Source: a virus
Reading direction: 5' to 3' (one strand)
DNA: 64,000 bases
Virus record (IMG/VR): IMGVR_UViG_3300008954_000020
Span: 38,579-102,578 of that record
Shown: one piece after another, positions 1 through 64,000 of the stretch
Layout: every line of letters starts with the position of its first letter
Numbering within the stretch: position 1 is the stretch's first letter
The notes under the pieces: generated by a model
What the model was told of the DNA's origin: nothing
The model's database searches: none
Seen by the model: only the letters and a program-made list of their open reading frames with translations
Made by a program: the position numbers and the translations under genes

Positions 1-593
1 GGAAAGTGTTTCATGATTAATTCTGCAAGAACCTTGTCGTTGTATTCGATATTTTCAGTTTCTAAAATTAACTTACATCTATCAAAAACCTGTTCTGCAA
101 GAACCTTTTTCTCTTTGCCGGGAATACGAAATTCTACAGTTGTACATCGTGAATGTAAAGGTTCGATGATTCTATTTTTAAAATTGCATGTTAGAATAAA
201 TCGACAGTTCGATGAGAACTCTTCAATAAATCCACGAAGTGCGGGTTGGGTTGACTGTGCATTTGAATAATCAAATTCATCAAGGATGACTACTTTTTGT
301 CCACCAGCAATTGAAACCGTACTTGCAAAGTTTCGAATCTTTGTTCGAAGGGTATCAATATTACCATCCTCGGAACAGTTAATTAGAATATAATCTAACT
401 CAAGTTCATGACACAGTGCTCGAGCCACTGTTGTCTTTCCACATCCTGCACCGCCCGACAAGAGAAGATTTTGCATCTCTCCTGAATTAATAATTTCTTG
501 AAATGTTTCTTTAATAGAATAAGATAGAATGCAATCTTTGACTCTTTGAGGACGATATTTTTCGACCCACAAAGTGTTTTCAATAGTTTTCAT
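1..593 (-). CDS. gp44: Sliding clamp loader large subunit gp44 (3' end cut off)
   Basis: This is an AAA+ ATPase of the replication factor C/DnaX type, which with gp62 loads the gp45 clamp onto primer-template DNA. About 197 residues are visible. They show a Walker A box GGAGCGKTT near residue 47, a Walker B box VVILDEFD near residue 99 and the HSRC sensor/arginine-finger motif near residue 150. The ATG is at 591-593 and the frame is open to the window edge, so the C-terminal domain is missing here. The gene follows gp45 with one base between them, the usual T4 order 45-44. Expression probably depends on the promoter ahead of the gp45 cluster, because I see none in the one-base gap. Confidence 0.93.
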   Translation of the reverse strand, partial: MKTIENTLWVEKYRPQRVKDCILSYSIKETFQEIINSGEMQNLLLSGGAGCGKTTVARALCHELELDYILINCSEDGNIDTLRTKIRNFASTVSIAGGQKVVILDEFDYSNAQSTQPALRGFIEEFSSNCRFILTCNFKNRIIEPLHSRCTTVEFRIPGKEKKVLAEQVFDRCKLILETENIEYNDKVLAELIMKHF

Positions 594-594
594 A

Positions 595-1287
595 TTATTC
601 TCCGTAGTGAGAATCAGATTCCATAGCAATATAATACTTCAAATCGATTGATTTGTGATTAAATTGTGATACAATCTTTTCTGTGATACTTACATCATAA
701 TCGCCGGGAAGGATTTTAAGATTTTCTACCTTGAAGTAAAATTCGAAATCCTCACTTGTTCCAAGTTCGCCCAAATCAATAGAGTAACTATTACTGCCAC
801 GGTCAGCCTTATCCAGAGCAACAAGTTGTAAAACCTCGCCGTCATTTCGGACACAGATATCAGGAACCTGAAGAACTGCAGCCGCCTTTTGGATTTCATT
901 GAATTGTTTTTGAGTTAATTCAAAAGAAACAACAGGTTCCGGCATATTAAGTTCTTTTGTTGCTGACAACAAAAGCGATGGGTCAGAATAATGATATCGA
1001 ACAGATGCACCACCGCTTTCACTGATGGTCACATACTTTTCTTCAAACATCAATTCGGGATTATTAAATAATGAAATAGTTCCAAGGAACTTGTTCAAAT
1101 CCCAAACGCCAAACGGAATATCAAAATCTTCAGACACAGTTGCTTCTGCCATGATATTTTTCATGGGAGATAATGTCTTGATTGTATTTCCTGTTTCGAC
1201 CAGAAGGTTCGTATTAATTGTTGCAAAGTTTTTGAGAATGTCGAATGTATTTCGACTCAATTTCACTGTATTCATAGTTGTAGTCAT
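595..1287 (-). CDS. gp45: DNA polymerase sliding clamp gp45
   Basis: This is the trimeric processivity clamp. It encircles DNA for the polymerase and in T4-like phages also acts as the mobile activator of late transcription together with gp55 and gp33. The 230-residue length is close to T4 gp45 (228). The N-terminal LSPMKNIMA and DLNKFLGTISLF segments are typical of the family. The ATG at 1285-1287 has AAGGA upstream and directly follows the stop of the small gene before it. It is probably transcribed from the TTGACA promoter at 1525-1552. A second Met at residue 5 is a possible alternative start. Confidence 0.93.
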   Translation of the reverse strand: MTTTMNTVKLSRNTFDILKNFATINTNLLVETGNTIKTLSPMKNIMAEATVSEDFDIPFGVWDLNKFLGTISLFNNPELMFEEKYVTISESGGASVRYHYSDPSLLLSATKELNMPEPVVSFELTQKQFNEIQKAAAVLQVPDICVRNDGEVLQLVALDKADRGSNSYSIDLGELGTSEDFEFYFKVENLKILPGDYDVSITEKIVSQFNHKSIDLKYYIAMESDSHYGE

Positions 1288-1506
1288 TCACCAATCCTTA
1301 TCTAAGGTGTCTCCATACCAATCGTTTATATCATCGAGGTCTTTGGAACTACGCAAGTTGTTTCCATAGTCCTTAAAATCTCGAAGTATATGTTTAGTGT
1401 CCTTCCGCTTTCTTCGGGACTTACTTTTCTTTTGACTACGAGCCGAACTAATATCATAATAATCTTCGTACTCGTTGTGTGTTTCTTTTTTGTTTTTCTT
1501 ACTCAT
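1288..1506 (-). CDS. Small basic protein of unknown function
   Basis: A 72-residue protein with a Lys/Arg/Ser-rich first half (KKSKSRRKRKD) and an acidic C-terminus (DDINDWYGDTLDKDW). I do not recognise the family. T4 has small genes 45.1, 45.2 and rpbA in this place, but I see no convincing match to any of them. I prefer the ATG at 1506 over the one at 1518, because the -10 box at 1525-1530 would put transcription start near 1518. The stop touches the gp45 start, so the two are likely co-translated. The charge pattern suggests nucleic-acid or protein contact, which is inference only. Confidence 0.6.
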   Translation of the reverse strand: MSKKNKKETHNEYEDYYDISSARSQKKSKSRRKRKDTKHILRDFKDYGNNLRSSKDLDDINDWYGDTLDKDW

Positions 1507-1524
1507 CTCAAATATCACGCATGT

Positions 1525-1552
1525 ATTTTACCACAAATACACAAGATGTCAA
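1525..1552 (-). promoter_or_regulatory. Early-type sigma70-like promoter before the gp45 cluster
   Basis: On the minus strand an exact TTGACA (1547-1552) is followed by a 16-bp spacer and TAAAAT (1525-1530), with TGG just ahead of the -10 (extended -10). It lies between rnh and the small gene that precedes gp45, with start of transcription expected near 1518. Confidence 0.8.
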
Positions 1553-1579
1553 GTGTATTATTTTGTATTTGTGTGGGCA

Positions 1580-2413
1580 TCAAACAAACTCCTGAATGTT
1601 TTCCATAAGGTTCCGCAATCGTTTTTCAATAAAGTAAGAAAGGATTTTACTTCCATCAGTTTCGGTAGTTTTATTGAACTGAGAGAGTACTTCTTCTTCT
1701 ATGTAGGAGGGAATCATATTAAGATTAATCATCCTATTATTTCTATCATAGTTTCTATTTTCTGTCCACTTATGTAATTCTTCTCGAATCATTTCTGCCT
1801 TTTTATTTCCACATCCCGTTTGTCGTTTTCCTTCTGTCACGAACACATCATCATCTGAAAGGATGTTGGGTATACCATCTGATGCATCACCCTTTATGAT
1901 ATGGTCTACAAGAAATCGTTCGGGGTCACTACAAACCAAAAACGATTTCTTCAACGGACTGTATTGTTTAACATTAGGATATCGCTGTAATTGTTGAAAA
2001 TCTTTGTCGTTTGAAACGATAACAATATTTTCTTGCAGATGATATTGTTTTGCAAGGATACCAATAATGTCATCTGCTTCTGCTCTGTCCACTGTGATGT
2101 TTTTGAATGGAAATATTTCTTCTACTTCTTCACGAATCGTATTCAAACATTTATAAATTACATTCCAGTCAAACTTAGATTCTTTTTGGTCTTTCCTGCG
2201 ACTAGCTTTATAGTGTGGGAATATATCTCTTCGCCAACAATGCGGAGAGTCGTTTGCAATTACAAGTTCGCCATACTTATTCTTGAATTTATTTCGATAC
2301 ATTCGATATGTGTTCAATACTAAATGCCTAAGAATATCTTCATCAACTTCTCCATTACGAATGGTTGTAAAAATAGCTGCTAAAATAATTTGGTTGTTAT
2401 CAATAATAATCAT
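1580..2413 (-). CDS. rnh: RNase H / 5'-3' flap exonuclease
   Basis: A FEN-1/T4 RNase H family metal-dependent nuclease that removes RNA primers and flaps from lagging-strand fragments. It has 277 residues (T4: 305). The acidic metal-binding motifs are all present: VIANDSPHCWRR near residue 52, DRAEADDIIG near 110, VSNDKDFQQLQ near 135 and KGDASDGIPN near 172. The gene overlaps the stop of the upstream unknown gene by 4 bases (ATGA), so translation is coupled. It lies between gp46 and gp45, whereas T4 rnh lies near gene 32. Confidence 0.88.
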   Translation of the reverse strand: MIIIDNNQIILAAIFTTIRNGEVDEDILRHLVLNTYRMYRNKFKNKYGELVIANDSPHCWRRDIFPHYKASRRKDQKESKFDWNVIYKCLNTIREEVEEIFPFKNITVDRAEADDIIGILAKQYHLQENIVIVSNDKDFQQLQRYPNVKQYSPLKKSFLVCSDPERFLVDHIIKGDASDGIPNILSDDDVFVTEGKRQTGCGNKKAEMIREELHKWTENRNYDRNNRMINLNMIPSYIEEEVLSQFNKTTETDGSKILSYFIEKRLRNLMENIQEFV

Positions 2414-2814
2414 TTCTTTTTCTTCTTTAGTTTTTTCTTGCCTCGTTGAACAGCATCATGAAAACATTTTAGTTTTTGGTCTGCGTGGCTTCGCATCCAA
2501 TTGCGGTCTTCTTTGTTGCCATTCGATTGCATCCAAAAAGCCAGTTCTATTAGAAATTCACTTCCTTCAACATATTTTCCATTAAAGAAAACTCGTACCC
2601 GAAGGTCTTTCCCCCGTTCAAAAAATGGATAGTCTTCTTTGGGTGCTAGTTTATATGTACGAATTGAAAATTTCGAAGAGATAATTTCCAGACCGGCTTT
2701 CATATACTTCTCGTAAGATAATGATGTCTTAGGAGAAACTCCACTCGTCCACTCTCGTTCAACCTTTTTTGATTGAACTTTCTTTTTGGTCTTTTTCTTG
2801 GTTTTGTTTTTCAT
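2410..2814 (-). CDS. Conserved-looking unknown protein between gp46 and rnh
   Basis: A 134-residue basic protein. Lys-rich tails at both ends (KKKTKKK at the N-terminus, GKKKLKKKKK at the C-terminus) flank a globular middle containing YEKYMKAGLEII, RVRVFFNGKYVEG and a cluster with NWMRSHADQKL. I do not recognise it. It overlaps gp46 and rnh by 4 bases each, so it belongs to the same recombination/replication transcript. The basic tails would suit a DNA-binding accessory, which is inference from composition. Confidence 0.6.
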   Translation of the reverse strand: MKNKTKKKTKKKVQSKKVEREWTSGVSPKTSLSYEKYMKAGLEIISSKFSIRTYKLAPKEDYPFFERGKDLRVRVFFNGKYVEGSEFLIELAFWMQSNGNKEDRNWMRSHADQKLKCFHDAVQRGKKKLKKKKK

Positions 2815-4532
2815 AACATTTTGCTGAAATTATTTTGTTTTTCAAAGGTCATTTGGTTTGGAAATTTATCAGCCAATTGATCTGATTTGTGGCTGATTAC
2901 GAATATATTACATCTTTGACTTAAAGAATGTATCAATTTTAAAAATTCTTCTGTACCAAAAGCATCGAGCGACGAATCAAATACTTCATCAAGAATTAAA
3001 AGATTTGTATTTGCACTATTCTTTAATCTAGCAATTTCTCGCCATGACAAAAGAAGTGATAAATCAATTCTCATTTTTTCTCCTTCGCTAAATGACATGT
3101 AACTAAAATCGTCACGGTGTCTGCTCTTGATGGTTTCATTGAATTCTTCGTCTAATGTAAATTGAGCAAAGAAGTCCATTGAAGCCAAATATTTGTTGAT
3201 GAGTTTATTCATCATAGGAAGATAGTGTTTAATGATTTTTGATTTGATACCGCCATCCTTTAACAACGAAGTGGCAATATCATAATAATACAAATCTTCA
3301 ATTCGTTCTTTCTTTTCTTCCTGTTGTATATTCATATTTTGTTTGTAGGTTGTGAGTTTTTCAGTTTCACTTTTGATTTGGTCTTGGTCTTTTTTAATCA
3401 GTTCAGTTTGTTCTACTAATTTTTCCATATACCCAACGGCTGCACTAACCCACCCATTCTTAGAAGAAATGTCATCTTCCAATGCAGTAATTTCAGAAAG
3501 TTTGTTGTCTACTGTAATGGAATGTTCTTGTATTTCTTCGTAATGAACAGCAAGTTCTTCCATTGCATTTTCAATTTCAACCAACTTATCTTTCTTCCGT
3601 TCAACAGTTTTAATTACATTGGTATTTGATTCATCAATATCTTGTGTACAGGTGGGACAAACTTCATTCATTTCAAAGAATAAAATGCCCTCTTCGGCTT
3701 TTCTTTTATTTGATCCTAGTTGTTTCTTTAGAACTTCAACCCTTCGAATCTTTGATTGTAAATCACCATACGATTTTATTTCTTTTCGTTTGTGGTCTGA
3801 TGTTAATCTCAAGTCTTCGATTTTGGTTTGATGGTTTTTAATTTTCTTCTTGGTTTCTAATATTTCTTTTTCGTTTTCTGCGGAACTTTGTTCTGATTTC
3901 TTAGATACATTTTCGATATGAGATTCTAGTATTTCGATTTTTTCTTTTAGAACTTCGATGTTAAATATAATCTCTCTGTGTTCTTCTCGACAAGTTGATA
4001 TGTGGGTTTTAAGAATCGTATTCATATCAGAAAAGATATTGATATCCAGAATATCTTCAATAACTCCACGCCGGTCTGATGTACTTAATTGCATAAAAGG
4101 AACAAAGGACGAACTACCTAAAATCACAACTTGTGTAAAAGACTTATAATTCATTTTTAGAATTTGGTCTTCCAACATTCGCTGATAATCTTTTGTCTTG
4201 GCATTTTGGTCGAATAATTCCCCGTTTCGATAAATTTCAAATTTCTTGGGTTTTATACCTCTGATAATTTTATATGAATCATCACCAATTTCAAACTCTA
4301 CTTCCACCCACAAGTTTTTCTTGTTTATACTGTTAACCAATTGCGGAATATTAATTTTTCGAAATGGTTTTCCAAATAACCCAAAGGTGATAGAATCTAA
4401 TAATGCAAAAGATTTTCCATGACCGTTATTCCCTGATACAAGAGTCATAGAATGTCGGTCTAATTGTATTTCTGTAACAGCGTTTCCGAATGAACCAAAG
4501 TTTCGGAAACGAACTTTCTTAAAATTTATCAC
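2811..4532 (-). CDS. gp46: Recombination endonuclease subunit gp46 (Rad50-like)
   Basis: An SMC/Rad50-type ATPase that with gp47 resects DNA ends for recombination-dependent replication and degrades host DNA. It has 573 residues (T4: 560). Visible are Walker A GNNGHGKS at 34-41, a long coiled coil broken by the zinc hook CPTC at about 292-295, the ABC signature MSFSEGEKMRID near 480 and Walker B LLILDEVFD near 512. The start is GTG (4530-4532), overlapping the gp47 stop as GTGA, so it is translated by coupling to gp47. Confidence 0.93.
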   Translation of the reverse strand: MINFKKVRFRNFGSFGNAVTEIQLDRHSMTLVSGNNGHGKSFALLDSITFGLFGKPFRKINIPQLVNSINKKNLWVEVEFEIGDDSYKIIRGIKPKKFEIYRNGELFDQNAKTKDYQRMLEDQILKMNYKSFTQVVILGSSSFVPFMQLSTSDRRGVIEDILDINIFSDMNTILKTHISTCREEHREIIFNIEVLKEKIEILESHIENVSKKSEQSSAENEKEILETKKKIKNHQTKIEDLRLTSDHKRKEIKSYGDLQSKIRRVEVLKKQLGSNKRKAEEGILFFEMNEVCPTCTQDIDESNTNVIKTVERKKDKLVEIENAMEELAVHYEEIQEHSITVDNKLSEITALEDDISSKNGWVSAAVGYMEKLVEQTELIKKDQDQIKSETEKLTTYKQNMNIQQEEKKERIEDLYYYDIATSLLKDGGIKSKIIKHYLPMMNKLINKYLASMDFFAQFTLDEEFNETIKSRHRDDFSYMSFSEGEKMRIDLSLLLSWREIARLKNSANTNLLILDEVFDSSLDAFGTEEFLKLIHSLSQRCNIFVISHKSDQLADKFPNQMTFEKQNNFSKML

Positions 4533-5593
4533 TGTGAAAGACTCTCCGTGTACAGGTCTTTAATTATCTTCTTCAACTTTCCTGTGTTTTCAATTTCTTC
4601 CATTGTATCAATCTCATTCAGAATAAGTGTCAGTGTATCCTTGGACATGTCAATAACATCCTCATCATCAATTTCTTGTTGAATTATGTCTTCAATAATT
4701 GTGAGATTGCCTACTTGTGCATTATACAGTTTATCTAAGAACCTGTCAAACAAATAAGGACTTCTTTTATATCTTACAAAAACTTTAACTTGCCCATTTT
4801 TATATTTTTTGAAATCGCCGGACTTAATCCAATCTTCGATTTTTTCTGATTCACTATCATCATAATCGATAGCATGAAACATCCGTAATGGGTTTTCAAT
4901 AAATTCAAGAGTTCTAGTTTCTGTATCAAAAACATGAAATCCCTTTCGGACATTTAAATCCGTAAAAGTAATTTGATACTGGGCTCCCAAATAATAAATG
5001 TTATCTTTATTGCTCTTTTGATGAAAGTGTCCAGACCAAACTTGTTCAAATCGTTTTAACGGTTTATCATCCATCCCACCATCATGTCTAATGCCGGGCA
5101 CAATTTCATAACCATTTAATTCAAAATGACCCACAGCAATAGGACATGCCGTAGAGTCCAATAACTTTAAACACTTGTCTTTGTTTGATTTATTTATCCA
5201 CGGAACCATAACAAAACCTTCTTTATCTAACCACAGTTCTTGTGGTGTTTCGATGATATTAAAGTTTTTGTAACGGTTACCTAACAATTCACGAACAGAA
5301 TTTAGTTCGTTAGTATTTTTGTAATAGGTATCGTGATTACCAAGAATAATATGAGTTTCTATACCGATATCTTCTAACGGTTCTAGAAATCTTTTTCTGG
5401 TATTATTAAGTGTATTGAAATTTACAAATTTCCTTCTGTCCATCAAATCGCCCAAGTGAAAAATAGCGTCTATTTTATTCTCTTGGATGTAGGGAAAGAA
5501 GGTTTCTTCAAAAAACTGAAAGAAGTAATCTGCAAATATTTGGGAGTCCGCTCGAGCCCCAAAGTGCGTGTCATTAATCAGTGCTATCTTCAT
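4529..5593 (-). CDS. gp47: Recombination endonuclease subunit gp47 (Mre11-like)
   Basis: A calcineurin-like metallophosphoesterase and the nuclease partner of gp46. It has 354 residues (T4: 339). The metal-binding motifs appear in order: NDTHFGAR near residue 7, HLGDLMDRR near 46, LGNHDTYY near 90, VGHFELNG near 155 and SGHFHQKS near 186. It overlaps the 3' end of gp55 by 20 bases and the start of gp46 by 4, so gp55, gp47 and gp46 form one tight transcription unit. Confidence 0.93.
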   Translation of the reverse strand: MKIALINDTHFGARADSQIFADYFFQFFEETFFPYIQENKIDAIFHLGDLMDRRKFVNFNTLNNTRKRFLEPLEDIGIETHIILGNHDTYYKNTNELNSVRELLGNRYKNFNIIETPQELWLDKEGFVMVPWINKSNKDKCLKLLDSTACPIAVGHFELNGYEIVPGIRHDGGMDDKPLKRFEQVWSGHFHQKSNKDNIYYLGAQYQITFTDLNVRKGFHVFDTETRTLEFIENPLRMFHAIDYDDSESEKIEDWIKSGDFKKYKNGQVKVFVRYKRSPYLFDRFLDKLYNAQVGNLTIIEDIIQQEIDDEDVIDMSKDTLTLILNEIDTMEEIENTGKLKKIIKDLYTESLSQ

Positions 5594-6128
5594 TATCTAA
5601 AAACTCGTCTAGGCTTCCTTGCTTTTTTTTAGTTTTCTTTTTCTTTGGTTCGAACTTTTCAATATCTGTTGGAGACAATCTCATCATGTCTGCAATTGGA
5701 TTATCGCTATTTGTTCTGACCTTTAAATTTTCTTTAATTGAACCGTCAATATCGGTTATTTCCATCATTTTGTATTTGATGTAATTTTGTTTCTTTTCTT
5801 TTTGAATTCTACGCAGGAATGCATAATAAATTATTTGAGTAAAATATGAAAATGGATTTTTAGATTTATCAGGGTCGAAATTACTGCAATACATTAAACA
5901 GTTTTCGATTCCATCCCCTATCATTTCTTCTCGATAGGGATAATTTATAAAGTTTGGTCGCCAAGCCAAATTTGTTGCAATGTCAACAAAACATTTTCCA
6001 ATATATTCGGTAACAGGAGGTTTATCTTCCCCTTGTGCCTCAGCATTTTTTACTTGTTCTTTCCATTGTTTCATTGCCGCATAAAATTCTTTATTATCAA
6101 TATAATGATTTACTTTCTTTTTAGCCAT
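5574..6128 (-). CDS. gp55: Late-transcription sigma factor gp55
   Basis: A small divergent sigma factor that directs host RNA polymerase to the TATAAATA late promoters, with gp33 and the gp45 clamp. It has 184 residues (T4: 185). The middle block, with WRPNFINYPYREEMIGDGIENCL and SYFTQIIYYAFLRRIQKEKKQ-type sequence, corresponds to the region-2 core of gp55. A strong AGGAGG lies 14 bases before the ATG at 6126-6128, and an exact TTGACA promoter lies just upstream. An early promoter on a late sigma gene fits the timing expected for T4-like phages. Confidence 0.9.
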   Translation of the reverse strand: MAKKKVNHYIDNKEFYAAMKQWKEQVKNAEAQGEDKPPVTEYIGKCFVDIATNLAWRPNFINYPYREEMIGDGIENCLMYCSNFDPDKSKNPFSYFTQIIYYAFLRRIQKEKKQNYIKYKMMEITDIDGSIKENLKVRTNSDNPIADMMRLSPTDIEKFEPKKKKTKKKQGSLDEFLDNEDSTD

Positions 6129-6160
6129 GATTCATTCTAGAACCTCCTTCCATATCACAT

Positions 6161-6188
6161 AGTATACACCAAAAATGTACTATGTCAA
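6161..6188 (-). promoter_or_regulatory. Early-type promoter of gp55
   Basis: Minus strand: TTGACA (6183-6188), 16-bp spacer, TATACT (6161-6166), expected start near 6154 and AGGAGG before the gp55 ATG. It sits in the 163-base gap between gp55 and the LSm-like gene. The rest of that gap shows only a 12-bp perfect palindrome at 6282-6293 with no T-run. Confidence 0.85.
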
Positions 6189-6291
6189 GTTTTTTTATTT
6201 AATTTTGAATTTTGTTCTTGCTTTGTGGCTTGCCAATGGTATTATCTCATTGTAGCCGTTTGTAGATTTAAATAGGTTGCCAGCCTTAAGG

Positions 6292-6924
6292 CTAGAGATA
6301 ATCTTTGGGGTCGATTGGCCAATGTCCATAATGATTTCCGAATTCATCGGGGTCATCAAATTTTTCTGGGCAATCGTCATCAAAGTCCCAATCATCTTGA
6401 GTGATTGTTTGTGTTTCATCGGTGTGTGCATCAATCAATGTCATTAAATCATTTAAAAAATCTTCAGTAATTGGCAATTGTAATTTATTCAATTTTTCCA
6501 TGATTGAAGCTTCATCCATTATGTCTCCCTCTTGATTTTTTATATCTTCTAAAAGTTCTGATAAATCTGCTTCTGAGAAGTTATTCATGGCATCTTCAAC
6601 CATTTTTGAGATTTCATTTTCTTTGAAAAGGCCGGGAGCATCGTCATGATTCATTCTGCGTTCATACATTTCTGTAATTTTTGGATCGGCAGTACTGGTG
6701 TGTAAAACACGGTTCTTTTCTATAGTTGTAGATAAATCTATTGAAAATTTCAACCAATCTCGAAGGAATATAAATTCCTTTGAATTCATGGGGTTTTCAC
6801 CCATCATAAATGCATTAATTGAATATGGTCTATTTACAGTATATTCTTTATCGTTTTCGGAAACTAGATTTCCGATTACGCTTTCTCCTGATAATAGTCG
6901 AAATATTACTGGGCCCTTTTTCAT
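6292..6924 (-). CDS. LSm-like N-terminal domain protein
   Basis: A 210-residue acidic protein. The first 40 residues (GPVIFRLLSGESVIGNL then a short strand ending YTVNRPYSI) resemble the Sm/LSm beta-barrel entry seen in small proteins of marine T4-like phages. The remainder is helical and very acidic (DDWDFDDDCPEKFDDPDE). I infer an RNA- or protein-binding role from the fold resemblance only. It lies 3 bases after uvsW and upstream of the gp55 promoter, so it probably shares the uvsY-uvsW transcript. Confidence 0.6.
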   Translation of the reverse strand: MKKGPVIFRLLSGESVIGNLVSENDKEYTVNRPYSINAFMMGENPMNSKEFIFLRDWLKFSIDLSTTIEKNRVLHTSTADPKITEMYERRMNHDDAPGLFKENEISKMVEDAMNNFSEADLSELLEDIKNQEGDIMDEASIMEKLNKLQLPITEDFLNDLMTLIDAHTDETQTITQDDWDFDDDCPEKFDDPDEFGNHYGHWPIDPKDYL

Positions 6925-6927
6925 GTC

Positions 6928-8427
6928 TTATCCTTCCGAATAAAGATTTATTGGTACTACACGGTATTCAAATTTTTCAGATTTGTATATCTTAAGTCGT
7001 TCATATGCGTGTCGCAATGTATGATTATTCCATTTTTTCCAATGAAGATCATCTGCGATATCATATAGTTTTGCTTTATCTTTGTGTTCTGACTTTCTTA
7101 GTTGCCTTCCTATACTTTGTAAGACTCTAATCCTACTTTTTGATGGTGAAGAAAACACGATATTGTGTAGTCTTTTTATCGAAATTCCTGTACTAAAAGT
7201 TCCGTATGAAGCAATTATAATTGCGTTAGATTCTTTCTCTGTAATTTGACGAATCTTTTCTCTAACTTCAATATCAGTCCCTCCGTACACGAAAAATATA
7301 TTTCGATTTTTACACTTGTGTTCCATTGTTTTACATAATGGTTTACCGTGTTTTGAAACAAACTGAAATAATACTAATGTATTCCCCTTTAACTTATTAC
7401 AGAGATTACAAATAAAATCATTTCTCTTAGTATTTGAAAGAAGATAATCTATCTCCCCTTGATATGTAGACCTTTTAATTTCGTTGCGTATGTATTCTGG
7501 ATATTTTAACAGGATACAATCTATAGAAAAGTCACTAAGAAGGTCTTTTTCAATTAATTTTTTAGTAGTTGTTACTTTAAATATCGGCCCGAATAGACCT
7601 TCGATTACGAGTTTGTGGGTTTGAGTTCCGTCCAGTGTTCCTGTTGTGCCGAATCGGTACGGGCACTCTTCTAGTTTGGACATAATGTTTGTCAAAGATT
7701 TGGCTTTGAACAGATGGCATTCGTCCCCGACAACCATTGAAAATTCGTTGAAATAAGTTTTTGGTAATTTGTAAATACTTTGCCATGTTGAGATAACCAC
7801 CCTTTTCTTTTTAATAAGTTTCTCTCTGCCAGCAAATACTTTGTGACAGTTTTTCTCTACATCCCAATCTGATTGGGAACTATAATCTGCAAAGTCATTA
7901 TACATTTGGGTTACAAGTGATGTTGTTGGTACGACTATCAATACCTTTTTGTTCGATTCAATATGTTCAAGGTAATATCTCATCAACATGTAAATTATTA
8001 AAGACTTTCCTGATCCAGTGGGTGAAAGTAATAAACATCTTTCGCTGTTTACTGCATACTCAAAAGCCATAGATTGGTGTTTATGTGGTGAAACTGGTTT
8101 ATCAGATATACGGATATCAAGTGAATCAATAAATTCACCGAAGTCGTTTTGTCTATCATTTAGTTGTAGGTCTGGGTCTACTTCGCAAGAGTAGTTTCTG
8201 TCTTTAGCAAACTTAACAACATAGTCCAGAAGTCCTGCGTATATTCTTTGACTGTGTACATTATAGAGTTTAATCTGGCCGTCCCACATCTTATTTCTAA
8301 ATGCGGGCATATATTCATGGCCAGGAACTTTAAATGTGAAGAAATCCGAAAGCTCTTTTGCAAGCCCTCGTTCACAGTTAACTCTTATGTTGACTGAATC
8401 AACGGGTTGTATTACCAAATCATTCAT
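6928..8427 (-). CDS. uvsW: UvsW ATP-dependent DNA/RNA helicase
   Basis: A superfamily 2 helicase that unwinds branched DNA and R-loops and helps switch T4 from origin- to recombination-dependent replication. It contains an N-terminal DNA-binding region, Walker A SPTGSGKS near residue 139, the DECH box near 234, and motifs V/VI (TGISIKRLHN and QSIGRQLRK) near the C-terminus. I chose the ATG at 8427 (499 residues) because the protein then begins like T4 UvsW and does not overlap the dCMP deaminase. An in-frame ATG at 8505 would add 26 residues and overlap that gene by 62 bases. Confidence 0.9.
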   Translation of the reverse strand: MNDLVIQPVDSVNIRVNCERGLAKELSDFFTFKVPGHEYMPAFRNKMWDGQIKLYNVHSQRIYAGLLDYVVKFAKDRNYSCEVDPDLQLNDRQNDFGEFIDSLDIRISDKPVSPHKHQSMAFEYAVNSERCLLLSPTGSGKSLIIYMLMRYYLEHIESNKKVLIVVPTTSLVTQMYNDFADYSSQSDWDVEKNCHKVFAGREKLIKKKRVVISTWQSIYKLPKTYFNEFSMVVGDECHLFKAKSLTNIMSKLEECPYRFGTTGTLDGTQTHKLVIEGLFGPIFKVTTTKKLIEKDLLSDFSIDCILLKYPEYIRNEIKRSTYQGEIDYLLSNTKRNDFICNLCNKLKGNTLVLFQFVSKHGKPLCKTMEHKCKNRNIFFVYGGTDIEVREKIRQITEKESNAIIIASYGTFSTGISIKRLHNIVFSSPSKSRIRVLQSIGRQLRKSEHKDKAKLYDIADDLHWKKWNNHTLRHAYERLKIYKSEKFEYRVVPINLYSEG

Positions 8428-8443
8428 TCCATTAGTATTTATG

Positions 8444-8956
8444 CTATGGAATGATGGATTCTCCGTCAAAAAGAACTTTAATGTCTTTTCTCTCAATTCG
8501 ACCATCCCAATTTACTACATCAATTCCAGCAGCATTCATTAATTCTAGGCCTCTATCGATACTTTCTTTCCATCTATTTGTGGCAAGTTCGTACATTAAA
8601 TGATGGCCTACAAATTTAGAAATACCGCTTTGAACAATTCCCCTAGCACATTCAGCGCAACACCACCAAGGACAATACATGATTAACCCAGAAGTTGAAA
8701 ACCCCTTTAATGCACATCTATAAATAGCATTTCTTTCTGCATGTTCAAAGTACTCATACTTTTCGGGTCGTTCAAACATAGATTTTGTTGGATTAATACC
8801 ATGTGTAAAGGTATTTGTTGCATATGTAACCACACCCTCTGCGGGTGAAACTAATACACAACCAACTTGCGTTACGGGGTCTTGACTTTTATCTCTTGCA
8901 TATTTGTATGCTTCGGTGAGATATACCCTATCCATAGGATCGAAAGATTCACTCAT
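8444..8956 (-). CDS. cd: Deoxycytidylate (dCMP) deaminase
   Basis: A zinc-dependent cytidine/dCMP deaminase making dUMP from dCMP for thymidylate synthesis during phage DNA replication. The zinc site is HAE (H72, E74) plus CCAEC (C100, C103), preceded by the PWW variant of the usual proline motif. I start at the ATG at 8956 (170 residues), which overlaps the uvsY stop as ATGA. The ATG at 8980 would add 8 residues but has no visible ribosome site. Placement between uvsY and uvsW makes it part of the early replication/recombination transcript. Confidence 0.87.
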   Translation of the reverse strand: MSESFDPMDRVYLTEAYKYARDKSQDPVTQVGCVLVSPAEGVVTYATNTFTHGINPTKSMFERPEKYEYFEHAERNAIYRCALKGFSTSGLIMYCPWWCCAECARGIVQSGISKFVGHHLMYELATNRWKESIDRGLELMNAAGIDVVNWDGRIERKDIKVLFDGESIIP

Positions 8957-9387
8957 TGGCCACTCACAAACTTTTTCCATTCAATTGCATTTTTGATATT
9001 CCATTGGAGATTGTTAATATTTTTAAGAATTTCTTCGAGATGTTTAATCTTCTCTTCACAATAGTCCATTTTAGAACTAGAAGTAATTAAATCATCATCC
9101 GAATCTAAATATTTGTCTATATCTTGTTTGAGGATGTGTAATTGAAACGGTTCCCAGCCCAATTCTTTCAGGGTTTCTTCGTCTAACTTGCCGGTGTAGT
9201 ACTCCCATTTGACCCTGTATAAGCGCTTGTAGTCCGCCCTAAGGCGTTTGTATACCATAGTTTCATTGCGTAGGTAATTGAGGTACTTATTATGTAATTG
9301 TGGGATATTTAACGATGCAATATCCAGTTCGGTTGGGTCTACTTGCAAGTCCCGTTCAGCCTGATTCATTATTTCTTTTAAATCCAT
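8953..9387 (-). CDS. uvsY: UvsY recombination mediator protein
   Basis: Loads the UvsX recombinase on gp32-coated single-stranded DNA. It has 144 residues (T4: 137). The segments SLNIPQLHNKYLNY near residue 25 and IKNAIEWKKFVSG at the C-terminus match the UvsY pattern I know from cyanophages. The start is taken as ATG at 9385-9387, because the upstream open frame runs through a consensus promoter. That promoter places the transcript start almost on this ATG, so the mRNA may be leaderless. The gene heads the uvsY-dCMP deaminase-uvsW-LSm run. Confidence 0.85.
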   Translation of the reverse strand: MDLKEIMNQAERDLQVDPTELDIASLNIPQLHNKYLNYLRNETMVYKRLRADYKRLYRVKWEYYTGKLDEETLKELGWEPFQLHILKQDIDKYLDSDDDLITSSSKMDYCEEKIKHLEEILKNINNLQWNIKNAIEWKKFVSGQ

Positions 9388-9393
9388 AAACAA

Positions 9394-9421
9394 ATTATAC
9401 CACAAAAAAGTGGAATGTCAA
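9394..9421 (-). promoter_or_regulatory. Full-consensus early promoter of uvsY
   Basis: Minus strand: TTGACA (9416-9421), 16-bp spacer, TATAAT (9394-9399), with TGG before the -10. Both hexamers match consensus exactly. The promoter is squeezed between the stop of the tube-like gene (9422) and the uvsY ATG (9387). Confidence 0.9.
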
Positions 9422-10078
9422 TCAATATCCTGAAAGAGTTGTTACAGAATATGTATCGTACTGAAACGAAACATTGGATGTAACGGGGTCTGATGTAGTA
9501 TCAACACTACTAAATTCTATTTCACCCAGACTTATGGGGAATGCATTTTTAAAATCGATAACAATCTGTCCGTTTGATTGATTTGTTGTCACTACAACAG
9601 ACAAATCAGAAAATCTATCGGCCGTTCGTACCATACCTGTTTTCTTACTTTCGTTTCTAACCGATAGTTGGTCGGTAGGAGTTATAGATGTCATCCAATG
9701 ATATATTTCCAACCAGTTTGCCATCTTTTCATCTACAACAAAATTTAATGTCAAGTTTTCAAATGATGCTTTGCCGCCAGGCATATGAATATCACTAAAT
9801 GGGGAATCTTGTGTGATAGAATCAATTGATATTGTGGGAAGACTTAATGATTGACAGAAAAAGGTTAAATGAGGGGCTCTCCCTAGAACAAATTTATAAG
9901 ATGTAGGAAGAAGTTGATTTGTTGTTTTTGGTTGACGAGACTGGGCATTGAGTTCGAGTCCACCTTGACCAGAAATATTATATTCAATTGCTCCAGAATA
10001 TGTTACACCTGTAGCGGTATCTGTAATAACATTTCCCTGATTTTCACCAGTTCCACCTTGGGTTACTGTTTGTACCAT
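9422..10078 (-). CDS. Second tail-tube-fold structural protein (gp19-like)
   Basis: 218 residues. From about residue 58 it has the pattern of the T4-like tube family: LPTSYKFVLGR, then FFCQSLSLPTISI, HMPGGKASFENLTLNFVVDE, a helix with WLEIYHWM, and a final beta section. It is distinct from the main tube gene at 15894-16433 and probably forms a specialised ring at one end of the tail tube or in the neck (inference). It has its own GGAG ribosome site and is separated from gp23 by a terminator. In T4-like marine phages the slot between gene 23 and uvsY is often given to gene 3, which I cannot exclude. Confidence 0.6.
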   Translation of the reverse strand: MVQTVTQGGTGENQGNVITDTATGVTYSGAIEYNISGQGGLELNAQSRQPKTTNQLLPTSYKFVLGRAPHLTFFCQSLSLPTISIDSITQDSPFSDIHMPGGKASFENLTLNFVVDEKMANWLEIYHWMTSITPTDQLSVRNESKKTGMVRTADRFSDLSVVVTTNQSNGQIVIDFKNAFPISLGEIEFSSVDTTSDPVTSNVSFQYDTYSVTTLSGY

Positions 10079-10119
10079 AGTGATATCTCCATGTTCATTA
10101 GTATGTATGTCCCAAATAA

Positions 10120-10147
10120 AACAGGGGTTCCCGAAGGAACCCCTGTT
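10120..10147 (-). terminator. Rho-independent terminator after gp23
   Basis: A perfect 12-bp stem (10120-10131 with 10136-10147) closed by a CGAA tetraloop and followed on the minus strand by TTTTATTT. It ends the capsid transcript 27 bases after the gp23 stop. Confidence 0.85.
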
Positions 10148-10173
10148 TGTTAAGGTTTAATTAACTACTGGAA

Positions 10174-11649
10174 TCAGGAATCAGTACCATGAAGGTTATT
10201 GATTTTGAATACTCTGTAGTATTGGTTGATACGAGCAGCAGCTGAAGCCTGTGGGTCGGAAGTAATCGCACCAGCGGCAGTAACCACGAATGGGTTATTT
10301 ACCAGACCGTAACGAGTCTTGAATCCGATTTTCGGCTGGAAGGTGTTCTCACCAACGGCACGAACCATTTGCAACGGAACATACGGGCAGTAGAACATAC
10401 CAGCATCGTAAGGGGAACTTCCCTTATAACCGACACAACAGAAGTTCACTGAGGTAGCATATGGGTCAACATAGACCTTCATGTTACCAAGAGTACCGAC
10501 CATAGTGTTGCCAGTGTCATCGACATTCATGCCTGGGTCGAAACTAGGCGAGAAGTCAAGAACACCACTCATCGAAAGAGCAGAAGCGACATCTGCGGAA
10601 CAGATGACGAAGTTACCCTTACCACGGCGAGTGTCTTTAGCAATCTGGTTTGCTTCACGCTCGATTTGGAAGACCAAACCACGGAAGCGTTCTGCACTCC
10701 AACGGCCGTCAGAGTCAGCATCCACATCGTAGATACCACCATTACCACCAGATGAACCACCGATACCAGTTGCGGAACCAGCAGCAACAAGCATCGAAGC
10801 AAGGTCACTGTGTTGAGCACCGAGTTTTGCACCAGCATAGATGGTACGAACGACTTCACGGTTGATTTCAGCGAGAATTTCAGTGCTAAGAATATTAGCA
10901 AGTTCAGTCTCAGCGTCAAGTCCATGAACAGCCTTGAGGTCTTGTGCGAGTTCAGTAGTGTACTCAGCTTTGAGGGCACGACTCTTCGCAGTAACGGCTG
11001 TCTTCTCGATTGAGAATGTCATTTCTTGGAATTGCGTAGTTGCAGAACCAAGAGTTTCAGCAGTAGCAGTGGTCATTCGTGTACCAACAGCATCCGCACT
11101 CATATCAGAACCATCTGCATGGAAGATTGAGTCAACAGCGGAACCGAAGATGTCTGCGTTAGAAGCAGTTACACCTGCGGAACTTGAAGTTGCGGCTTGA
11201 CCTGCATATCCGATACGAGCTTCGTTGAACATTGCTTCGTTGTCAGAAGTGCCGCCACCAGCGACTGAGTAGTTACTCTTGAGAGCAAAGATAAGACCAG
11301 TAGGGCCTGTCATTGGTTGGACACCGCAAACATCGTATGCCATAAGATTGGGCATTGCTCGGCGAACGAGCGAGATGAGAACAGGGTCAAAACCCTTACG
11401 GGTGCTATTGTCTGCTGAACTTGATACTGCAGCGAGTTGTCCACCGAGGTCACCTGATGTTACAGTTGTTTCGTGAAGGGGTTGAAGAGATTCGCCAGCT
11501 TCTTCACGAAGAGCACGCTCTTCGTTTTCAAGAAGAATGGCAGTTACATTCTTACGATAAGTATCCTTGATCGCCGGTAATTCGGGGTGTTCAAGAATCG
11601 GCTGCCACTTATTTTTGACAGCTTCTGATAATGCTTGTACATTGTCCAT
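10174..11649 (-). CDS. gp23: Major capsid protein gp23
   Basis: The precursor of the main hexamer protein of the head. It has 491 residues (T4: 521) and an HK97-like fold. Recognisable segments are LVRRAMPNLMAYDVCGVQPM near residue 90, FSIEKTAVTAKSRALKAEYT near 210, NREVVRTIY near 260 and KIGFKTRYGLVNNPF near 440. The N-terminal part up to about residue 60 should be removed by gp21; a candidate site is AGESLQP (family knowledge). The gene is clearly richer in G+C than the genome average (30 of 60 bases at 10261-10320), as expected for the most expressed late gene. It has an AAGGAG ribosome site and ends at a strong terminator. Confidence 0.95.
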   Translation of the reverse strand: MDNVQALSEAVKNKWQPILEHPELPAIKDTYRKNVTAILLENEERALREEAGESLQPLHETTVTSGDLGGQLAAVSSSADNSTRKGFDPVLISLVRRAMPNLMAYDVCGVQPMTGPTGLIFALKSNYSVAGGGTSDNEAMFNEARIGYAGQAATSSSAGVTASNADIFGSAVDSIFHADGSDMSADAVGTRMTTATAETLGSATTQFQEMTFSIEKTAVTAKSRALKAEYTTELAQDLKAVHGLDAETELANILSTEILAEINREVVRTIYAGAKLGAQHSDLASMLVAAGSATGIGGSSGGNGGIYDVDADSDGRWSAERFRGLVFQIEREANQIAKDTRRGKGNFVICSADVASALSMSGVLDFSPSFDPGMNVDDTGNTMVGTLGNMKVYVDPYATSVNFCCVGYKGSSPYDAGMFYCPYVPLQMVRAVGENTFQPKIGFKTRYGLVNNPFVVTAAGAITSDPQASAAARINQYYRVFKINNLHGTDS

Positions 11650-11684
11650 TAATAGACTCCTTTTTAATCTAATCTATGTATAAA

Positions 11685-12839
11685 TTAGAGTTTCTTGATT
11701 TGATCTGAGATGGCAGTTGCATACCTGTCCATCACACTATTCCCCGAAGGTGTAGCAGATACAGCAGTATTTTCTTCTACTTCTGAATCTTCCGTAACAA
11801 CAGAAACAGCATCACTGAAGTAACTTTCACGGAGAACCGTTAACTTCTCTTTATACTGTTCCTCTGTTTCAAATTCAATACCTTCGGAGAGGGCATTGAA
11901 CTTTTCAATTTCTGTATCAACAAGTCCCTTTGAAACTTCAGCAAAGATTTCAACACATCGTGCTTCAATCAATCCTTTTCGGAGTTCCACATTCTTTTCT
12001 AGGGAATCGTTTAAATGTCCTTCTAATTCTGAAACTTTACCAACGAGTTCTTCGAGAAGATCAGTCTTCTCATCAGGAACGCTGATATAATGAGACTCAA
12101 AGAGTCCATGAAGTCCAGTAAGGAAACTTTCTGCGAGTTCACTCTTAATGCCAAGTTCGAGAGCGAGTTCATTTTCTTTCATCCACTCTTCTACGACATA
12201 ACCGAGATAATCATCGAGTTTCTTAGAGAGCTCTTCTTTGGTAGTTTCGATGGCCTCATCGAGCTTCTCTGCGTACTCTGTATGTAATTCTTCATTGATT
12301 GCGTTGACTCGTTCTGAAACGGCTGCTTCAAAGATAGTAGTTGCCTTGGTTCTAAACTCTTCAGAAAGTTCTTCACCACCGAAGATAGCATCAACATGCT
12401 CCTTCATCTTGGGAGTATCAATTTTTCCTGAAGCATCAGATGCAGACATCTTAGGTTCTTTCATTTTCTTCTTGCCTTTTGGAGGTTCGGTTGCTTTGGC
12501 GCCGGGCACTTCAGCATCGTCAACATCGATAATAGTTTCAGCCTCTTCGAGTTCGTCCTCGTTTTTGGGTTGTCCACTATGAACATCAATTTCATCAATT
12601 TTTGCTTCGTTTGCGAGGCCAGATTCTTTCTTAAGAAGTTCTTTGATTTCCTCTTCGGTCATCTTTGCCATCTTTTCAAGAGTTTCTTTAATATCAGACT
12701 CCTCGGCTTCCCGAGCGGTCATCATTTCACGCACTTTTTCCATTTCTTTAGTCATAGTTTTACTTTCCTCGACATTTTTTGTCTTAACCCGCTCAAGGAT
12801 GTCTTTTGCGGTTTGGATTGGATCGTTTGTATTGGCCAT
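11685..12839 (-). CDS. gp22: Prohead core scaffold gp22
   Basis: The scaffold around which gp23 assembles; it is later digested by gp21. It has 384 residues and is strongly acidic and helical, with long coiled-coil stretches rich in Glu and Lys (EKVREMMTAREAEE, LSEEFRTKATTIFEAAV). It is longer than T4 gp22 (269). Its identity rests on composition and on its exact position between the gp21 protease and gp23. It begins 29 bases after the expected start of a TATAAATA late promoter and has an AAAGGAG ribosome site. Confidence 0.82.
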   Translation of the reverse strand: MANTNDPIQTAKDILERVKTKNVEESKTMTKEMEKVREMMTAREAEESDIKETLEKMAKMTEEEIKELLKKESGLANEAKIDEIDVHSGQPKNEDELEEAETIIDVDDAEVPGAKATEPPKGKKKMKEPKMSASDASGKIDTPKMKEHVDAIFGGEELSEEFRTKATTIFEAAVSERVNAINEELHTEYAEKLDEAIETTKEELSKKLDDYLGYVVEEWMKENELALELGIKSELAESFLTGLHGLFESHYISVPDEKTDLLEELVGKVSELEGHLNDSLEKNVELRKGLIEARCVEIFAEVSKGLVDTEIEKFNALSEGIEFETEEQYKEKLTVLRESYFSDAVSVVTEDSEVEENTAVSATPSGNSVMDRYATAISDQIKKL

Positions 12840-12873
12840 CGATTGAGCTCCTTTTAGTGTCCTATCTAGTACT

Positions 12874-12881
12874 TATTTATA
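12874..12881 (-). promoter_or_regulatory. Late promoter before gp22
   Basis: An exact TATAAATA on the minus strand between gp21 and gp22. Transcription should begin near 12868. It is the nearest upstream late element for the gp22-gp23 pair. Confidence 0.75.
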
Positions 12882-12884
12882 ATT

Positions 12885-13535
12885 TCAAATATTTCGAAGT
12901 CTATTTAAGAAATTCTCAAAAGCATTTATCTTCGCTTCTTGTAGTTCTCGGGCAGATGCCGATTCAATAGACCTTTTATATTCTTCAATTTCAACTGCTT
13001 TAATGATACCATTTTCCCAAATCCATTCTCGTCCCTCCATAACACCTTCTACAAAAGCGTCAGGAGCAGACGGGTCAGAAACGATATCTACAGCCGCAAG
13101 CATGAAATCTTTTTGGACTTCATTAATTCCATTCTTATTTTTTAGTGATCCCATTCCACGGGATGAAACACCTAAATTAGTACCTTCGTCAATTAAATTC
13201 TTGACGATTTTTCCATATGGTGTGTCCATGATTTTTGCTTTACCAAGGACATCAGTTCCTTCAACACGAAGTTCTTTAATAAGGTGAGATACTCGTTCTA
13301 AATTTACCGTTGGGCCTTCGGGATGACCAAGTTCACCCATTGCTCTATTTTTATCCACATATTCTTTAACATACCGACCAACTTCTTTCATTAATGTGTC
13401 TTTTGGATATACACGACCATTTTTGTTCTTCTTTTCGGCCTGCATAAAAACACCCTCGATGAAGTATTCTTTCTTTCCGTTAGAATCTTCACAGATGAGT
13501 TGAACATTTTCAATTGTTTCGGTTATAAGTTTCAT
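12885..13535 (-). CDS. gp21: Prohead maturation protease gp21
   Basis: A serine protease of the U9/herpesvirus-like family that digests scaffold and trims gp23 during head maturation. It has 216 residues (T4: 212). The catalytic His is in GELGHPEG (H71) and the serine region is LGVSSRGMG (S124/S125), with the N-terminal IEGVFMQAEKKNKNGRVYP block typical of the family. The start codon overlaps the stop of the preceding small core gene by one base, so translation is coupled. Confidence 0.92.
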   Translation of the reverse strand: MKLITETIENVQLICEDSNGKKEYFIEGVFMQAEKKNKNGRVYPKDTLMKEVGRYVKEYVDKNRAMGELGHPEGPTVNLERVSHLIKELRVEGTDVLGKAKIMDTPYGKIVKNLIDEGTNLGVSSRGMGSLKNKNGINEVQKDFMLAAVDIVSDPSAPDAFVEGVMEGREWIWENGIIKAVEIEEYKRSIESASARELQEAKINAFENFLNRLRNI

Positions 13536-13840
13536 CAGTCTTCTTCGTTATCGCCTTTCCATTCTTTATCGACATAATTGAAGAATTCTTTCTTCTTTTC
13601 TTCGTCTTCGAATTCATCAGGAGATGAAACACCAAACTTATCTAAAGCCTTTTTAAAGAACTTTTGATATTCGGTTTCTTCTTCTACTTCTTCGTCCTTC
13701 TTTTCTAAAAGACGGAAACTTTCTTTCAGGTCATTGATTCTTACATCAACTTTTTCAAGAAGACATTGGTTGATCATCTCACGGGCTTCAGAGAGTTCAT
13801 CAAGACTGACGGCATTAATGATTGCTTTTTGTTTAAACAT
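13535..13840 (-). CDS. Small prohead core protein (gene 67/68 position)
   Basis: 101 residues, starting MFKQKAI and ending with a pattern (KKEFFNYVDKEWK, then acidic residues) that I associate with small core proteins next to gp21 in marine T4-like phages. The middle is highly acidic (EEVEEETEY). I chose the ATG at 13840, which has AAAGGGA at good spacing and lies about 22 bases behind the expected start of the late promoter at 13868-13875. The ATG at 13864 would lie upstream of that start site and has poor ribosome-site spacing. Role: head core assembly, inferred from synteny. Confidence 0.6.
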   Translation of the reverse strand: MFKQKAIINAVSLDELSEAREMINQCLLEKVDVRINDLKESFRLLEKKDEEVEEETEYQKFFKKALDKFGVSSPDEFEDEEKKKEFFNYVDKEWKGDNEED

Positions 13841-13853
13841 GTGTAGTTCCCTT

Positions 13854-14327
13854 TTAGGTTTCATCCTTATTTATATTTTTCTCGTCTTCGGACGATTTTT
13901 CTTCATCTTTTTTCACGGGTTCTTTTTCCTTCAGAGTAGAAACATATTGTTTTGCTTGTTTTTCAGCAACTTTGGGGCCAGGGAATAGTTCCCACCTTTT
14001 TCCATCAACATGAACTACAATAGGTTTTGTTGGGCCTAATCCCAATTTCTTTAATGTAATTTCATGTCCTTCATGTTCAATTGTTTTAAGAAAATATTCT
14101 TTTGACATTGCGGGGTCAGCAAGGAGAGAATCATCTGCTCCACCGTCAATTTGAGGGCCTGCCTCTGCTTCTTCCTCTTGTTCGTGAACACTTTGCATAA
14201 TAGAAGATTTCTTTTCTTCTACTTTGTCAACAATTAATTCACAGATTCTCTGCTCAAAGTCTTGTTTAAACCGAGTGATATCTCCAGATTCCAGTGAATC
14301 AACCATGTTAGATGAGTGAATAGTCAT
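13854..14327 (-). CDS. Probable prohead core protein after the portal
   Basis: 157 residues. An N-terminal helix (ITRFKQDFEQRICELIVDKVEEKK) is followed by an acidic Gly/Asp patch, a small folded part (IEHEGHEITLKKLGLGPTKP then VHVDGKRWELFPGPK) and a highly charged C-terminal tail. It occupies the place of T4 genes 67/68 between portal and protease, but I see no clear sequence match. The ATG overlaps the gp20 stop by one base. A core or portal-associated role is inferred from position. Confidence 0.55.
   Translation of the reverse strand: MTIHSSNMVDSLESGDITRFKQDFEQRICELIVDKVEEKKSSIMQSVHEQEEEAEAGPQIDGGADDSLLADPAMSKEYFLKTIEHEGHEITLKKLGLGPTKPIVVHVDGKRWELFPGPKVAEKQAKQYVSTLKEKEPVKKDEEKSSEDEKNINKDET
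13868..13875 (-). promoter_or_regulatory. Late promoter for the small core protein and gp21
   Basis: An exact TATAAATA on the minus strand, inside the last codons of the preceding core gene. Transcription would begin near 13862, just upstream of the chosen start at 13840. Confidence 0.65.
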
Positions 14328-15856
14328 TAATACATCTCCGATGCGGCGTCGTTATACATTCCTTCTTCACGCTCACGAGCAATTTGCCTGTCCATTTCTT
14401 TAACTTCTTCGTCAGTTTGTCGGAGAAGATTTTTACGAACAAATTCCAATGAATAGTACTTACCTATGTATTCAGATGCGGTTTCTAAAATGTCAAAACG
14501 ATCTCTTAAAATTTCAGTTTCTTTGGATTCTGCAAAATAAGAGTCTTTTAAATATTTAAATTGAATGTCTTGTCGGATAGCAGTAAAATCTTCTTCCTTC
14601 ATTACACCCTTTAAAAGAAGTTGTGATCGTAAAGTTTCAATGAAGAGTAGTGAAAATCTATTTCTCAGTCTATCAATAAACTTAGAAAATTTAAGTTCAT
14701 CACGACTAATTTCAGAAGCACGGCCCATATTGAATCCGTTATCTGCTTCTAATCTTGTGGATGGAACATCTAATGCTCTATAAAGTTTCTTTTGGAAGTA
14801 TTCAACATCTTCCATTTCACCAAGGTTTTGACCACCATCAAGTGTAGAAATTTCTGTACCTTTACCACCTTCTCTTCGTGGTAACCAGAAATCTTCAAGC
14901 ATGGACATGTGATTAGCATCATCTGCAATTTCACCAGTGTTTGCATTATACACCAGTTTATTACGATAACGATTCATAATATCACGAAGATATTGTTCTG
15001 CCTTCATCTTTGGAAGTGAACCAACATCGATATAGAATATTCGTCTTTCGGGAGCACGAGCAATTCTGTAGATAACAACAGAATCTTCAATCATTCTTAA
15101 TTGATTAAGTGGTTTGATTGCTTTGTGTAGGTATCCAACAATTCTTTTATTCGGATAGTCATAAAGTCCTGAGTGGGTGTATATGATACTGTCGGGATAA
15201 ATCTTAAGATTTGTTCCAAACCCTTCATATGGATTACCTTTATCATTAAAAATGTAATATTCAGAATGTCCTGTTATAAGCGATGTTTCACCTGAGGCAC
15301 CACCTGGCCCTTTAAGAGACATTTTATCTTTTTTAATCTCTTTAACTTTTCGAATTTTAGTTGGGTCGATAGGACGAAGTTCTTGAATACCTTTTTTTGG
15401 ATGTTTTTCATCGATAATAGTGTGATAATATAGCCGACTATCAATATACCATTTTCGGAAAATCTCATCACCTCTCCGATTAAAATCTAAAAGGTGAAGA
15501 ATTTTATCAAACTCTTCTGTCATAGTCTCTTTGATATTATCAGAAAGTTCAACATCGTCTAAAACTAGTTGAACAGGTGGTTTTGATTCGGTTGTAATTA
15601 CGGCTTCGTTAACAATATCGGCAACTGCAGCATCGACTTCGTGATGTAAAATCATCGAACGATATTTGATAATCATATCAATATCGTTTTTAATCGTTCC
15701 GTCTAGGTCAACATATTGACCATAAAGACCGCCGGCTTCAATAAGAGCCGCACCATCATCTGCTTCTGGTGGAGCAAACGATTTAATAGGAGCAGTTGGG
15801 GCTTCTGGTTGTGTTTTATTTCTACTTACAGAAAAACCGAAAAAGTTAATTGCCAT
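14327..15856 (-). CDS. gp20: Portal vertex protein gp20
   Basis: Forms the dodecameric portal through which DNA is packaged and the neck attaches. It has 509 residues (T4: 524). Typical blocks are DIMIIKYRSMILHHEVDAAV near residue 58, RRGDEIFRKWYIDSRLYYH near 125, IARAPERRIFYIDVGSLPK near 268 and MEDVEYFQKKLYRALDVPSTRL near 350. It follows gp19 and precedes the core genes, as in T4. Confidence 0.93.
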   Translation of the reverse strand: MAINFFGFSVSRNKTQPEAPTAPIKSFAPPEADDGAALIEAGGLYGQYVDLDGTIKNDIDMIIKYRSMILHHEVDAAVADIVNEAVITTESKPPVQLVLDDVELSDNIKETMTEEFDKILHLLDFNRRGDEIFRKWYIDSRLYYHTIIDEKHPKKGIQELRPIDPTKIRKVKEIKKDKMSLKGPGGASGETSLITGHSEYYIFNDKGNPYEGFGTNLKIYPDSIIYTHSGLYDYPNKRIVGYLHKAIKPLNQLRMIEDSVVIYRIARAPERRIFYIDVGSLPKMKAEQYLRDIMNRYRNKLVYNANTGEIADDANHMSMLEDFWLPRREGGKGTEISTLDGGQNLGEMEDVEYFQKKLYRALDVPSTRLEADNGFNMGRASEISRDELKFSKFIDRLRNRFSLLFIETLRSQLLLKGVMKEEDFTAIRQDIQFKYLKDSYFAESKETEILRDRFDILETASEYIGKYYSLEFVRKNLLRQTDEEVKEMDRQIAREREEGMYNDAASEMY

Positions 15857-15893
15857 AATATAATATCCTTGATTTTACAAGACGGGGAATCCG

Positions 15894-16433
15894 TCAGTTA
15901 GTCGTATCAGACTCCCAATGGGAATACTCTAATGTCACTTCAAATTGTTCAATTTCTGCTGTAGCGTCATAACTTAATTCAATTGAACCGACCGATGAAG
16001 GCCAAACATTTTCGAAAGTATAACTTTTGATTACATTTCCTTGTCCATCCAACTGGTCAACTGACGCTCTTTGGAAGAGGTCTGAGAAGACATTGTTGCC
16101 GGGAACTCGTTGAACATTACCAACATGTGTGTTGATTGCATCCGACCAGTTTTCAAATGTATTACGAATATTAAAATCCGTGTCATTATAGACAGTTAAA
16201 GTCCATGCTTCAAAAGTTCTGTTGCCGGGAATTTTTAATGTTCTTCCACGGAAAGGAATTTCTCCCACTTCAATAGTCGAACCTGGCAAAGATGCCGACC
16301 GTGCTAAGAATTGAATCTCCTCGGCAGCATCTCCCTGTTGGTTAACTACGGCAGGAAAGAATACATTACAGCGGAAGAGGTTAGCACGAGCGCCTCCACC
16401 ACGGAGTCTTCCTTTAAATTCATCAATACGCAT
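15894..16433 (-). CDS. gp19: Tail tube protein gp19
   Basis: The main subunit of the tail tube. It has 179 residues (T4: 163). Family signs are FLARSASLPGSTIEVGEIPFRG near residue 43, PGNRTFEAWTLTVYND near 69 and the C-terminal strand IEQFEVTLEYSHWE. It lies directly after the sheath gene with 17 bases between them, the usual 18-19 pair. It has a GGAG ribosome site. Confidence 0.9.
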   Translation of the reverse strand: MRIDEFKGRLRGGGARANLFRCNVFFPAVVNQQGDAAEEIQFLARSASLPGSTIEVGEIPFRGRTLKIPGNRTFEAWTLTVYNDTDFNIRNTFENWSDAINTHVGNVQRVPGNNVFSDLFQRASVDQLDGQGNVIKSYTFENVWPSSVGSIELSYDATAEIEQFEVTLEYSHWESDTTN

Positions 16434-16450
16434 AATTTCTCTCCTTTAAT

Positions 16451-18391
16451 TTAGCCTGTTAACTCTGAGAAGTCCACGCCAGTACGGGTTGCAATGAAGT
16501 TAAGTTGAATGAAGTTAATTGAACGAGCAGGTTTCACATAAATGTCTGCAACAAACTCATTTCTATCTATAACCTCTCCAGTGTTGTTTGATTCGTCACA
16601 CACAACTTTGAAGTCGGTGATACCTCTTCGTCCTTGAATATCACGGAGGAAGGGTTCAACCATATTTCGGAATTGTGCTCGAGTGAATGAATCATTAAGT
16701 TCAAAGAGTTGGAATTTAGCAGCAGTTGCGATTGCCTTCTCAAGAACAATGAACAATCTACGAACATTAATTCGGTCGAATGCACTTGGTTTTACCTGAA
16801 GTGTTTTATCACCGAAGAGTACAACACCTTGGCCGGGGAAGGAAACAACTGGGTTGACTCCTTCTTTATAAAGTGCATCACGATGTGCTTTTCTTGGATT
16901 GAATGAAAGTCGTGTGATTCTCTTGATTTGTCCTCTGTTGAATCCAGCAGGGGAGAACCAAGGGTCAGCAACTTCATCAGTCCTTACACAAAGTCCTGCA
17001 ACATCACCATTAAGGGGAACATTGCGGAAAACATCGTTGTAACGGTCGAATTGATATTTGTAACCACTATCAAGAACAGCATACGAAGAACTTCTGTTCA
17101 GTGTCGTGTTTCGATATGTGATAACATTATCTTTTTGTGTGGTAGTGTTCAGAACATCAACAACATCTGATGACTGTGGTGAAAGGAATGCAACGCAATC
17201 TTTTCTCTTGTCGCAAACTTCGTCAATTAAGAATTGACCATTTGCGGCATTACCAGGCCCACCGAGTAGAAGTGAAACATCGACTGTTTCTGCATCTTTG
17301 AATAGGTCGTAACCTTGGTCAACATCAAGAATATCATTGTTAATTGCAGCTGCGCCGTTGTCATCCACACCACCAGCAAGTGCTGAATAGTCTGCTGTGT
17401 CATTCGTTCCGAACACACTTCCACCTGTCAGAGCAGAACCCCATGCGGTGTTGGTACTACCAACATGTCCACCCCAGTAGATGTACTTAGAAGCCTTGTT
17501 AAGTTTTTCTTTGTAGTAGTTGACTCCACCTTGGTCTGTTCGTGCATTTGATGCCTTAGACATAAATGGCCACGCTTCAAGAACGGTTCCTTCTGTACCA
17601 GACCACTTACCATCTGCATCATAGACAACTACATGAAGTTCATCGAGTGAAGTTGCATTGTTGTTCTTTGTTGACCAATCGGATGTGCCGGGAGCAGAGT
17701 CTACATTATTGTAGAATCCCCACTTGCGAGTTACAGTTGCGCCAGCAGTTAGTGCTTTTGTTAGTGCAGGAGTGATAGTTGCGGTCGCTCCATGTGCAGC
17801 AGACGAAAGAGCAGTAACTTTTACGGCATCATGTTCGCCTGTTGTAGCATCAACAATTACTAGAGCATCTCCAACCGACAGCGAGCCGGTCGAACCCAAC
17901 CCAAGGTGGAGTGATGTTGCACCGACTGATGCAGCTGCACATAAACCTTGAACACCCGAAAGTGAACTTGAGAATGCAGCAGAACTGTCACAGGTTGAAA
18001 CCTTTAGACTGTTTCCTAGAACGCCGGGATATTTAGCAACCCAATTGTTCGAAGTAAAGTTACTGATACTATCGTAGTGTTCATCGTTGTTGATTAATAG
18101 TCCTGCGGCATCACCAGCATTCTTTGCTGCTGCACCACATACACGGACTACTTGTAGATTATTTCCATAGGCAAGGAAATTTGCAGCGGTGAAGAAATAT
18201 TCGTATGTGTCATCATTTGGATCACCAAAGAGATCACGGAGATTTGCTTCACTATCCACAAGTATTCGTTGTTTGGCTGGCCCCCATTGGAATGCACCAG
18301 CAATACCGCCACTTGTAGTGGCCACTGCTGGGATTATGGTGGTCAGGTCAATTTCTTTTACATTTACGCCTGGGCTGACTTGGAATCCCAT
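16451..18391 (-). CDS. gp18: Contractile tail sheath protein gp18
   Basis: 646 residues (T4: 659). The N-terminus (VSPGVNVKEIDLTTIIPAV) and the C-terminal domain (RINVRRLFIVLEKAIATAAKFQLFELND, then FRNMVEPFLRDIQGRRGITDFKV) are diagnostic for the sheath family. The region from about residue 145 to 225 is a Ser/Ala/Gly-rich insert that should lie in the outer, variable domain. A TATAAATA element lies 46 bases upstream of the start. Confidence 0.95.
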   Translation of the reverse strand: MGFQVSPGVNVKEIDLTTIIPAVATTSGGIAGAFQWGPAKQRILVDSEANLRDLFGDPNDDTYEYFFTAANFLAYGNNLQVVRVCGAAAKNAGDAAGLLINNDEHYDSISNFTSNNWVAKYPGVLGNSLKVSTCDSSAAFSSSLSGVQGLCAAASVGATSLHLGLGSTGSLSVGDALVIVDATTGEHDAVKVTALSSAAHGATATITPALTKALTAGATVTRKWGFYNNVDSAPGTSDWSTKNNNATSLDELHVVVYDADGKWSGTEGTVLEAWPFMSKASNARTDQGGVNYYKEKLNKASKYIYWGGHVGSTNTAWGSALTGGSVFGTNDTADYSALAGGVDDNGAAAINNDILDVDQGYDLFKDAETVDVSLLLGGPGNAANGQFLIDEVCDKRKDCVAFLSPQSSDVVDVLNTTTQKDNVITYRNTTLNRSSSYAVLDSGYKYQFDRYNDVFRNVPLNGDVAGLCVRTDEVADPWFSPAGFNRGQIKRITRLSFNPRKAHRDALYKEGVNPVVSFPGQGVVLFGDKTLQVKPSAFDRINVRRLFIVLEKAIATAAKFQLFELNDSFTRAQFRNMVEPFLRDIQGRRGITDFKVVCDESNNTGEVIDRNEFVADIYVKPARSINFIQLNFIATRTGVDFSELTG

Positions 18392-18436
18392 ATTATCTCT
18401 CCTTAAAGTTAACTCGTCTGAGCGGGTGTTCAGAGA

Positions 18437-18444
18437 TATTTATA
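18437..18444 (-). promoter_or_regulatory. Late promoter before the tail sheath gene
   Basis: An exact TATAAATA on the minus strand in the 72-base gap between terminase and sheath. Transcription should begin near 18431, leaving a leader of about 40 bases. Confidence 0.75.
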
Positions 18445-18463
18445 ATTTGCAACAATTCGACAT

Positions 18464-20125
18464 TTACCATTTAAAGTCATGGTCACGATCATCATCTTTG
18501 CTGATACCATACCATGCATCTCCATCAATATCTATGGTCGGCCCATTTTCCATATTAATGCCATCATCTATAAACCCGAATGGAGTTAACTCATCTTCTA
18601 ATTTTTGTATTTTCTCTTGGAATAGATTCTTTCTTAAATCAAAGTTAGTTAAATCTTTAAAGTATGATTGGGTTGTTAACCACCCAAAAAGAACCAATGT
18701 CATCATTAAATCGTCATGATGTCCTTTTTCTGCCTCATATGAATTGGCTTTTGCTACAAAGGAAACCATTTCTTCGATTGTATCAAAATCTTCAATAATT
18801 ATTTTGTTTTCTTCTACCATAGATTTTATGATAGAACATCCCAGTCTCTTGACTGCTTTTGTGGTTCTGACGCCCAATTGACTTTGTGCAGAGCCAAATC
18901 CGCCGTCAAGAGTTTGACCTTTTCTTCCACGAACAGATGTAACAAGAATATTATCATATTCTAGGTCGTGATGTAAGATATCTGCAACTTGGGCTCCAAT
19001 ATCATTAATTTCAATAAGTGCATGTGCTGTATTGTATTTGTTTCCTACCATAAAGACAGCATTAGGCAAAACCATAGGAGACATTTTATTATTTTTGAAG
19101 GTACACACCACTCTATATGGAGTTTCGGTGATATCAACAACAACTATTGCATGATAATCAATTTCTTGTCCTCTTGAAACATCAACGCACATTACATATT
19201 GGTGGTCTTCTTTGGACTTTTCGTATATTTTAAGACCATCATCTGTTTTTTCAATTGGTGTCTTCCATGTTAGACACTTGAGTTTTTTGGGGTCAATAAG
19301 TGTTTGAGTACTACCAATGAAGTCACATTCAAATTCACATCGGAATTGTTCTTCGCTTGTATTGGCAATAGTTTGTTTCTTCCACTTTTCGTCCCGGCCG
19401 GGAACTTGATTCCAATGAACTTCTATCGGAATATATTCACTTCGTCCTTCTTCTGCATCAATCCACATCTTATAGAACATATTAAGTCCTTTAGGTGTTG
19501 ATACGATTAGAACTTTGGTGTCTTTACCAGATGAAATTGTAGGATAAACCGAACTGAAGAATTCTTCAGCAACACCTGGCGGAACATATGCAAATTCGTC
19601 AAGGAAAATCATATTGAACGAACCACCACGAACTGCACTAGATGAAGTCGCAGCAGCAATAACCTTGGAATGATTTTCTAATTCGATATTAGTTTTATTC
19701 CATTCTTCAATGCCCTGTTGCAACCATTTGGGTAGATGTTCATATGCAAGTTTGAGTCGGGTTAAAAGTTCCCGTGCAGTTGCAAGTTTATTAGCAAGAA
19801 TAGCAACATTCACTTCGGGATTAAATAAGATATAATGTAAAATGTATGCAACAACCGTTGTAGATTTGCCTGTTTGTCGGGGAAACTTGCAAATTACAAA
19901 TCTATTATCATGAACTTTTGATAATAAGTCTTCTTGGAAATCCCACGGTTCAAATTTTTGAAGCCCTTCATCAAGAGTAATAATTTTTACATATCTTTTA
20001 ATGAAGTATAATGGGTCGGCCGCACATTTTAAATATTCCTCAACCTGTTTTTTAGTGAATTCTTGAGGAACATTTGAAGCCTTTAAATTGTGGTTACCAA
20101 GATAAAGATTACTCTTGTTTGCCAT
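18464..20125 (-). CDS. gp17: Terminase large subunit gp17
   Basis: The ATPase and nuclease of the packaging motor. It has 553 residues (T4: 610). Walker A is FPRQTGKST at 81-89 and Walker B MIFLDEFAY with D176/E177. The C-terminal RNase H-like nuclease shows VMCVDVSRGQE, ALIEINDIG and KGHHDDLMMTL with its acidic residues. I start at the ATG at 20125, preceded by GAGG; it overlaps the small subunit by 17 bases. A TTG one codon earlier is a weak alternative. Confidence 0.95.
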   Translation of the reverse strand: MANKSNLYLGNHNLKASNVPQEFTKKQVEEYLKCAADPLYFIKRYVKIITLDEGLQKFEPWDFQEDLLSKVHDNRFVICKFPRQTGKSTTVVAYILHYILFNPEVNVAILANKLATARELLTRLKLAYEHLPKWLQQGIEEWNKTNIELENHSKVIAAATSSSAVRGGSFNMIFLDEFAYVPPGVAEEFFSSVYPTISSGKDTKVLIVSTPKGLNMFYKMWIDAEEGRSEYIPIEVHWNQVPGRDEKWKKQTIANTSEEQFRCEFECDFIGSTQTLIDPKKLKCLTWKTPIEKTDDGLKIYEKSKEDHQYVMCVDVSRGQEIDYHAIVVVDITETPYRVVCTFKNNKMSPMVLPNAVFMVGNKYNTAHALIEINDIGAQVADILHHDLEYDNILVTSVRGRKGQTLDGGFGSAQSQLGVRTTKAVKRLGCSIIKSMVEENKIIIEDFDTIEEMVSFVAKANSYEAEKGHHDDLMMTLVLFGWLTTQSYFKDLTNFDLRKNLFQEKIQKLEDELTPFGFIDDGINMENGPTIDIDGDAWYGISKDDDRDHDFKW

Positions 20126-20573
20126 CAACTACCTCTGCATCAATCATGTTGTGTTCTATTTGTTTAACATTTTGTTTTACCATATCTTGCAATTCTTTTG
20201 TCGAACCAACAAATAAGGTATTATTTGTGATGGTTCCTGCAAGTGGTGAATCGGGGTCTTGTTTTTTAATATCCTTCATCTTTTTATGAAGGTCAATTAA
20301 ATCTTTGTTTGCATCGGAAACACTTTTGATGAGTTGGGAAACAACTTCATATGCTCGTGGGGATTCTCCCTCCGATGCCACCCGAAGAATGCCATCGATT
20401 GCAACTTGTCCAGAGTCAATAATGTGATGAAGATTATCTCGAACATCGGTGTAATCCTTATTAAGTTCAGGTTCATAGGCTTTAATTGCCTTTGGTTCTG
20501 ACTGTTGGATTTCTTTTTCTTTATGTTCGATATTTAATGCTTCTGAAAGTTTTTCGTCTACGCTTTTACTCAT
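20109..20573 (-). CDS. gp16: Terminase small subunit gp16
   Basis: Recognises DNA and stimulates gp17. It has 154 residues (T4: 164). The central block DVRDNLHHIIDSGQVAIDGIL followed by GESPRAYEVVSQLIKSV is the conserved oligomerisation helix pair of T4-like small terminases. It overlaps gp15 by 4 bases and gp17 by 17 bases, so the three are coupled. Confidence 0.9.
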   Translation of the reverse strand: MSKSVDEKLSEALNIEHKEKEIQQSEPKAIKAYEPELNKDYTDVRDNLHHIIDSGQVAIDGILRVASEGESPRAYEVVSQLIKSVSDANKDLIDLHKKMKDIKKQDPDSPLAGTITNNTLFVGSTKELQDMVKQNVKQIEHNMIDAEVVDGKQE

Positions 20574-21403
20574 GCTAATGTGTTACCTGCTGAATCAATT
20601 CCGTCTGTTCCCGTCATACCATGTACACGGGTTGTTATTGTATAATCATAATCACTACCATATGTAGCGCCTGCTGGATTGGGTGTAATATCAATTCGTG
20701 ATAGAGCACCCGTAAGTCCACTGAAAGTAGAATCTAGAGTATTGTCATATTGAACAGTGATAGCCGTCTTGATAACACCAGATGTCTTGACTGGACTGTA
20801 CATGTAAGACCTTGCAACAAATTCAAGATTCCACATAACAGACCGAATATCATCAAATGCTCCCTCATAATCGGATTCTACACTTGTACTTTGTAAAACA
20901 ATTGGAACATCTACTTTTTGATGAAGGTCATCTACGAGATTTAAATTAACTGTAAATTCTGGTGTAAAGTATGGTGCAATCTGTTCTAATATCTGTAGTC
21001 CATCATCCACAGTTTCAGTCATAATATACAGACCAAAGTTTAAATTGTATGGAACAGAAGAATAATTTGATTTTACTTGGGCAGTAGTGAGTGATGAATT
21101 ATAGGACTTGAGCCGATTAAGTGTATTAATTTTTCTAGCAGTATCATACTCAACTGATGATAATTCAAATCCGATTCGAGGAAGCGTCATACTCACATCT
21201 GTTTTATCTGGATTGGATAAACGGTAGTCTTCCCTTAATCTACGAATGAACTTTGCTTGGTTTCCATAGGATATTGGAACCTTAATTTGTTTGATTTCAA
21301 CTCCGGCTGAATTTTTACGAGATACCTTGATGTTGTTGAATAATGATCCAAAAGCAATTACAGTATTACGAATACTCTTGTTGTAAAAATGGTCGCCAAA
21401 CAT
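20570..21403 (-). CDS. gp15: Tail sheath stabiliser / tail completion protein gp15
   Basis: Caps the head-proximal end of the tail and joins it to the neck. It has 277 residues (T4: 272). The start MFGDHFYNKSIRNTVIAFGSLFNNI and the segments KVPISYGNQAKFIRRL and PYNLNFGLYIMT are typical. Its ATG overlaps the gp14 stop by one base (TAATG). Confidence 0.92.
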   Translation of the reverse strand: MFGDHFYNKSIRNTVIAFGSLFNNIKVSRKNSAGVEIKQIKVPISYGNQAKFIRRLREDYRLSNPDKTDVSMTLPRIGFELSSVEYDTARKINTLNRLKSYNSSLTTAQVKSNYSSVPYNLNFGLYIMTETVDDGLQILEQIAPYFTPEFTVNLNLVDDLHQKVDVPIVLQSTSVESDYEGAFDDIRSVMWNLEFVARSYMYSPVKTSGVIKTAITVQYDNTLDSTFSGLTGALSRIDITPNPAGATYGSDYDYTITTRVHGMTGTDGIDSAGNTLA

Positions 21404-22053
21404 TACTTATAATCACCTTCTGAGAATGGGTCGTTTTCTGTGAAGTCAAATATACCATCACCGAGTGTTTCAATAGTAGTATTATCTGCAAACGGGTCGG
21501 ATGGAATTGTTATACCACCTGTGACAGAATCAACTTGGTCAGTTGTTAATGAGTCAACACGGTCATCTCCCGTGTCAAAGTCTTCGTGGGAGTATCGGAA
21601 GAGGTCACATGTAAGTTCATAGGTGTATAGTTTGCCGGCTTGATAGAATGGATTTTCTGTTTCGACATATTTTATTTCGAATAATCCATTGGTTAATGGG
21701 AAATGAATCAAATCACCCTCCCTTGGATATGTTATATCAGAAAGGTGTGCAAACTCCTCTGTGAATCGTTTCTTTGATACAACAACACTCATTGAATCGT
21801 TGATTTGAAAACCCAGTTTGGTGATTATATCACCCTCACCCTCGAATCCGTCTACATTAGATACATACATTTCAATTTCGACAGCATGTTCGAATTTCGA
21901 GATAGTGTCTTCACCGAAAAGAGTATCTTCGTTGACTAGAGTTCTTGGGATATAAAGAAAATCGAAACCATGTACCTTTATTGATTCTATTACAAGGTCT
22001 TCAATAAGATTTTGGTCAACCGATTCTCTCTTGAAGTGTGGATTTGTTGACAT
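21403..22053 (-). CDS. gp14: Neck protein gp14
   Basis: With gp13 it forms the collar that closes the filled head and receives the tail. It has 216 residues (T4: 256). Recognisable are LVIESIKVHGFDFLYIPRTLVNEDTLFGED near residue 20, DIITKLGFQIND and the Glu/Phe-rich end. It is separated from gp13 by the long fibre gene, whereas in T4 the two genes are adjacent. Confidence 0.87.
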   Translation of the reverse strand: MSTNPHFKRESVDQNLIEDLVIESIKVHGFDFLYIPRTLVNEDTLFGEDTISKFEHAVEIEMYVSNVDGFEGEGDIITKLGFQINDSMSVVVSKKRFTEEFAHLSDITYPREGDLIHFPLTNGLFEIKYVETENPFYQAGKLYTYELTCDLFRYSHEDFDTGDDRVDSLTTDQVDSVTGGITIPSDPFADNTTIETLGDGIFDFTENDPFSEGDYK

Positions 22054-22060
22054 TATTAAT

Positions 22061-25000
22061 CTACCTCAATACTTGAGCAGTGATATATCCACCCTTGTTG
22101 AACTTTGCTGAATGATTCGTTGATCTCAGTCTGAAACGCTTTGGTTGAGTAGTATTTCGGCGGTATATGCCTTCGAATTTACATTGTTGCATATTTGCTT
22201 CAGTTGTATCCTTGAACCATCTATTCGACATCTCGATAGGCCTGCCCAGTTTTACAGTAAGCTCATCAGACCATCTGTTTCCTGCCGATTCATGAGCGTA
22301 TTGCAGTTGACGAATAGTGAAATGTCCAACAGCGCCCATGTAATCGTTTTGTGTATCGTGATCTTTCTGGTAGTTGACGTCCCCAACACCACCGAAGCCA
22401 CCGTTCACATAGATCCCATTGTATGTGGCCATGCAAGGAATTCCGTAATTACTCATATTGCTGAAATCAACCACTCTCAATTGCCTACTGCCATGTGCAT
22501 AGTCATGATTGTTGCACCAGAAGAGTCCAGAATATCGATTGGCGCCAAAGTCTGATGTATGGACACCGTTGTCGTAGTAAGTGAAACCAGCATACCACCC
22601 CTTAGTGGTGTTCAGGCCAAGACCGTTCCAATCAATTCGTATATCATTTGCGCCGAGATCGATTACATCTTCCAAATCGACATCAAGCGTTGTGCCACTC
22701 CTGCTGACTCGTTCTTCCACATAAAAGACATCCGCACCAGCACGCCAATTTCCACCCTTACCACATTTAATTCCTTTGAAAGTGCCTACGGTTTGGCCAT
22801 TGTAATTTGTAGCGCTGGAACCAAGGTCGAGATACCTGATATTATCCAAACGGACATCAACATCACCAAGGCCACTATCGGGATAACCGTCAAGGAGAAT
22901 TAGATTGTCCTTGATCTCGCAATAGGGGCCCCAGCCACTCGCAACCCCACTGGCATATCGCAAGACCAGGCCGCTGCCGGAAAAATATATTGCGCCGGGA
23001 TTGGTGGCAGGGTCTTTCGAACGAATTGTGTCATTTGATCCTTGCCCAATTGTAAGGGCTTCACAAGTTACCATTTGCGTTGCCCATAAATTCTCTGCGG
23101 CTAAGTTTCCGTAACAATTTACTTTATACCCAGCATCTGGATTTCCGCCGATACCAACATTACCGATGCCGTCAATGATCATTCTGGTTTTTGCGCCCGC
23201 ATCATAACTATTTGTAGTAGCAAAGGCCATTTTACTGCCGTATCCAACATCCGTAGCTACATAAATCCCCGCACTAGCCCTATTGTCCGAATCTTGAGCA
23301 CCGAATGTAATTGCACCGCCTCGGCCCGCAAGGTCGGTTGAACCTCTTACATCCAAGTGCAACATGCCTTTGATGTTGCCGATGTTTGTGACGAAATGGT
23401 TCGAACCATCAGTCCAACTATTCGCACCGTCATCGGGGTCTTCTGACCAGAGGTGAAGAAGACATCCGGCCGCATTGTGAGTCGTTCCGTGTCCCGGCCC
23501 CATTGCAATCTGTCCATCAGCTCCGACAGACATATGAACGACATCTTCGTTTTCACTTGCGACTCTGAAATATCCATCAGTTCGCACTGCAATTTTGTCT
23601 TCACTCGCTAGAATTAGCGATCTATTAGTACCATCAGTGAACTCCACAAAACCATAATCATATATTCCTGCGCCATCAAAGTTCATTGATATGTGGGGAG
23701 CCGTGCCAGAGGGCTTTATCATAAGTGGCGCATCAGGAGCATCAGTTGTACCAATGGATACACCTTGATTTTCTTCTGTACAAAGAAAAGTATCCCCCGA
23801 AATTCGACATTCACCATTAACATCTAATAGATAATCAGCATATCGTTTATTGATTCCTACATAACCAGTTAATTTCTGAATAGAGATGTCACTAGTCGCA
23901 TGAGGATTCTCACCACTTCGTGCAGTGATATACATATACTCCATATTTTCACTGCCAGACCCATAGGCACCCAACACTCCCAACGAATCCAATACGCCTT
24001 GATCCCCCACAAATACACCATTACTATTCGTCCCTGCAATAGCAAATCCACGGGCCCACCCGCCAGTCGTGTAAGATGGTGCAGTTACAATACCATAATC
24101 ACTTATCATGGATATAGAAGAGAAGCCCTCGACTCTAATGGGCCCTTGAAAGGTTTGGGCGGATGTTTCTGTCAGATATGCAATTCCAGACGGTAAGAGA
24201 TCACTGTCCCAATCGGTTGATCCATCAGCATTAATTATGGCAATAAGTTGATTTGCTGTTAATTGAGCCGGAGCAGAAGAAGAACCAGCACCAAGACCGA
24301 GAATTCGGTTGGGGAAAATATCTGCCATCATTTCATGAGTAAATGCTTGGGCAGTAAATGCACCACCACCACTAGGAACCATCAAAACATCATTACCAGC
24401 AGTTGTGCCTGTGGTAACATCTGTAATATCGTTTAATACGAGAGATGCAGTAACCGATGACTGTGGAATGAATCCAAATTCTTGGTTTGTGCCATCACCA
24501 AATCGAATCATAACATGACCCGATGCACCGTGTTGTCCCGACATGAGGTTCATTGCAGAAAGTCCTACTGCACCATCGGCAAGTTCATATGATCGAACCG
24601 AACCATCTTCAATTTCTGTATAACCAATACCGCCTGTTTTGATTGAAACTGCACCAGAGGAAGTACTAAACATATTGGAATTAAAACTAGCAATACCCTT
24701 ATTGGAAGTCGTAGCTTCTTCACCCGAAAAGCTAACTTTATTGGACGAAACTGTTGTGCTAATCCCATCGGCACCTTCGAATGTTATTGTTTGACCAAGT
24801 GATACTGCATCGGTCGTACTGCCGTCGTATATATTAATTCCATCGTTTGCTATTTTTGCGTTTGTAACTGCATCATCTGGAATTTTTACAGTTGTAACTG
24901 CATCGTCTTGAATTTTTGCAGTTATTACGGAATCTGTTGCAAGTTTAGCAGCAACAACACCAACATCTTTGAGTCGAAGAGCATTACCACTAATTTCAAG

Positions 25001-26302
25001 TCCTGTACCATCTACATTAACTTGAAGGGTGTGGTCACCACCAAGTGTAACACCTGCACCATCCATTAATGCGCCGCCACCAGAAGAATATGTTAGTCCC
25101 GAACCCACAGGGGTTGCAAGTGTGATTCCACCAGCATTGGCCAACATGGCGTTTGTTACTTTTCCAGCGCCAATTGCCACAACACCTGTGTTATTGATAG
25201 TAATATCACCACTAATCACTCGGTTTGTAAAGGAATCATCACCACCATGGCCAATAAACATATGGCCATCGAGAATTGGTAAATTCAAACTCATTTCTTC
25301 GAGTCCGGCAATACCAGTTGCACCTGTACCAATTTCTGTGACATTCAGCCACGCCCATGTCTTGTTATCTCCAACACCTGTTCCCGTAATGCCAAGAATA
25401 TTACTAGTACCAACACCCGGCGAACCGAGAATCTCGCCGCCGATGAGTACACCACCACAAGCGCCTCGCTGTCCGAAAGACAAGCTTGGAATATTTAATC
25501 CTTCCATGAAGAATGCTGTCGATCCATCATGGAACATAATTCCTGTGTGTCCAGCAGGTGTGCCGGCAATATCAGCAATATTGATAACTCTATTAAGGAA
25601 TTTTAATGTACCATCGCCTTTTGGGCCAATCACCCAATTTTCGACTCCTGTTGTAAGTCCTTTAAGTTCAGCAGTTCCTATTTTATCGTCACTGATGGTG
25701 AGCGCACCAGTCTTAGAAATAGTTGCATCACCACTTATGGCAACATTTTCGAATCTACTATCAGAATTATCATAAACTAAAATATTTGCATCAGCCGCTG
25801 AAGATATAGTAACATCTCCAAGGTGTGATAACACTGGTTCAATAAAGTTTAATCCGCCATCATTGTTGAATAGAATATGACCAGACGAACCATGTGTTGC
25901 AACATTTAGATTTGTAATACCGACTACATCAACGGACAGAGTAACAACACCACCTGTTCCTACTGTTGCGTGTCCTGTGATTGGTTGTGAGTGATATTTG
26001 TCAGTTGCATCATTGTAGACCATCATGTGGCCTGCTGCGGCCCCCACTCTTGTAACATCTTCTAAATCTTCAAGATTGGCATTGAACTGCAATTGAAGAT
26101 TAGTACGATCATTTCCACTCTCATCAGTTGCAACAAAAGTAATTGAATCCCCTGAGGCACCATCAGCATGTTTGAAGTTAATACCACCACGAAGTGTTGC
26201 ACCTGCAATGGTAGTTCCTTCTAATTCTAGGAATTGGATAATGTTCGGAATAATCATTGCTTCCGAAACACGGTTGAGATAGTTGATATTGGGATCGCTC
26301 AT
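22061..26302 (-). CDS. Large tail- or neck-fibre protein (1413 residues)
   Basis: A Gly/Ser/Thr/Asp-rich beta-structured protein. The N-terminal 60 residues should anchor it. A long middle region repeats short motifs such as KIPDDAVTNAKIANDG and LGDVTISSAADANILVYDNSD, as in trimeric phage fibres. The C-terminal third has a different, Trp/Tyr-rich composition (SGLFWCNNHDYAHGSRQLRVVDFSNMSNYG) that may be the receptor-binding head. Between gp13 and gp14 it lies near where T4 keeps wac (whisker fibritin), so a neck fibre is possible. No chaperone or enzymatic motif is evident. Confidence 0.7.
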   Translation of the reverse strand: MSDPNINYLNRVSEAMIIPNIIQFLELEGTTIAGATLRGGINFKHADGASGDSITFVATDESGNDRTNLQLQFNANLEDLEDVTRVGAAAGHMMVYNDATDKYHSQPITGHATVGTGGVVTLSVDVVGITNLNVATHGSSGHILFNNDGGLNFIEPVLSHLGDVTISSAADANILVYDNSDSRFENVAISGDATISKTGALTISDDKIGTAELKGLTTGVENWVIGPKGDGTLKFLNRVINIADIAGTPAGHTGIMFHDGSTAFFMEGLNIPSLSFGQRGACGGVLIGGEILGSPGVGTSNILGITGTGVGDNKTWAWLNVTEIGTGATGIAGLEEMSLNLPILDGHMFIGHGGDDSFTNRVISGDITINNTGVVAIGAGKVTNAMLANAGGITLATPVGSGLTYSSGGGALMDGAGVTLGGDHTLQVNVDGTGLEISGNALRLKDVGVVAAKLATDSVITAKIQDDAVTTVKIPDDAVTNAKIANDGINIYDGSTTDAVSLGQTITFEGADGISTTVSSNKVSFSGEEATTSNKGIASFNSNMFSTSSGAVSIKTGGIGYTEIEDGSVRSYELADGAVGLSAMNLMSGQHGASGHVMIRFGDGTNQEFGFIPQSSVTASLVLNDITDVTTGTTAGNDVLMVPSGGGAFTAQAFTHEMMADIFPNRILGLGAGSSSAPAQLTANQLIAIINADGSTDWDSDLLPSGIAYLTETSAQTFQGPIRVEGFSSISMISDYGIVTAPSYTTGGWARGFAIAGTNSNGVFVGDQGVLDSLGVLGAYGSGSENMEYMYITARSGENPHATSDISIQKLTGYVGINKRYADYLLDVNGECRISGDTFLCTEENQGVSIGTTDAPDAPLMIKPSGTAPHISMNFDGAGIYDYGFVEFTDGTNRSLILASEDKIAVRTDGYFRVASENEDVVHMSVGADGQIAMGPGHGTTHNAAGCLLHLWSEDPDDGANSWTDGSNHFVTNIGNIKGMLHLDVRGSTDLAGRGGAITFGAQDSDNRASAGIYVATDVGYGSKMAFATTNSYDAGAKTRMIIDGIGNVGIGGNPDAGYKVNCYGNLAAENLWATQMVTCEALTIGQGSNDTIRSKDPATNPGAIYFSGSGLVLRYASGVASGWGPYCEIKDNLILLDGYPDSGLGDVDVRLDNIRYLDLGSSATNYNGQTVGTFKGIKCGKGGNWRAGADVFYVEERVSRSGTTLDVDLEDVIDLGANDIRIDWNGLGLNTTKGWYAGFTYYDNGVHTSDFGANRYSGLFWCNNHDYAHGSRQLRVVDFSNMSNYGIPCMATYNGIYVNGGFGGVGDVNYQKDHDTQNDYMGAVGHFTIRQLQYAHESAGNRWSDELTVKLGRPIEMSNRWFKDTTEANMQQCKFEGIYRRNTTQPKRFRLRSTNHSAKFNKGGYITAQVLR

Positions 26303-26314
26303 TGTAGTTCCTTA

Positions 26315-27052
26315 TTATCCTGTCATGAAGGCTGGGGGTTCTTCATATTTATCAAGAATTTCTTCTTCAATTCGATTTATTTCTTCAGTTCCATCATCAT
26401 AAAGTTGTCTACCATTAAATTCAACGCCGCCGGGCAATTGAACACCTGTAAACTTCAACAGGTTTTGTCCCCATTGCTGTTTAAATTGTGCTACCACATA
26501 TTTCTTTAATAAAATACTATCGTATATTTCCGTCCAAGTTTCGGGGTCTAAAACTGTGTACGCTTCTGCAACAAGATATTCATCTACAGAAATTTCTTCA
26601 CTCCAGTTCATATCAACATGAAGACGATTTGTTACTCGATTGAAACGAATTTGTCGTTCACCCTGCAACATTTGAGAAACCATATTCATGTGTCTTTTGT
26701 AAATATCATATTCGATAAATGTTGATGAACTGAATGAATAAAAATCGTTTAATGCCGATTGATATCTAACATCAAACATATTTATTGTTCCTTGATTAAA
26801 ATGGAACAATTTAACAATAGCGGCTATGCTATCTGATACAGTAATATACTGGTTATCGATATCATCTTGAGTAACTTTGTGGTTAAGATATGTTTTTTCA
26901 ATTCCATCAAAGTGATATTCACCGAAGAATTGAAGTGCTTCATCCAAACGATCTTCTAGTTGAGAATCTTCGACATTGATATCGACAACAGGAGCACCTA
27001 GTTTCCTAAGTGCATATTGTTTTAAATTCTCTCTTGATGAAGGTCTGGCCAT
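26315..27052 (-). CDS. gp13: Neck protein gp13
   Basis: The head-completion collar subunit. It has 245 residues (T4: 309). The start RPSSRENLKQYALRKLGAP, then VVDINVEDSQLEDRLDEALQFF and EYHFDGIEKTYL, is the standard gp13 N-terminus; VLDPETWTEIYDS is typical of the second half. Its AGGAG ribosome site lies within one arm of a long mRNA hairpin (27058-27098), which suggests coupling to the upstream gene. Confidence 0.9.
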   Translation of the reverse strand: MARPSSRENLKQYALRKLGAPVVDINVEDSQLEDRLDEALQFFGEYHFDGIEKTYLNHKVTQDDIDNQYITVSDSIAAIVKLFHFNQGTINMFDVRYQSALNDFYSFSSSTFIEYDIYKRHMNMVSQMLQGERQIRFNRVTNRLHVDMNWSEEISVDEYLVAEAYTVLDPETWTEIYDSILLKKYVVAQFKQQWGQNLLKFTGVQLPGGVEFNGRQLYDDGTEEINRIEEEILDKYEEPPAFMTG

Positions 27053-27057
27053 GTTTT

Positions 27058-27098
27058 AGACTCCTAAGTTTCTATCTTATGTATAAACCTAAGAGTCT
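27058..27098 (-). promoter_or_regulatory. Hairpin that sequesters the gp13 ribosome site
   Basis: In minus-strand RNA the segments 27085-27098 and 27058-27071 form a 14-bp stem (12 Watson-Crick pairs and 2 G-U) with a 13-base loop. The downstream arm holds the AGGAG (27061-27065) of gp13. The upstream arm contains the stop codon of the preceding gene (27089-27091). No U-run follows, so it does not look like a terminator. Confidence 0.65.
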
Positions 27099-27352
27099 GT
27101 TGTCTCTTCTATATTCTTTTTCATCATTAACAAATCGTTAAATCTCAAAAGAATTTCATCTCCAAGTTTCAAATCTCCGCCCCATTGATTTATACCATCA
27201 TTAAATATGGCTGTCTTTCCGTCATACGAAACATGAGTTGCGGGAGAAATGTCAAATTTTGGAAAAAGAGTATGAAAAGTTTTTAACTCAAAAGTTACAT
27301 GATTTATTCGTGCATATCTGTCTTTTACATAATAAAAAGTATTTTCATTCAT
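27089..27352 (-). CDS. Small unknown protein before gp13
   Basis: 87 residues. It contains YYVKDRYARINHVTFELKTF and a patch with INQWGGDLKLGDEILLRFNDLLMMKK. It is soluble, without membrane segment or Cys motif. I do not recognise it. Its stop codon lies in the hairpin that covers the gp13 ribosome site, so its translation may control gp13 output. A structural or assembly role near the neck is inferred from position only. Confidence 0.6.
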   Translation of the reverse strand: MNENTFYYVKDRYARINHVTFELKTFHTLFPKFDISPATHVSYDGKTAIFNDGINQWGGDLKLGDEILLRFNDLLMMKKNIEETTDS

Positions 27353-27360
27353 TTATCTTA

Positions 27361-28266
27361 TTACTTGCCAGCCGCTTGCTGGGTGAAGGGACTAGCCTTA
27401 GATGTAGTAAACGAAACATTAGTGGGGTCTAGAAGATAACTTATCTTTTGTACATCTGTTGACCCAACAGGATTCTCGATAATGTTTTTCATATCCGTTC
27501 GACTAAGGTAGTTTTCATAGAAACTTGCCAATAGTGCATGTATACATTTATCATATTCTGTTGGTGAAAGTGATGTAATAGTCCCCTCAGTATCAATAAT
27601 TTTAATTCCTGTAACATTCACGGATGTTTGCGATCCTGTATTAACAATAGATAAATTTAAATCGCTGAAGTGTTTAATCATCAGGAGGTCAAGGATGGTG
27701 TCTCTTCGATTATCGAAGACCAGTGATTGAGATGACCCATCATCTTTTTCGAAAGAGATGGCTTGTGTTGCACCAAGGCCTTCTTCCAAGAAGTTATTTT
27801 CAGATTCAATGCCCTTGACGGTTTGAACTTGAACTAGTGAAATGTCTGGGTGTGTTCTGGGGTCAATTTCGGTTTTACCAGCAAAGTCTTGATGGGAGTC
27901 ATACACCCCAATCTCAATCGAAGTAGATGCATAATCGGAAGGTAACTGTCCATGAGTTAGGGCAATATCAGTAGATATCTCTTGCATGTTTAGAGATGAG
28001 AGGTCATTATACAAAGCTGATCCTGTTGCCGCACCCATAGGAGCGGTTATTCCACCTAGACCTCCAGTTGTACCATCTATAGATAATAATCCACCTGTTG
28101 CCCCTTGCAAGTCATTATAAACATCGGCAGGGATTTCGAAATATTCATATGTTCCATAAGCCGATGCGCCGGCCGGAAACATTAGTTTAAATTGGGCTAA
28201 AGTAGTAGCATCGCCTTTGGCGACCACTTCGGATATATCATTATTTGTTTTAGTTAAAAAGTACAT
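27361..28266 (-). CDS. Unknown virion-region protein
   Basis: 301 residues. It starts MYFLTKTNNDISEVV, has a Gly/Ala/Thr-rich section (LLSIDGTTGGLGGITAPMGAATG) and ends with a more helical part including LLASFYENYLSRTDMKNIIE. I do not recognise the family. It lies 8 bases after the beta-helix fibre gene and in the same orientation as the fibre block, so a fibre-associated or attachment role is likely (inference). Confidence 0.6.
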   Translation of the reverse strand: MYFLTKTNNDISEVVAKGDATTLAQFKLMFPAGASAYGTYEYFEIPADVYNDLQGATGGLLSIDGTTGGLGGITAPMGAATGSALYNDLSSLNMQEISTDIALTHGQLPSDYASTSIEIGVYDSHQDFAGKTEIDPRTHPDISLVQVQTVKGIESENNFLEEGLGATQAISFEKDDGSSQSLVFDNRRDTILDLLMIKHFSDLNLSIVNTGSQTSVNVTGIKIIDTEGTITSLSPTEYDKCIHALLASFYENYLSRTDMKNIIENPVGSTDVQKISYLLDPTNVSFTTSKASPFTQQAAGK

Positions 28267-28274
28267 ATAGACCC

Positions 28275-31200
28275 CTATTCGTTATAACCACCATATGCAA
28301 CGCCGGCATTTCCAGCACTCCAGACCCAATAGTATTGCCCCACACTCGACCCACCTCTATCCTCCCAAGAGCTATCGGTGCGAGTTGCTTGTAACCCGTT
28401 TGTCCCAATACTGTCATTCATCCAATTGTGTTGACATGTGGACACGGAGTCCACCCAAGGGAGGGCCTCTTGGAAGTAATAGTTTCTAATCCCAGCTGCA
28501 TTACTGCCAAATGCGACGGCTCCAGTTCTATCGAGGTACATATAATACCAATGGGAATTAATCGAACCTACATTGCCACCACCCAAATCCCATCGTTTTT
28601 GTTGAGTTAGGTGGTCGTGTGCAGTACCGATTCCAGTTTCCCAATCGAAATCACCATTGGCTCGGGCTCCGACAGCTGTTTCAAACGCAATCCACCTTAT
28701 CCGAGATTCCCCAGTGACGAGCATATCCCAAAGGTGTTTGCATCTTTTTGAAATTAAACGGTCTTGTGTTGAATTGGTATCCAATAGTCTTGCGGGACTA
28801 CTCATTCCATCGATTGCCCCTATGGTTGGTTCCAGTCCCCAATAGGTGGAAGCATCATGGATTACTCTCTTCAAATGCAACTGACCACCATAAGTCTGAA
28901 TTCCGTAGTGGGCTCCAGAATGGCCCAATGTATATGTCGTTCTACGACCAAATCCGAGAAGAGAACAATCCTCCAATTCCACAGTCCCCGAATTTCTTTC
29001 TTGAACATAGACTGCCTGACACCCAGAATTGAACAAGAACGACTTATACATGGTAACGGAACCATTTACAACATGCAGCGCATTTCTAGATGAATTCATG
29101 ATGGTAGAATTTCTTATATTCAAATTCGATCCCATCAGTAAACGGACACCAATACCATGATTGGAAATTGCACTTTGGTATATGTTAACAGTACTGCCAT
29201 GAGTGACAAAAATTGAAGCACCAATGCCGTTTGGCGATATGTTTGCAGTTACACAACGGCCATCAGTAGGTGTTGCACCTATATTATTATAGGCTTTATA
29301 GTTTTTATTGTCGGATGTTATGGTGGAGGAGTCGGTGTAGTTGGCAACACCCGGCAGTAATGTTTTAATTGTATCAATTTTATCGGGGAACGGATATTGG
29401 TTTGCCCACATAATCAAAGATTCTTTAAATTCAAAATAACTATTTTCTATCAAGGCTGCAGATGATCTACATCCTGTGATTGAAGAATAATTCATTTCCA
29501 AGGAACCTGCACCACTACGAACACAATTCCCTCCCCAATTAGAAGTGAAGGAACAGTCAGTACAAATAACATCAGACTTTTCGGCATCCAACGCAGATTC
29601 GTGATTGCCGGTTGTAACTTTGTTGAGTGATATAGAACTCATATCAGATTTAAATGGTCGAGCAATATCTTTTACACCAACATTGGTACAATTTAAATTG
29701 GCTTTTTGTGACACATAGAATGCATAATTCTTTGCATGTACTCCATATGCACCGTCCGTATAGTCATAACTACCAACGATTGCCAAATCACGAATAGTTA
29801 TATCACAGTTTCTAATCAGGAACAGTGCTTTTGTGGAAGCATTGTTTGCAAGTTTTAGAACTGCACCATATTTCGTACCGATGATTTTATCATCTTTACG
29901 ATATTCACCAGCAGAGCCACTTATTCCAATATTTGTTTCGGGGTTAGATGGGTCAAGAGTGAATTTAAGATTGTTGCCCCAACTTCCTCCTGCGGAAATT
30001 CCTTGTGCATATCCCTCAGCACCAAATACTCCGTATGCAGTACATCCATCATATCCAGTATTGTCTTCGTTAAATTGTGAGTGTGCCTTTTTGGCAAAAT
30101 ATGTGGCACCTGTAGATGCATCATTAGCAATTCCTTGAACAGCAACATCTACCGCTGCTTCGTGCCCCGTCATCAACCCACGCAGCCTGTGATACGGAGT
30201 ATCATAACAATCGAAGTTATCTGCATAGAAATTCAAGTTATATGAGGCTTTTTGATTGTTCAAGAAGTTGAAGTTCTTGTCATCAATAATATAGTTTCTA
30301 TGAACTGTATTTACGGCATGGTTTGAACCGATATTCCCCGGCCCTGTGCCTGTATTTGCCGAACCACTGACTCCAGAAATTTCATGTGAACCAAGAACGG
30401 CATATCGGGTTAATTGCCTTGGAGTATCGGGAGCTCCCGTTCCACCAAAACCTGAACCGTCTGCATTTGTATATGAGAATTGTTTTGCTACATCTAATAC
30501 TCTTTTGTTGCCAACAACTTGATGTGCGGGTAGGGAGTGCCAGGATGTGTGTCCGTGCATACCAGTAGTGATTGGCATCCCATCTCGAATTTGGTTCAGA
30601 GAATGAAAATCTTCGTATCCAGTTGTACTTCCATGAAAGTAAAGATAATCAAAATTACTATCCCAATTTGTTCCACCGATTCTAGAAAGTCTAGTACTAC
30701 CTTTACTCATTCGTGTGAAGAGATAGTCACCGCCGGTGATGCCCATATCAGTTAGAGAATCGCCAGCACCAGAGATGCCAAGACTCAATGAAAACTCAAA
30801 GTTATCTTCAGCAGAACTTACACCAGCAGCAGTAGTGATACCAACTGTGTGGAGATAAGAAGAACCGCCTGTTAGTGATTGTCCGTTGACATCATTGATG
30901 GGTCGTGAAACATATGTTTCACCACGAATAACAATTCTGTCCATGTCGGGGTGTGTTTGTGGACAGAGTGATGCAATTGCACTTCCTGTTCCACCATATG
31001 AATCAACTGTTTCGGGAAGAGATGAATCAAATTCATTTGATTCACGAACAAGTGCTGGGCCCCATTCGTCATCGATTGTATACTCACCATCTTTGAGAAT
31101 GATGTGAAGTTCTTTGCCGGGATCAACCTGATAATTTTGAATCGACAAGAATGCCTGTCGTAGAGTTGCATATGGAAGTGCAGAAGTTCCATCACCCGTG

Positions 31201-31331
31201 GCATCATCGCCAGTGGGAGATAGATAAATGTCTTTATCACTTTTAATTCTACGAACAACCTCACCCGTCAACTCAGCGTTGATTGAGATGATTTCGTGGG
31301 AAGAACCTAGATTTATTGCACTACTACTCAT
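28275..31331 (-). CDS. Tail fibre / appendage protein with right-handed beta-helix
   Basis: 1018 residues. After a short anchor, residues about 33-85 (DIYLSPTGDDATGDGTSALPYATLRQAF) match the entry of DUF1565/parallel beta-helix domains of surface-acting proteins. Short strand repeats with Asn ladders follow up to about residue 780 (for example LNIRNSTIMNSSRNALHVVNGSV), then a compact Trp-rich C-terminal domain (WYYMYLDRTGAVAFG). Such folds are common in receptor-binding or glycan-cleaving appendages. I cannot identify catalytic residues. Confidence 0.7.
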   Translation of the reverse strand: MSSSAINLGSSHEIISINAELTGEVVRRIKSDKDIYLSPTGDDATGDGTSALPYATLRQAFLSIQNYQVDPGKELHIILKDGEYTIDDEWGPALVRESNEFDSSLPETVDSYGGTGSAIASLCPQTHPDMDRIVIRGETYVSRPINDVNGQSLTGGSSYLHTVGITTAAGVSSAEDNFEFSLSLGISGAGDSLTDMGITGGDYLFTRMSKGSTRLSRIGGTNWDSNFDYLYFHGSTTGYEDFHSLNQIRDGMPITTGMHGHTSWHSLPAHQVVGNKRVLDVAKQFSYTNADGSGFGGTGAPDTPRQLTRYAVLGSHEISGVSGSANTGTGPGNIGSNHAVNTVHRNYIIDDKNFNFLNNQKASYNLNFYADNFDCYDTPYHRLRGLMTGHEAAVDVAVQGIANDASTGATYFAKKAHSQFNEDNTGYDGCTAYGVFGAEGYAQGISAGGSWGNNLKFTLDPSNPETNIGISGSAGEYRKDDKIIGTKYGAVLKLANNASTKALFLIRNCDITIRDLAIVGSYDYTDGAYGVHAKNYAFYVSQKANLNCTNVGVKDIARPFKSDMSSISLNKVTTGNHESALDAEKSDVICTDCSFTSNWGGNCVRSGAGSLEMNYSSITGCRSSAALIENSYFEFKESLIMWANQYPFPDKIDTIKTLLPGVANYTDSSTITSDNKNYKAYNNIGATPTDGRCVTANISPNGIGASIFVTHGSTVNIYQSAISNHGIGVRLLMGSNLNIRNSTIMNSSRNALHVVNGSVTMYKSFLFNSGCQAVYVQERNSGTVELEDCSLLGFGRRTTYTLGHSGAHYGIQTYGGQLHLKRVIHDASTYWGLEPTIGAIDGMSSPARLLDTNSTQDRLISKRCKHLWDMLVTGESRIRWIAFETAVGARANGDFDWETGIGTAHDHLTQQKRWDLGGGNVGSINSHWYYMYLDRTGAVAFGSNAAGIRNYYFQEALPWVDSVSTCQHNWMNDSIGTNGLQATRTDSSWEDRGGSSVGQYYWVWSAGNAGVAYGGYNE

Positions 31332-31355
31332 TTGTTATTATCCTCTTGATATGTA

Positions 31356-33035
31356 TCAACTAAACTTCATTGCGAAACCGTGGGCAACGCTCGGAGTGGT
31401 AAATCCGCCAGCTTGTTCGTGGCCGAACAAGGCCCCACCACTTACTCCACTGGTGGGATATAAGTTTCCGCTCGTGTCCGAACCCATTTGGTGAACTACA
31501 TTTAACCCACCTGCTGCATCATTTAGTTTAATCCAAGTTCCAGTATTTCCATATCCTCTAGTAGTGATTGAAAGTTCAACACCAGCAGATACACCCGGCA
31601 CGCCAACACCAGTTGAATTACCCATCGTTCTAAATCTTAAGTAATTGTTGGCAGGAACATCGAAAACTCTTGCGATTACAAATGATGCATCTTCATCGAC
31701 ACTTGCACCATTTTCATTAGCAGTGAGATGTACAAACCACGATGCTCCAGCCGCACCACCAGGCAAACTGTTCTCGTTGGTACGGCTGGTAGTTATAAGC
31801 AATGGAACGACTTGGCCAAACCCCCCTATAGTATTCGATGGATTAGGTGAAACATTACCACTAGTAAAATCTGTTGCTGTAATATTTCCTGTGATTCCAA
31901 GTGTATTGTCGCCAGCAGAAATTCCGTGTTGGTCAATTATGACTCCACCCGCAACACTACCAACTGTTGTAGTTCCACTGACAGTCAGATTACCACTGTT
32001 CATTGTCATATTACCAGTGAAACCAATCGGTGCATCTTTGGTTAGTGCTTCTGAAACTGTAGCAGGTTCCCATACTCCAGTTGTGCCACTACTTTCATAT
32101 TGTAAAATGTTCCCTACGGTTGCACCAGTTGTTCCTGCATCTGCTAAATCGTTAAGTAATAATCCACTAATTGATGCTCTTGAATTTTGTTCATAACGAA
32201 TAAGATAATTCGTGACTGTGAATGGTTGCATGATGCTGACTTTGGATTCGTTATCCGTTCCAGTGGCCAGAGTGTCAAGAAGTCCACCTTGATTAACGAT
32301 TGCATCTGATGCTTCAGCACCACCAGTGACACCAAGAACTCTTTGTGTGAGTCCAGACCCAGAACCCGCACCAACAGGAACTCGTCCCATCATATTAGGA
32401 ACATGGAAATAATCGTTTACACCATTTGTACCACTACCACCGAATGATGTTCCAATCACACTATAAAGATTGGCATATGTTGTTCCTGCCCCAGTGTAAC
32501 CACCATAATATGTCGCACCATCGCAGACCAACCAACCAAGGGGTTCAGAACCAGTTGCTCCAGCCCAAGGAATTACAGCACCGACAGGTTGTAGTTGTGA
32601 AACTTCAACCGAAGATTCGCCACCAATAACAGAACCGATGTAATTTAATACCAGACCTTCGTTTGTATCGTTCATAACAACAATGGGCTTGATGACTTGG
32701 CCAGGCAAAGTTGGAGGTGTGGTTGTTAATTTTCCTGCTATATCAGCAGACAAGAATAAAACATCTGATGTAACAAAATCACTAAGTCCAGAAGTAACAC
32801 ATTCGCCTTGATAGACAACAGTGAACGAGTGAACACTTCCAGCATCACTCACAACACCAATTGCTTCGGCATTTGATGCCGAATCGGCTTGCGCTTTTAG
32901 GAAGGCTCCAGTTACGCCGGGATTTGGTCGAATAACATCGCCCACGACAAATCCATGAGTGGCTTGATTGATAGTTTCCACCAATTTTGTTGTTGATGTT
33001 TGCGTTGCGCCAAGTCTAAATGCACTAGTTCCCAT
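31356..33035 (-). CDS. Short tail fibre-like protein with phage collar domain
   Basis: 559 residues. Residues about 26-135 form a module (THGFVVGDVIR to GLVLNYIG) shared with the next gene upstream. Residues about 151-215 are a phage tail-collar domain (PVGAVIPWAGATG, GWLVCDGATY, FHVPNMMGRVPVGAG) as in T4 gp12-type short fibres and host-range proteins. The rest is Gly/Thr-rich fibre and a C-terminal globular part. It probably binds the baseplate rim or the host surface. Confidence 0.72.
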   Translation of the reverse strand: MGTSAFRLGATQTSTTKLVETINQATHGFVVGDVIRPNPGVTGAFLKAQADSASNAEAIGVVSDAGSVHSFTVVYQGECVTSGLSDFVTSDVLFLSADIAGKLTTTPPTLPGQVIKPIVVMNDTNEGLVLNYIGSVIGGESSVEVSQLQPVGAVIPWAGATGSEPLGWLVCDGATYYGGYTGAGTTYANLYSVIGTSFGGSGTNGVNDYFHVPNMMGRVPVGAGSGSGLTQRVLGVTGGAEASDAIVNQGGLLDTLATGTDNESKVSIMQPFTVTNYLIRYEQNSRASISGLLLNDLADAGTTGATVGNILQYESSGTTGVWEPATVSEALTKDAPIGFTGNMTMNSGNLTVSGTTTVGSVAGGVIIDQHGISAGDNTLGITGNITATDFTSGNVSPNPSNTIGGFGQVVPLLITTSRTNENSLPGGAAGASWFVHLTANENGASVDEDASFVIARVFDVPANNYLRFRTMGNSTGVGVPGVSAGVELSITTRGYGNTGTWIKLNDAAGGLNVVHQMGSDTSGNLYPTSGVSGGALFGHEQAGGFTTPSVAHGFAMKFS

Positions 33036-33045
33036 TGTATTTCCT

Positions 33046-35874
33046 TTAGATTATCGTCACTGATATGTATTCAGGATCGCAAAGCCCGTATGTAACATGG
33101 TGTGCATGAATTCTCATCAATGATTCACTCTGGTCAGTGGCACGATTCGCACCATATATAAATCCAGCAGTGCCACCAACAAATCCTTGAATACTATAGT
33201 TATCTGTTTGTAAATTTGTTGTGAAGTCTATGGTGTAATCACCAGTTCCGTTGCGTGTGACTTTATCAATATTGTAGTTTGTTCCAGTTGCACCCGAACC
33301 AGTGCCACCAATTAAAGCTCCGTCACTACCAGCAAAGAGTGCAACCACTTTTGGAATGTTCACACCTTGGACAGAACCGTTTTCGATTGCAACACGATTC
33401 TGGAATGCATCGTTACTGAAGAAGGCCGCACCTGTGTTTCCGTATAGAGAACCTGTATTTCCGATTGTTACAAGATTTGTTGTTTGTCCGTCTGCGGTGA
33501 TACCACCGTAGCAAGATGTGCCAGTTTCGACATAACCAAGACCGCCAAAATTATTTTGACTAAGTAAGATATTATTATTATTTCCTTGAATACCAATGCC
33601 AAAATCACAGTCTAAGAAAGAACAATTTTGAACTGTAATATTTTCACATCCTGTTGATCCTGTACCAGCACCAGAACCAATGATTCCACCATCAACGAAA
33701 ACACCATATGTGTATGGGGAGTCCAGATTGCCCGATACACTCTCTCCCGAATTGCATACGCATGATTCTATTAAAATATTTTGGGTTCTTCGGTATGCAC
33801 TACTATTTTCAATTGAAATGAATTTTGTAAAATCTGCGCCAGCACAATCTATAATCCGATGAGTATTGTTTCCTGTTATTTTAAAACCTATATTGTTTAG
33901 GCCTTGTCCATCACTTGTTGAACTATATGGAAGGCCTTCTAATTTCATATTTTCGAATGAAGAATTTTCAAAACCCGAAAGGTCGAACATAACGGTATTA
34001 GCAGCAGTTCCACCCTGAACATCCATTGTTAAACGCATATCCGACATCTTGAATTTATATCTTAGTGAGTACGAGCTCCCAAATATATCATCAGCATTGG
34101 ATTTAAATACAGGCCCTGTTGTACCTCTAAAGACAATATCGGTGCCCTCGCCACTCATAAAGCCAACACTTCCGTTTGATTCACCAATAAGATGATTTCC
34201 GCTGTTTTTTATCAGAAGTGGTGATGTTACGATATAAGTTCCAGAAGGAAAGAAAATTCTTTTCTTGTTCTGATCTGCATTTGTTACAGATTGGTCGATT
34301 GCAGTTTGAATCGCAACAGTATCGTCTGCAACACCATCACCCAATGCACCATAGTCTTTAACGGAAACATAATCGCCGAGTCTATCAAGAATATTTCTAG
34401 CTTCGGTTGCACCAGTAGATTTTAAGTTTGTTTCTTTGATTGCTTCAAATGGTTTGGTGAGTGCATGATTCATAACAACAATTTCAGCACCAGCAAGAGG
34501 CGGTTCAATGAATTCAATTCTATTACCCACAGTCGCAGTACCAGTACCCGCAACAATTCGGAAACTTGCGGGCCCCGTTCCTCCGCCCGTACCGAAAGTG
34601 ATGCCTGTTCCTGCACCAAGCGTTCCTCCATCATTTTCTGGAATTTGCATAACACCATTTATAGAAACAATGTGTGAACCTGCTATAGTACTTGCACTTC
34701 CAGAAAGTCCGTATGTGGAGTTTGAACCGTCAGCAACAATTCTCCAAGTTTGGGGAACGGAGTTCGCAATAATATCTTGGTCAGGAACAATACCGCCGAT
34801 GTAGTTTAAAACAAACCCAGTAGTTTCGGATAGTCCAAACAATACTGGTTTGACAATTGAACCTTTTGCATATGTCCGTTGAATAGTCAACGCACCTGCA
34901 ACATCGGGGTCGAGGAAGTGAATTTCGCCGGATGTTAATTGCACACCTTCATTGTTACCACCAGCACCACCACCAGAGAATCCTTGAATCTCACCATGTG
35001 TTACTACAACAAATTGATTTGAGTTGTTGGATGAATGTCTATCAATAACACCGAAAATTTCTGCGTTTGATTCGCTGTTTGCTTGTGCTTTGACCCAATC
35101 TGTACCATTCCATCGAACCACATCACCATGTACAAAACCATGATTAGGTTTGTCAATAATTTTTCTATTGACTCCCCGAAGGATTTCTACTGTACCATCT
35201 TGTCGGAAACGAATACCGCCGGTTCCTGTATTGTTTCCAAACATACTAGCAGTATTGCCAGTTGCGTATGAAATATCAGCAACAGGTGAAGAATCACCTG
35301 TTCCATCATCTCCAAATTCTACATGAAGACCATTTGTGTTTGAGTCTGCGGCTCCAAAAAGCCGGATAACATCATCTTCACCCACCAAAGCCTTGCCGGC
35401 AGATATACCAATGTGTTGATTAGAAACCCACGCTTGATGATTGCCCGCCCCGAACTGATGTCTCCATGTCCATCTTTTATTACTACCAGTAGATAGAACA
35501 ACAATACCACCATCATCTATACCAGCGTCATCTGCACCAGCGGTATTGTTTGCACCAGAAGCACCAAGTTCAATTTGGTGATCATCGACTGTTATTGTTT
35601 CCATATCAAAGGAAGCAGCAGTTCCCGTGAATGTTATATTACCACCAACAACCAAGTCGCCAGCGATTGTAAGACCTTTGGTGATGTTTGGTGCAACTTC
35701 AAATGTAACGGAACCGCCAACACGACTATAAGTAATACCATCACCATGAACAACATCATACACTTTGACAGCATTTAAGATGTCAGCATGTTGATTAGTC
35801 TTCTCACGCCACTCATTAAGTGTATCAGAAAGAACGGTCTGGTCTTGTTGACTATGTGGGCCTGTGTATGGCAT
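33046..35874 (-). CDS. Tail fibre / spike with pectate-lyase-type beta-helix
   Basis: 942 residues. The N-terminal 120 residues (DTLNEWREKTNQHADILN, then AGDLVVGGNITFTG and VDDHQIELGAS) are typical for T4-like marine fibre proteins. A module at about 244-361 (NHGFVHGDVVRW to GFVLNYIGG) resembles residues 26-135 of the neighbouring fibre. From about residue 500 the segment VSVKDYGALGDGVADDTVAIQ begins a pectate-lyase superfamily beta-helix, often a capsule- or LPS-degrading spike. The stop codon of the upstream gene overlaps its ATG (TAATG). Confidence 0.72.
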   Translation of the reverse strand: MPYTGPHSQQDQTVLSDTLNEWREKTNQHADILNAVKVYDVVHGDGITYSRVGGSVTFEVAPNITKGLTIAGDLVVGGNITFTGTAASFDMETITVDDHQIELGASGANNTAGADDAGIDDGGIVVLSTGSNKRWTWRHQFGAGNHQAWVSNQHIGISAGKALVGEDDVIRLFGAADSNTNGLHVEFGDDGTGDSSPVADISYATGNTASMFGNNTGTGGIRFRQDGTVEILRGVNRKIIDKPNHGFVHGDVVRWNGTDWVKAQANSESNAEIFGVIDRHSSNNSNQFVVVTHGEIQGFSGGGAGGNNEGVQLTSGEIHFLDPDVAGALTIQRTYAKGSIVKPVLFGLSETTGFVLNYIGGIVPDQDIIANSVPQTWRIVADGSNSTYGLSGSASTIAGSHIVSINGVMQIPENDGGTLGAGTGITFGTGGGTGPASFRIVAGTGTATVGNRIEFIEPPLAGAEIVVMNHALTKPFEAIKETNLKSTGATEARNILDRLGDYVSVKDYGALGDGVADDTVAIQTAIDQSVTNADQNKKRIFFPSGTYIVTSPLLIKNSGNHLIGESNGSVGFMSGEGTDIVFRGTTGPVFKSNADDIFGSSYSLRYKFKMSDMRLTMDVQGGTAANTVMFDLSGFENSSFENMKLEGLPYSSTSDGQGLNNIGFKITGNNTHRIIDCAGADFTKFISIENSSAYRRTQNILIESCVCNSGESVSGNLDSPYTYGVFVDGGIIGSGAGTGSTGCENITVQNCSFLDCDFGIGIQGNNNNILLSQNNFGGLGYVETGTSCYGGITADGQTTNLVTIGNTGSLYGNTGAAFFSNDAFQNRVAIENGSVQGVNIPKVVALFAGSDGALIGGTGSGATGTNYNIDKVTRNGTGDYTIDFTTNLQTDNYSIQGFVGGTAGFIYGANRATDQSESLMRIHAHHVTYGLCDPEYISVTII

Positions 35875-36083
35875 TATGCATTACCCTTTTCGAGAAGTTG
35901 TTTCATTATTGACTTAAGTTCAGCAACTTCGTCCTCAAGATTATGTATCTTGTTTTGTTCTGCCTCTTTTTGCTTCATTAATCTTTTTCTTGTTTCATAT
36001 GCACCGACATTTTTAGAAATGATAGCCTGAGATTCTGTATCTCGGTAAATATCTGGTCTATCTTGTACTTCTATTTTTTTCAT
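35874..36083 (-). CDS. Small coiled-coil protein
   Basis: 69 residues. The first half contains RPDIYRDTESQAIISKNVGAYETRKR, a pattern I have seen in short proteins of marine T4-like phages. The second half is a heptad-like helix (NLEDEVAELKSIMKQLL). It overlaps both neighbours (ATGA with the 1861-residue gene, TAATG with the fibre gene), so all three are coupled. It may be a trimerisation or assembly adaptor for the fibre, which is inference. Confidence 0.65.
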   Translation of the reverse strand: MKKIEVQDRPDIYRDTESQAIISKNVGAYETRKRLMKQKEAEQNKIHNLEDEVAELKSIMKQLLEKGNA

Positions 36084-39000
36084 GTTACTGCTATTGCTCT
36101 CAAGTCCTTGACCATAGGATATTGGTTTCCCAGACCCGCTTTAGTTTGATACATCACAAACTTAACTTGGAATTGTCCAAATTCAGATTCTTGTGCAAGT
36201 TTATATTCAATCTCTCTAAATCCAGTTCCTTTTGGCGGTGTTGCGGTTGGAAGTATTCGTACCCACTTCTCTCTTCGGATACTAGTTTCTGATTGTTCTT
36301 CTAGTGTTCGTGCAAACACATGAATGTCTGTTCCAACAGGAACATCTTGTGTTAAAAATACACTTAGTCCCAGTGCATTAATGCCTTCTTCAAGAACAAC
36401 AGGGGATGTGATATACCTTACAAGTGGTGCATTATCGCCCCATGAGTTCGGTTCATATTCCCCGTTGTAGTTGCCGGAAGCGGCTGCAGATACTCCAGCA
36501 TTTGCCGTAACACCATTAATAAGTTGCTGGTCATAAACAACATCAAGATTTTTGTTATTATCAATGAGGTATTCCGTAACGCTTATACCCATTCGTTCAG
36601 CATCAATAACAGGACTTAAGAATTGTGACCCAGTAAATTTAATTTTATGAATTAATGATTGTTGACCTGATGAGGAGTCAGCTCCTTGTCCTGTTCCACT
36701 GCCGGATGAAAGAATTACAGATTTTCTTTCGTCCATGAGGGAAATCCCACCCTCTCTAGACGGTATGGTTTGATGAACATTAGAACCAAACTGAGCCACT
36801 GTTTGTACTAAAGTACTGTGTGATATACTTGTATCGCCCGGCGACATTTGTGTAAAGTTAGGTTGAAGTTCATGGAATCGTTGATGTCTATATGTGCCAC
36901 TTCCTTCACCACCTTCGATGGTGTGGAAATGATTTGTAGCGACTTCTTCAAGAGTTCCAAGGTCAGCAGATAAATCTAATGAACCTTCCAATCCAGATGG
37001 TGTGAAATCACAGATGGAAAATCGGAAACACATGTCTGAATTTTGGTCGGCAGTCCAAGTACTTGCATTTTGTGACTTAAAGAATGAACCCGTATATGGT
37101 TGTGCTGTAATTTTAGTACTGCCCAAGGTTCCATCACTATTCAGTTTATATTCGCCCATTGTCGAATACCAAACTTCATATTTGTCACTATTGGAAATAA
37201 CTACAATGCAATATTCTCCAGGCGTTAGATATACTGGAGTTGAGAAATTGAATCTGGTCTTGTCGGTGCCCGATGCAGTCCAATCTGTTTTCGCAACACA
37301 ATCAACGGGGTCAAGAACAACCTTCGACATAGGAATATGTTCGCCCGAACTCGGATAACCATTTACCATAGGACGAATTTCTACCGAAACTGGTAAACTT
37401 TCGTCTATCTGTGCAAAGAACAAATCGACACTCTTTGCAAAGACACCATTTGGATATTCGTCTGCACTAATCATAATAGATTGTGCGACCGGATCAATCC
37501 ACCTTCTTGTCGTGTTGCCAACTTCTTGCCATCCAGCATCTGTTCGCTGTACCCGAGATCGTCGGACTGATGTAGTAACACTTGTTGCTTGAACAACCTG
37601 TAATAATCCTGTTGCCGTATATTCGGCATCAGCAAAAGTTGATTCAAGTTGTGCAGAATTGCCTTCGTGGTCAGTTAATTTGAATTGTCTTCCACCCGTT
37701 CGGAAATCTCCAGCAGGCAAGTCAAAATGAAGTCCAATCTTGCCGTTTCCGTCTGTTGTTAGAGCACCACCTAAATCACCAGTGATATCTCCGCCGAGTG
37801 CTTCTGTAAGAATACTAGCCCGACCACTACCATAACTAGCAAGAGTACAATATTCGGTCACGGCTTGTCCATCGAAGAATGGATATACTCTTGTATTTGG
37901 CCTTAGTCCAGTTGCTGTGATTCGAATATTCTTTGCTCGCATGAAAGGAATATTTGAAGTTTCAACAACTCTGTCGCCCAAATTCATTGTAGTGTTCGTT
38001 GTACTTTCAGTGGTCTGAAATCGTTGGGTTCGGACAGAAGCCATTCCATCCATTGTTCGGTTGCTTGTTCGTCTTTCTTGCACTTGTACAGACCCAGAAG
38101 GTAGATTGAATTCGTTGAGAGCTGCCTGTCTTGCTGCAATCTCAGCAGTAGTGGTTTGTTGCTCAGTCCACCAATTCCTGCCCCACCAGTTGCCTCGGTT
38201 GTTATTCAAGACGGCTGCTCGGGCAGCTCGGGCAGCTCCGGCCGCCTGATTGAGGGAACCGGCAACACCAGCGACCGTGAGATTTGTGCCTGCAACAACA
38301 GTTCCCAATTGGTCAGTAATGTTTGCAAGGCCCTGTACTCTAGCATCAATAGTTTGGGATAAAGCTTGGGCAGGTAATCGTGTTGTGTCAGTCCATGTAT
38401 CTGTTTCTGGTCGGAGTTTAATATCACCTGTGAAACTAACAACATTATAGGGATTAACACTAATTTTTGCAGACCTAACCACTTGCTCGATGAGGTGTAC
38501 TCTGCTAGAACTTAATACATAACAATCATCATCCGTTAATACTAATCCTTCAATAGAACCTTTTTGTACTAGATCAACATTATCAGAAGCCTGGGGGCAA
38601 TATGCAGCATTCATCATATCATCAATCAGAATATTATAGTCAGGATTGGTTGCATCACCAATATTATGACCTGTAAATGGGTCTACCAAAATACCATTTT
38701 TAAATCGTGGAAGACCGTTTGCATCTACTATCATAGAATTTTCGGCACTTTGTTCCATCAAAGACAAAGCAGTATAATATTCCATCCTATCGACTTTAGA
38801 TTTAATCTTACCAATGTCTCTCATAGTATATCGTTTGTTGTCTTCGATGTTTACACGAATATCATTGATGTGGTAAACATAAGGAGGAATACTAATAGTT
38901 GCTAACAACATTCCATCTGTAACTGATTCGGGCCTCCGTCTTCGTACAGAAGGCGTTCCTTGTACCAATTTTAATACCTTGTCATTTCGAAGATACAGGA

Positions 39001-41665
39001 AATCTATACGACCCATGTAATGTTGATAATCTACTTCAATGGCATTTAAGTCATCACTTGTGCTGTGATAGGGAACAAAGACTGTATTGAAGTTTGTCGA
39101 ATCAGCAACATTTTCTCTTGCAGGTCGGAAGTCTAAACAATCTCGTAAAGAAACCATACCAAGTGCTCTTGTCCAAACTGCGGGTATGGTTTCGTAATCA
39201 GGATATGAATCGGCCGTAAATGGCCCAAATCCTCCACCACTGTTGTTGCCGGAACTGTGGGAGTAATAATCAAAATTCACTGTAACCTGTCCACCTGATG
39301 TCAATCCAGCAGAATTCATTGCAACCAAAGTAGCATGGTCGTAGAAACTTGGTTTGTTTCCCAAGTCGATGAAGAATTTATCTGTTATGTCTGTATCGTT
39401 AGGCCCTGAGATACCATTAATTTTGTAGATATCACTGTATGGTATTTTGCCTTCTACTAGTCCGTTTGAATTTACTGTGGCCATCGTGACAGTTGCTGAG
39501 GCGCCTTCAACCTTTGTCTTCGTTCTTCGAATGATATGACTATCAGAACCAGAATCATTAATCACCACATTTGCAAATACCTTAACATTTTTGTTTTGCC
39601 ATGCCGACCCCACCTTAAATTTTAAGTTTGTTCGGCCTACTCCAGTGTCATCAGTATTGTCATAGAAGTAAACTTCATTTGTGCCCGGCGAAGCAGATTC
39701 GGTAGGAGTTAAGAACATGCCATCGGCGGCATTTATACCATAAACTTGAACAGAGTTCACAGAAATCGCTTCACTTCCTGAAGTGAGTGGAAATTGTACT
39801 CTGGTACTGTTAGGTGCTATCGACTCGTTTATATCACTTGTAGATATTTCACCAATGTATGAAGAGTTAGTAGTAGCATTAATACAGACCCGTGCAGTAT
39901 AGTCCAATCCTGTAACAGTTTTTAAACCATTGTTAGCTATCTCAAATACATTTCCCGTAAATCTGGATTCGAAACCAGTGGTTTGATATGAATTGGTTGC
40001 ATCTTTACCATGTGTGGGGGAAATTGTCATATATTTGTCACCCGCAACATTATCGTGAACAAAACCATCGATTCGTGTATTTGCAGAGGCACCATGAATA
40101 GTGTTTGTAAGATAGAATGGGTATCGAACACCACCACAAACGCCCATTTCAATATCGGCAAGGAATACCGAAGCATAGTCCGTTCCACTAGAAATTAGAG
40201 TTTGAATTCGTCCTTTACCAATAACACCACCAGAGTTTCCTACAGCACCAGCCGTTGTTCCGTCAAGAGCCAACCCAGTTGGGCCGACAAAATAGACTTC
40301 ATCCATATTGTCAAAATCAGTTGTGGTTGTTCCTAATGTAATTCCGCCAGCACTGTTCGTAACTTTAACATGAAGACCCAAGTTAGTAATAACATTTTCA
40401 CCAGATACAGTGCCAGTGGCAGTAGAACCTCTGGTTTTATCTGCGGAAATTAAAGTTTCGCCGAATGTATTGTATTCAAATCCTTCAACATATGCTTTAC
40501 CTCGACCAAGTTTCAGAACAAACTTTCCTGTTTCACCACCCTGATCGGCCGTGAACATACCATCCCTATGATTATCATCGGCCGAATTTCTTAAATGTTC
40601 TCGTAGTTCCAAATTAAATCCAGATACAACATAGTTTCCAGATTCATCATAAGTTCGTTGTGCAAGATAATCATCAACTCCAGAATATCCTGTTCGAATT
40701 AATTTGTTTTGAATATTTCCATTATGTAATCGTACAAGTTCGAAATAATTTGCTTCCGAAACAAGGGAATTATCAACTTCTGTAGAGTCGCCCGTACCAT
40801 ATACTGTAAAATCTCGTTGTCCGAGAGTCAGAGACATCTTATATCGGTCAGCGCCAGGAGCTGTAAAGTTTGATGTGCCTTCCGAACCATCTAATAATGA
40901 ACTATCGCTAGTATAATCAACAACACTATGACCTATTTCAAATCCAACACTTTTTGTAGATTCGTCTTCGTATAATCTAACCGTTCTTGTTACTGGCCCA
41001 ACAACGATATCGTGTGTATCATATGGAATATAATTTTGTTTGTCAGTCTTTACAAAGAACTTATCAACATAGAAAAGGCCTTCATCAACCGTTACTACAT
41101 TTCCCTTACCTGTGAGACTATATCCTGTGATGCCAGTTTCTTCGGTTGATAAAGCGGTAGGAATTGTTAGGTTTGTTGAATTAGCAACATCGCTTTCCGC
41201 ACTTAAAGATCGGAATACATCACCTACTCCAAATGTAGCCCCCGACATTTCATTGAGGAAGAAGATATCATAGGGATCATCGGCCGTGGAAGGAACAACA
41301 GCAACAACTCTTGCTTTTTTATATCCATCACTGTTACCATTGGTAATTAAATCTGCATAATCTGTTCCTGTCGAACCATAAATATTTTCACCAAGAAATA
41401 CAGTTGGGTCAACTCCTTCAATGGGGGTTGTTCGAACAAAAGAATTAAGAGATACACCAATATCTCCACCTAAGATGACAGTCTTTTCTTCAAACATATG
41501 GTTTCCGAATTTACCAATTTGGTCTTGAAGAAGTGTTTGTAATTGTGTTAATTCTCTACCCTGAACAGCACGGCCCGGCCTAAAAAGAAGACGAAGAAAA
41601 CCTTTAGCGTCATCGAAGTCATCATAATATGGGGAAATATTTGTTGTAGGATTATTATATGTCAT
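36080..41665 (-). CDS. Very large baseplate/fibre-connector structural protein (DUF4815-like)
   Basis: 1861 residues, the largest gene in the window. The first 70 residues (YYDDFDDAKGFLRLLFRPGRAVQGRELTQLQ) match the DUF4815 N-terminus of virion proteins in marine T4-like phages. A long beta-rich middle follows, an Ala/Arg-rich helical segment lies near residue 1150 (AAGAARAARAAVL), and then come Ig-like and jelly-roll-like sections. It lies between gp8 and the fibres, where T4 has genes 9-11, so it probably connects baseplate wedges to fibres. No enzymatic motif is seen. Confidence 0.7.
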   Translation of the reverse strand: MTYNNPTTNISPYYDDFDDAKGFLRLLFRPGRAVQGRELTQLQTLLQDQIGKFGNHMFEEKTVILGGDIGVSLNSFVRTTPIEGVDPTVFLGENIYGSTGTDYADLITNGNSDGYKKARVVAVVPSTADDPYDIFFLNEMSGATFGVGDVFRSLSAESDVANSTNLTIPTALSTEETGITGYSLTGKGNVVTVDEGLFYVDKFFVKTDKQNYIPYDTHDIVVGPVTRTVRLYEDESTKSVGFEIGHSVVDYTSDSSLLDGSEGTSNFTAPGADRYKMSLTLGQRDFTVYGTGDSTEVDNSLVSEANYFELVRLHNGNIQNKLIRTGYSGVDDYLAQRTYDESGNYVVSGFNLELREHLRNSADDNHRDGMFTADQGGETGKFVLKLGRGKAYVEGFEYNTFGETLISADKTRGSTATGTVSGENVITNLGLHVKVTNSAGGITLGTTTTDFDNMDEVYFVGPTGLALDGTTAGAVGNSGGVIGKGRIQTLISSGTDYASVFLADIEMGVCGGVRYPFYLTNTIHGASANTRIDGFVHDNVAGDKYMTISPTHGKDATNSYQTTGFESRFTGNVFEIANNGLKTVTGLDYTARVCINATTNSSYIGEISTSDINESIAPNSTRVQFPLTSGSEAISVNSVQVYGINAADGMFLTPTESASPGTNEVYFYDNTDDTGVGRTNLKFKVGSAWQNKNVKVFANVVINDSGSDSHIIRRTKTKVEGASATVTMATVNSNGLVEGKIPYSDIYKINGISGPNDTDITDKFFIDLGNKPSFYDHATLVAMNSAGLTSGGQVTVNFDYYSHSSGNNSGGGFGPFTADSYPDYETIPAVWTRALGMVSLRDCLDFRPARENVADSTNFNTVFVPYHSTSDDLNAIEVDYQHYMGRIDFLYLRNDKVLKLVQGTPSVRRRRPESVTDGMLLATISIPPYVYHINDIRVNIEDNKRYTMRDIGKIKSKVDRMEYYTALSLMEQSAENSMIVDANGLPRFKNGILVDPFTGHNIGDATNPDYNILIDDMMNAAYCPQASDNVDLVQKGSIEGLVLTDDDCYVLSSSRVHLIEQVVRSAKISVNPYNVVSFTGDIKLRPETDTWTDTTRLPAQALSQTIDARVQGLANITDQLGTVVAGTNLTVAGVAGSLNQAAGAARAARAAVLNNNRGNWWGRNWWTEQQTTTAEIAARQAALNEFNLPSGSVQVQERRTSNRTMDGMASVRTQRFQTTESTTNTTMNLGDRVVETSNIPFMRAKNIRITATGLRPNTRVYPFFDGQAVTEYCTLASYGSGRASILTEALGGDITGDLGGALTTDGNGKIGLHFDLPAGDFRTGGRQFKLTDHEGNSAQLESTFADAEYTATGLLQVVQATSVTTSVRRSRVQRTDAGWQEVGNTTRRWIDPVAQSIMISADEYPNGVFAKSVDLFFAQIDESLPVSVEIRPMVNGYPSSGEHIPMSKVVLDPVDCVAKTDWTASGTDKTRFNFSTPVYLTPGEYCIVVISNSDKYEVWYSTMGEYKLNSDGTLGSTKITAQPYTGSFFKSQNASTWTADQNSDMCFRFSICDFTPSGLEGSLDLSADLGTLEEVATNHFHTIEGGEGSGTYRHQRFHELQPNFTQMSPGDTSISHSTLVQTVAQFGSNVHQTIPSREGGISLMDERKSVILSSGSGTGQGADSSSGQQSLIHKIKFTGSQFLSPVIDAERMGISVTEYLIDNNKNLDVVYDQQLINGVTANAGVSAAASGNYNGEYEPNSWGDNAPLVRYITSPVVLEEGINALGLSVFLTQDVPVGTDIHVFARTLEEQSETSIRREKWVRILPTATPPKGTGFREIEYKLAQESEFGQFQVKFVMYQTKAGLGNQYPMVKDLRAIAVT

Positions 41666-41675
41666 TTAATTCCTC

Positions 41676-43751
41676 TCAAAAACCTATTTGGATTTTGATT
41701 TCTTCTTCTTGTTGAGCAGTCCGTGAAACGGGTTGCATATTCTGTATATATAACACTTCGCCCGAGTCATAATTTAAATCTGGGCCAGTAATTCCAGTAA
41801 CATATCCCATTGTTGAACCCGCTGAACTGTAAATATAATCACCAGCGGTTAATACCCCAAGATAGTCAATTCCGTTCACCAATCCTGTTCCTGCAATTCC
41901 CGTAGTACCCAACGACCAATTCAATGTACGGAAACTTGCACCACTTATTCCGCTGGTGTAATTAGAGTACACATCATCTGGTGTAAAACTAGAACTATCA
42001 TATTCTATACCGCCTGTGGCCGTAACATAAACCCTTGCAGTTTGATTGAAAAATGAAATTGCAGACGATGATTGTGTTATAGAATCAAATCTTCCTTCGT
42101 TTGCACCACTAGCACCAAAGGTTAATGTTTGTTCGGCCGAAGATGCTGTGTTGCCTGTTATGATTTCAATCCAAGATAACTTTTCATTAAGCAAAAAATC
42201 ACCAGAAGGTTGTTCTACCGTGAGTGTCCCAGTAACAACCGTTGATGGTGACCAAGAGACAACTTTGGCCAAAGTTTGGGATACAGCACCCATTATGTGT
42301 GTGTTGACATAATCATTGGGTTGATTGAATTCGGTTCCATCAAAATCAGTTCCAGTTATTTGATTAACTTTGATTTCATATTGGTCGGAAATATGTTTAC
42401 CAGCAACTAAATTAGAATATAGTGCATTGTTATAATCCGCACTCAGTGTTGGATTTTTAATAATTCCAAATTGTCTAAACTCATTTCCTGCTGATAATCC
42501 CAATGCATCAAATTCCGATGTTTTAAGACTAGTTAAAATTATGATGGTGTTTGCACCAAGTTCTGTTCTTGGGTCTGCACCATGGCCACCGGCCGGCGAA
42601 GAAACAAAATTAAAAGTTGCTTCACCGAGTAACAATTCTTCAGCATTTCCTCGGTGTTGATCTACCGTGCTGGTTCCATCACTATATGGGCCAGTTACGC
42701 CGGGATATACAGAATAATTAACGGTTGTATATCCCGAACCGGCATTAATAACCTCAGCTCCATCTATTCGTTTGTTTGCATCTAGTGTAGGAACGACAAG
42801 TAATCCAGTTCCGTCACCAAATGTAGTAATACTTGGAACGATTTGTGCTTCGCTGATTGCATTGACATCGTTATCTGTTGTTGAGTCTGGTTGAAGTGTC
42901 CAAGCAGTATCAACAAAAAAAGTTGCACCCGTATTTCCTGTAATCTTTCGAACTTGACCCTCACCATAACCTTCTACAATTTTTACGGTATAATCTGTAT
43001 AAATATTTTCTTGTGAAGTTGGTAGGCCAGGAATTTGTATAGCAGTTATACCAGCAGCGCCCGAATATCCAGATGGAAGGGTTCCAACTGGCATTCCAGC
43101 ACCCGTTGATCCTAGTGGGAACGCTGCTCCGTTGTTTGACGCATTAACGACATCAAAAGACCCATTAACGGCAGCATCTTGAACAGCATATTGGTCAACC
43201 ATATTTTGTGTTACATCAGTTGATGCTGCAAATTTTACTGGAATTTTATATGGTGTTTCAAAACTCAAGTCAGATTCGGCAACAGAGAACATATATTTCC
43301 ATGAATATCCATCAGGAGTTGATATAGGAATGGTTTTTCTTCCTGTTGGCATATTGACAGAAGCGGTTGCTCCGTTGTTTGACAAACACTTATAGATGTT
43401 ATTTTCTGGAGTTGTGACAAAGAAGTTACTACTTCCTTGTGGAAGTGATTCATCCCACAAATCTACATTGTCTGTGTATTCGGTATATACTTGACCCGTT
43501 ATCCACGGGAATTTATTTACAACTAAATTTACATCTTGTTCGGTAATTCGCTTTAAAAAGAAAGAGTTTCTAAATGCGTACAATTCGTCTTCTACGGCAT
43601 CCACTGAGTTTGGTGGTTGAGATTCACTCGGCCAGGAATTTATTTTACCAACAAATAAATAGTAAGTATCTTCAGAGTTTAAACTATACTCTTTAAGAAT
43701 CTCTTGTGCAATATCTGCTTTATAATTTTGTTTGAAGATTGCTAATGCCAT
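41676..43751 (-). CDS. gp8: Baseplate wedge protein gp8
   Basis: 691 residues, twice T4 gp8 (334). The N-terminal part (TYYLFVGKINSWPSESQPPNSVDAVEDE, FVTTPENNIYKCLSNN, TPDGYSWKYMFSV) and the last 25 residues (ending EEEIKIQIGF) follow the T4 gp8 pattern. The extra length is a Gly/Ser/Thr-rich insertion in between. The order gp6, 663-residue protein, gp8 supports the call. It has an AGAGG-like ribosome site and a tight gap to its neighbours. Confidence 0.78.
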   Translation of the reverse strand: MALAIFKQNYKADIAQEILKEYSLNSEDTYYLFVGKINSWPSESQPPNSVDAVEDELYAFRNSFFLKRITEQDVNLVVNKFPWITGQVYTEYTDNVDLWDESLPQGSSNFFVTTPENNIYKCLSNNGATASVNMPTGRKTIPISTPDGYSWKYMFSVAESDLSFETPYKIPVKFAASTDVTQNMVDQYAVQDAAVNGSFDVVNASNNGAAFPLGSTGAGMPVGTLPSGYSGAAGITAIQIPGLPTSQENIYTDYTVKIVEGYGEGQVRKITGNTGATFFVDTAWTLQPDSTTDNDVNAISEAQIVPSITTFGDGTGLLVVPTLDANKRIDGAEVINAGSGYTTVNYSVYPGVTGPYSDGTSTVDQHRGNAEELLLGEATFNFVSSPAGGHGADPRTELGANTIIILTSLKTSEFDALGLSAGNEFRQFGIIKNPTLSADYNNALYSNLVAGKHISDQYEIKVNQITGTDFDGTEFNQPNDYVNTHIMGAVSQTLAKVVSWSPSTVVTGTLTVEQPSGDFLLNEKLSWIEIITGNTASSAEQTLTFGASGANEGRFDSITQSSSAISFFNQTARVYVTATGGIEYDSSSFTPDDVYSNYTSGISGASFRTLNWSLGTTGIAGTGLVNGIDYLGVLTAGDYIYSSAGSTMGYVTGITGPDLNYDSGEVLYIQNMQPVSRTAQQEEEIKIQIGF

Positions 43752-45743
43752 TTAGTTACCTGTGTTCCCTGCTGTACTGCCTGATAGTGCGACATATGGG
43801 TGATTCAAAGAAACAGCAACAGAAACGCTGCCTCCGAGTGTGAATTCCCTGACCCCGCCTGCTTCAGAGTTCATCGTTAATATATCTATGCTTCCAAAAG
43901 TCGCACCGTCTGGAATTTCACCACCAATTCGTAGATTTGGATGATTGTAAATAACCCAATGGTTTCGACCATACTCTGACCCCAGTATTTCGGGGGTGTG
44001 TTCATAGGGAGAATCGTTTGTACTACTAGAACCACCCAACGAAGAAGCCGAAGCACCCGAATTGCTATGAATTAAACTACCACTTTCTGATACAGTTCCA
44101 TTTCCTCGTCTTGTTCTATAAATCGATGCCGTATATCCTTCGGCAGAACCGTGTATGGTATCACCATCTGAAAAAGTTAATCCGCCCGAAAAGTTCATCA
44201 GTCGGAGATAACCTGTCATCCCTGTTCCACCAAATTCTCTTGGAGCTCCAAATGTTCCACCAAGGATGTTTGGAATGACAGACCAATTAAACACCTCTGC
44301 GGTTTTTCCTCCTGATGATGTTACGCCTTCTTCATATGAAAATTCAGTTCCATTAAATCCAGCAGCAGTGTTGCTTGTTACTACAATTAATCCGCCAGTA
44401 TCTCCCATGCAATGATCGGTTAATTCTGACCTTGGGTTATATCCATAGGGGTATAATCCATCGACAGACCCACCCTCAAAGTCAGGTAAAGCATTAAATC
44501 CCAAATTGGCAGATGTTAAAAAGGTATATGGCGTATAGTGTCCAATAAAAGGAATAACCTTGCCTGTCATCCTTGCAGAGAACGGCAAATCAGATTGTAA
44601 TTCTCTGCGAATCTGAACTTGTGCAAACAAATTCATTCCTGATGGGTGAATTGTCTTCTTTACTAATTCTTTAAATCTATCAAGAACCAAATCGGATTTT
44701 ATAACATATGAATAGTTTTGATAATACCAAGAGTCTTGAATCTTTTTTCCAGAACTTAACCAACCACCCTCGTTTAACCATCGACCATCACTTTGGTAGT
44801 ATGGGCCAGTTATAGCAGTTATTTCGGCACCACCAGATACACCCAATCCTCGCCGAGTAATAGTAACATCTGGTGTGCTTGTATAATTGGTTCCGTTATC
44901 GGTTATATTGAAGCTCAACAATGATCCATTTGCATCAACTCCCGACACATATCCCTTTGCGCCTGCACCAAGACCACCTCCAGAAAAATTCAATTGATCA
45001 CCAAGAACATAACCCGAACCAGCGTCTTGTATAGTCACACCAGTAACCGTACTCAACACTCTTTCAGTTATTATTTCGCCCGTAGGTAACAAAATGTTTA
45101 TCTTACCACCAACTACAAATTTATTTGAATCGTAAACATTTTCTAATTTAAATTCTGTAACAGTGAGAGATAGCCCCTCACCAGAATATTGCACTATATC
45201 AGATATAATGCCGTGGGCCTCAATCACACCTGTCGTGGGATGTACCTGCGAAAATTTCAACCCCATTGTATTGGATAGTTTGCTTTTGTTTTTACTTGTA
45301 ACTTTTATTACGAAATCTTTTTGCCATGTACCTCCTGAAACAATCAACATATCTTCCTTTGGCATATACAATTCAGCAGATGTATTGTAAAACAGTTGGA
45401 ACAATAAATTGAAACTCTTTTCACTACCTCTTGCGGCATAAAAGTCTTTTATGTTTTTTATTAGATTATCTTCACTTACCTTTTTTCCTGTGTCTGGATT
45501 AACAGCCAGTTCAAGTGGAAAATTCTTTAAATACATGTCTTTAAAATTAGAAACAAAAGATTCTAGTGTGTCATCAATATCAGCATAATCCATGAGTTTT
45601 GCTGAACCATATGTGGCATTAGGGTCTTGTTCCATAAATTCATAATACGCTTCTAGAAACGATCTAAACATAGGATGGTCAGCCCTGACAAAATCAGGTA
45701 ACTGAGAATCTATATGTGAAGAAATGTATCTTTGGTCAACCAT
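43752..45743 (-). CDS. Baseplate wedge protein, gp7-like
   Basis: 663 residues. The N-terminus (LPDFVRADHPMFRSFLEAYYEFMEQ, then FYAARGSEKSFNLLFQLFYNTSAELYMPKEDM) is a strong family mark of a wedge protein placed between gp6 and gp8 in marine T4-like phages, where it is taken as the counterpart of T4 gp7 (1032 residues). The later half carries repeated beta sections (TIQDAGSGYVLGDQLNFSGGGLGAGAKG) and a Ser-rich stretch (SNSGASASSLGGSSSTND). Identity as gp7 is by position. Confidence 0.6.
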   Translation of the reverse strand: MVDQRYISSHIDSQLPDFVRADHPMFRSFLEAYYEFMEQDPNATYGSAKLMDYADIDDTLESFVSNFKDMYLKNFPLELAVNPDTGKKVSEDNLIKNIKDFYAARGSEKSFNLLFQLFYNTSAELYMPKEDMLIVSGGTWQKDFVIKVTSKNKSKLSNTMGLKFSQVHPTTGVIEAHGIISDIVQYSGEGLSLTVTEFKLENVYDSNKFVVGGKINILLPTGEIITERVLSTVTGVTIQDAGSGYVLGDQLNFSGGGLGAGAKGYVSGVDANGSLLSFNITDNGTNYTSTPDVTITRRGLGVSGGAEITAITGPYYQSDGRWLNEGGWLSSGKKIQDSWYYQNYSYVIKSDLVLDRFKELVKKTIHPSGMNLFAQVQIRRELQSDLPFSARMTGKVIPFIGHYTPYTFLTSANLGFNALPDFEGGSVDGLYPYGYNPRSELTDHCMGDTGGLIVVTSNTAAGFNGTEFSYEEGVTSSGGKTAEVFNWSVIPNILGGTFGAPREFGGTGMTGYLRLMNFSGGLTFSDGDTIHGSAEGYTASIYRTRRGNGTVSESGSLIHSNSGASASSLGGSSSTNDSPYEHTPEILGSEYGRNHWVIYNHPNLRIGGEIPDGATFGSIDILTMNSEAGGVREFTLGGSVSVAVSLNHPYVALSGSTAGNTGN

Positions 45744-45747
45744 TTAT

Positions 45748-47673
45748 TCAATACCCACTGGAACTGCTACTACTAGATGAGCTACTGCTACTAGTAGATG
45801 AAGTAGAAGTATATGATTGTGGAGTTGAACCCACCACACCACCAACAGAACCTTCATATGATGTTTCTTGTGTGACTGTTACACTGACTGATGTTGTATA
45901 TTTGTCGATTAAAAGGATTTGATTTCTATCACCACGAATATTATTAGATTGGGGTATTGAATAAATCTTAATATAGGTTTCAAGGTTTGAAGAGCCGGGC
46001 GTGAAGGCACTCAATACTAATTCACCAGTTTCATAATTGATTGTTCCTTGTTTGTCAACAATTGTTTTAACTACATCAGATGTGTTTAGATAAACAGTAG
46101 AGACTTTCCCACGACCATCATCCACTAAATATGCATTTGAATGAATAGTCCCGGCCGAATCGGTATATGAAAAGTTAGAACTGGAAATAATTGATTGATA
46201 CCCATCATAGGGATGTAGTAATGCATTTCCAAATTTTACGGTGTATGGATTTGTTGAACCCATAATAGGAGTTAATCGTTTCTCTAGTTTAATAGTTGTA
46301 TCAGATTTTGTAATAGAAACATTAGATTCTTCGATAAGTTCTAATAATGTTTTAAATCTTAGGTGGCGTTCGAACTTTTCTAATTGAGTGTCTCCGTAAT
46401 CCAAAACCAAAGAAACAACAGATTGTGCCATACTTTCTGGTGAAGATTCAGTCTGGTCTGGGTCATACTTTATATCCGAAGTAATGTTCAAGTAAACATA
46501 ATCGGGGTCAACCAATTCGGGCAGAATTCCTGCCATTGCTTGATTTCTTTTAAGTTCGTTCTGAATAGAAAGTTTTTGTCCGCTAGTCAATAGAGTGCCA
46601 GAAAGGGGTTTTACGGATATAAACACTTTACCATATACAGGTGGGTCGTTATCTTCCCCTCCCCAAACATAAACAGATTCAATATCTGAAAACTGAGAAG
46701 TCATAATAGTTTTATAATCTTCAATCGTTACTGCTCTGTTTTGTGATTGGAAGAATCTGGGAGCCATAAATTTAATAGAATCTATAGATTCTGGTGTATC
46801 TCCTCCCATTGATGCCATATCAACGGCAGTATCATAACTGGGTTGGTTTACATAAGTAAAAGAACGGGATGAGGCACTGTCTGCGTTCCCAATTCCATTT
46901 GCAATAGAACCATTGGTTGAGATATATGAAACGGTAATAAGATTTCCATCGACAACATCTTTACCAAGAATACCATCTCCAAAGTATACTTCAAATTGAC
47001 CATTTTCTACTTCTTGTAGAAAATAAACTCTTGAATTGGAAGACAGTACATTAAAATCTGTGGACAACAACCACGGTTTATTGACACCAGTTTGGTCTGT
47101 TGTAGAAGTTTGAACACGAACTACAATTGTACTTGTGTCAACCGTATTACTTGGAATTATAAATTTCTGGTCGAGGTCAGAAGTATTAACAATAAACGAA
47201 GAACTGGATTGTAACCCTTCTTTAATAGTTACACCCTTTGCTATCCAACCGCCCAGCCCGTCTTCGATATACTTTACATTGTTTGTTGAAGTAAAGTAAT
47301 AAGGGATACTGTCTTTTTTTGTACTGAATACGGTTCCATCTTCTAATGTGCCGGGATCATTCGCACCAGCAGGGGTCGAAACATTAACAGTTGCTGTTGC
47401 TGCTCGAATAGAACGGGGTGTATAGGATAAATGTTTTGCAAGAGATACAACCGAATCTCGTAGAACAGCGCTATCGAGGAACATCTCGTTTGAAACCATA
47501 TTTGCATAGAATGATTGATAGTGTGTATTATATGCAAGAATGTCTAACAGCATGTTAATGCCAGCACCCTCAAAATCATAGTCGGTGAACTGACTTTGAC
47601 TAGAAAGATAATTCTTTATGTTGTTCTTGATTTGGTCAAAATCGAGTTCGGTTATTCTTTTTGGTGTTGCCAT
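45748..47673 (-). CDS. gp6: Baseplate wedge protein gp6
   Basis: Forms the continuous ring of the baseplate wedge. It has 641 residues (T4: 660). The N-terminus (LDFDQIKNNIKNYLSSQSQF, GAGINMLLDILAYNTHYQSFYANMVSNEMFLDSA) is diagnostic for gp6/BaseplateJ-type proteins. Near residue 320 lies RAVTIEDYKTIM. The last 20 residues are almost pure serine, an unusual flexible tail. It is followed 2 bases upstream in the operon by gp25, the natural partner. Confidence 0.9.
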   Translation of the reverse strand: MATPKRITELDFDQIKNNIKNYLSSQSQFTDYDFEGAGINMLLDILAYNTHYQSFYANMVSNEMFLDSAVLRDSVVSLAKHLSYTPRSIRAATATVNVSTPAGANDPGTLEDGTVFSTKKDSIPYYFTSTNNVKYIEDGLGGWIAKGVTIKEGLQSSSSFIVNTSDLDQKFIIPSNTVDTSTIVVRVQTSTTDQTGVNKPWLLSTDFNVLSSNSRVYFLQEVENGQFEVYFGDGILGKDVVDGNLITVSYISTNGSIANGIGNADSASSRSFTYVNQPSYDTAVDMASMGGDTPESIDSIKFMAPRFFQSQNRAVTIEDYKTIMTSQFSDIESVYVWGGEDNDPPVYGKVFISVKPLSGTLLTSGQKLSIQNELKRNQAMAGILPELVDPDYVYLNITSDIKYDPDQTESSPESMAQSVVSLVLDYGDTQLEKFERHLRFKTLLELIEESNVSITKSDTTIKLEKRLTPIMGSTNPYTVKFGNALLHPYDGYQSIISSSNFSYTDSAGTIHSNAYLVDDGRGKVSTVYLNTSDVVKTIVDKQGTINYETGELVLSAFTPGSSNLETYIKIYSIPQSNNIRGDRNQILLIDKYTTSVSVTVTQETSYEGSVGGVVGSTPQSYTSTSSTSSSSSSSSSSSSGY

Positions 47674-47675
47674 GT

Positions 47676-48062
47676 TTATCTCAACCTTTCAAGACTGAAC
47701 GAAAGTTCTTCTACTCTGTCTTCATTTATTACTCGGAAAACTATAGTAACAGCGAAGGCATTATTATCTATATCGTTTGAAACAGATATATCCAATAGTT
47801 GTGCTCGTGATTCAAAGTTTTCTATTACTTCTTTTATAGCATGTTTTAATCGAATGGCCGTCAACGGTGTGGCCAATTCAAACAACAAATCTCTAACATC
47901 GGAACCAATTTCAGGATGAAATGGTTTTTCGTATGTGTTCAACAAAACAAGATTTCTAACCGATCGTTTTACTGCTCCATCATTTGTTGTTGTGACAATA
48001 TCTTTTGTGACGGGGTGTGGTTTAAAATCTAAATCTAAGTCTCTATATCTTGGGTTAGCCAT
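47676..48062 (-). CDS. gp25: Baseplate wedge protein gp25
   Basis: A lysozyme-like-fold wedge core subunit that binds gp6 and nucleates the sheath. It has 128 residues (T4: 132). The segments VKRSVRNLVLLNTYEKPFHPEIGSDVR and LLFELATPLTA are the conserved GPW/gp25 motif. It overlaps the membrane GAF-like gene by 8 bases. Confidence 0.93.
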   Translation of the reverse strand: MANPRYRDLDLDFKPHPVTKDIVTTTNDGAVKRSVRNLVLLNTYEKPFHPEIGSDVRDLLFELATPLTAIRLKHAIKEVIENFESRAQLLDISVSNDIDNNAFAVTIVFRVINEDRVEELSFSLERLR

Positions 48063-48762
48063 TATACAGTTTCCCCTTATTTTCTTGATCTAGTTGTACT
48101 TCTATTAATTGTCTGGCCTTTTCTAAATCCAATGACATATCTTCTTCATCTATATTATCAACTTTAGATAAACTACACCATTGACACATCACATAACCAA
48201 TAATATCATTGTGTTTTCTGAGAGGGAGAAACGAAAAGGATATTACATTGCTGTTCTGTAATAATTGTTTACACCAAGAATCGTCTAATGTATCTGTAAT
48301 GTACAAAGCGGGTGTATCTTTTGTTAATAGGGTCAGTCCATCAATACACATAGAAAGTAGTAGGTCTTTCTTTATACTCATTTCTGAGGATATACCATTT
48401 CTTAGAGATTCGTGTGTAAGAGATAATTTCTTCATAGAAATTCCGTCTAAGAATTCTCCGCTATTATGAAATTGAACTAATTGTACTCTTGCACAATCAC
48501 TCTTTACTCGTAATTCGGTGAGAGTTTCATTTATTCTGGTGTGAGAATTCCAAAAAACTGATTCGGGGCCCAACCATCCTTTGTATTTTTTTCTACCAAA
48601 TTTTTTCTTTACCGACATGAATACAAACGCCGCTCCTACTGCTACAGCAGCCGCAACCATTCCGAATTCAACCCACGAACCAAAAATGTCCATGTACCAA
48701 ACTCGGTTGTCCATATCGGTCAACTGTTCTATGATAATTGGATCATCCACCTGCATAGACAT
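48055..48762 (-). CDS. Membrane-anchored GAF-like protein in the baseplate operon
   Basis: 235 residues. A short N-terminal tail is followed by one clear transmembrane helix at about 30-50 (VEFGMVAAAVAVGAAFVFM), then a basic stop-transfer stretch (KKKFGRKKYK). Residues about 75-200 look like a GAF/PAS-type domain (INETLTELRVKSDCARVQLVQFHN, then LYITDTLDDSWCKQLL and ISFSFLPLRKHNDIIGYVMCQW). The basic flank predicts the domain in the cytoplasm. It has an excellent GGGGAG ribosome site and overlaps PAAR by 20 bases and gp25 by 8. I know no T4 counterpart. A signalling, holin-regulating or tail-injected role are open options. Confidence 0.6.
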   Translation of the reverse strand: MSMQVDDPIIIEQLTDMDNRVWYMDIFGSWVEFGMVAAAVAVGAAFVFMSVKKKFGRKKYKGWLGPESVFWNSHTRINETLTELRVKSDCARVQLVQFHNSGEFLDGISMKKLSLTHESLRNGISSEMSIKKDLLLSMCIDGLTLLTKDTPALYITDTLDDSWCKQLLQNSNVISFSFLPLRKHNDIIGYVMCQWCSLSKVDNIDEEDMSLDLEKARQLIEVQLDQENKGKLYNG

Positions 48763-49030
48763 TTTTACTCCCCTGCGCTGCAGCAGACCCGCAAGAAACT
48801 GGGTCGCCTATTCTTCCTGCTTGTTTTCCATTTACATAAACTGTGCTCGAACCCGCACTCAAACTGCCTGCATGACATGGTGGAGGACAACAATGAGTTG
48901 CCCATCCATCACCCTGTCTGTGCCAACCAAGACCATTAACAATAACATCTCCCGACCAAGATGTATTGGGCCTTGGGGGCCAACATCCGTGTCCTGAACA
49001 TTTATCACCTTGTCTGTTTACTGCTGGCAT
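48743..49030 (-). CDS. PAAR-domain spike tip protein
   Basis: 95 residues. The Gly-rich segments (PAVNRQGDKCSGHGC, VIVNGLGWHRQGD, VYVNGKQAGRIGDPVSCG) give the repeated G-D/H-P pattern of PAAR proteins, with Cys and His residues available for the metal ion at the tip. It corresponds to T4 gp5.4, which sharpens the central spike. Position beside the gp5-like gene, two small tail proteins away, supports this. Confidence 0.85.
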   Translation of the reverse strand: MPAVNRQGDKCSGHGCWPPRPNTSWSGDVIVNGLGWHRQGDGWATHCCPPPCHAGSLSAGSSTVYVNGKQAGRIGDPVSCGSAAAQGSKNVYAGG

Positions 49031-49060
49031 ATTTACTCCGATTTATACTTTTATGTATGC

Positions 49061-49576
49061 CTATGTGGCAGGAAAATACCCTCTAGATTTCATTGTTGTT
49101 AGATACTCTTCGTTTGTCACTTTAACACCATCAATAAAAAAATCATTATCAATTTCTCGTATAAGTTCATCTCTATCAGATGACCAATTATTTTTAACTG
49201 TTATACTATGAATTTGCGTTGCAGTTCCTCCACTGTCAGGGACTAGCCCGTCATCTGCCACCGCATCTATTGAAAAATTAAATAGTTTCGTTCCGTGTTT
49301 TGCTGACCCATAACTTGCATAGTTTTGTTCATCGAATTTAAATCCTGCGGGTTTTGCAAATTCTGGAACAAACAAATCCATATCAAGAACTGTTCCAGAA
49401 AGAATTCCACCAGTTCCTAAACTAAGTCCCGATGGAAGAGTACTTCCATCAGTGAGAAAATAATCAGGAGTCCCAGCACCTTCACCAAATACAGCAATAC
49501 ATTGGTGATTAACAAATGTTATTAATTCGGTTGCGCCGCCTGGTATTGTTGTAGGTGAAGTCCAAGTACCTGCCAC
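49061..49576 (-). CDS. Small tail protein with putative Ig-like segment
   Basis: 171 residues, beta-rich. Residues about 42-62 (DGSTLPSGLSLGTGGILSGTV) follow the 'putative Ig domain' pattern common in surface and phage structural proteins. The C-terminal part (ITVKNNWSSDRDELIREIDNDFFIDGVKV) is more helical. The start is a GTG overlapping the upstream stop (TAGTG), with no nearby ATG. It lies in the spike/hub block, so it is probably a virion protein. Confidence 0.6.
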   Translation of the reverse strand: MAGTWTSPTTIPGGATELITFVNHQCIAVFGEGAGTPDYFLTDGSTLPSGLSLGTGGILSGTVLDMDLFVPEFAKPAGFKFDEQNYASYGSAKHGTKLFNFSIDAVADDGLVPDSGGTATQIHSITVKNNWSSDRDELIREIDNDFFIDGVKVTNEEYLTTMKSRGYFPAT

Positions 49577-50193
49577 TATAATTCTCCACCATCTATTGCA
49601 ATATCATTGACATCAATTAGAGGTTCCCAAAAATCTGTTTCTGTTTCTGGAGATTTTCCTCTGTTCGAAGAACTACCCAACTGAAAACCACTTGCCGGTT
49701 TAGCAATAAAAACTTTTCCATCTTTCTTTACAATAGCATTTTCTGCATAAGATATTCCAGCCGACCAACTAGACCCAAAAGATAATCCTGAGCCCGTTTC
49801 TCCTTTATCTCCTACAACATCTCCAAGGTCAAAAGCAGTTCCATCATCGAATTCAATTCTTAAATTTTCTCCAGATAACCCAGCGGTTAAAACGCCTCTA
49901 CCTGTATCACCCTTTACATTTCCAAGAGTCGAAACAGTTCCATCAGTGTATGTAAAAGTTAAAACATCATTTACCAAAGCAGCCGTTGCAACACCTAAAC
50001 CTTGATTCGTTAGTCGTTCATCATCTTCAAGTGATTGGATATATGTTAACAGCGAAGCCTTATTGGCCCGAAGTTTTGCCAGATAGGTTTCATCTGTAAG
50101 AATAGAATCTGGCCCTGTAACTTTTAAATCATTGAGGACTCGAACAAGAGAGACACCAAGTGCTGTAAATTCATTGTATATTGTTTGACTCAT
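49576..50193 (-). CDS. Tail protein with Gly-rich and carbohydrate-binding-like segment
   Basis: 205 residues. A helical N-terminus leads into beta repeats with collagen-like bits (LGNVKGDTGRGV, LGDVVGDKGETGSG) and then a part around residues 143-170 (SWSAGISYAENAIVKKDGKVFIA) that resembles the small carbohydrate-binding module of fibre and chitinase proteins. It lies between gp5-like and the Ig-like gene. I infer a minor appendage near the spike. Confidence 0.6.
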   Translation of the reverse strand: MSQTIYNEFTALGVSLVRVLNDLKVTGPDSILTDETYLAKLRANKASLLTYIQSLEDDERLTNQGLGVATAALVNDVLTFTYTDGTVSTLGNVKGDTGRGVLTAGLSGENLRIEFDDGTAFDLGDVVGDKGETGSGLSFGSSWSAGISYAENAIVKKDGKVFIAKPASGFQLGSSSNRGKSPETETDFWEPLIDVNDIAIDGGEL

Positions 50194-51266
50194 ATAGTTA
50201 CCTCAATTATTGAAGACCCGGCCCCGCCTGGTGGGTTAAGGTCAATCCTTGGTGCTTGGAGTGTCATATTACCTGTTGAATTTATAATCGAAGTTCCTTC
50301 TACATCGTGTCTGTAATTTCCCAAAGTTCTCATATTCAAATTTCCCTTTGTCACAATTGTTGTATTTTTATCAACTTGAATATCGGCATTTCCTCGGACA
50401 AGAATTGTATACCGAGATTCATTCTCGCCGGGTTCTATACTACCAATCAAAACATCTGTATCGCCGTGTACATGAGTTTGTTGATTTCCCTTGACAATAT
50501 TTTGATTGTCTTTGACTACTTTATCAACCTTCGAACCATCAGGATGATATTCTTGGAATGATCCAGTTCGGTGGTAAACATGAATGCGTTCGCTGTCGGG
50601 AGTATCATCTATTTCAATAGTGTGTCCCGATTCAGATTCGTGAACATGATTGTACGGATACTTAGCATTGAATGGTGGATATATTTCTCTCCATGTTTCA
50701 ACATCATCTGAAATGTCATCAGGAACAGGATGACCTAAGTGTGCTGATGCACCTTCGATGCGTGACTCTACAATAGTGCCTGTGGTTATTCCTCTTGCAA
50801 GTCTGTTGGTATCAGATTCCGCATCGGGATATATTACATTACCATCATCATCTTTTGAGGATTCACCTAAATATGTTGTAAGCGGATATGGGCCGTTTGG
50901 TCGTGTTCCTTTTGCAGAATTGGGATCATTAAAACCAACATTAGATGTGTTGGGTTCTTGTGGTATACCACCAAGTGTGCCAATGATAACGGGGTGTTGT
51001 GCCTCATCACCATCTCGGAAAAATCCTACAACCCAAGTTCCTTCAACAGGCCCAACGGGAGATTGTCCTACACCACTAACAGCAGCAGAAGTAATAGGTT
51101 GTACTGGGTGCGCCCATGGCAAATCTTTAGTTGCGACAGACACCTTATCGGCAGTGTGCCACCCATAACACCGAACACGACAACGGCCCAGTTGTAGAGG
51201 ATCATTTCTATCTTCAACAACACCGACCCACCAGACAAAATTATCTTTTCCTGCAAACTTTTCCAC
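50190..51266 (-). CDS. Baseplate hub spike protein, gp5-like without lysozyme domain
   Basis: 358 residues (T4 gp5: 575). Residues about 10-110 form the OB-fold (FVWWVGVVEDRNDPLQLGRCRVRCYGWH, WVVGFFRDGDEAQHPVIIGTLGG). The segment HVHESESGHTIEIDDTPDSERIHVYHRTGSF is the linker typical of gp5/VgrG, followed by a beta-helical needle to about residue 340. No lysozyme domain lies between them. The start is GTG, overlapping the stop of the hub gene (TAGTG). Confidence 0.82.
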   Translation of the reverse strand: MEKFAGKDNFVWWVGVVEDRNDPLQLGRCRVRCYGWHTADKVSVATKDLPWAHPVQPITSAAVSGVGQSPVGPVEGTWVVGFFRDGDEAQHPVIIGTLGGIPQEPNTSNVGFNDPNSAKGTRPNGPYPLTTYLGESSKDDDGNVIYPDAESDTNRLARGITTGTIVESRIEGASAHLGHPVPDDISDDVETWREIYPPFNAKYPYNHVHESESGHTIEIDDTPDSERIHVYHRTGSFQEYHPDGSKVDKVVKDNQNIVKGNQQTHVHGDTDVLIGSIEPGENESRYTILVRGNADIQVDKNTTIVTKGNLNMRTLGNYRHDVEGTSIINSTGNMTLQAPRIDLNPPGGAGSSIIEVTI

Positions 51267-52546
51267 TAGTTAAACTCCTTAATATCTGGGATGGATTCGG
51301 GTAAGGAATCCCGAATCAATTCAAGAGTTGTAGTATACTTGCCCTGCTCGTTGATAATGATTTCATGTTTAAGATTAGCAATGAGATATTTGCCACTTAA
51401 ATATGGGTCTTTCCAATCTTTATCTTTTTTGGGTTCTAACGCAGGTATTTCGATATTTATAACTTGACCTGCTCGCAACATACTATTGCCTGGGACTTCA
51501 ATCATAATCTTGTTTGAACCATATTGATTCATAATCGATTGTCGTTGAAGTGTCCACCCCTCATATAAGTCTCCATCAAAAACATTGTCGTGTTTGAAAG
51601 CACTTTTGGGGGCATACATTCTTTTGTACGGGTATCCAGTGAAGTCTTCGTTTGCATCGGCAATGATTTTTTTTGTTTCTATATGAGTTTCGTCTTTAAA
51701 TCTATCAGAATAGTTATAAGTCGCATCTTCAATTTTCTTATGCGTGATATCGTGCGTTGATAATTGACTAGTAAACACACCACTTTCCATTTGCACCAAT
51801 CTGTCGAATGATTCACCAATTGATAAATTTTCAATTGAATAAAATCTCGCACCATCCTTTAGATTAGAACCGCCACCTTGGTAGTAAGTATATGTTGCAA
51901 ATGGTTCTTGCGTAACAAGGTCTGCTATGTTTGTAAAAAAGAATCCATCTGCTGTTTGGAAAAACAAGTAGGACGGAGCACTGGTGGGTGGTGCATTCAG
52001 ACATCTCTTAGATACCCAATCAATAACTTTCAGTGGCCGCCAATATGGAGAAATGAATTTTATATTATTGAATACAGGAGCACCCACGAAGAATTTTGCA
52101 TTCGCATCTCCCTTGTTGAGATAACGATTAAAAACAATGTCAACAATCTTTGCACCATTTTCATCAAATGATTCAACAACTCTAGACTTTTTGTTGTGGT
52201 AGGTAATGGGCGAATCTAGGAATATTGAATATACTGAAGTTGTATCATTTAGTGCCGAAAGTTTTGAGTTTTTATAAGATTGTAAAAGGACATCAACACC
52301 TTCTCCATCAAATCCAGCGGTTTCAAAATTAACCCGAACATGTTCGTCACCATTCAAACCAAAATGTCTTTTAAGATTTAACGATTCAATCAAACCAATT
52401 CTGCCCGACATTGTTTTTTCAAATATACTTTCATATATGACAAGGGATGCCGTAAATCTAGTGACATCTATAACAGCACCGCTTCTTGATTCTAGAATCA
52501 GTTCTTTTATATCATACTTGCCGGGTATTACTGGTGTACTACTCAT
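51266..52546 (-). CDS. Baseplate central hub protein, gp27-like
   Basis: 426 residues (T4 gp27: 391). The beginning (DIKELILESRSGAVIDVTRFTASLVIYESIF) and the segments around FDENGAKIVDIVFNRYL and YWRPLKVIDWVSKRCLN suit the tube-like domains of the trimeric hub on which gp5 sits. It is translationally coupled to the gp5-like gene, mirroring the partnership. Sequence similarity to T4 is distant, so the name rests partly on context. Confidence 0.7.
   Translation of the reverse strand: MSSTPVIPGKYDIKELILESRSGAVIDVTRFTASLVIYESIFEKTMSGRIGLIESLNLKRHFGLNGDEHVRVNFETAGFDGEGVDVLLQSYKNSKLSALNDTTSVYSIFLDSPITYHNKKSRVVESFDENGAKIVDIVFNRYLNKGDANAKFFVGAPVFNNIKFISPYWRPLKVIDWVSKRCLNAPPTSAPSYLFFQTADGFFFTNIADLVTQEPFATYTYYQGGGSNLKDGARFYSIENLSIGESFDRLVQMESGVFTSQLSTHDITHKKIEDATYNYSDRFKDETHIETKKIIADANEDFTGYPYKRMYAPKSAFKHDNVFDGDLYEGWTLQRQSIMNQYGSNKIMIEVPGNSMLRAGQVINIEIPALEPKKDKDWKDPYLSGKYLIANLKHEIIINEQGKYTTTLELIRDSLPESIPDIKEFN
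51454..51461 (-). promoter_or_regulatory. Possible internal late promoter before the gp5-like gene
   Basis: An exact TATAAATA on the minus strand inside the gp27-like gene, with an expected start about 180 bases upstream of the gp5-like start. It could be a chance match in AT-rich DNA. Confidence 0.4.
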
Positions 52547-53487
52547 GTATTAAAAACTTTTTTGAAATCTGACAGAATATCTTCAACAAACTCTGGTTTG
52601 ATTATTTTGATTTTTCTTTTTTCATCATTCTTGGCAACTTCATACAAGTCGTTGGTAATTACTTTTAGATTTTTTGTAATTGGTGGGGAAGATAGAGTAA
52701 ACGAAAGAGAAGTCTGCCCTTCGATATATGCATCTCTGTACCTTCTTGTTGCATCCTCTTCTGGAACATCGGCATTGTTTGATGTGGTTCTGTCTAAGTC
52801 CATAGGATTCACCATATTTTTTACAACCGTGGTTGTGCCGGGCAAAGTGTATGATTCTTCCCAGTGATGAATTGCTTGGCTAGACTTCGCAACAGTTTTT
52901 AAATTATAAGCAACCATCGGAATGCCTTGTGTGTTGTTGCTGATATACTTTGATGTTGGCCAATCGGGCATATCTGAAATGATTAACCTCATATATTGAG
53001 CATCCCATTTCAAAACAGTTGCCTTAACACCCGATTTAGTAATAGTAGTAATGGTTTCATCACCAGTATCGTCAATATCAACATCCACCCATTCTATCTC
53101 ATCTCCCACTTTAAATTGAGACATGTGAGGTTCTTTATATGGGCCTGCGGGCCAATCAGATTCGGCATTCCACAAGAATAAACTTGTGCCGGGATATTTC
53201 TTTTCTACCATTTGTTCTAGTGCGTGTTGGTCAATCGGCCAATCAATATATGGATCACGAATATTATTGGTCATCATAATTAACCAATGCAAATCTGATT
53301 TGCCATAAAATTTGTATGCTAAAACTTCGGGCCGTTCGTTGTCTTGTAATTCATAATTGTAATAGAAAGAACGATTGTCAACAACCGACCGCCTAATACG
53401 AAATCGTTTCATAATATTTGTTGCTAGGACATATTCTTCTGTTGCATTAATATCATAATCGATTAACGGGAAGTTATTAAAAAACAT
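52543..53487 (-). CDS. gp53: Baseplate wedge protein gp53
   Basis: Locks neighbouring wedges around the hub. It has 314 residues (T4: 196). The N-terminus (FPLIDYDINATEEYVLATNIMKRFRIR) and the block RPEVLAYKFYGKSDLHWLIMMTNNIRDPYIDWP are the conserved gp53 pattern. The extra length is an insertion in the second half. It overlaps the hub gene by 4 bases and gp48 by one base. Confidence 0.88.
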   Translation of the reverse strand: MFFNNFPLIDYDINATEEYVLATNIMKRFRIRRSVVDNRSFYYNYELQDNERPEVLAYKFYGKSDLHWLIMMTNNIRDPYIDWPIDQHALEQMVEKKYPGTSLFLWNAESDWPAGPYKEPHMSQFKVGDEIEWVDVDIDDTGDETITTITKSGVKATVLKWDAQYMRLIISDMPDWPTSKYISNNTQGIPMVAYNLKTVAKSSQAIHHWEESYTLPGTTTVVKNMVNPMDLDRTTSNNADVPEEDATRRYRDAYIEGQTSLSFTLSSPPITKNLKVITNDLYEVAKNDEKRKIKIIKPEFVEDILSDFKKVFNT

Positions 53488-54689
53488 CAGAATCCTCCTT
53501 CGACAACATCTTCTCGTACCAATGTTGACATTTCTGCGAATGTCATCTCTAGTGACATCGATGAAGGAACGGCACCATCAACAGTAAATCCAGTAATATC
53601 ATTAAACGATTCTTCTGTGTGACTTTGGGGCAGTTCGTTGGGTGTATAGTTAACCTTGATAGATTGTAATGCACATCTAGAGATTTTTGGAATCCATGTG
53701 TTCTCAGTTCCGCCTCTGAAATATTGGATGTCAAATTCAGCAGGAAAGTCAAGCATAACTCCACCCCCCGACCTAGACGGAAGTGCAGATGCACGGAAGA
53801 TTCTGATTATATCATGAACCATTTTTGCTTCATCTATATTACGAGGAACGAATTTGAAATTGAATGAATAAGTTCTTTGTGCCACAGACTGGAAAAGGAA
53901 TTCCATGTGGGGATTCGTTACTGACCTTCTCATTGCCTTGACAGCATTAGCAGCGTTTAAATTCACCCCGCCAACATTTGCAATTGCATCAACAGATTCA
54001 AGTCCAACTTTAATTCCAGCATTTTTGAGGGTTGCCAACATTGCACCTTCCATTGCATCTTTACCACCTTCTTTGCTTGTGAATTCCTCTTGACTATCAA
54101 AGACTCCTTTAATCTTGTTCACAAGTTCAGCGCCGGCCGCACCAAGACCCTGAAGCATACCAAAATCTTCCATGTTATATGATGCTTCTAGGCTCGACTC
54201 AATTCCGCCTGGCATATACAACGCAATACTATACATTGTTTTGTCTATACTGTTGGAGAATCTAGTTTTGGATGTAACGCTTTGTGTTTGGGTAGTATCT
54301 TGTTTTAATCTTGCCTGTTGTATGGGGTCTGACAATTGATTCTTGTAAAAGTTAGAAACACCTTGCATCTGGGTCATGCTGGGTAACTTGAAATTCATTA
54401 ACGAACTTAATGCACCAGCAGCGTTACTTGCGGTCTGTTTCATGGCATTTGAATCAAATGATCCAGTACTTTGTCTCTGGTTCGAGGATTCGGCCGATTT
54501 AAACGATTGGGGGTTTGCATCATATACAGTAAACAACAAAAAGTTTTGTTGGTCTTTTAATCCTAAATCAATAGGATATTGCAAACCTTTTCGGTTTGCT
54601 TGACTGTTTAAAGAATCACGAAGAGACTCAAACTTTGAAGCCGAGTTCTTAGATTTTTCAAATGGATTTCGGAAAATTTCGAAAGGCAT
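53487..54689 (-). CDS. gp48: Baseplate tail-tube cap protein gp48
   Basis: Sits on the hub and starts the tail tube. It has 400 residues (T4: 364). Typical are DKTMYSIALYMPGGIESSLEASYN near residue 150, NPHMEFLFQSVAQRTYSFNFKFVPRNIDEA near 260 and the C-terminal tube-like strands. It has an AAGGAG ribosome site and diverges from gp4 with only 24 bases between the start codons. Its late promoter appears to lie inside gp4. Confidence 0.87.
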   Translation of the reverse strand: MPFEIFRNPFEKSKNSASKFESLRDSLNSQANRKGLQYPIDLGLKDQQNFLLFTVYDANPQSFKSAESSNQRQSTGSFDSNAMKQTASNAAGALSSLMNFKLPSMTQMQGVSNFYKNQLSDPIQQARLKQDTTQTQSVTSKTRFSNSIDKTMYSIALYMPGGIESSLEASYNMEDFGMLQGLGAAGAELVNKIKGVFDSQEEFTSKEGGKDAMEGAMLATLKNAGIKVGLESVDAIANVGGVNLNAANAVKAMRRSVTNPHMEFLFQSVAQRTYSFNFKFVPRNIDEAKMVHDIIRIFRASALPSRSGGGVMLDFPAEFDIQYFRGGTENTWIPKISRCALQSIKVNYTPNELPQSHTEESFNDITGFTVDGAVPSSMSLEMTFAEMSTLVREDVVEGGF

Positions 54690-54713
54690 GGTTACTCCTT
54701 ATAGATATTGTAT

Positions 54714-55163
54714 ATGGCATACAGAGGCAGATATAAAGTGAAGGATACCTCAAAGTATATTGGTAATCCCACTAAGGTTATTTATAGAAGCCTGTGGGAA
54801 CGCCGATTTATGGTTTATTGTGATACAACCGAAAGTATACTTAGTTGGTCATCTGAAACCATAGTAGTACCATATATTTCTCCTGTTGACAATAAACCTC
54901 ATAAATATTTTGTAGACTTCATTATAAAGTATCTAGGCAAAAATGGAGAGGAAATTACCACTCTGATAGAAATAAAACCAAAGAAGCAATGTAAAGCGCC
55001 ACCCAATAGAAAAAAAATTACTCGATCTTATTTAAAAGAAATGAGAACTTGGGAAATCAATAAGGCAAAATGGAAAACTGCAAACGAATTTGCCCAAGAA
55101 AGAGGATGGAATTTTAAAATCTTAACCGAAAACGATATCCTATTAGGAAAGAATAAAAAATAA
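54714..55163 (+). CDS. gp4: Head completion protein gp4
   Basis: Prepares filled heads for tail joining and carries a nuclease-like fold. It has 149 residues (T4: 150). The sequence RGRYKVKDTSKYIGNPTKVIYRSLWERRFMVYCD and the later VDFIIKYLG with a long basic tail are characteristic. I use the ATG at 54714; a TTG two codons earlier is unlikely. No clear ribosome site is visible. It opens the plus-strand block. Confidence 0.88.
   Translation: MAYRGRYKVKDTSKYIGNPTKVIYRSLWERRFMVYCDTTESILSWSSETIVVPYISPVDNKPHKYFVDFIIKYLGKNGEEITTLIEIKPKKQCKAPPNRKKITRSYLKEMRTWEINKAKWKTANEFAQERGWNFKILTENDILLGKNKK
54779..54786 (-). promoter_or_regulatory. Minus-strand late promoter inside gp4
   Basis: An exact TATAAATA on the minus strand within the first codons of the divergent gp4 gene. 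Expected start is near 54773, giving gp48 a leader of about 84 bases that is antisense to gp4. Confidence 0.6.
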
Positions 55164-55843
55164 TGCCATTTGATCCATTTGACAAAATTCTTTCCGATTT
55201 TCAATCAAGTAGATTTGATTATTTTACCCAACAATCTATCCGTTGGTGGAGAAATACCATACGAGATTTGTATGGTTCCGAGGGTTCGCCGAAACCGCCA
55301 TATAAAATGGCAGGCAGATGGATTCAAGCATATAGAGACAGATATGGCAAAGGAAGAACTGCACCCATTGGTGGAAAGATGTACACTTTTCGTTATAATC
55401 CAGAAACAAAAGAAACTCTTGATTATTGGGATGGGATGCCACTGATAATGGCACTCGAAAGAAAACCAAGAGGATTTTTGGGAATTAATCTACATTACCT
55501 ACCAAAGAAGCGAAGAGGAATTTTATTAAACCACCTAGCCAGTAGACTCAAGAATGCAACCGATGATGATATTGAACAAGATTTTGCTGGCGAGAAATTG
55601 CGGAACATTAAGTCCGCCTATAAAAAATATAAAACAATTAAATCTAAAAATGCTATATTCAAATGGGTATATCCATGTATACGAAGATATAATTTTTCAG
55701 GACTGTCATCTAGGATGATAGAAATACCTGTCACTGATTGGGAACTTGCAGCATATTTGCCATCAGATTATTTCTTTCAAGGCGAAAGTATGAAATCCAT
55801 ACACAGAGAGAGTATAAATAAAAAGAAGAAGAAATTTGGTTAA
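55163..55843 (+). CDS. Structural/assembly protein, possible DNA end protector gp2
   Basis: 226 residues. Typical blocks are FTQQSIRWWRNTIRDLYG near residue 22, KMYTFRYNPETKETLDYWDGMPLIMALE near 72 and GFLGINLHYLPKKRRGILLNHL near 103, which recur in T4-like marine phages. In T4 gene 2 (DNA end protector) is next to gene 4, and this gene follows gp4 with a TAATG overlap, so gp2 is the best candidate. I do not see a decisive sequence match. A Lys-rich tail ends the protein. Confidence 0.5.
   Translation: MPFDPFDKILSDFQSSRFDYFTQQSIRWWRNTIRDLYGSEGSPKPPYKMAGRWIQAYRDRYGKGRTAPIGGKMYTFRYNPETKETLDYWDGMPLIMALERKPRGFLGINLHYLPKKRRGILLNHLASRLKNATDDDIEQDFAGEKLRNIKSAYKKYKTIKSKNAIFKWVYPCIRRYNFSGLSSRMIEIPVTDWELAAYLPSDYFFQGESMKSIHRESINKKKKKFG
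55813..55820 (+). promoter_or_regulatory. Late promoter before gp54
   Basis: An exact TATAAATA on the plus strand in the last codons of the preceding gene. Expected start is near 55826, followed by AAGGAG and the gp54 ATG at 55853. Confidence 0.7.
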
Positions 55844-55852
55844 GGAGAATAC

Positions 55853-56743
55853 ATGTCAAACCCACTTTTAAATGCAGTTTCCGGCGCAACCGATTTTGTT
55901 AACAATATTCCTTTTGAAGATTTTCAATTAGGCGGTGATAACAAAGTCAGTATGACCAAAATGGCAGCAAACATTAAAAAGTTTGGTACTGTCCCCGACA
56001 ATGCATTTTCGTTAGAAATTTATGCAGCGCCCCTCAGCGGTGACCCCAATCCAAGAATATTTTATACTTGTGAGTCTTTTAGTTTCCCAGGCCGGAGATT
56101 TACTACCGAAGAATTAAATACAGGTGGTATCGCTCGTAAATTGCCATACAAACAAGAATATAGTGGAGAGTTTTCTGCTACATTTAGACTGGGCAAAGAT
56201 TTCTACGAAAGAAAACTATTCGAAGATTGGCAGTCACTTATTTATGATGAGGAAAATGATGTTTGGGGATATCCAGCAGATTATATGGCTACGATGGTTG
56301 TTCGGTGTTTTGATCAAAACAATCAAAACATCTACGGCGACCAGTTCTTTGAAGTGTTTCCCCTTGCCATTGAAGAAATTGCTGTAGACCAATCAAATAG
56401 TGGAATGCCCCTTAAACAAAGTATTACATTTGCGTATCGCAAATGGAACAAACTAAAAGATTCCGATTTGTTACAGGCCCCTGGCGGTCTTGGTGGATTT
56501 GGAATACCTCTGGTAAATCAGTTTATTGGAAAAGATTTATCAAACCTGATTACTGGAGGAATGAACCTTGCATCTGCCGTTAACACCAAGATGGGTGAAC
56601 TGGACAGAGCAGTACAGGATAATGTTGGATTCATGCGTAGGGCAGTAAATGGACAAGTGATTCAAGCCCCGTTTGAGAATGTTGGAAGAAACCTCAGTCA
56701 AACACTGAGTAAATATAGTGGAAGTAGTTTCCTTCCGTTTTAA
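55853..56743 (+). CDS. gp54: Baseplate-tail tube initiator gp54
   Basis: Joins gp48 and the first ring of gp19. It has 296 residues (T4: 320). The tube-fold marks are present: NAFSLEIYAAPLSG near residue 45, FSFPGRRFTTEELNTGG near 70, FRLGKDFYERKLFEDWQSLIYDE near 105 and ITFAYRKWNKL near 190. It lies between gp4/gp2-like and gp26 and has its own late promoter and AAGGAG. Confidence 0.85.
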   Translation: MSNPLLNAVSGATDFVNNIPFEDFQLGGDNKVSMTKMAANIKKFGTVPDNAFSLEIYAAPLSGDPNPRIFYTCESFSFPGRRFTTEELNTGGIARKLPYKQEYSGEFSATFRLGKDFYERKLFEDWQSLIYDEENDVWGYPADYMATMVVRCFDQNNQNIYGDQFFEVFPLAIEEIAVDQSNSGMPLKQSITFAYRKWNKLKDSDLLQAPGGLGGFGIPLVNQFIGKDLSNLITGGMNLASAVNTKMGELDRAVQDNVGFMRRAVNGQVIQAPFENVGRNLSQTLSKYSGSSFLPF

Positions 56744-56759
56744 TTATTAGGAGATAATT

Positions 56760-57515
56760 ATGAGTTTACCTATTGTAAGAGCCCCGAAGTATGAGTTGAC
56801 TATACCATCAACCAAACAGAAGGTTAAATTTAGACCGTTCGTTGTTAAAGAAGAAAAAATTCTTCTTATGGCGGCCGAAAGTAAAAACCAAAAACAAATC
56901 GTAAATGCTTTGCGAGATGTCCTTGGTGCCTGTATAGACAGTGGAAAAGACAAACTGGATGTCATGGCTTTACCTACCTTTGACCTTCAGTACATCTTTT
57001 TGAAGTTGCGAGCAAAATCAGTTGGAGAACAAGTGGACTTAACAGTAATGTGTCCCAGTTGTGAAGCAGTAAATCCGGCCCAAGTTGACCTAACCGAAGT
57101 CGAAATTAACTATCCCGAAGGACATGTTACTGAACTTCAAATTACAGATGATGTTGGAATCACTATGAGATATCCAACATTCGAAATGTTGGAAAATAAT
57201 AAAAACATAGACACCGAAAATATAGATAATATAATTGAAATTTTGAGTATGTGTATCGAACAAATTTATGACAAAGAAAATGTTTACGGACGAAAAGATT
57301 ATACGGATAAAGATTTCCAAGAGTTTGTTTATTCGTTAACACAGAATGATTTAGTAAAGATGCAGGGATTTTTTGATACTATGCCAACTATGCAACACGA
57401 ACTTAATTTTACATGCGTCAAGTGTGAGGCAAAGGAACAGGTTATATTGCGGAGTTTGGATGATTTTTTTACATCGGACTCGCCCATGAGTCCCTCGCAA
57501 ACCTCTACAAATTAA
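56760..57515 (+). CDS. gp26: Baseplate hub assembly protein gp26
   Basis: A T4-type base plate protein (gp26 family) needed for hub assembly. It has 251 residues (T4: 208). It carries two CxxC pairs, C98/C101 (CPSC) and C219/C222 (CVKC), that probably bind zinc. The N-terminal part (TIPSTKQKVKFRPFVVKEEKILLMA) is typical. It has AGGAG 5 bases before the ATG. Its 3' end contains a seven-T slippery run and a hairpin, so a longer frameshifted form of 302 residues is likely. The position directly before the tape measure resembles the tail-chaperone genes of other long-tailed phages. Confidence 0.85.
   Translation: MSLPIVRAPKYELTIPSTKQKVKFRPFVVKEEKILLMAAESKNQKQIVNALRDVLGACIDSGKDKLDVMALPTFDLQYIFLKLRAKSVGEQVDLTVMCPSCEAVNPAQVDLTEVEINYPEGHVTELQITDDVGITMRYPTFEMLENNKNIDTENIDNIIEILSMCIEQIYDKENVYGRKDYTDKDFQEFVYSLTQNDLVKMQGFFDTMPTMQHELNFTCVKCEAKEQVILRSLDDFFTSDSPMSPSQTSTN
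57464..57493 (+). other. Programmed -1 ribosomal frameshift signal
   Basis: The in-frame heptamer T TTT TTT (57464-57470, codons GAT TTT TTT) is followed after 5 bases by a perfect 6-bp stem, GGACTC (57476-57481) with GAGTCC (57488-57493), and a 6-base loop. Slipping back one base enters an open frame of 65 codons. Confidence 0.8.
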
Positions 57516-57667
57516 ATTTTGAAATGATGCAACGATTCTATTATAGTTTAACAGAATTAGAAGAGATGATGCCGTGGGAGAGAGACATATATGTTAGTTT
57601 ATTGGAAACACATATTAAGGAAGAGAATGATAGGCAAAAGTCAGAGATGTCAAAGATGAAAAGGTAA
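57470..57667 (+). CDS. Frameshift-expressed C-terminal extension of gp26 (gp51-like place)
   Basis: 65 codons in the -1 frame of gp26, from the slippery site to a TAA at 57665-57667. The sequence reads IGLAHESLANLYKLNF, then MMQRFYYSLTELEEMM and WERDIYVSLLETHIKEEND, a well-formed helical protein. The first in-frame ATG (57524) has no ribosome site. This supports synthesis as a fusion (237 + 65 = 302 residues) and not as a separate protein. The stop lies 4 bases before the tape-measure start. In T4 the hub catalyst gp51 acts with gp26, so a gp51-like role is possible. Confidence 0.72.
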   Translation, partial: YIGLAHESLANLYKLNFEMMQRFYYSLTELEEMMPWERDIYVSLLETHIKEENDRQKSEMSKMKR

Positions 57668-57671
57668 TTAA

Positions 57672-59645
57672 ATGGCAGAAGAATCCAAAACCCTAATACA
57701 ACTCAGAGATGAGATGGTTAAGTCGAGAACCGACCAATCAAAAATTGGTGGGATGACTATCGCTGAACTTAAAGGTATGGGCGGCGGATTGAATAAATTG
57801 GTTGATTCTCTTAAAGATGGATTAAAGGCTGATAAGAAAGAATCCGCAGAGGATAAACGAAAAAATAAAGCAGAAAAAGAAGAACGAAGAGAAGGACGAA
57901 GTGAATTAAGAAATGCGCTTGCGGATTTGGGTGATGCATTCAAAAACGGATTTAAAAATATAGGAGATATTGCAAAACCGGCCGGCATTGGAAAGATGTT
58001 GGTTGGAATTGCTGGATTGCTTGCGGGAGCATTTATCGGATTCTTTGGTGAAATTAAAAACCGGCTGTTCTTGATATTGAAAATATTTGCATATCCATTT
58101 AAAGTATTGTTTCCTAAAAAGATAAAAGCCATATCTGAATTGTTTATGAAGGTTTTTGGAAAGAGTGGTTGGTTTGGTAAATTCTTCACAAAGATAGGAA
58201 CTATCTTTGCATGGATAGGAAACAAAATAAAACCTATTTGGAAGGTAATTAAGAGCGTCTTTGGATTTTTTGGAAGGATAGCAGGATTTCTATCACCAAC
58301 CCTAAAAGCACTCGGTGGTGGAGGTGGTGGACTTTTCAAAATGTTTAAACCATTAATGTCTACCTTTAAAGCTATGTTTAAAGTCGGAAAGGTTCTTGGT
58401 AAGGTTGTAGGAAAAATATTCCTCCCCATTCAAATAATTTGGGGAGTTGTAAAGGGATTACTGGGTGCCCTCGATAAATTCAAAAGCGGTGATATTCTTG
58501 GGGGTATAGGTGCCTTCTTTGGTGGTATACTGGATGTATTTACCTTTGGAATTATTGATATGGAGAAATTCGCCGATTGGTTCTCTAGTTTGTTCGGCAA
58601 TTTCATTGGATTCTTCGAAAAACTTTTCACTGGTGATATTCTCGGAGCAATAACCGACTTGGGTAATTTCCTTCTTGATTGGATGGTTGGATTGCCTGAA
58701 ATGGTATTCGATGGAATCTTAAATGCAATCGCTGGTGTCTTTAACTTCTTTGGATTAGATTCAATCGGAAAATGGTTCAGCGATTTTGCAGATGTAGATA
58801 TCCTTGGAACAATCAAAGGCTTCTTTGCTTCTATGATGGAATACATCGGCCCCGTAATAGATGGTATTTGGGATGTTGTGAAATCTGTCTTCGGTGCAAT
58901 ATACGATGGTTTCATGTGGATATGGGATAATGTTTATGTACCTTACATTATGTTTCTTAAAGATTTAATGATGAATATTTTTAGTGGAATCGGAACTGCA
59001 TTCACTTGGATTTATGACAATGTATTCGTTCCATACATTTCTACACTTGGTGACATTATGATGGCCGTATTTGGTGGAATTGGAGATGCATTGAAGTGGG
59101 TATACAATAATACAGTCAATCCTGTAATATCAGGAATCATGTATTTCTTCAACATGGTTGGGTGGGCCTTCGGTAAAGTAACAAATGCGGGAATGCATGT
59201 CCTGAATGGTCTTATTTCCCTTATTAATACAATTCCAGATTGGATAAAACCCGCATCATTGGAAGGATTAGAGAGTTTCCCAGTCGAAGATGCTGGCGAA
59301 TTCCCATCATTTGAAATGTTGCCGGGATTGAAGTCGGGTGGTATGGTAGAGGGTTTACAAGATGGACTTGGTAAACTTTTCCGTATGGGTGAGGGTGGTG
59401 ATGAAATGGTAACACCACTAGATAAATTGAAACCAAATATCATAGACCCCATCATGGCAAAAACTATGGCAATGATGCCAGCAATGGCAAACATGGGCGG
59501 TGGTGGTGTCGGTGGTGCTACAAGCCAAGTTACGGTTGTCAATGCACCTAACAACAGTCAAGCGGTTTCCCAGAGTTCCACATTTGCGAGTTCAATGACT
59601 TCAACAAATAGTGAAATCTCTCGTAAGTTGGATTTAAACCACTAA
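57672..59645 (+). CDS. Tail tape-measure / baseplate hub protein, gp29-like
   Basis: 657 residues (T4 gp29: 590). A charged N-terminal helix rich in Lys and Glu (to about residue 85) is followed by many hydrophobic, Trp/Phe-rich amphipathic segments, typical of tape-measure proteins that line the tube and may reach the host membrane. Residues about 416-505 contain three 30-residue repeats beginning with Trp. The C-terminal 90 residues are polar and Gly-rich. It follows gp26 and its frameshift extension and has an AAAGG ribosome site. No peptidase domain is visible. Confidence 0.7.
   Translation: MAEESKTLIQLRDEMVKSRTDQSKIGGMTIAELKGMGGGLNKLVDSLKDGLKADKKESAEDKRKNKAEKEERREGRSELRNALADLGDAFKNGFKNIGDIAKPAGIGKMLVGIAGLLAGAFIGFFGEIKNRLFLILKIFAYPFKVLFPKKIKAISELFMKVFGKSGWFGKFFTKIGTIFAWIGNKIKPIWKVIKSVFGFFGRIAGFLSPTLKALGGGGGGLFKMFKPLMSTFKAMFKVGKVLGKVVGKIFLPIQIIWGVVKGLLGALDKFKSGDILGGIGAFFGGILDVFTFGIIDMEKFADWFSSLFGNFIGFFEKLFTGDILGAITDLGNFLLDWMVGLPEMVFDGILNAIAGVFNFFGLDSIGKWFSDFADVDILGTIKGFFASMMEYIGPVIDGIWDVVKSVFGAIYDGFMWIWDNVYVPYIMFLKDLMMNIFSGIGTAFTWIYDNVFVPYISTLGDIMMAVFGGIGDALKWVYNNTVNPVISGIMYFFNMVGWAFGKVTNAGMHVLNGLISLINTIPDWIKPASLEGLESFPVEDAGEFPSFEMLPGLKSGGMVEGLQDGLGKLFRMGEGGDEMVTPLDKLKPNIIDPIMAKTMAMMPAMANMGGGGVGGATSQVTVVNAPNNSQAVSQSSTFASSMTSTNSEISRKLDLNH
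58917..59186 (+). repeat. Three 30-residue repeats in the tape measure
   Basis: Units start at 58917, 59007 and 59097 with WIWDNVYVPYI, WIYDNVFVPYI and WVYNNTVNPVI, spaced exactly 90 bases. The third unit has diverged. Confidence 0.75.
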
Positions 59646-59650
59646 TAAAA

Positions 59651-59674
59651 AACCCCCCGCCGAAGCAGGGGGTT
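59651..59674. terminator. Bidirectional terminator between tape measure and porin
   Basis: The stem pairs 59651-59660 with 59665-59674 around a CGAA loop, with one C-A mismatch and a run of C:G pairs. A T-run follows on both strands (CTTTTTT on plus, TTTTTT on minus). It separates two convergent genes. Confidence 0.85.
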
Positions 59675-59698
59675 CTTTTTTAAGTATTTAATTGTCTA

Positions 59699-60841
59699 TC
59701 AGAATTGAATCTGAAGTTGGGTACGAACGAGGTACTCGCCTTCGGCGGCACTTGCATTCCATCCCGTGCTGGCAACATCCCAACCCGCATCAATATCATT
59801 CATGGCATAACCGACATCGGTTGTCCACTTAACATTGGGGTTGACCATGTAGTTGACACCTACAGTTGCGACACTAAGGTCTGCTGTAGCGCCTTCCAAC
59901 CTGCCAAATTCATATGCAACGAAACCCTGAAGGTTATCCATGCACTGATAAGAAACAGTAAGGGTAGTTGCCCAGTCATCTCCCGCATCACGGTTTACAC
60001 CGACATATGCAGCAGTGAGGTCAAGAGCACCCCAATTGACGCCAGTATCTACAGTATAAGTTGTGTAGTTACTGTCTACAAGGTCATTCCACGAAACCGC
60101 AGCACCAAGATTCCACCAAGAGGTGACATCATAATCTGCTCGTGCAGTAAGGGCATATCCATTCTGGATGCCGGCACCGTTTGCGGTGTCGAATCCATCA
60201 GTGTATGCACCACGAAGCGTAAGTGCTCCGAAGTCCTTACCGAATTGGATACCTTGTGACCGGCCTTGGCCGAAGGTATACGAAACAATTGACCTATCAG
60301 CGGCAAGTGTATCAGTTCGTGATACAAGAACTTCCTTCATGAAGGGAGCCTTGAACTGACCAAACTGGAAGTCAAGACCACCAATTTCACCAGTACCATA
60401 AGCGTCCTTCAATTCGAAGTCACCACCATCGCTCCATTGACCACTTACTCTATAACCGAAGTCATAGACATCACCACTAAGGATGAGTCGTGAGCGAGGA
60501 ACACTGAAACCATGATTGGCATCGGTATCTCCACCACCACTGTAGTCGAAACGAGTCTGTACAAATCCGTGTACATTAACCGTTACAGGGCTTCCGTTGC
60601 CCTGAAAACTAGCACGATTGTCTGCATCAGCAAGAACATCGTGAACAAGTTGACGAGTCGCTTCGGCTCGTTCGTTGTTCAACCAGTTATCACTATCCGA
60701 TGCAGATAGTTCTGCAATCCGTGCTTCGGCTGCTTCAAGTCGTTCTTGAAGTTCCGCATTGGTGTCAGCACCAGCAACACCAGTGCAGATTCCTGCAAAT
60801 AGTGCTACGAGAGCCACCTTTGTAAGTTTTGAGATATTCAT
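59699..60841 (-). CDS. Outer-membrane porin, OprO/OprP-like
   Basis: 380 residues. A Sec signal peptide (residues 1-25, hydrophobic VALVALFAGICTGVAG then A|D) is followed by a short coiled coil (about 27-47), a linker WLNNERAEATRQLVHDVLADA (53-73) and a beta-barrel ending in Phe. The blocks FSVPRSRLILSGDVYDFGYRV, FELKDAYGTGEIGGLDFQFGQFKAPF and GRSQGIQFGKDF match the OprO/OprP (phosphate-selective) porin pattern. It should form a channel in the host outer membrane during infection. The gene is richer in G+C (31 of 60 bases at 59761-59820), has AAAGGAG and shares an early-type promoter with a small membrane peptide. It is unusual for a T4-like phage and looks host-derived. Confidence 0.82.
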   Translation of the reverse strand: MNISKLTKVALVALFAGICTGVAGADTNAELQERLEAAEARIAELSASDSDNWLNNERAEATRQLVHDVLADADNRASFQGNGSPVTVNVHGFVQTRFDYSGGGDTDANHGFSVPRSRLILSGDVYDFGYRVSGQWSDGGDFELKDAYGTGEIGGLDFQFGQFKAPFMKEVLVSRTDTLAADRSIVSYTFGQGRSQGIQFGKDFGALTLRGAYTDGFDTANGAGIQNGYALTARADYDVTSWWNLGAAVSWNDLVDSNYTTYTVDTGVNWGALDLTAAYVGVNRDAGDDWATTLTVSYQCMDNLQGFVAYEFGRLEGATADLSVATVGVNYMVNPNVKWTTDVGYAMNDIDAGWDVASTGWNASAAEGEYLVRTQLQIQF

Positions 60842-60869
60842 AGTGAATCTCCTTTACTTTGAAAGCGTA

Positions 60870-61043
60870 TCAAACGCTAGCGACAAGGTTCCAAAGTTCA
60901 CGAACTGCTCCACCGAGCCAAGTAACACCGTTCCACGCAAATGGAAGAAGTGCCAATGTGATTAGCATACTACGGCACACACCGACCTTACCTAACGCAT
61001 TTGTCACGACATCTGTGCCGCAACTATCTGTACATTTAGCCAT
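60870..61043 (-). CDS. 57-residue membrane peptide upstream of the porin
   Basis: The peptide starts MAKCTDSCGTDVVTN, has three Cys (4, 8, 23) and one hydrophobic segment from about residue 26 to 46 (MLITLALLPFAWNGVTWLGGA), and ends REL-WNLVASV. The ATG at 61043 has a strong AAAAAAGGAG. The stop is 28 bases before the porin start, so the two form an operon. I do not recognise it. It may be a small inner-membrane protein; the Cys pair CxxxC could form a disulfide or bind metal (inference). A leader of four hairpins precedes it. Confidence 0.7.
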   Translation of the reverse strand: MAKCTDSCGTDVVTNALGKVGVCRSMLITLALLPFAWNGVTWLGGAVRELWNLVASV

Positions 61044-61069
61044 TGTATTTCTCCTTTTTTAGAAATAAT

Positions 61070-61150
61070 CCTCTGGCAAAAGAGGTTGGTGCGTTTTTGC
61101 ACCGTGAAGTCAACTCCGACTTCGTTAGTTTATGTCACTTATTTAGTGAC
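61070..61150 (-). promoter_or_regulatory. Structured 5' leader with four consecutive hairpins
   Basis: On the minus strand, reading toward the peptide gene: GTCACT/AGTGAC (61134-61150, 5-base loop), GAAGTC/GACTTC (61106-61123, 6-base loop), GGTGC/GCACC (61088-61103, 6-base loop) and CCTCT/AGAGG (61070-61085, 6-base loop). All arms pair perfectly. The ribosome site lies just after the last hairpin. No T-run follows any stem. Confidence 0.7.
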
Positions 61151-61158
61151 TTTTAAAA

Positions 61159-61200
61159 ATTGACACCCCACATTATACACCTAATATGCGGGGTGTCAAT
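61159..61200 (-). terminator. Palindromic terminator of gp32 overlapping a promoter
   Basis: Perfect 11-bp arms (61159-61169 and 61190-61200) with a 20-base loop, followed on the minus strand by TTTTAAAA. It lies 18 bases after the gp32 stop. The -35 and -10 boxes of the porin-operon promoter are inside the same structure. Confidence 0.65.
61172..61199 (-). promoter_or_regulatory. Full-consensus early promoter of the peptide-porin operon
   Basis: Minus strand: TTGACA (61194-61199), 16-bp spacer, TATAAT (61172-61177), expected start near 61165. Because the site is palindromic, the plus strand also has TTGACA (61160-61165), 16 bp and TAATAT (61182-61187), pointing into gp32 antisense. Confidence 0.85.
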
Positions 61201-61217
61201 TAAAATTTTAATTATTT

Positions 61218-62117
61218 TCAATCTTCGGAAGCAAGCTTTTCGAAGTACGAAAGGGCGTCTTCACCCTCAGTAGTAGTAGTTTCGGTAGTAGTATCATCAC
61301 TCTTACCGAATGCTTCTTCTGCCATGGCTGCACCATCAGACACATCAGCATCTTCAGCAGTAGGAGCAATAGTAGTATCTACATCCTTACCAAGAACGGT
61401 TTGAAGTCTATCCTTCAATTCGTCATAAGTTTTGAACTGGTCATCAGCAATAAACTCATTAAGGTCAGTCTGTGTCTTCCACAATTCTTCCAACTTATCA
61501 TCATCACCATCAAGTAGTGCAGTAGACGAATCAAACTCACTCTTGTCGTAGTTGATAAATCCAGCAACCTTGCGAACCTTAAGACGGAAGTTTGCACCCT
61601 TCCAGAAATCGAATGGATTTACTGGGGACTCATCTTCAAACTCAGGATTCATAGATTCCATAATCTTATCAAAAATCTTCTTACCAAACTTATAGAGAAA
61701 AACCTTGCCCTCATTCTCAGGGTTCTTGGGGTCACTCAAAACCATAATATTTGCAATGTAAGTAAGACGGCGCTTTTGCTTACGGGCAACATCTTTGCCC
61801 TTTTCAGTACCAGAATTCCACAACCTACTGTTAAGTTCTGAAACTGGGTCTTTTTCGCCACGGGTAGTGAGAGAATTCTCAATATACCAGCCGCCTGGCC
61901 CTTGGAAACCGTGATTCCAAACACGAACCCACGGAAGTTCGGCACCTTCTGATGCAGGCAAGAAACGAATAATAGCAAATCCGTTTGATGCATTGTCAAG
62001 TTCTGGACGCCAGAATCGGTCATCCTTGTAAGACTTCTTTGTATCGTTCATTTCTTCTAACTTCGTCTTAAGAAAGTCAGTGTTACTTGAACGCTTTTTC
62101 ATATCGTTGAAACTCAT
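61218..62117 (-). CDS. gp32: Single-stranded DNA-binding protein gp32
   Basis: Coats single-stranded DNA in replication and recombination. It has 299 residues (T4: 301). The start MSFNDMKKRSSNTDFLKTKLEEM, the core (FWRPELDNASNGFAIIRFLPA, LPWVRVWNHGF, GGWYIENSLTT) and the acidic C-terminal tail (DDTTTETTTTEGEDALSYFEKLA) are typical. I use the ATG at 62117 with AAGGAG at good spacing; the open frame upstream runs into the promoter. T4 zinc residues are not obvious here, since the core has few Cys. Confidence 0.93.
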   Translation of the reverse strand: MSFNDMKKRSSNTDFLKTKLEEMNDTKKSYKDDRFWRPELDNASNGFAIIRFLPASEGAELPWVRVWNHGFQGPGGWYIENSLTTRGEKDPVSELNSRLWNSGTEKGKDVARKQKRRLTYIANIMVLSDPKNPENEGKVFLYKFGKKIFDKIMESMNPEFEDESPVNPFDFWKGANFRLKVRKVAGFINYDKSEFDSSTALLDGDDDKLEELWKTQTDLNEFIADDQFKTYDELKDRLQTVLGKDVDTTIAPTAEDADVSDGAAMAEEAFGKSDDTTTETTTTEGEDALSYFEKLASED

Positions 62118-62167
62118 GCAGTATCTCCTTATATTTCTGAATATAGTTTTCGTATTACGATGTGTAT

Positions 62168-62195
62168 ATTTTAACATATATTTCATATATGTCAA
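62168..62195 (-). promoter_or_regulatory. Early-type promoter of gp32
   Basis: Minus strand: TTGACA (62190-62195), 16-bp spacer, TAAAAT (62168-62173) with TGT before the -10. Expected start near 62161 gives a 44-base leader. Confidence 0.85.
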
Positions 62196-62211
62196 GCATT
62201 ATTTTTGCGAT

Positions 62212-62430
62212 TTAAATTGGTAGTTTTGCGGTGTCTGGTAAGATATTCAAACCTAGACCTTCGTTGTGTAATTTATTAATAATTGATTTTGAAAGATATT
62301 TAGAAGCAAGTGCGGGTTCTATGCGATAATGTTCACATAGACTAAGAATCGCTTCAATATATCCATCTCCCATTGTCTCAACTTTATCTTCTACTTCTTT
62401 TGAAAATTCTTCGGGGGTTAATTCTAACAT
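62212..62430 (-). CDS. gp33: Late promoter co-activator gp33
   Basis: A small RNA-polymerase-bound protein that links gp55-containing polymerase to the gp45 clamp. It has 72 residues (T4: 112). LTPEEFSKEVEDKV at the start and YIEAILSLCEHYRIEPALASKYLSKSIINKL follow the pattern of the short gp33 of marine T4-like phages. It lies upstream of gp32, close to its place in T4. GGAG stands before the ATG at 62430. Confidence 0.75.
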   Translation of the reverse strand: MLELTPEEFSKEVEDKVETMGDGYIEAILSLCEHYRIEPALASKYLSKSIINKLHNEGLGLNILPDTAKLPI

Positions 62431-62446
62431 TGTATTTTTCTCCTGT

Positions 62447-62454
62447 TATAAATA
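62447..62454 (+). promoter_or_regulatory. Plus-strand late promoter
   Basis: An exact TATAAATA on the plus strand in the 69-base divergent gap between gp33 and the lone plus-strand gene. Expected start near 62460 gives a leader of about 40 bases. Confidence 0.75.
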
Positions 62455-62499
62455 AGGGTGGTATGATATGTAGGTCACTAAATTTAAGGGGAACCCAAT

Positions 62500-62718
62500 A
62501 TGAGTAATGCTAATCACGGAGTTGCGTTTAGCGCATCGGTCGATTTAAATAAGGCTGGTATGAAGGGATTTATCATGGCAGCGGATGGAACTATTCGACT
62601 TCAGTTTGCCGATGGCACAACAACTGATATTGTTGTGAATAAAGGCGTTCAATATAACATGAATTTTGATGCGATTCTTGCTGCCGGCACCACACAGGCC
62701 GGTACTGCTCTTTATTGA
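62500..62718 (+). CDS. Lone plus-strand late gene, possible small virion protein
   Basis: 72 residues, beta-rich and with few charges: GVAFSASVDLNKAGMKGFIMAADGTIRL, then FADGTTTDIVVNKGVQYNMNFDAILAAGTTQAG. It has AAGGGG before the ATG and its own TATAAATA late promoter, although its neighbours are minus-strand genes. The composition resembles small decoration or spike proteins of phage heads, but I cannot name a family. The last 7 bases overlap the end of the convergent nuclease gene. Confidence 0.65.
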   Translation: MSNANHGVAFSASVDLNKAGMKGFIMAADGTIRLQFADGTTTDIVVNKGVQYNMNFDAILAAGTTQAGTALY

Positions 62719-63374
62719 TTGTGTTTTCTGTAATTAACAATGGTTTTGTGTAGTTTATCTACATAATCCATTGGATTTGCAACAAACACTTGATTATCAC
62801 CAGTATCACAAGAAATTAAGATCACGATATTCTTTATCGGGGTCTTTGTTCTTTCTTGGAACATAATAGCGTATGCAGTTGCTTGTTCGTAGTAATTTTG
62901 TATATCTGACTTTCTTTTGGGTTTATTTGAACCCTTGAAGTCGATAATAGACAATTCACCATCAAATTCAGCAATACAATCCACTCGTCCTGCGAGTTTT
63001 AGGGTATGTGACCATAATGGTTTTTCTAAACCAACAATATTGTCAATTCGGTGTAAATCATCTGCTAATTGATAAAACAACTGTGAGTCTGTAGATTCTG
63101 CTTCTGCAAGATACGACTCATCGTTGCTTAAATAATTCTCTATGATTTTGTGTAACCGATTTCCCCGACTAAGAACTCGTTTAGATTCTTCGGGGTTTTT
63201 TCTACGCCATTCTGCAAAGAATGCTCGTTTCTCCCAACCAGTTACGGTAGTTACACTTGGGTAACTTTTACCTTCTGGTGTTTGATAGTATCGAGTACCA
63301 TCGGGATTTGTTTCGGCTTCTAATTCTGCCCATAAGGGACTTTCAACATGATTAAACATTTTATTCACTAACAT
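62712..63374 (-). CDS. PD-(D/E)XK (RecB/Cas4-like) exonuclease
   Basis: 220 residues. The nuclease core is visible: RGNRLHKIIENYL near residue 70, then GRVDCIAEFDGELSIIDFKGSNK near 128, giving the D...(D)xK motif (VD, IIDFKG), followed by QATAYAIMF as motif IV. The N-terminus (YYQTPEGKSYPSVTTVTGW) is typical of the phage family used in T4-like marine viruses for DNA end processing. It has AGGAAAG before the ATG at 63374. Confidence 0.8.
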   Translation of the reverse strand: MLVNKMFNHVESPLWAELEAETNPDGTRYYQTPEGKSYPSVTTVTGWEKRAFFAEWRRKNPEESKRVLSRGNRLHKIIENYLSNDESYLAEAESTDSQLFYQLADDLHRIDNIVGLEKPLWSHTLKLAGRVDCIAEFDGELSIIDFKGSNKPKRKSDIQNYYEQATAYAIMFQERTKTPIKNIVILISCDTGDNQVFVANPMDYVDKLHKTIVNYRKHNQ

Positions 63375-63390
63375 AATAAATCTTTCCTAT

Positions 63391-63419
63391 ATTCTACCAG
63401 TTCTTATTAATAAAGTCAA
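63391..63419 (-). promoter_or_regulatory. Possible promoter of the nuclease gene
   Basis: Minus strand: TTGACT (63414-63419), 17-bp spacer, TAGAAT (63391-63396). It is weaker than the five TTGACA sites and overlaps the end of the upstream gene. Confidence 0.5.
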
Positions 63420-64000
63420 GCAATTTCTTTTCGTCATCAGAAATTGACATTCTCGCTCCTGTTCCTAAGTTATCTGCATGGGGAGTTTCATAAACAGATT
63501 CTTTGATACCAAAACTCTTCTCAAACTTCTTACGACTCTTCTCGTCCTTGAACTTGATATTCACGGTATACTTCTTGTAGTCACCACTAAGACCAAATTT
63601 AGCAATCATTCCCTTAGTCAACGCCGATGTACCTGCATCCATCAGTTTTTCATATTCTTTTTTATCTTTTGCTTGATAAAGTCGTTCGACATCCGAGGGA
63701 TGAGTATCTTTCTTATATGAACCTTGTCCTGTTCGAACTAGTGGAATTGATTCTGCTTCATCTACTTCATTGGATTCATCATATGGGCCATATCCCTTGG
63801 GTGTAACCTCAGAAGTTGAATGAGAAAATTCACCTTTGTTCTTGTGTGCATATTTCCCAATTGCTTTTTTGTGCATGTCCTTGGTCATACCAGTAATAAC
63901 GACTCTATACTTACCCTTGTATCTTTCGACACCTTTGTTTGCTAGTCCCACGGCAGAATTCTCAACATCCTTTGCAAATTGTTTTGCATCTCGTTCACTT
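63394..64000 (-). CDS. Unknown protein (5' end outside the window)
   Basis: At least 201 residues are visible and the frame is open to the window edge, so the start is missing. It is basic and Lys/Gly-rich: SERDAKQFAKDVENS, GKYRVVITGMTKDMHKKAIGKYAHKN, and a C-terminal part YKKYTVNIKFKDEKSRKKFEKSF then ARMSISDDEKKLLDFINKNW. I do not recognise the family. A GTG at 63951 could start a shorter form, but nothing supports it. Confidence 0.6.
   Translation of the reverse strand, partial: SERDAKQFAKDVENSAVGLANKGVERYKGKYRVVITGMTKDMHKKAIGKYAHKNKGEFSHSTSEVTPKGYGPYDESNEVDEAESIPLVRTGQGSYKKDTHPSDVERLYQAKDKKEYEKLMDAGTSALTKGMIAKFGLSGDYKKYTVNIKFKDEKSRKKFEKSFGIKESVYETPHADNLGTGARMSISDDEKKLLDFINKNW

Follow-up and report, generated by a model that had tools for sequence, protein, structure and literature searches.

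Why would a phage with a T4-type gene set carry a gene for an outer-membrane porin? The question arises from the window, a 64,000-nucleotide stretch of viral DNA, in which a porin ORF (P0001) runs intact from ATG to stop with its bounds exactly at 59699-60841. The window encodes gp23, gp22, gp20 (portal), gp18 (sheath), gp17 (terminase), gp32 and a late-transcription coactivator, which bears out the original prediction, made from the sequence alone, that it belongs to a T4-like phage. The gp23 proteins of the nearest named phages are ~56% identical to that of the window, and the window lineage is therefore without a close relative in the named-phage collection. Seven close relatives of the porin were found in a first search of IMG/VR, and 74 contigs encoding relatives, at 37-100% identity, in a search with a seven-sequence alignment. 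T4-type gp23 was present in all four larger porin-bearing related records (75-157 kb) and partially in a 47-kb record; searched for gp32 besides gp23, the related records proved to be T4-like. The median dN/dS of the viral porins is 0.16, indicating purifying selection, which together with the 74 contigs shows that the ORF did not arise by chance. The region 59699-60841 is thus confirmed as a real, conserved gene, and the features around it are collected in Table 1.

Table 1. Features of the porin locus, in positions of the window.
Feature	Position	Strand	Basis
Phage porin gene, 380 aa	59699..60841	minus	ORF, viral relatives (n=74), 16-strand model, top PDB match OprP
Putative signal peptide, residues 1-25	60767..60841	minus	Inferred, read from sequence
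N-terminal periplasmic module, residues 23-83 (coiled coil and LVHDVLADAD motif), 73% identical to Phycisphaerales porin	60593..60775	minus	
Barrel, residues 86-380, 16 strands, Phe at end	59702..60586	minus	Model, Foldseek, loop alignment
Constriction loop L3 (residues 165-193), 29 residues long in both the phage and the bacterial homologues	60263..60349	minus	Model, alignment
Small helical membrane protein, 57 aa, first gene of the cassette	60870..61043	minus	Conserved position, low-confidence helical model
Structured 5' leader RNA, three covarying hairpins, then ribosome-binding site	61046..61153	minus	Covariation
Consensus sigma-70 promoter, TTGACA-N16-TATAAT	61172..61199	minus	Perfect match
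Probable bidirectional terminator between porin and tape-measure genes	59651..59674	.	GC hairpin between A and T runs, by eye

The original prediction described a complete gene with a signal peptide, a coiled coil, barrel motifs and a terminal Phe, and the ORF, its sequence features and the predicted structure agree with this description. Read by eye from the sequence, the protein begins with a typical signal peptide (MNISKLTKVALVALFAGICTGVAGA, with the break before D), followed by a helical N-terminal region, and ends in Phe. The AlphaFold2 model, predicted as a single chain from a 51-sequence alignment (mean pLDDT 81, pTM 0.70), contains two helices (residues 29-47 and 52-77) and then 16 strands (86-379), with residues 1-27 at low confidence. 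OprP (2o4v) tops the Foldseek ranking of this model (E 7.7e-14, TM 0.63), so that the structural check proposed earlier returned a 16-stranded barrel with OprP as its best PDB match and neither a fibre nor an enzyme fold. In the alignment, the strands and periplasmic turns are nearly free of gaps, and length variation and indels are almost confined to the predicted extracellular loops, which supports the barrel topology independently of the model.

Searched alone, the window porin gave no convincing Pfam, PHROG, NCBIfam or PDB family match and no match in the named-phage collection, and a plasmid search returned just one weak Sphingobium porin (E 0.9); single-sequence searches (Pfam, PHROGs, PDB, named phages) are therefore uninformative for this protein, and alignments were required. 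The profile of the viral porin family matches OprP with an E-value of 6e-6. Against Pfam Porin_O_P (PF07396, curated cutoff 20.9 bits), the window porin has no match, two viral porins score 39.7 (L056) and 35.1 bits (L073), and planctomycete homologues score 31-59 bits; the predicted structure has the 16-stranded barrel and internal constriction loop of this family. The Porin_O_P identity holds at the superfamily level. Of the OprO/OprP-type porin originally proposed, the superfamily stands by profile, relatives and fold, and the phosphate-selective features of OprP/OprO do not.

Among 84,980 species scanned, the confirmed relatives with a phylum in their record title were nearly all from Planctomycetota, with the best in Phycisphaerales. 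A porin match at E<=1e-15 was found in 113 of 151 Phycisphaerales genomes, a Planctomycetota-wide sample gave mostly weaker matches, and Myxococcota matches reached 45 bits at most. In a tree including host porins, as the original prediction had suggested building, 39 viral porins form a single clade (SH-aLRT 99) beside Phycisphaerales-type porins; the tree was built by a quick method and has several long branches. The N-terminal module of the window porin is 73% identical to a Phycisphaerales porin, and that of the relative L072 80%, against ~30% for the barrel; at the DNA level the module is 71-84% identical to bacterial genomes over 80-178 bp. When the final 20 kb of this stretch was compared with 400 genomes of the order, significant matches lay solely in the porin, at 60593-60777 (the N-terminal module); this search could have caught CRISPR-spacer matches and gave no spacer-type host evidence. 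The N-terminal similarity, coming from one gene family, appears to point to a Phycisphaerales host or to exchange with one, and a Phycisphaerales-like planctomycete is, on that gene family, the probable host. A covariance-model search did not find the leader RNA in 101 genomes of the order (weak evidence), and the 57-aa protein gave only noise in the genomes of the order; accordingly, of the cassette, only the porin looks host-derived. The module has been lost or shortened in several viral porins (L044:1719-2762, L056:3229-4263 and L064:4570-5592), suggesting that the phages can dispense with it or exchange it. It is also absent from the viral porins that diverge most (L073:6058-7005 and L074:4989-5969, ~40% identity), of which the one in L074 directly follows gp23.

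The outer face of the barrel differs from that of the bacterial homologues in loop length. Compared with planctomycete medians, the window porin has 5 vs 13 residues in L1, 6 vs 12 in L2, 4 vs 16 in L5, 2 vs 9 in L6 and 7 vs 16 in L7, whereas L3 has 29 vs 29 and the strands and turns are likewise unshortened. With the exterior loops short and L3 constant, the pore is retained and the exterior reduced. Genome economy could be an alternative cause of the short loops.

The porin is the second gene of a cassette in which a sigma-70 promoter, a structured leader RNA and the 57-aa gene come before it. The early-type promoter of the original prediction is present as a perfect TTGACA-N16-TATAAT (61199-61172, minus strand); of 50 distinct upstream regions, 25 have a perfect copy of this motif and 37 a copy with at most one mismatch. 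These regions show no enrichment of the T4 late motif. The window has one other exact copy, at 9394-9421 on the minus strand. Within the leader, 9 of the 15 pairs show two-sided changes, and 99.6% of the cells are paired, compared with 92.4% in shuffled alignments (none of 500 as high, a count that is not a probability because the leader sequences are related) and 34-46% in slid controls. A search of 75 sources with its covariance model gave 53 matches, which lie at the cassette, and 11 of 12 records have a single copy of the RNA. Rfam contained no match at threshold. Membership of the freshwater-2 RNA family (RF02980) was rejected, as the scores of 17.4-25.8 bits fall below the gathering score of 49.9, with full-length sub-threshold matches in four leaders, that of the window and three others. 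A riboswitch-like switch, in which the 5' end would pair with the last of the hairpins, was not supported (-6.4 kcal/mol for the own pairs and -6.1 kcal/mol for the swapped pairs, with 67 of 500 as low). The leader is a candidate new cis-regulatory RNA family.

The 57-aa protein is predicted, by a low-confidence model, to be helical with a hydrophobic segment. In most loci its gene immediately precedes the porin; L066/L067 and several loci of greater divergence have the two genes in the opposite order. Relatives occur in 161 viral stretches, and the protein is also found in other phages in which no porin was detected. In six of the latter (L191, L198, L203, L205, L217 and L229, at about 2300-3200), where no porin was detected near it, it adjoins a 130-aa lipobox transmembrane protein, and several of this group add a 67-77 aa coiled-coil/transmembrane protein, weakly XhlA-like. 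In L219, L227 and L238 (about 3176-4016), it is followed by a shorter protein of 257-279 aa whose start resembles a signal peptide and whose last residue is Phe, perhaps a different small barrel, for which no convincing Pfam family match was obtained in L227 and L238. The hairpin downstream of the porin (Table 1) was not reported by the terminator scanner, probably because its loop is above the limit of the scanner.

The genes flanking the porin differ from those of the window in most related loci, suggesting that the location of the cassette varies from phage to phage. Phage L016 shows near-synteny to the window, and the identity drop between the two coincides with the porin ORF: dS is ~0.27 for gp32, 0.25 for the tape measure and 0.08 for the small gene, and 1.47 for the porin. 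The L016 porin is 91% identical to that of L010, a phage whose gp32 is just 61% identical to that of the window. Since the L016 porin has diverged from that of the window yet is close to that of L010, porin alleles have been swapped between phage lineages; these comparisons indicate exchange of the porin while the flanks stayed, under the purifying selection described above.

Several explanations have to be weighed. Because bacteria commonly have porins, the gene might be ascribed to bacterial contamination or a chimeric contig, or the product might be a structural (fibre) protein; however, the relatives on 74 contigs with the small gene in front in most, gp23 in all four larger records, a viral clade apart from bacteria, and the signal peptide and predicted barrel fold make such readings scarcely credible. 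We take the porin to be a candidate auxiliary metabolic gene, host-derived and kept under purifying selection, whose signal peptide and fold argue that it is non-structural. A phosphate-selective uptake gene working like OprP/OprO, a role raised in the original prediction, would fit the shared superfamily and the two of the eight OprP phosphate-site residues (R34, Y62, D94, K121, S124, S125, K126 and R133; PMC5877670) that have clear counterparts in the profile alignment, S124 as S174 and R133 as R183. However, R34, Y62, K121, S125 and K126 are replaced by F93, R118, V171, R175 and T176, D94 pairs with K145 (D146 adjoins), and the Arg-ladder segment (R218, R220, R222 and R226) lies in an OprP insertion that has no counterpart in the phage protein. 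The barrel contains 36 D/E and 17 K/R, and the whole protein 24 K+R compared with 47 in OprP/OprO. With the site residues mostly missing, the ladder absent and the barrel acidic, phosphate selectivity was rejected and such a gene is very unlikely; the acidity may stem from marine adaptation rather than pore selectivity.

The explanation we consider best, with about an even chance of being right, is that the phage makes a substitute porin with trimmed loops early on, and with it maintains or alters the permeability of the outer membrane during infection. Host RNA polymerase would transcribe the cassette early in infection, and the porin would be exported by the Sec and BAM machineries, dock via the N-terminal periplasmic module shared with host porins, and form a non-specific channel, probably not phosphate-selective. 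As host gene expression falls, it could sustain or raise the influx of small nutrients, and its trimmed outer loops would offer fewer handles to competing phages. The main rival, possible though clearly less probable, is superinfection exclusion, in which the early loop-trimmed porin would replace or dilute host porins, the putative receptors, and the small protein would block DNA entry at the inner membrane. T4 Imm blocks DNA entry at the inner membrane. On the one hand, the consensus early-type promoter, the shortened outer loops, the predicted helical membrane protein that usually precedes the porin, and the swapping of porin alleles between retained flanks, as competition between phages would predict, all fit this reading. 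On the other hand, purifying selection keeps the constriction loop and the geometry of the pore, features that a decoy could do without, and the small protein also occurs in other phages in which no porin was detected. Exclusion may act jointly with nutrient influx. A module for lysis or envelope remodelling, in which the small protein would be a holin-like partner, would accord with the loci in which this protein follows the hemolysin XhlA-like protein and the lipobox protein; it is nevertheless improbable, in that the XhlA similarity is weak (E 0.006), the promoter is of early and not late type, and the barrel is a porin, neither a spanin nor an endolysin. Returning to the substitute porin, the possession of a porin gene of their own, preceded by a strong host-type promoter and a leader RNA that folds, suggests that these phages probably rebuild the outer surface of the infected cell. 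More tentatively, lytic T4-like phages of Phycisphaerales might early in infection swap host porins for loop-trimmed ones, keeping nutrients flowing and removing the docking sites of rivals, with an undescribed leader RNA controlling a two-protein module of the inner and outer membranes.

These results suggest that some T4-like phages rebuild the host outer membrane, beyond metabolism alone, with the shortened loops as a testable mark of selection at the cell surface. They also give a genetic handle on phages of Planctomycetota, on which a literature search found almost nothing. Phage porins themselves have precedents. Lambdoid prophages, which are temperate coliphages, carry the outer-membrane porins Lc and NmpC of the OmpC/OmpF family, expressed by the lysogen, and these resemble the window porin in being phage-borne porins of the outer membrane. 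Among metagenomic phages, the fold is also shared by the BFVD entry A0A8S5S2G8 (Siphoviridae sp. ctBLh2, recorded as a siphovirus) and by OmpC-like proteins of uncultured Caudovirales, at 10-15% identity. Marine viral contigs carry an OmpL porin with glnK-amtB as an accessory gene in a host-derived operon (PMC8115048), which differs from the window porin in being Bacteroidetes-type and part of an ammonium-uptake operon. The earlier statement that no porin is known in lytic T4-like phages agrees with the empty named-phage search, with the qualification that other viruses do have porins. Within the reach of our searches, the novel elements are the occurrence in a T4-like lineage, the origin from planctomycetes, the trimmed loops, the cassette and its leader RNA. 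OprP/OprO of Pseudomonas (PF07396) share with the phage porin the superfamily by profile, the 16 strands and an N-terminal periplasmic extension, but identity is ~15%, and the phage porin differs from them in lacking the Arg ladder and most phosphate-site residues, in its acidic barrel and in a different N-terminal module. The Phycisphaerales Porin_O_P porins are homologous over the full length, with the same N-terminal module and equal L3 length; they are mostly longer (400-513 aa in the compared set), chiefly through their extracellular loops and a 15-residue insert, and unlike the phage cassette, the genomes searched yielded neither the small protein nor the leader RNA. The leader itself resembles freshwater-2 RNA (RF02980) in its three hairpins followed by a ribosome-binding site and a start codon.
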